DNA of 12,260 nt from Candidatus Methanoperedentaceae archaeon (GTDB taxonomy: Archaea > Halobacteriota > Methanosarcinia > Methanosarcinales > Methanoperedenaceae), in NCBI GenBank assembly GCA_013331375.1, contig DUGO01000042.1, positions 4,860 to 17,119 on the forward strand, in the 5' to 3' direction. Positions within the stretch are counted from its first letter, which is position 1. The number at the start of each line of letters is the position of its first letter. Made by a program: the position numbers and the translations under genes. Below the pieces are notes generated by a model. The model did not search any database. It worked only from the letters and a program-made list of their open reading frames with translations, and was not told where the DNA came from. Shown here one piece after another: positions 1 through 12,260 of this stretch.

Positions 1-563
1 GGGGCTATCTCAGGCTTTGCCGAGCTGACAAGAGCCACAAAGCTTGATTTCCCGACGTTAGGATAACCCGCCACAACTATGGTAGGCTCTTCACTGACTT
101 CCGGGAGCTTGCGCAGCTTATTCCTTGCCTCATTGAGGAGCAGGAGGTCGTCCTCAAGCTCGTACACGATGGAAGAAATGCGCCCCAAGGCAGCCTTCCT
201 GACTGTTGTCGGGTCTCCGCTCGCCCGCATCTTCGGGATGTAAGACCTGCTGACCTCGCCTATCTTTTTCCCCGCCCACTGGACTGACGACAGGGCTGGC
301 TTTATCTTATCGATACCCGCGAGCACATCCGCAAGCTCCCTGTAGAACGGCGGGATACTATCGAAACTGGGGAATCGCTGCACTATATTGAAGAGATTAT
401 CTGAGAGGATGTTCGATGCTGTGAGCAGCATGGCTTCTTCAGCCTCGAGCTTTGACCTCGCATCCCTCACAGTCTTGCCCCGGCGGGTGCGGACAGCCCT
501 CCGGAATGCCTTATCCAGCAGCTCCTCTGCGGTTGGGACTGTGGGTATCTTTTCAAATATCAT
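1..563 (-). CDS. NOG1-like GTP-binding protein, N-terminal part (partial at window edge)
   Basis: Seen: the reverse strand from the ATG at 563 reads 187 codons and runs off the window start. It begins MIFEKIPTVPTAEELLDKAF, typical of the NOG1 N-terminal helical domain. That domain (about residues 1-160) is rich in Arg, Lys and Leu helices. It leads into the G1/P-loop GYPNVGKSS at residues 166-174, followed by FVALVSSAKPEIA where switch I begins. Known: NOG1/Obg-type GTPases bind GTP and assist assembly of the large ribosomal subunit; archaeal members are about 330 residues, so roughly half the protein, with the G2-G5 motifs, is outside the window. The start is supported by a TATA-like TTATAA centred about 26 nt upstream, which implies a leaderless mRNA. 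It is divergent from the diadenylate cyclase gene. Confidence in the family is high. Confidence 0.9.
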   Translation of the reverse strand, partial: MIFEKIPTVPTAEELLDKAFRRAVRTRRGKTVRDARSKLEAEEAMLLTASNILSDNLFNIVQRFPSFDSIPPFYRELADVLAGIDKIKPALSSVQWAGKKIGEVSRSYIPKMRASGDPTTVRKAALGRISSIVYELEDDLLLLNEARNKLRKLPEVSEEPTIVVAGYPNVGKSSFVALVSSAKPEIA

Positions 564-586
564 GTGCCATAGATGGTACACCACGG

Positions 587-592
587 TTATAA
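587..592 (-). promoter_or_regulatory. TATA box of the NOG1-like gene
   Basis: TTATAA is centred 26-27 nt before the ATG at 563. This is the usual archaeal TATA-to-start distance, so transcription probably begins at or very near the start codon. No convincing Shine-Dalgarno site lies in between, which agrees with a leaderless transcript. Confidence 0.5.
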
Positions 593-623
593 GCATATGT
601 GAAATTTTTACGGGAAGGACTGT

Positions 624-632
624 AATATATAT
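624..632 (+). promoter_or_regulatory. TATA box of the diadenylate cyclase gene
   Basis: An AATATATAT tract is followed about 25 nt later by a predicted start site near 654-658. A leader of some 25 nt would then carry the strong Shine-Dalgarno GGTGATC at 669-675. The position is inferred from base composition and spacing only. Confidence 0.45.
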
Positions 633-668
633 CTGTGAACAGCATGTACCATATCCCTCAAGTGACAG

Positions 669-675
669 GGTGATC
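669..675 (+). promoter_or_regulatory. Strong Shine-Dalgarno site of the diadenylate cyclase gene
   Basis: GGTGATC is complementary to the conserved 3' end of archaeal 16S rRNA. It lies 4 nt before CTG 680 and 6 nt before the out-of-frame GTG 682. It marks where translation should begin even though no ATG, GTG or TTG is available there in the coding frame. Confidence 0.6.
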
Positions 676-679
676 GTCT

Positions 680-1447
680 CTGTGGGCAAATGTCCTGGCA
701 AAGGAAGCGCAGAATTTTGCACGGATAGCTGAAAATGCAGAAGAATCAGGGGAGCTTGAAAGCGCGGCTGCGCATTACCGTAAGGCTGCGTCAAGATACA
801 GGCAGGCGTCTGACATTGCGCAGGAGCTCAATGAGATAAACAGGCTGCGTGAATCCTCGAATTATTACTATAATCGCGCGCTGAGGCTTGAGAGGAAGCT
901 GCCTGATAACGCTGAAAATGAGGCGACGGCGGTAGCAATGGAGCCTCCAAGGAAGGGGACCATTACGCTCTGCGACCTTGTCCGGGAAACGGACATATCT
1001 GAGCACGTGCTTGATGCTGTGCTGAAGGTGGCACTTGAGATAAGCGCTGAGGGGAGAGAGGGGCACCGCATCGGGACTGCGTTCCTTGTGGGCGATTCTC
1101 CCGGCGTGATGGCTCGGTCGAGGCAGCTTGTGCTGAACCCTTTCAAGGGATACGACAAGAATAATACGATGGTGACAGACCCCGAGATACAGAATACCAT
1201 AAAGGAGTTCGCGCAGCTCGACGGCGTGTTTGTCATCTCTTCTGAAGGCGCGGTTGAGGCTGCGGGCAGGTACATCACAGTGGATGCGGGCGATACCAGG
1301 CTCAATGGTCTCGGCACGCGGCATACGTCCGTGGCAGCCATGACGAAAGCGACAAGGTCTGTGGGGGTGGTGGTCTCCCAGAGCGGGGGCGTGATACGGC
1401 TGTTCAGGGAGGGGAGGCTGACAGGCGTGGTAAAGGCGCACGGGTGA
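680..1447 (+). CDS. DacZ-like diadenylate cyclase (c-di-AMP synthase), N-terminal helical region plus DisA_N domain
   Basis: Known: archaeal DacZ-type enzymes condense two ATP into cyclic di-AMP. Seen: about 255 codons. Residues 1-85 form a helical Ala/Glu/Arg-rich region (SGELESAAAHYRKAASRYRQ) resembling MIT/TPR-like helical hairpins. Residues 95-255 are a DisA_N-type domain. The DGA motif appears as LDGV (Asp181-Gly182-Val183), the GTRHR motif as GTRHT (212-216), and the end reads VVSQSGGVIRLFREGRL, typical of archaeal members. Start: the frame is open from 674 to the stop at 1445-1447. Its first ATG is at 938, inside the protein. The only plausible initiator near the Shine-Dalgarno at 669-675 is CTG 680; GTG 682 would need a frameshift. 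The start is therefore uncertain, and a sequencing indel near 676-700 is possible. The family call is firm; activity is unproven because the motifs deviate slightly. Confidence 0.8.
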   Translation: MWANVLAKEAQNFARIAENAEESGELESAAAHYRKAASRYRQASDIAQELNEINRLRESSNYYYNRALRLERKLPDNAENEATAVAMEPPRKGTITLCDLVRETDISEHVLDAVLKVALEISAEGREGHRIGTAFLVGDSPGVMARSRQLVLNPFKGYDKNNTMVTDPEIQNTIKEFAQLDGVFVISSEGAVEAAGRYITVDAGDTRLNGLGTRHTSVAAMTKATRSVGVVVSQSGGVIRLFREGRLTGVVKAHG

Positions 1448-1506
1448 TGCAATATATTGTGTTTTCCCAGTGCTGATTGCTGCAATGCTAATAAAAAATC
1501 AGGACA

Positions 1507-1520
1507 AGATGCGCGCATCT
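1507..1520. repeat. 14-bp perfect palindrome between convergent genes
   Basis: AGATGCGCGCATCT reads the same on both strands. It lies in the 115-bp gap between the stop of the diadenylate cyclase gene and the stop of the AT-rich gene facing it. It has no loop and no following T-run, so it is not a classical terminator. It could be a protein-binding dyad. Confidence 0.4.
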
Positions 1521-1562
1521 GAGTGTATTGCAAAAGTTCTGCAGTTCTCTTCAGGTGCAGAT

Positions 1563-2339
1563 TTAAGATTTATTCAAAACCATGATTATTTTCTCCCAAT
1601 TTTTTTCCCCAAAAGTATTTTTAGAAATATGACCTGCACGTGATGGCGTATCGGGACATACAAATGCTTTTGTATTGCATGTTGCGTTTTCCCAATAATT
1701 TGCTCCCCTCGGACATATTATACATATATCGCCGTCTTCTGTTTTTGGTACTAATTCTTTTTTCACAAAACTGCACATAATTTTAGAACTTTCAAGCTCA
1801 ATAGTATGATTATGAATGTAAGATTTTGAATGATATGGAACTAATTGCAATACAGCAACCTTATTTGCAATGTGGCTTAACTTCTGAGCATATGAGTTCG
1901 TACCTTTAACTTCTTGGATAAGCCATTTAAACTTTTTTTCATAATATTGACCGCCACCATGCCAAAGAAACTTTGGATTTAAAAAAATAAACGGATAATC
2001 GTTATCTAATTCTTGTCGCAAATTATTAATCAAAGCGTCTTTTAGTTCTTTGTCATATGATTCTGCATAATAGTCTAATATTCCAAAGCCAGGATTTAGC
2101 ATTAAAATATATATTTCTGCTTTTTCAATATTCCCAATATAAGGAATAGGAATTAACCCTAAGTGAAATCTATTTTCAAATTTGATATTTGGACTTTTTA
2201 TGAGTTTAATATAATCATCAAAATTCTTGCAGGCATAGTAATATTCTTTCCCTATTTTATCACTTGGATGCGCGACTGGCATTTGTTCTTTTTTTAAGTT
2301 TTCGATATATTTTTCCCAAAAATCAATTAATTTATTCAT
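1563..2339 (-). CDS. AT-rich orphan gene; unknown, possibly uracil-DNA-glycosylase-like fold
   Basis: Seen: an ORF of 258 codons from ATG 2339, or 260 from an in-frame GTG at 2345. AGGTG (2347-2343) overlaps that GTG and lies 3 nt before the ATG, so the start is not settled. I do not recognise the family with certainty. The stretch LIPIPYIGNIEKAEIYILML followed by NPG (about residues 62-84), the later LQLVPYHSK, and a C-terminal TPSRAGHIS are arranged like motifs of the UDG/MUG superfamily (proline-rich loop, NPG strand, late PS-containing loop). That is inference from order and spacing; no catalytic residue can be assigned. FLNPKFLWHGGGQYY in the middle is distinctive. Base use is strikingly AT-rich, with many AAA, ATT and TTT codons, unlike every neighbour, which points to recent horizontal acquisition. 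It is convergent with the cyclase gene. Confidence 0.75.
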   Translation of the reverse strand: MNKLIDFWEKYIENLKKEQMPVAHPSDKIGKEYYYACKNFDDYIKLIKSPNIKFENRFHLGLIPIPYIGNIEKAEIYILMLNPGFGILDYYAESYDKELKDALINNLRQELDNDYPFIFLNPKFLWHGGGQYYEKKFKWLIQEVKGTNSYAQKLSHIANKVAVLQLVPYHSKSYIHNHTIELESSKIMCSFVKKELVPKTEDGDICIICPRGANYWENATCNTKAFVCPDTPSRAGHISKNTFGEKNWEKIIMVLNKS

Positions 2340-2363
2340 AAACACCTATAATAGGCAATATTG

Positions 2364-2387
2364 CATTAAATATTGTGCAAATATATC
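2364..2387 (-). promoter_or_regulatory. Probable promoter region of the AT-rich gene
   Basis: On the reverse strand two TATA-like tracts lie upstream of the start: GATATATTT (2387-2379) and AATATTTAATG (2374-2364). The first would give a leader of about 18 nt containing the AGGTG; the second would give an almost leaderless GTG start at 2345. The neighbourhood also holds the palindrome GCAATATTGC (2355-2364) and is too AT-rich to choose between them. Confidence 0.35.
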
Positions 2388-2473
2388 GCGCAATCTTACT
2401 TATAATGAAGTTATATTTATTTCTATCGCCTCATTGGAGCTTTCTACTACTCACCCATCAATTTCCCACGCTA

Positions 2474-2716
2474 TTATGATAGCAGCTTGGCGCCCCGGTG
2501 CTCTCCGCACCACTCGCGCAGAGAGATTTCTATCTTGCAGCTGTGCCTGGCGAGTTCTCCTTGTGTGAACTGGGATATCCACGCGCGCCTGCGCCCCGCG
2601 TACATGCATCCCTCTGCGAATGCAGAACCCGTCCTGCCCGCCCGCGCGATTGGGAGTTCTATCCAAAGCCCATCATGCTTGAAGCAGGATACACACGGCT
2701 TAAAGTTAAATATCAT
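2474..2716 (-). CDS. Small Cys-rich hypothetical protein (80 aa), possible zinc-binding
   Basis: Seen: the reverse strand from ATG 2716 encodes MIFNFKPCVSCFKHDGLWIE through to LREWCGEHRGAKLLS. It contains a CxxC pair near the N-terminus and three later Cys residues, a pattern that could bind zinc. Codon choice (ATA for Ile, AGG for Arg, mixed GAA/GAG) matches the resident genes, and the three Trp and mixed composition look more protein-like than the two forward-strand readings of the same DNA. Against it: there is no clear Shine-Dalgarno or TATA box, and the likely TATA box of the next gene lies inside it. The frame is open to an ATG at 2821, but that extension would overlap the coiled-coil gene. 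It may be a remnant or fragment. I cannot name a family. Confidence 0.45.
   Translation of the reverse strand: MIFNFKPCVSCFKHDGLWIELPIARAGRTGSAFAEGCMYAGRRRAWISQFTQGELARHSCKIEISLREWCGEHRGAKLLS
2706..2713 (+). promoter_or_regulatory. TATA box of the coiled-coil gene
   Basis: TTAAATAT is centred 25-26 nt before ATG 2735, and no Shine-Dalgarno site lies between, so a leaderless transcript is likely. It overlaps the first codons of the Cys-rich reverse-strand ORF. Confidence 0.45.
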
Positions 2717-2734
2717 GGGATTCAAGTATAGCTC

Positions 2735-3052
2735 ATGCCCGCTGAGAAGATACCCGGGTGGCTGGAACGGCTGCTGTTGCCAGCGCTTAATGAAATGAAG
2801 GGTGATATTAAAGCCGTTCATGGAGAGCTTAAAGCTGTGAATGCCCGGATAGATTCAACGAATGAACGTATTGACAGCCTGAGAAATGAAACAAAGGCCG
2901 ATTTAGGACGGCTTGAGGAAAGGATAGATAGCCTAAGAACTGAAATGACCGTTAGGCTTGATTCCATAGAGGAGCGCATCCCTGTTATTGAAGAGATAAC
3001 AGCTCTCAAACTCAAAATAGCGGATATTGAGAAAAGGCTCGCTGTGGCATAA
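2735..3052 (+). CDS. Short coiled-coil protein (105 aa), unknown function
   Basis: Seen: residues 1-20 (MPAEKIPGWLERLLLPALNE) are a short amphipathic segment; residues 20-103 are an almost unbroken charged heptad-type coiled coil. It contains two adjacent 18-residue repeats starting ERIDSL: residues 44-61 (ERIDSLRNETKADLGRLE) and 62-79 (ERIDSLRTEMTVRLDSIE). The DNA copies (2864-2917 and 2918-2971) have diverged, so the duplication is old or maintained at the protein level. There are no Cys, no signal peptide and no membrane helix. It may be a self-assembling or partner-binding adaptor, but no function can be assigned. It probably has its own leaderless promoter and is followed by a terminator-like hairpin, so it appears to be a single-gene unit upstream of cooC. 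Confidence 0.75.
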   Translation: MPAEKIPGWLERLLLPALNEMKGDIKAVHGELKAVNARIDSTNERIDSLRNETKADLGRLEERIDSLRTEMTVRLDSIEERIPVIEEITALKLKIADIEKRLAVA

Positions 3053-3070
3053 CTTTGGTTTGCGCAGCGA

Positions 3071-3096
3071 AGCCCGCGAGATTGGGGGCTCTTTTT
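3071..3096 (+). terminator. Hairpin plus T-run after the coiled-coil gene
   Basis: AGCCC (3071-3075) can pair with GGGCT (3086-3090) across a 10-nt loop, and TTTTT follows at 3092-3096. The stem is short. Archaeal termination relies mainly on the T-tract, which is present here 40 nt after the stop codon. Confidence 0.4.
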
Positions 3097-3143
3097 GGTC
3101 CCATCTTTTGGCAGCCTGCCCGCAGCCTCACCAAATCGTAAAC

Positions 3144-3150
3144 TTTAAAT
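3144..3150 (+). promoter_or_regulatory. TATA box of the cooC-cdhDE operon
   Basis: TTTAAAT lies in the short AT-rich stretch before cooC. A start site about 26 nt downstream (near 3173) would leave a leader of only 10-14 nt. The 9-bp sequence TGGGGGCTC (3083-3091) recurs inverted as GAGCCCCCA (3173-3181), bracketing this promoter. Confidence 0.5.
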
Positions 3151-3186
3151 GATTAAGAATAGATTCAGGTTCGAGCCCCCAGAGTG

Positions 3187-3939
3187 ATGAGCCAGGTAAT
3201 AGCGATTACGGGAAAAGGCGGCACAGGCAAGACAGCTCTGGCTGCCCTCCTTGTGCGCCACCTCATCAAAAACCGGAAGTCCCTGCTGGTCATCGACGCA
3301 GACGCGGACACGAATCTCCCCGGCGCGCTCGGCGTAACAGCCGAAAAGACGGTTGGCGAAATGAAAGAGTTCATGTTCGAGCAGCGCGACAAGATGTCGC
3401 CCGATACAGACAAGGAGCGCGTGCTGGAATCCAAGATATACGAGGTGCTCACGGAGACAAAGCACTACGACCTGCTGGTCATGGGACGCCCTGAGGGTGC
3501 AGGCTGCTACTGCTTCGCGAACAACCTGCTGCGCGGCATCATGGACAGGCTCATCAAAAACTATGACATAACGATAATCGATACCGCAGCCGGGCTTGAG
3601 CACCTGAGCAGGCGGCTGATACGCGATGTTGACACGATGGTCGTGGTCACTGATGGCTCGCGGCGCGGGCTGCAGACCGCAGAGCGGATACGCGACCTCG
3701 CTGGCAAGCTCAGCCTGAACGTGAAGCGGATGTACGTTGCAGCCAATAAGGTGACGGACGAGAACCGTGAGACGATAAAGCGATATGCAGCCGAGCTGAA
3801 ACTTGAGCTCATCGGAGCGATACCGTTCGATGCCGGGCTTGCAAGGCTTGATATGGAGGGAACTCCCCTTGTGCAGCTCGGCGATGATTCCCCGGCAGTG
3901 AAGGAGACCGGCGTGATAGCAAAGAGGATAGGACTGTGA
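3187..3939 (+). CDS. cooC: CooC-type ATPase for nickel/metallocluster maturation of CODH/ACS
   Basis: Known: CooC/AcsF ATPases of the SIMIBI (MinD/NifH-like) class couple ATP hydrolysis to nickel insertion into CODH or acetyl-CoA synthase. Seen: deviant Walker A GKGGTGKT at residues 9-16 with the signature lysine Lys10, DADAD at 37-41, and [10 protein letters not shown] with the metal-binding CxC at Cys107 and Cys109. Switch II is [12 protein letters not shown] from Asp132, and [11 protein letters not shown] corresponds to the usual third-motif region. Length (250 aa) is normal for the family. Start: ATG 3187 is chosen; GTG 3184 directly before it is equally possible. No Shine-Dalgarno is visible and the leader would be very short. 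It is first in a cooC-cdhD-cdhE operon, 16 nt before cdhD. I cannot say from sequence whether it serves the CODH or the ACS cluster. Confidence 0.93.
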
Positions 3940-3945
3940 GATAAC

Positions 3946-3951
3946 AGGTGG
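3946..3951 (+). promoter_or_regulatory. Shine-Dalgarno site of cdhD
   Basis: AGGTGG ends 4 nt before ATG 3956 and fixes the cdhD start within the 16-nt gap after cooC. Confidence 0.6.
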
Positions 3952-3955
3952 CAGA

Positions 3956-5275
3956 ATGGCAGCGAAGAAAATCAAATTATCAGAACTTGGCGAAATGTTC
4001 AAAGGGCTTGACGTTGAGGCTCTTGAAGGCGTAAAAATAGAAGGCGATATCGAGATAGACCTTGGCGGTGCAGGTCTTTCCCCGCAGGTCGCACAGGCGC
4101 TCGGTCATGAAACGACCCAGATCGCTGCCCATCTCATAAACATCGCCCGCATCCTGGGCTACCCAGCTGATAAAGTGCTCGGCATAGGCGGCGCACCCGG
4201 CATTCCGGCGCAGGCGGGAAGACCGGTCCTCCGCGAGCTCATCCCTGCAAAGTTCCAGGCGAACAGGTTCGAGGACTGGAAGAGCCAGATACAGGAAGTC
4301 ACCATAGGCGCAACATCTGCGGACGGGGGCACGAGAAAGAGTACGGTCACGCTTGGGGGCGAGAGGGCGCTGCCCTTCTATCCCGATGCCCCGATGCCTC
4401 ACAGACCGCACATCACGATGGACGTGTTCGACATGCCCATCGGCATGGCAAAAGCCGTAAAATCGCATTACGAAGACATTATCAACAGCCCCGCAGAGTG
4501 GGCTAAGAAGGTCGTGCGGGATTTCGGGGCTGACATGGTCACAATCCATCTCATCAGCACTGACCCGAACATCAAGAACACGTCAGCCAGGGACGCAGCA
4601 AAGACGGTCGAGGACGTGCTCCAGGCTGTGGATGTGCCAATCGTTATAGGCGGCTCAGGCAACCCTGAGAAAGACCCCGAAGTGCTGGAGGCAGCCGCAA
4701 AAGCAGCGGCAGGAGAGCGGTGCCTTCTCGCATCCGCAAGCCTGAACCTCGATTATGCACGCATAGCAAAGGCTGCGAACGAGTTCAACCACGTTGTGCT
4801 CTCATGGACGCAGCTTGAGATCAATGCCCAGAAAGAGCTTAACCGCAAGCTCATGAAGCAGTGCAACGTGAAGCGTGAGAATATCGTGATGGACCCCACG
4901 ACCGCGGCGCTGGGGTACGGGCTCGACTACGCGTACACCAACATGGAGCGTATCAGGCTTGCCGGGCTCACGGGCGACCAGGAGCTATCATTCCCGATGT
5001 CAAGCGGTACCACGAATGCATGGGGCGCGCGAGAAGCATGGATGACATCCTCGCCCATCAAAGAGGACTCTGACTGGGGAGCAAGGGAATACAGGGGACC
5101 GATATGGGAAATCGTCACGGGGCTCACGCTTGCGCTGGCGGGAAATGACCTTTTCATGATGATGCACCCGGGTGCTGTGGCAGTGCTGCGGGAGATAACA
5201 CAGACACTTTTCGGCTCAATCGAATCTGAGGCAATCGACATATCCGGCTGGACCGCAAGAGGGATAAAGCCATGA
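3956..5275 (+). CDS. cdhD: CODH/ACS delta subunit, small subunit of the corrinoid iron-sulfur protein
   Basis: Known: CdhD pairs with CdhE as the corrinoid Fe-S protein that carries the methyl group between tetrahydrosarcinapterin and the A-cluster of acetyl-CoA synthase. Seen: 439 aa, the usual length. The N-terminus ([20 protein letters not shown]) is typical of archaeal CdhD. A TIM-barrel-like body includes [74 protein letters not shown] and the late [18 protein letters not shown]. It has no Fe-S cysteine motif, as expected for this subunit. Its stop codon overlaps the cdhE start (ATGA), so the partners are probably made in equal amounts by translational coupling. Nothing suggests a truncation or pseudogene. 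Confidence 0.96.
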
Positions 5276-6675
5276 GAGTAAAGAGCCCGCTTGAGGTCTA
5301 CAGGTTCCTCCCGCAGATAAACTGCGCCGAGTGCGGTGAGACTACATGCATGGCGTTCGCTGCGCGGCTCATCGACAGGTCAAAGAAGCTCGAAGACTGC
5401 CCGCCGCTGCTGAAAGATGAGTTCAAGAGCAAGTACCTTGAGCTTGCAAGGCTGCTCGCGCCCGAGATACGTGAGATAGTCATAGGTACGGGAGAACATG
5501 CAAAGAAAGTCGGCGGCGATGATGTCCTGTACCGCCACCAGCTCACGTTTTTCAACCCGCCCCTGCTTGCCTACGACGTTGAGGATACCCTGGATGACAA
5601 AGCACTCGTGGAAAGGGTGAAAAAGATACACGATTTCAAGAAGTTCTACGTGGGCAGGTTCCTGAAGCTGAATGGGGTTGCTGTGCGCGCGATCTCAGGT
5701 GATAGAACAAAGTTTGCGGCTGCTGTTAAGAAAGTCGCAGAGACAACACCCCTGCCGATTATCCTCTGCTCCCTTGACCCGGCTATACTCCGGGCAGGTG
5801 TCGAAGCCGTGAAGGACAGGAAACCGCTCATCTATGCTGCAAATGAAACTAACTGGAAAGAGGTCGCAGCGCTCGCGCTTGAATTTAATCTGCCTGTGGT
5901 GCTGTTCTCTGAGAACCTCGATACCCTGAAATCCCTCGCTGTATCATTCGCCGAGATGGGCATAAAGGAGATCGTACTTGACCCCGGCACATATCCTGCT
6001 GGCAAGAAGCTTCGGGAGTCATTCCAGAGGTTCCTTAACCTGCGGCGTGCTGGCATAAAAGAAGGGCAGAAAGACGTCGCGCTGCCGCTCATGGCTGTCC
6101 CGATGACAGCATGGTTCGTCGAGAATGACCCTGTGAACGCATCCTACTGGGAGACCGTGCTCGCCTCCGTTTTCATCGTCCGGTACGCTGATATCATGAT
6201 ACTCCACAGCCTTGAGCCGTATGCGCTCCTGCCAGAGCTGCACCTGCGTGATACTATATACACAGACCCGCGCACCCCAGTCAAGGTCAACCCTGGCGTG
6301 TTCGAGGTAGGCGCTCCCACAAAGGATTCGCCCGTGATAGTCACCACCAACTTCGCACTCACGTACTACACGGTTGAAAGCGACCTGTCCTCCAACAAGG
6401 TCAACTGCTACCTTGCAGCAGTCGACACCGACGGCATAGGCGTGGAAGCAGCGGTTGCAGGCGGGCAGCTCACAGCAGCAAAGATAAAGGACACCTTTTC
6501 TAAAGCCGGGTTTGATTTCAAGGAGAAGACCAGCCACAGCACGCTCATAATACCAGGGCTTGCGGCGCGCCTGCAGGGCGATGCTGAGGATGCTACAGGG
6601 CTCAAGGTCAAAGTGGGACCTCCGGACTCGGGGCGCATACCGGGCTGGCTTGAGAAGAACTGGCCGCCCAAATGA
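5272..6675 (+). CDS. cdhE: CODH/ACS gamma subunit, large corrinoid Fe-S protein subunit
   Basis: Known: CdhE binds a [4Fe-4S] cluster and the corrinoid cofactor, and its cobalt accepts and donates the methyl group. Seen: 467 aa, near the usual archaeal length. The N-terminal cluster motif is C18-x2-C21-x4-C26-x16-C43 ([11 protein letters not shown], then DC). The central TIM-barrel contains [18 protein letters not shown]. The C-terminal corrinoid-binding region reads [13 protein letters not shown], then [20 protein letters not shown], then [13 protein letters not shown]. It starts at the ATG overlapping the cdhD stop. The last codon ends exactly where the stop codon of the convergent gene begins (6675/6676), so the two transcripts must overlap. 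cdhA, cdhB and cdhC are not in the window. Confidence 0.96.
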
Positions 6676-7320
6676 TTACAGCTTCGTGAATCCGAAGGCG
6701 AGCAGTGTGAAAATCACGATTGATATGCCCACTGCAACATAGAACTGGAACTGCGGCACTGACGTAAATAGTTTGGATACTGCGAACAGTATCAGCAGCA
6801 GGACCGCCACAGGTGCGATGAGCCTGTACAGTATGGGCGCAATATTTATTTCAGGAAGTGTGAACGGGATTGTGAACAGGGGCTGTTTTGCAATTAGTGT
6901 GACCTCCTCTTCCTGCACCTCCACCGGAGCCTCAGCCGCATAGTAGTCAGCATGTTGTTCAGGGGCAACTGATGGTGCAGGTTCCTTCAGCTCCCTTATC
7001 TTCAGCGTCACCGTAAGGCTTGCTTTGTTTGCGCCGTACCCGGTAGTGATGAATATCTGTCCTGTTCTCATCGCCGTGCCCGCGGTAAGACGTGCGGTCA
7101 ATGTTACCACCTTTTCCCGCTGCACCTGCGGATACTCATGAGAGAACTGGATATACTCACGCAGCTCATCACTTACCGATAGCTGGACATGTGTGGGCGA
7201 GCTATAATTAGTAAATAACAGATCTGTTCTCTCTTCGCCGCCGGGAGGCACACTGATTGAAAGTTCTTCAGGTTCAAACTCAATTGAGTTCTCACGTGTT
7301 CTGCTCAGATATACCTGCAT
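6676..7320 (-). CDS. Membrane-anchored beta-sandwich protein (214 aa), unknown function
   Basis: Seen: residues 1-105 are beta-rich with an Ig-like pattern (SISVPPGGEERTDLLFTNYS, then TGQIFITTGYGANKASLTVT). Residues 110-140 are an acidic, Ala/Pro-rich linker. Two hydrophobic helices close the protein at about 166-183 and 191-211, so it is a tail-anchored or hairpin-anchored membrane protein. There is no N-terminal signal peptide, so the beta domain may face the cytoplasm. The layout resembles haloarchaeal DUF7524-type proteins, but I claim no firm family. It lies 4 nt after the Trm112-like gene and is probably co-transcribed with it. Its stop codon abuts the cdhE stop codon on the other strand. 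Confidence 0.8.
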   Translation of the reverse strand: MQVYLSRTRENSIEFEPEELSISVPPGGEERTDLLFTNYSSPTHVQLSVSDELREYIQFSHEYPQVQREKVVTLTARLTAGTAMRTGQIFITTGYGANKASLTVTLKIRELKEPAPSVAPEQHADYYAAEAPVEVQEEEVTLIAKQPLFTIPFTLPEINIAPILYRLIAPVAVLLLILFAVSKLFTSVPQFQFYVAVGISIVIFTLLAFGFTKL

Positions 7321-7324
7321 GCGG

Positions 7325-7507
7325 CTATTCCCTCAGGTCTGGAGGTCGGAGGTCGGGAATCCCCTCATCGATCGGGTAGATTATGTTGCATTTCCCGCAT
7401 GTCAGGGTTCCTGTGACAATCTCTTTTTCGTTTTCACCTGTGACTTCCAGCACAAGGTCTCCTTTGCACATGGGACAGCAAATGATATCCATCAGACTGC
7501 GCTTCAT
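7325..7507 (-). CDS. Trm112-like zinc protein
   Basis: Known: Trm112 family proteins are small zinc-binding partners that stabilise and activate several class I methyltransferases acting on tRNA, rRNA or release factors. Seen: 60 aa, a usual length. The start is MKRSLMDIICCPMCKGDLVL; the zinc ligands are probably Cys11/Cys14 (CPMC) and Cys37/Cys40 (CGKC). The tail NIIYPIDEGIPDLRPPD is characteristic (YPI..GIP.L). Cys10 is an extra neighbouring thiol. It is first gene of a reverse-strand pair and is probably leaderless from a TATA box at 7527-7533. No methyltransferase partner is encoded next to it. Confidence 0.85.
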   Translation of the reverse strand: MKRSLMDIICCPMCKGDLVLEVTGENEKEIVTGTLTCGKCNIIYPIDEGIPDLRPPDLRE

Positions 7508-7526
7508 ATCAAACTAATAGATTATG

Positions 7527-7533
7527 TATAATA
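7527..7533 (-). promoter_or_regulatory. TATA box of the Trm112-like gene
   Basis: TATTATA on the reverse strand is centred 23 nt before ATG 7507. No Shine-Dalgarno is visible, so the transcript is probably leaderless. Confidence 0.4.
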
Positions 7534-7547
7534 CTTCAATCTATCGC

Positions 7548-7556
7548 TTTTAAATA
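7548..7556 (+). promoter_or_regulatory. TATA box of the DUF504 gene cluster
   Basis: TTTTAAATA is centred 27 nt before GTG 7579, the expected archaeal spacing for a leaderless start. The motif is nearly symmetric and could also act toward the Trm112 gene. Confidence 0.5.
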
Positions 7557-7578
7557 CATAAACGACTATACATCTTTG

Positions 7579-7824
7579 GTGTTCAAATCAAGGTTTCCCA
7601 GGGAACTGCTGAACGAGGTCAAATGGAAGGGTTTTAAGCTTGAGGATTGCACAGTTCAGTACATCCACAGAGGCGCGCCCGGTGACGTAATGGCAATAAG
7701 CGGCAAGGAGATAACCGATATAGGGAGGATGTACATTACTCTCAGGGATGGCGGATGCATCCCCTATCACAGGATAGTGACCATTACTTATAAGGGACAT
7801 GCTGTATTCATAAAAAACAGGTAG
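7579..7824 (+). CDS. DUF504/UPF0248 family protein
   Basis: Seen: 81 aa starting at GTG. A TTG one codon upstream (7576) is possible, but the TATA spacing favours 7579. The hallmark stretch RELLNEVKWKGFKLEDCTVQ, then YIHRGAPGD, ISGKEI and GGCIPYHRIVTI matches the archaeal DUF504 (UPF0248) family. Members are annotated as possible RNA-repair-related domains and are sometimes fused to nucleic-acid-end-processing enzymes; the function is not established. Conserved basic and His residues (HRG, YHRI) would suit nucleic acid binding. It is first of four same-strand genes and is separated from the next by 6 nt. Confidence 0.85.
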   Translation: MFKSRFPRELLNEVKWKGFKLEDCTVQYIHRGAPGDVMAISGKEITDIGRMYITLRDGGCIPYHRIVTITYKGHAVFIKNR

Positions 7825-7830
7825 GCTGAC

Positions 7831-8649
7831 ATGGACCACGCCAAAGTCAGGGACTACATGACCCAGTACGTATCAACGCTGTCTCCCGATGACACGGTGA
7901 GGAGCGCGATAGAGCTCATACGCCGTACGGGGCACGACGGCTTCCCTGTGGTGAAAGACGGGATCGTTCAGGGATACATATCATCCCCGAACATGCTTGC
8001 GGCATCACTTGACGAGAAGGTGTCAAAGCTCATGGCGACCGACATCCTGGCAGCGGACGAGAACATGGACATGGACGAACTGGCACGCGTCATGTTCAGG
8101 TCAGGCATGTCGAAACTGCCGGTCGTGGACAGGAACGGCAAGCTTACGGGAATCATCACCAACTCTGATGTGATACGGTCGCACATAGAGAGGACAAGCC
8201 CGCAGAAGGTCTGGACTCTCAAGAAGGCTCTTGAGACACTGCACAACATCGACGTGACCATTGCGCGCGAATCTGTCAATATCAATGAACTTGTTCCGAC
8301 ACAGGGCAAGATTTATGCTGACGAGCTTGAAGGCAGGATTTACGAGCTGAAAAAGGGGCTTGCAGAGCCCATTGTGGTAATAAAGACCCCGCAAAAGCTC
8401 CTGCTGGTTGACGGTCACCACAGGGTGGTTGCTGCGCAAAAGCTCGGCATAACGATGGTTGACGCATACATAATAATGTTCGCCGAAGACGTGCACCTCG
8501 GTCTTGAGAAGACCGCAAAGGAGGCTGGACTGAACTCCATCAACGACATCAGGATACTTGACTATGCCCGCCATCCTCTTGTCGAGATAACAAAGAGGCT
8601 TAAGAGAGATGATGAAAAAGGTATGTCAGACGTTGGAGCAACGCACTGA
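7831..8649 (+). CDS. CBS-CBS-ParB/Srx-fold fusion protein (SerK-like C-terminal domain)
   Basis: Seen: 272 aa. CBS domain 1 is at about residues 1-58 (VRDYMTQYVSTLSPDDTVRS) and CBS 2 at about 62-120 (VSKLMATDILAADENM, then LPVVDRNGKLTGIITNSDVI). A ParB/sulfiredoxin-type domain occupies about 145-235, with NELVPTQGKIYADELEG and LLLVDGHHRVVAAQKLG. DGHHR at 194-198 is the phosphoryl-transfer-type motif of that fold. Known: CBS pairs sense adenine nucleotides, and ParB/Srx-fold proteins include archaeal ADP-dependent free serine kinase SerK and CTPase-type ParB. Inference: a nucleotide-regulated kinase or nucleotidase of the SerK kind is more likely than chromosome partition, because there is no ParB DNA-binding helix region and no ParA nearby. 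A good AGGTAGG site precedes the ATG. It probably belongs to the same transcript as DUF504. Confidence 0.87.
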   Translation: MDHAKVRDYMTQYVSTLSPDDTVRSAIELIRRTGHDGFPVVKDGIVQGYISSPNMLAASLDEKVSKLMATDILAADENMDMDELARVMFRSGMSKLPVVDRNGKLTGIITNSDVIRSHIERTSPQKVWTLKKALETLHNIDVTIARESVNINELVPTQGKIYADELEGRIYELKKGLAEPIVVIKTPQKLLLVDGHHRVVAAQKLGITMVDAYIIMFAEDVHLGLEKTAKEAGLNSINDIRILDYARHPLVEITKRLKRDDEKGMSDVGATH

Positions 8650-8678
8650 TATGTTGAATGTTGGTATGGTGATGTAAC

Positions 8679-9002
8679 ATGAAAATCGGGATAGTTATCA
8701 ATTCAAATGACCCTGAAACGGTGTGGAATGCTTTCAGGTTCGGAACCACGTCACTGCCGATGGAGCATGGGGTAGCGGTCTTCCTGCTCGGTAAAGGGGT
8801 AGAGGCACCCAATATCGCTGACGTGGCATTCAACGTGGGTGAGCAGATGGAGCTCTTCAGCGAGAACGGGGGCAAGATATTTTCCTGCGGGACTTGCCTC
8901 AAGATACGTGGGATGCAGGGAAACGAGATGTGCCCCGTTTCGACGATGCACGACCTGCTTCATATAGTGGAAGAATCGGATAAAATGCTTGTGTTCGGAT
9001 AA
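8679..9002 (+). CDS. DsrE-family sulfur-relay-like protein
   Basis: Seen: 107 aa. The beta1 start MKIGIVINSNDPETVWNAFR, the VFLLGKGVE strand and a Cys-rich segment FSCGTCLKIRG (Cys70, Cys73, with Cys85 in NEMCPVS) are the DsrE/DsrF/TusD-like layout; the Cys73 position corresponds to the usual reactive thiol of DsrE-type proteins. Known: such proteins carry persulfide sulfur or act in thiol chemistry; many archaeal ones lack an assigned partner. GGTGAT lies about 6 nt before the ATG. It sits 29 nt after the CBS-ParB gene and 21 nt before the OsmC gene, so all are probably one operon. No sirA/tusA, dsrAB or tus partner is visible here. Confidence 0.88.
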   Translation: MKIGIVINSNDPETVWNAFRFGTTSLPMEHGVAVFLLGKGVEAPNIADVAFNVGEQMELFSENGGKIFSCGTCLKIRGMQGNEMCPVSTMHDLLHIVEESDKMLVFG

Positions 9003-9023
9003 GACGGTAGAAGGTGGTGGACC

Positions 9024-9560
9024 ATGATAATAAACAGGGTTGATGTTGACAGGTTCAAAGAAACCATCGATAAGGCAAAGAAAGACCCGAAGAGCGGCGG
9101 CAAGAAAGTCATGGAGGTAGAGGGCGTGTGGCGGGCTGATAAGACAGGACCGCAGTTCGAGGCAAAAATCCCGACCGAACATGGCGGGCATATCGTCATG
9201 CATTCCGATGAGACCCTCATACTTGGAGGAGGCGGGACTGCGCCGAACCCGGTACAGTACTTAATTTTCGGTCTTATCGCCTGCTATGCAGCCACATACG
9301 CGAAGTGGGCAGCCATGGATGGAGTCGTGCTCCGCGGGCTGCGCATAAGGGCAGTTGCTGACATGGACTTCACCAAGATCTTCGGGCTGAGCCAGAACCC
9401 CATACTCGAGCACCTGAAATGGGAAATGATAATAGATACCGATGCTGACATAACGACCCTTAACCGGCTGAACGCGCTGTCAAAAGAGCGATGCCCGGGT
9501 TACTACTGCATCACTCACGAGATATTCCCTGAGATCACGATAAGGAAAGCCGGGCATTGA
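9024..9560 (+). CDS. OsmC/Ohr-family thiol peroxidase-like protein
   Basis: Known: OsmC/Ohr proteins reduce organic hydroperoxides using two conserved cysteines; some paralogues have other roles. Seen: 178 aa, slightly longer than a standard OsmC (about 140) because of a 30-40 residue N-terminal extension. The OsmC core includes GGHIVMHSDETLILGGGGTA, PNPVQYLIFGLIACYAATYA with Cys87 at the peroxidatic position, and RCPGYYCITH with Cys157 and Cys162 at the resolving position. A third Cys near the second motif is unusual. GGTGG lies just upstream of the ATG. It is last in the cluster and is followed by the regulatory region of the MsvR-like gene, fitting a peroxide/thiol-stress role. Confidence 0.9.
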   Translation: MIINRVDVDRFKETIDKAKKDPKSGGKKVMEVEGVWRADKTGPQFEAKIPTEHGGHIVMHSDETLILGGGGTAPNPVQYLIFGLIACYAATYAKWAAMDGVVLRGLRIRAVADMDFTKIFGLSQNPILEHLKWEMIIDTDADITTLNRLNALSKERCPGYYCITHEIFPEITIRKAGH

Positions 9561-9590
9561 CAGGGCAGTTAAATATTCATGTGGAAATCC

Positions 9591-9610
9591 GGTTTCGTTG
9601 TGACGAATCC
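9591..9610. promoter_or_regulatory. Palindromic operator candidate 1 (TTCG-N6-CGAA)
   Basis: GG-T-TTCGT, then TGTG, then ACGAA-T-CC is a 20-bp dyad with a single mismatched pair. The core TTCGT/ACGAA matches the half-sites of the published MsvR operator (TTCGTA-N4-TACGAA, from memory), but the arms are 2 bp closer. It lies 30 bp after the OsmC stop and about 90 bp before msvR. Confidence 0.5.
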
Positions 9611-9649
9611 AGTGACGTAATGAATATATACGATTTTATTAATAATTGA

Positions 9650-9665
9650 TTCGTGCATAAACGAA
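9650..9665. promoter_or_regulatory. Palindromic operator candidate 2 (TTCG-N8-CGAA) beside the msvR TATA box
   Basis: TTCGT, then GCATAA, then ACGAA gives TTCG-N8-CGAA, the same overall length as the MsvR consensus TTCGTA-N4-TACGAA, with five of six arm bases matching on each side. It ends 5 bp before the TATA box at 9671-9676, overlapping where BRE/TFB would sit, which suits repression of msvR by its own product. Confidence 0.6.
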
Positions 9666-9670
9666 CATTA

Positions 9671-9676
9671 TTTATA
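9671..9676 (+). promoter_or_regulatory. TATA box of the MsvR-like gene
   Basis: TTTATA is centred 26-27 nt before ATG 9700 and no Shine-Dalgarno lies between, so a leaderless transcript is expected. Confidence 0.55.
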
Positions 9677-9699
9677 GACCGAATGCCATCTACCTCATT

Positions 9700-10440
9700 A
9701 TGAAAGAGGACCGGGCTCCCACCACAATAATGGCAACCCAAAGCGGAATAGTGGCTCTGGACAGCCCGGTGAAAATAAAGATCATTGAGTTCCTGACGTT
9801 TGAAAACAAGACGTTTGACGAGCTTGTTGAAGCCACAAGGAAAGCTAAATCGACAGTGTCAGTCCATCTTAGCGACCTTGAAAAACTCGGGCTCATAGTT
9901 GCAAGAGCTGACCCCCAGGACAGGAGAAAGAAGCTGTACCTGCTTAACTCGCTGTACGTTGCGCGCTCCCAGCGCCCGGTCAACAAGCATTACGACGATG
10001 TTCTGAACAGCATATGCAGGGCAAGCCCGAGCCAGTATGACTTCCTGAAATGCATGTTCCATACGATGCGGTACGGCTTAGAAGCATACGGCTTTGACCC
10101 GCAACCGATAATGAAAAAGATGGGATTTGACATAGGCACCAGGATATCCACTCGATTCGAGTCTGATACGCTCGACAGCCTGGTCGAGGAGGTATCGGGA
10201 TTCTGGAGCATCTGCAAGATGGGCGACCTGTCACTGGTGCGAAGAGACCCCCTGACCATCAAAGTACGGGATTGTTTTGACTGCTGTAATATGCCCAACG
10301 TGGGAAAGACGCTGTGCTCACTGGACGAAGGCATCCTGGAAGGCATAATCCGCGGCAGGCTGGGCAGGGCATGCAGGGTTAAAGAGACCGAGTGCTTCGG
10401 CACTGGCTACGACCACTGTCTGTTTGTAATTTCCTTCTGA
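9700..10440 (+). CDS. msvR: MsvR-like redox-sensing transcriptional regulator (ArsR-type wHTH + V4R domain)
   Basis: Seen: 246 aa. A winged helix-turn-helix occupies about residues 15-85 (VKIKIIEFLTFENKTFDELV; recognition helix KSTVSVHLSDLEKLGLI). A linker follows, then a V4R domain at about 105-246. The C-terminal part is rich in Cys: 172, 192, 195, 196, 206, 225, 232 and 240, in DCFDCCNM, TLCSLDEGILEGIIRG, RACRVKETECFG and YDHCLF. Known: MsvR is a methanogen-specific regulator whose V4R cysteines sense redox state; in Methanothermobacter it controls its own gene and an oxidative-stress operon. The two TTCG...CGAA palindromes upstream support this identity and suggest autoregulation. It is probably leaderless. 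What it controls beyond itself is unknown; the OsmC/DsrE cluster next door is the obvious candidate. Confidence 0.88.
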   Translation: MKEDRAPTTIMATQSGIVALDSPVKIKIIEFLTFENKTFDELVEATRKAKSTVSVHLSDLEKLGLIVARADPQDRRKKLYLLNSLYVARSQRPVNKHYDDVLNSICRASPSQYDFLKCMFHTMRYGLEAYGFDPQPIMKKMGFDIGTRISTRFESDTLDSLVEEVSGFWSICKMGDLSLVRRDPLTIKVRDCFDCCNMPNVGKTLCSLDEGILEGIIRGRLGRACRVKETECFGTGYDHCLFVISF

Positions 10441-10445
10441 TAATC

Positions 10446-10454
10446 TTAAATATT
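10446..10454 (+). promoter_or_regulatory. Promoter of the coiled-coil/MoxR operon
   Basis: TTAAATATT lies just after the msvR stop codon. A start site about 26 nt downstream (near 10476) would give a short leader ending in AGGTGA (10477-10482), placing TTG 10488 as the start. Confidence 0.45.
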
Positions 10455-10487
10455 GGCACTGCGGTTATTTATGTGTAGGTGACTCGA

Positions 10488-10985
10488 TTGAAGAGGGATG
10501 TCAATTTAAACCTCCTTAGGGGTATTCTTGTACTTCTTGTCATAATGGCTATCCTGACGGTTTATTACCAGTACACGTATACACAGCTGCTCAAGCGATA
10601 CCAGCATGACAATCTGACCCTTATGCTGCAGAATGAAAACCTTGAGAGAACGCTGAACGAGCTGAATACTTCAATGGATCGGGAATCCGACCTCAAGGGC
10701 AAATATACTGAACTGAAATCAGCCAAGGATTCGGTTGACAGGCAGCTGTCAGAGACCAGGCAGCAGCTATCCGAAACCACAGAGAAGTATAACCAGCTTA
10801 ACATCGAATTCAATCGCCAGAACATTGTGCTCGGTAAAGTTAAATCTAAAATACCAGCTCTTGAAATGCAATCCGCAAAAGCCCAGCAGGATATCATCGC
10901 TAACAGTACTTCGGCGAGCAGCTCTATCGCCCAGCTCATAGCAACCATCAGGGACCTGAAGGCGGGCATGGAGAGTACTAAATGA
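10488..10985 (+). CDS. Membrane-anchored coiled-coil protein (165 aa), unknown function
   Basis: Seen: the TTG start at 10488 is preceded by AGGTGA with 5 nt spacing. An in-frame GTG at 10479 would add three residues but overlaps that Shine-Dalgarno. Residues 1-8 are basic (MKRDVN). One membrane helix spans about 9-26 (LLRGILVLLVIMAILTVYY). A long coiled coil follows at about 30-130 with many Gln, Leu, Glu and Asn, then an Ala/Ser-rich end. It is a type II or inside-anchored protein with the coiled coil probably outside the membrane. Function is unknown. Its stop overlaps the start of the next gene (ATGA), so the two are translationally coupled and likely interact; the third gene is a MoxR ATPase. 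Confidence 0.78.
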   Translation: MKRDVNLNLLRGILVLLVIMAILTVYYQYTYTQLLKRYQHDNLTLMLQNENLERTLNELNTSMDRESDLKGKYTELKSAKDSVDRQLSETRQQLSETTEKYNQLNIEFNRQNIVLGKVKSKIPALEMQSAKAQQDIIANSTSASSSIAQLIATIRDLKAGMESTK

Positions 10986-11851
10986 GCGACCTCACGGATT
11001 CGATGAAAGAGCTGAAAAACATTATCGGGGAACTGCTAACATACACGCTGATACTTGACCTGCTCATCGTATTCCTGTTGTCTTACATCGTCCTGGCGCT
11101 GTTCCAGATAAATACCGGGATAGCATCGCTGCCGTTCTTCGCAAGGCTCGGGGAACAATATCCTTTTATACCCGCTGCCGTGGGAGGGGTGCTTGCTGCA
11201 ATACCAGTACTCATTTACCTGGCGCACGGGATACGGACTTTCAAACCGGATGCTTTCAGGGAGGTGGAGCGCAAGTACCCGTCATTCAAAGAACGGCTGC
11301 GCACGGCATACGACCACAGGAACGAGGAGAATATCATTGTAGAGGACCTCGTTTCAGAGGTGAGCGGGGAGCTTGACAAGGTACGGTACTCAGCCTTCGT
11401 TGAAATGCGACCCATTGCAGGCAGGATTGCGCTCGTGGTACTGCTCGGGCTCGTCACAGCCACCATCACGCTGGCTGACATCCACGTGGAGGTTGACGTG
11501 ATAAGCCTGGTGGGGAATTTTGCCACGAACGCATCAAAGACGCTGTTCAAGAACGATACGCAGACCACGTTCACTGCAATGATAGGCATCAAGCCAGAGC
11601 CCACTGATATCATGGGCGCGCCATCGGTAGCGAAGCTCGAAGGCGAGACCATAGACTTTAAGATTTACAGGGGCGTAAGCAGCGAGCTGTCAATGCGGGG
11701 GACCGAGGACGAGAAACCCGCGTTCACGGAATCGCCAGTCTTCGAAAAATACGAGGCGGTTTCGGCTGAATCATTCGGCGAGGACATACCAAGAGCGCAC
11801 CAGGAACTGATTAAGAACTATTTCAGCAACCTGTCAAAGGCTGGAGGATGA
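10982..11851 (+). CDS. Three-helix membrane protein (289 aa) of a MoxR-associated cluster, unknown function
   Basis: Seen: membrane helices at about residues 18-41, 62-83 and 146-166. Between the second and third lies a conserved-looking cytoplasmic-type segment ([20 protein letters not shown], then [20 protein letters not shown]). The pattern E.+YP..KERLRTA resembles segments found in DUF4175-like or DUF7502-like membrane proteins next to MoxR genes. Residues 167-289 are hydrophilic, with a possible beta domain (AMIGIKPEP, then [15 protein letters not shown]). ATG 10982 overlaps the previous stop. The GGAGG at 11843-11847 near its end serves as the ribosome site of the MoxR gene. Family naming is tentative. 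Confidence 0.78.
11843..11847 (+). promoter_or_regulatory. Shine-Dalgarno site deciding the MoxR TTG start
   Basis: GGAGG is followed 8 nt later by TTG 11856. The nearer ATG at 11848 is out of frame and stops after 15 codons, so TTG is the credible initiator. Confidence 0.55.
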
Positions 11852-11855
11852 TACG

Positions 11856-12260
11856 TTGGAACTCAAACAGACATACAGCAGCGCAACAAAGATAATCACA
11901 TCTGTATTTGATGAGATAGGGAACGTGATAGTCGGGCAGAAAGAGGTACTTGAGCAGCTGATGATTGCAGTGCTGTGCAACGGTCACGCGCTAATGGAAA
12001 GCTATCCCGGTCTCGGTAAAACGCTTACTGTCAGCACGTTCGCCAAGGTCATGGACCTCCGGTTCAGCAGGATACAGTGCACGCCTGACCTCATGCCGTC
12101 AGACATAACGGGCACGTACATAGTCGAGGAGCATGCAGGCACTAAGAAATTCCGCTTTTCGCCCGGACCAGTGTTCGCGAATATCGTGCTCGCAGATGAG
12201 ATTAACCGCGCCTCGCCCAAGACGCAGAGCGCGCTTCTTGAGGCTATGCAGGAGAGGCAG
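11856..12260 (+). CDS. MoxR-family AAA+ ATPase, N-terminal part (partial at window edge)
   Basis: Known: MoxR ATPases act as chaperones that mature or regulate partner proteins, usually with VWA-domain or DUF58 proteins encoded beside them. Seen: 135 codons to the window end. [20 protein letters not shown] precedes Walker [10 protein letters not shown] (Lys55, Thr56), in which the usual first Gly is Ser49. The MoxR signature [18 protein letters not shown] follows, then [20 protein letters not shown] with the Walker B acids Asp114 and Glu115, and [16 protein letters not shown]. The start is TTG 11856, 4 nt after the previous stop. About 180 residues, including the lid and sensor 2, lie beyond the window. 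It is third in an operon with the two membrane proteins. Confidence 0.92.

Follow-up and report, generated by a model that had tools for sequence, protein, structure and literature searches.

Two inverted repeats with TTCG and CGAA arms occupy the 139-bp gap between an OsmC-like gene (9024..9560, plus strand, Pfam PF02566) and the co-directional regulator gene directly downstream (9700..10440, plus strand) in the window, the whole 12,260-nucleotide stretch of Methanoperedenaceae DNA analysed here. The initial annotation took both repeats for MsvR-type operators, and the question raised by the locus is whether the regulator is MsvR and, if so, which of the two repeats would serve as its operator. 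The 246-aa product matched PF01022 (winged helix-turn-helix) at residues 22-66 and PF02830 (V4R) at residues 186-245 in Pfam, and it scored 281.3 bits against the NCBIfam MsvR equivalog NF053755 (cut-off 220), bearing out the domain composition first assigned to it. Among its cysteines C206, C225, C232 and C240, three (C206, C232 and C240) keep the numbering of the V4R cysteines mutated or studied in M. acetivorans MsvR (PMC3729527), and C206 and C240 were invariant across nine aligned MsvR sequences. Judged from its sequence, the product is MsvR. The nearest orthologs in the comparison set are about 50% identical, the window's genome being the sole member of its genus there, while proteins with 54-55% identity exist in databases outside the locus comparison. 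On the same strand as msvR, CdhD-family genes are followed by CBS, DsrE-like and OsmC-like genes up to msvR (window 3956-6675 and 8679-9560).

According to published work on MsvR (PMC3729527), boxes A and B are the halves of a single inverted repeat, TTCGTAN4TACGAA, printed there in the form quoted in the initial annotation. Mutation of either box abolishes binding, and insertion or deletion of one base is tolerated in vitro, giving TTCGN7-9CGAA. Flanks with less than 20% G+C support binding by MaMsvR and flanks with more than 40% abolish it, and repression is thought to act by covering the BRE (PMC3729527). The abstract's conclusion reads 'non-reducing' and the results read 'reducing'; the results are followed here. 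Since boxes A and B form one operator, what had been annotated as one of two operators corresponds to the whole published operator. The repeat nearer to msvR, TTCGTGCATAAACGAA, lies exactly where it was first placed, at 9650-9665 (box A 9650-9655, box B 9660-9665), and each of its arms matches five of the six published arm bases, as claimed. It is a TTCG-N8-CGAA dyad beside the TATA/BRE region and upstream of msvR, within the N7..9 range, and its 17-bp flanks contain 6% and 29% G+C, A+T-rich on both sides with the right flank between the published limits. The three nucleotides CAT separate its CGAA from the TATA box TTATTTATA (9668..9676, plus strand), a gap small enough for the description that the dyad abuts the TATA box to hold. 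The TATA box stands about 27 nt before the ATG, which implies a nearly leaderless mRNA, and the mapped start site of M. acetivorans msvR supports this reading (PMC3729527). TTCG-N8-CGAA occurs once in the whole window against 0.24 expected. The proximal dyad shares with the M. acetivorans operator its TTCGT/ACGAA-type arms, the N8 spacing, flanks rich in A+T and a near-leaderless start, and like it covers the BRE, 5' of the TATA box and next to its own gene; it differs in the core bases, in the exact distance to the ATG and in belonging to a Methanoperedenaceae genome.

Conservation was assessed at 139 msvR loci of the order, of which 131, the window included, were kept. The eight set aside were a Methanosarcina MAG duplicate (L031, the same locus as L125), a split gene in genome G027 with a misplaced start (L046 and L163) and five paralogs about 30% identical (L047-L051). 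In 123 of the 131 loci an exact TTCG-N8-CGAA begins between -46 and -57 relative to the ATG, and with a proper start G027 has the dyad as well, which brings the count to 124 of 132 orthologs. Six of the eight misses carry a single mismatch at the same position and the other two retain the right half-site only; five genomes of one genus in family f5 (L104, L106, L115, L117 and L121) share the variant TTCG-N8-CTAA, with the mismatch in the right arm. All 123 exact sites have a C directly after CGAA; in 101 of them a TATA-like hexamer starts 1-5 nt past CGAA (1-4 nt in 97, 2-3 nt in 95), and 15 lack any of the four TATA-like hexamers used. None of the 123 has more than 40% G+C in both flanks. In L105, presumed to be M. 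acetivorans, the dyad reads TTCGTAGTCACGCGAA and is followed by a TATA box. The TTCG-N8-CGAA dyad was absent from all five paralogs, which have a different dyad, and by eye the promoters of four of them (L048-L051) carry TTAGAT...ATCTAA-type repeats and no TTCG dyads. Throughout the order the dyad keeps both its N8 spacing and its position next to the TATA box. The initial annotation had proposed this comparison and named absence of the dyads upstream of a conserved protein as the outcome that would speak against it; for the proximal dyad that outcome did not occur. Its further suggestion of spacing tolerance found no counterpart in Methanosarcinales. The published range of N7-9 was obtained in vitro, whereas the genomes of the order have only N8 among exact sites (123 of the 131 loci, and G027), and no N7 or N9 dyad was found within 300 bp upstream in the 131 loci. 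With N8 in all 123 exact sites, the tolerance seen in vitro is not used there.

The distal dyad, TTCGTTGTGACGAA, is of doubtful function. It lies 33 bp 3' of the OsmC-like stop codon, and the initial annotation was right that it exists and too generous with its extent: the dyad spans 9594-9607, and the wider 9591-9610 is reached only by adding GG/CC beyond a T/T mismatch. Both dyads have the same five-base arms, and their centres (9600.5 and 9657.5) are indeed 57 bp apart, or 5.4 helical turns. Read as TTCG-N6-CGAA (TTCGT-N4-ACGAA), the distal dyad falls outside the N7..9 spacing, and its flanks, with 47% and 41% G+C, are not A+T-rich. The four-base form occurs twice in the whole window against 0.23 expected, the second match lying at 6683-6696, at the end of a minus-strand DUF7524 ORF. 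When the 139-bp intergenic region minus the proximal site was shuffled 20,000 times with dinucleotides preserved, 0.29% of the shuffles contained TTCGT-N2..12-ACGAA, 0.23% TTCG-N6-CGAA and 2.6% any TTCG-N4..14-CGAA, so that by this measure the distal dyad is locally unusual (P ~0.003); from the genome-wide rate at non-operator spacings (13 in 1.65 Mb), about 0.001 such dyads would be expected in 139 bp. In the 150 bp above the proximal site, neither TTCGT-N2..12-ACGAA nor TTCG-N6-CGAA was present in any of the 130 other orthologs, and some TTCG-N4..14-CGAA in two of them. The absence that was to speak against the proposal is what was found here, with the protein conserved, and together with the G+C-rich flanks it leaves the reading of two operators unsupported. 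We reject the distal dyad as a conserved operator. Its absence elsewhere is weak evidence against a site private to the lineage, because the nearest orthologs are no closer than about 50% identity and none is from the same genus. Looping between the two dyads, also suggested at first, was rejected on the separation of 5.4 turns and the absence of the arrangement from relatives.

Promoters with two dyads do occur upstream of msvR homologues elsewhere. Among 38 more distant msvR loci (L208-L245), with up to one mismatch allowed per dyad, pairs of dyads at a distance of exactly 18 bp occur in 17: four of four in family f15 (all N7), five of eight in f17, three of four each in f27 and f9, and both loci of f26. 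Such pairs were absent from the two loci of f20, the one of f16 and the 13 of f10 and f32, the last at 25-30% identity and possibly including paralogs; several start codons in the set are uncertain. In all four f15 loci a further N8 dyad with 0-1 mismatch lies 58-111 bp upstream of the starts of the proximal ones. Two-site msvR promoters are real, but they are built unlike that of the window: their contiguous dyads, N7 or N8 each, have centres 18 bp apart, and those of the window combine N6 and N8 at 57 bp. Within the order, no second dyad stands in tandem at 18 bp from the proximal one at any of the 131 loci, the window included. The Mth PmsvR/fpaA promoter, with boxes 1-3 and upstream footprinting, is another comparison; there MsvR controls itself through the inverted repeat of boxes 2 and 3 (PMC3729527), and action of MsvR on its own gene through an inverted repeat is the feature shared with our locus. 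Mth differs in having a third box and an oxidative-stress operon that is transcribed divergently; in the window the neighbour is the OsmC-like gene on the same strand as msvR, and both the spacing and the distance of the extra dyad are different.

These observations bear on what the distal dyad might be. It may be a lineage-specific auxiliary MsvR site at which a second dimer, bound with lower affinity, tunes or strengthens repression or controls readthrough from the OsmC-like gene. The points in favour of such a site are also those that count against a single operator, namely the rarity of the dyad among shuffles (~0.3%), its arms identical to the proximal ones, and the multi-dyad msvR promoters of 17 of 38 distant loci with the remote extra dyads in f15 (4/4); the third box of Mth, with its upstream footprinting, adds to them (PMC3729527). 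The N6 spacing and the G+C-rich flanks are wrong for MsvR, however, and at 5.4 turns the two dyads face opposite sides of the helix, out of step with the 18-bp register that known tandem promoters show, which counts against an auxiliary role. With no counterpart in any of the 130 orthologs and a spacing not enriched in the family, we consider this explanation unlikely, though a private auxiliary site keeps a real minority chance. The repeat might instead act as RNA, as a 3'-end hairpin of five pairs and a tetraloop on the transcript of the OsmC operon, given its position past the OsmC-like stop codon and a predicted fold (GG-U-UUCGU-UGUG-ACGAA-U-CC) of -6.5 kcal/mol. Equally stable folds were obtained from 33 of 200 shuffles, though, the fold of the 80-nt 3' region is poorer than average (z 0.45) and no terminator-like site was found in 9540-9720; a terminator or RNA hairpin is very improbable and was rejected.

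Whether MsvR is the protein that reads these sites can be approached from their distribution. The window's own genome contains 23 TTCGT-N2..12-ACGAA dyads, 10 of them with the spacing of the operator, N8 between four-base arms, and the other 13 spread over ten further spacings (Poisson P ~1e-6); across all spacings the total does not exceed the reversed control (27), and N8 alone stands out. Enrichment of the operator spacing is also seen family-wide: across 34 genomes it accounts for 400 sites and the reversed pattern for 126. The spacing of the distal dyad, N4 between five-base arms, shows none, with 37 sites in these genomes and 155 for its reversed pattern. Outside the family, 36 genomes with msvR hold 84 sites (reversed control 135) and 24 without msvR hold 18 (reversed control 52), the two groups having been picked by hand with several members incomplete; sites being few in both, the comparison gave no link between motif and MsvR and marks the N8 enrichment as a trait of the family. 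Another winged-helix regulator could be imagined to read the family's TTCGT-N6-ACGAA sites, the one at msvR included. Most family sites lie away from msvR, many with a TATATA core unlike that of the msvR sites; at least four of the ten N8 sites of the own genome fall inside long ORFs by our own ORF reading (L164, L165 at 1173, L167 and L170), a result that also tells against a clean regulon; and MsvR-bearing genomes outside the family are, as the counts show, poor in sites. Against this, msvR promoters throughout the order have the dyad, and binding to it is published for the MsvR proteins of two other species (PMC3729527); we regard a different regulator as improbable. The family regions that were read, 20 in number, came from two genomes (14 of 15 sites in G018 and 6 of 17 in G017). 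Ten site-adjacent genes were compared with Pfam; among the families represented were DUF1699, CCG/Fer4 (heterodisulfide-reductase-like), CGGC, KaiB, molybdopterin oxidoreductase and EF-Tu-type GTPase, and three of the ten had no Pfam family. By eye, the operator in three genomes (L169, L272 and L285) is followed by an unnamed protein sharing a LADIFE...GGLMLGLANLGNHPQGF-like stretch, for which two copies scanned gave no Pfam family.

The explanation that we prefer, and hold to be probable, is a single conserved operator at 9650-9665 through which MsvR represses its own gene, with the distal repeat at 9594-9607 most likely accidental or private to the lineage. The proximal dyad is very probably the autoregulatory operator of MsvR, as its conservation and the published work on MsvR strongly suggest, which agrees with the autoregulation first proposed. 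An MsvR dimer on 9650-9665 would cover the purine-rich element just 5' of the TATA box and would block TBP/TFB at 9668-9676, leading to autorepression of msvR, and oxidation of the V4R cysteines may free MsvR and lift the repression. Binding, repression and redox release by the window's own MsvR are proposed here by analogy with M. acetivorans and Mth. The distal dyad, for its part, is most likely non-functional for MsvR. The locus presents a known operator in a new lineage, with a doubtful second site and an extension across the family. That the MsvR operator pattern extends to another lineage, as first claimed, is supported by the conserved dyad in a Methanoperedenaceae genome.

The extension concerns the surroundings of the family's sites: at many of those read, a perfect stem with a long loop begins only a few nucleotides further on. 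In a search of 60 genomes, the stem AGTGGGCAG-N20..50-CTGCCCACT was found in 72 copies in 33 of the 34 family genomes and in none of the 26 other genomes of the order, and the reversed pattern gave no match. The window's own genome is the single family member without the exact stem; it carries a variant whose end pair is compensatory, together with a hairpin of a second class (L070 and L063). From 30 returned loci (L287-L316, 30 genomes), read on the C-richer strand, 32 distinct hairpins were collected, and in 31 of them TTCG-N8-CGAA starts 17-22 nt before the stem with a TATA box ahead of the operator; the search stem was derived from operator-linked copies, and operator-free hairpin classes may exist. 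The element consists of a TATA box, TTCG-N8-CGAA over the start site (start site and orientation being inferred from the TATA box), a stem of 9-10 bp (AGTGGGCAG/CTGCCCACT or a variant) and a loop of 20-50 nt with a T run and a ACCACCATAATCCCC-like sequence complementary to the Shine-Dalgarno sequence. Paired changes are seen in the stem variants GTGAGCAG/CTGCTCAC and AGATAAGCG/CGCTTATCT. By eye, many promoters among L287-L316 carry TTTAC...GTAAAC over the BRE, possibly the site of a second regulator, and many of these loci have CCTCCT just past the stem, possibly an anti-Shine-Dalgarno stretch. The element had no match in Rfam at gathering level, with one chance-level match at E = 1. In IMG/VR the stem pattern occurred in 36 stretches, and the operator was absent from the preceding 45 nt in all of them; the exact operator TTCGTATATATACGAA was present in 10 stretches. 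Directly observed are the element itself, its confinement to the family among the genomes covered, and how closely it goes with the operator. We advance, tentatively and as a possibility that we do not favour, the idea that in Methanoperedenaceae the MsvR operator has spread to a regulon with a family of small hairpin RNAs as its core, in which MsvR would place translation-targeting RNAs under redox control; in the hairpin elements the transcription start would lie under the operator, which is likewise where a repressor would sit.

With the window, an anaerobic methane oxidiser joins the scheme of MsvR autoregulation, and the operator is defined more sharply: the order keeps to N8 at its 123 exact sites, and elsewhere N7 or pairs of dyads at an 18-bp distance are used. 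Our searches of the Methanoperedens/ANME-2d literature on small RNAs, MsvR, transcription factors and oxidative stress brought up no account of the hairpin element. Of more value than the window's operator is what it leads to, a family-wide set of TTCGT-N6-ACGAA sites, many of them at the promoters of this undescribed element, which makes a link between redox state and RNA directly testable in Methanoperedenaceae. If that link is true, it would mean redox-switched, translation-targeting RNAs in nitrate- and metal-dependent methane oxidisers.
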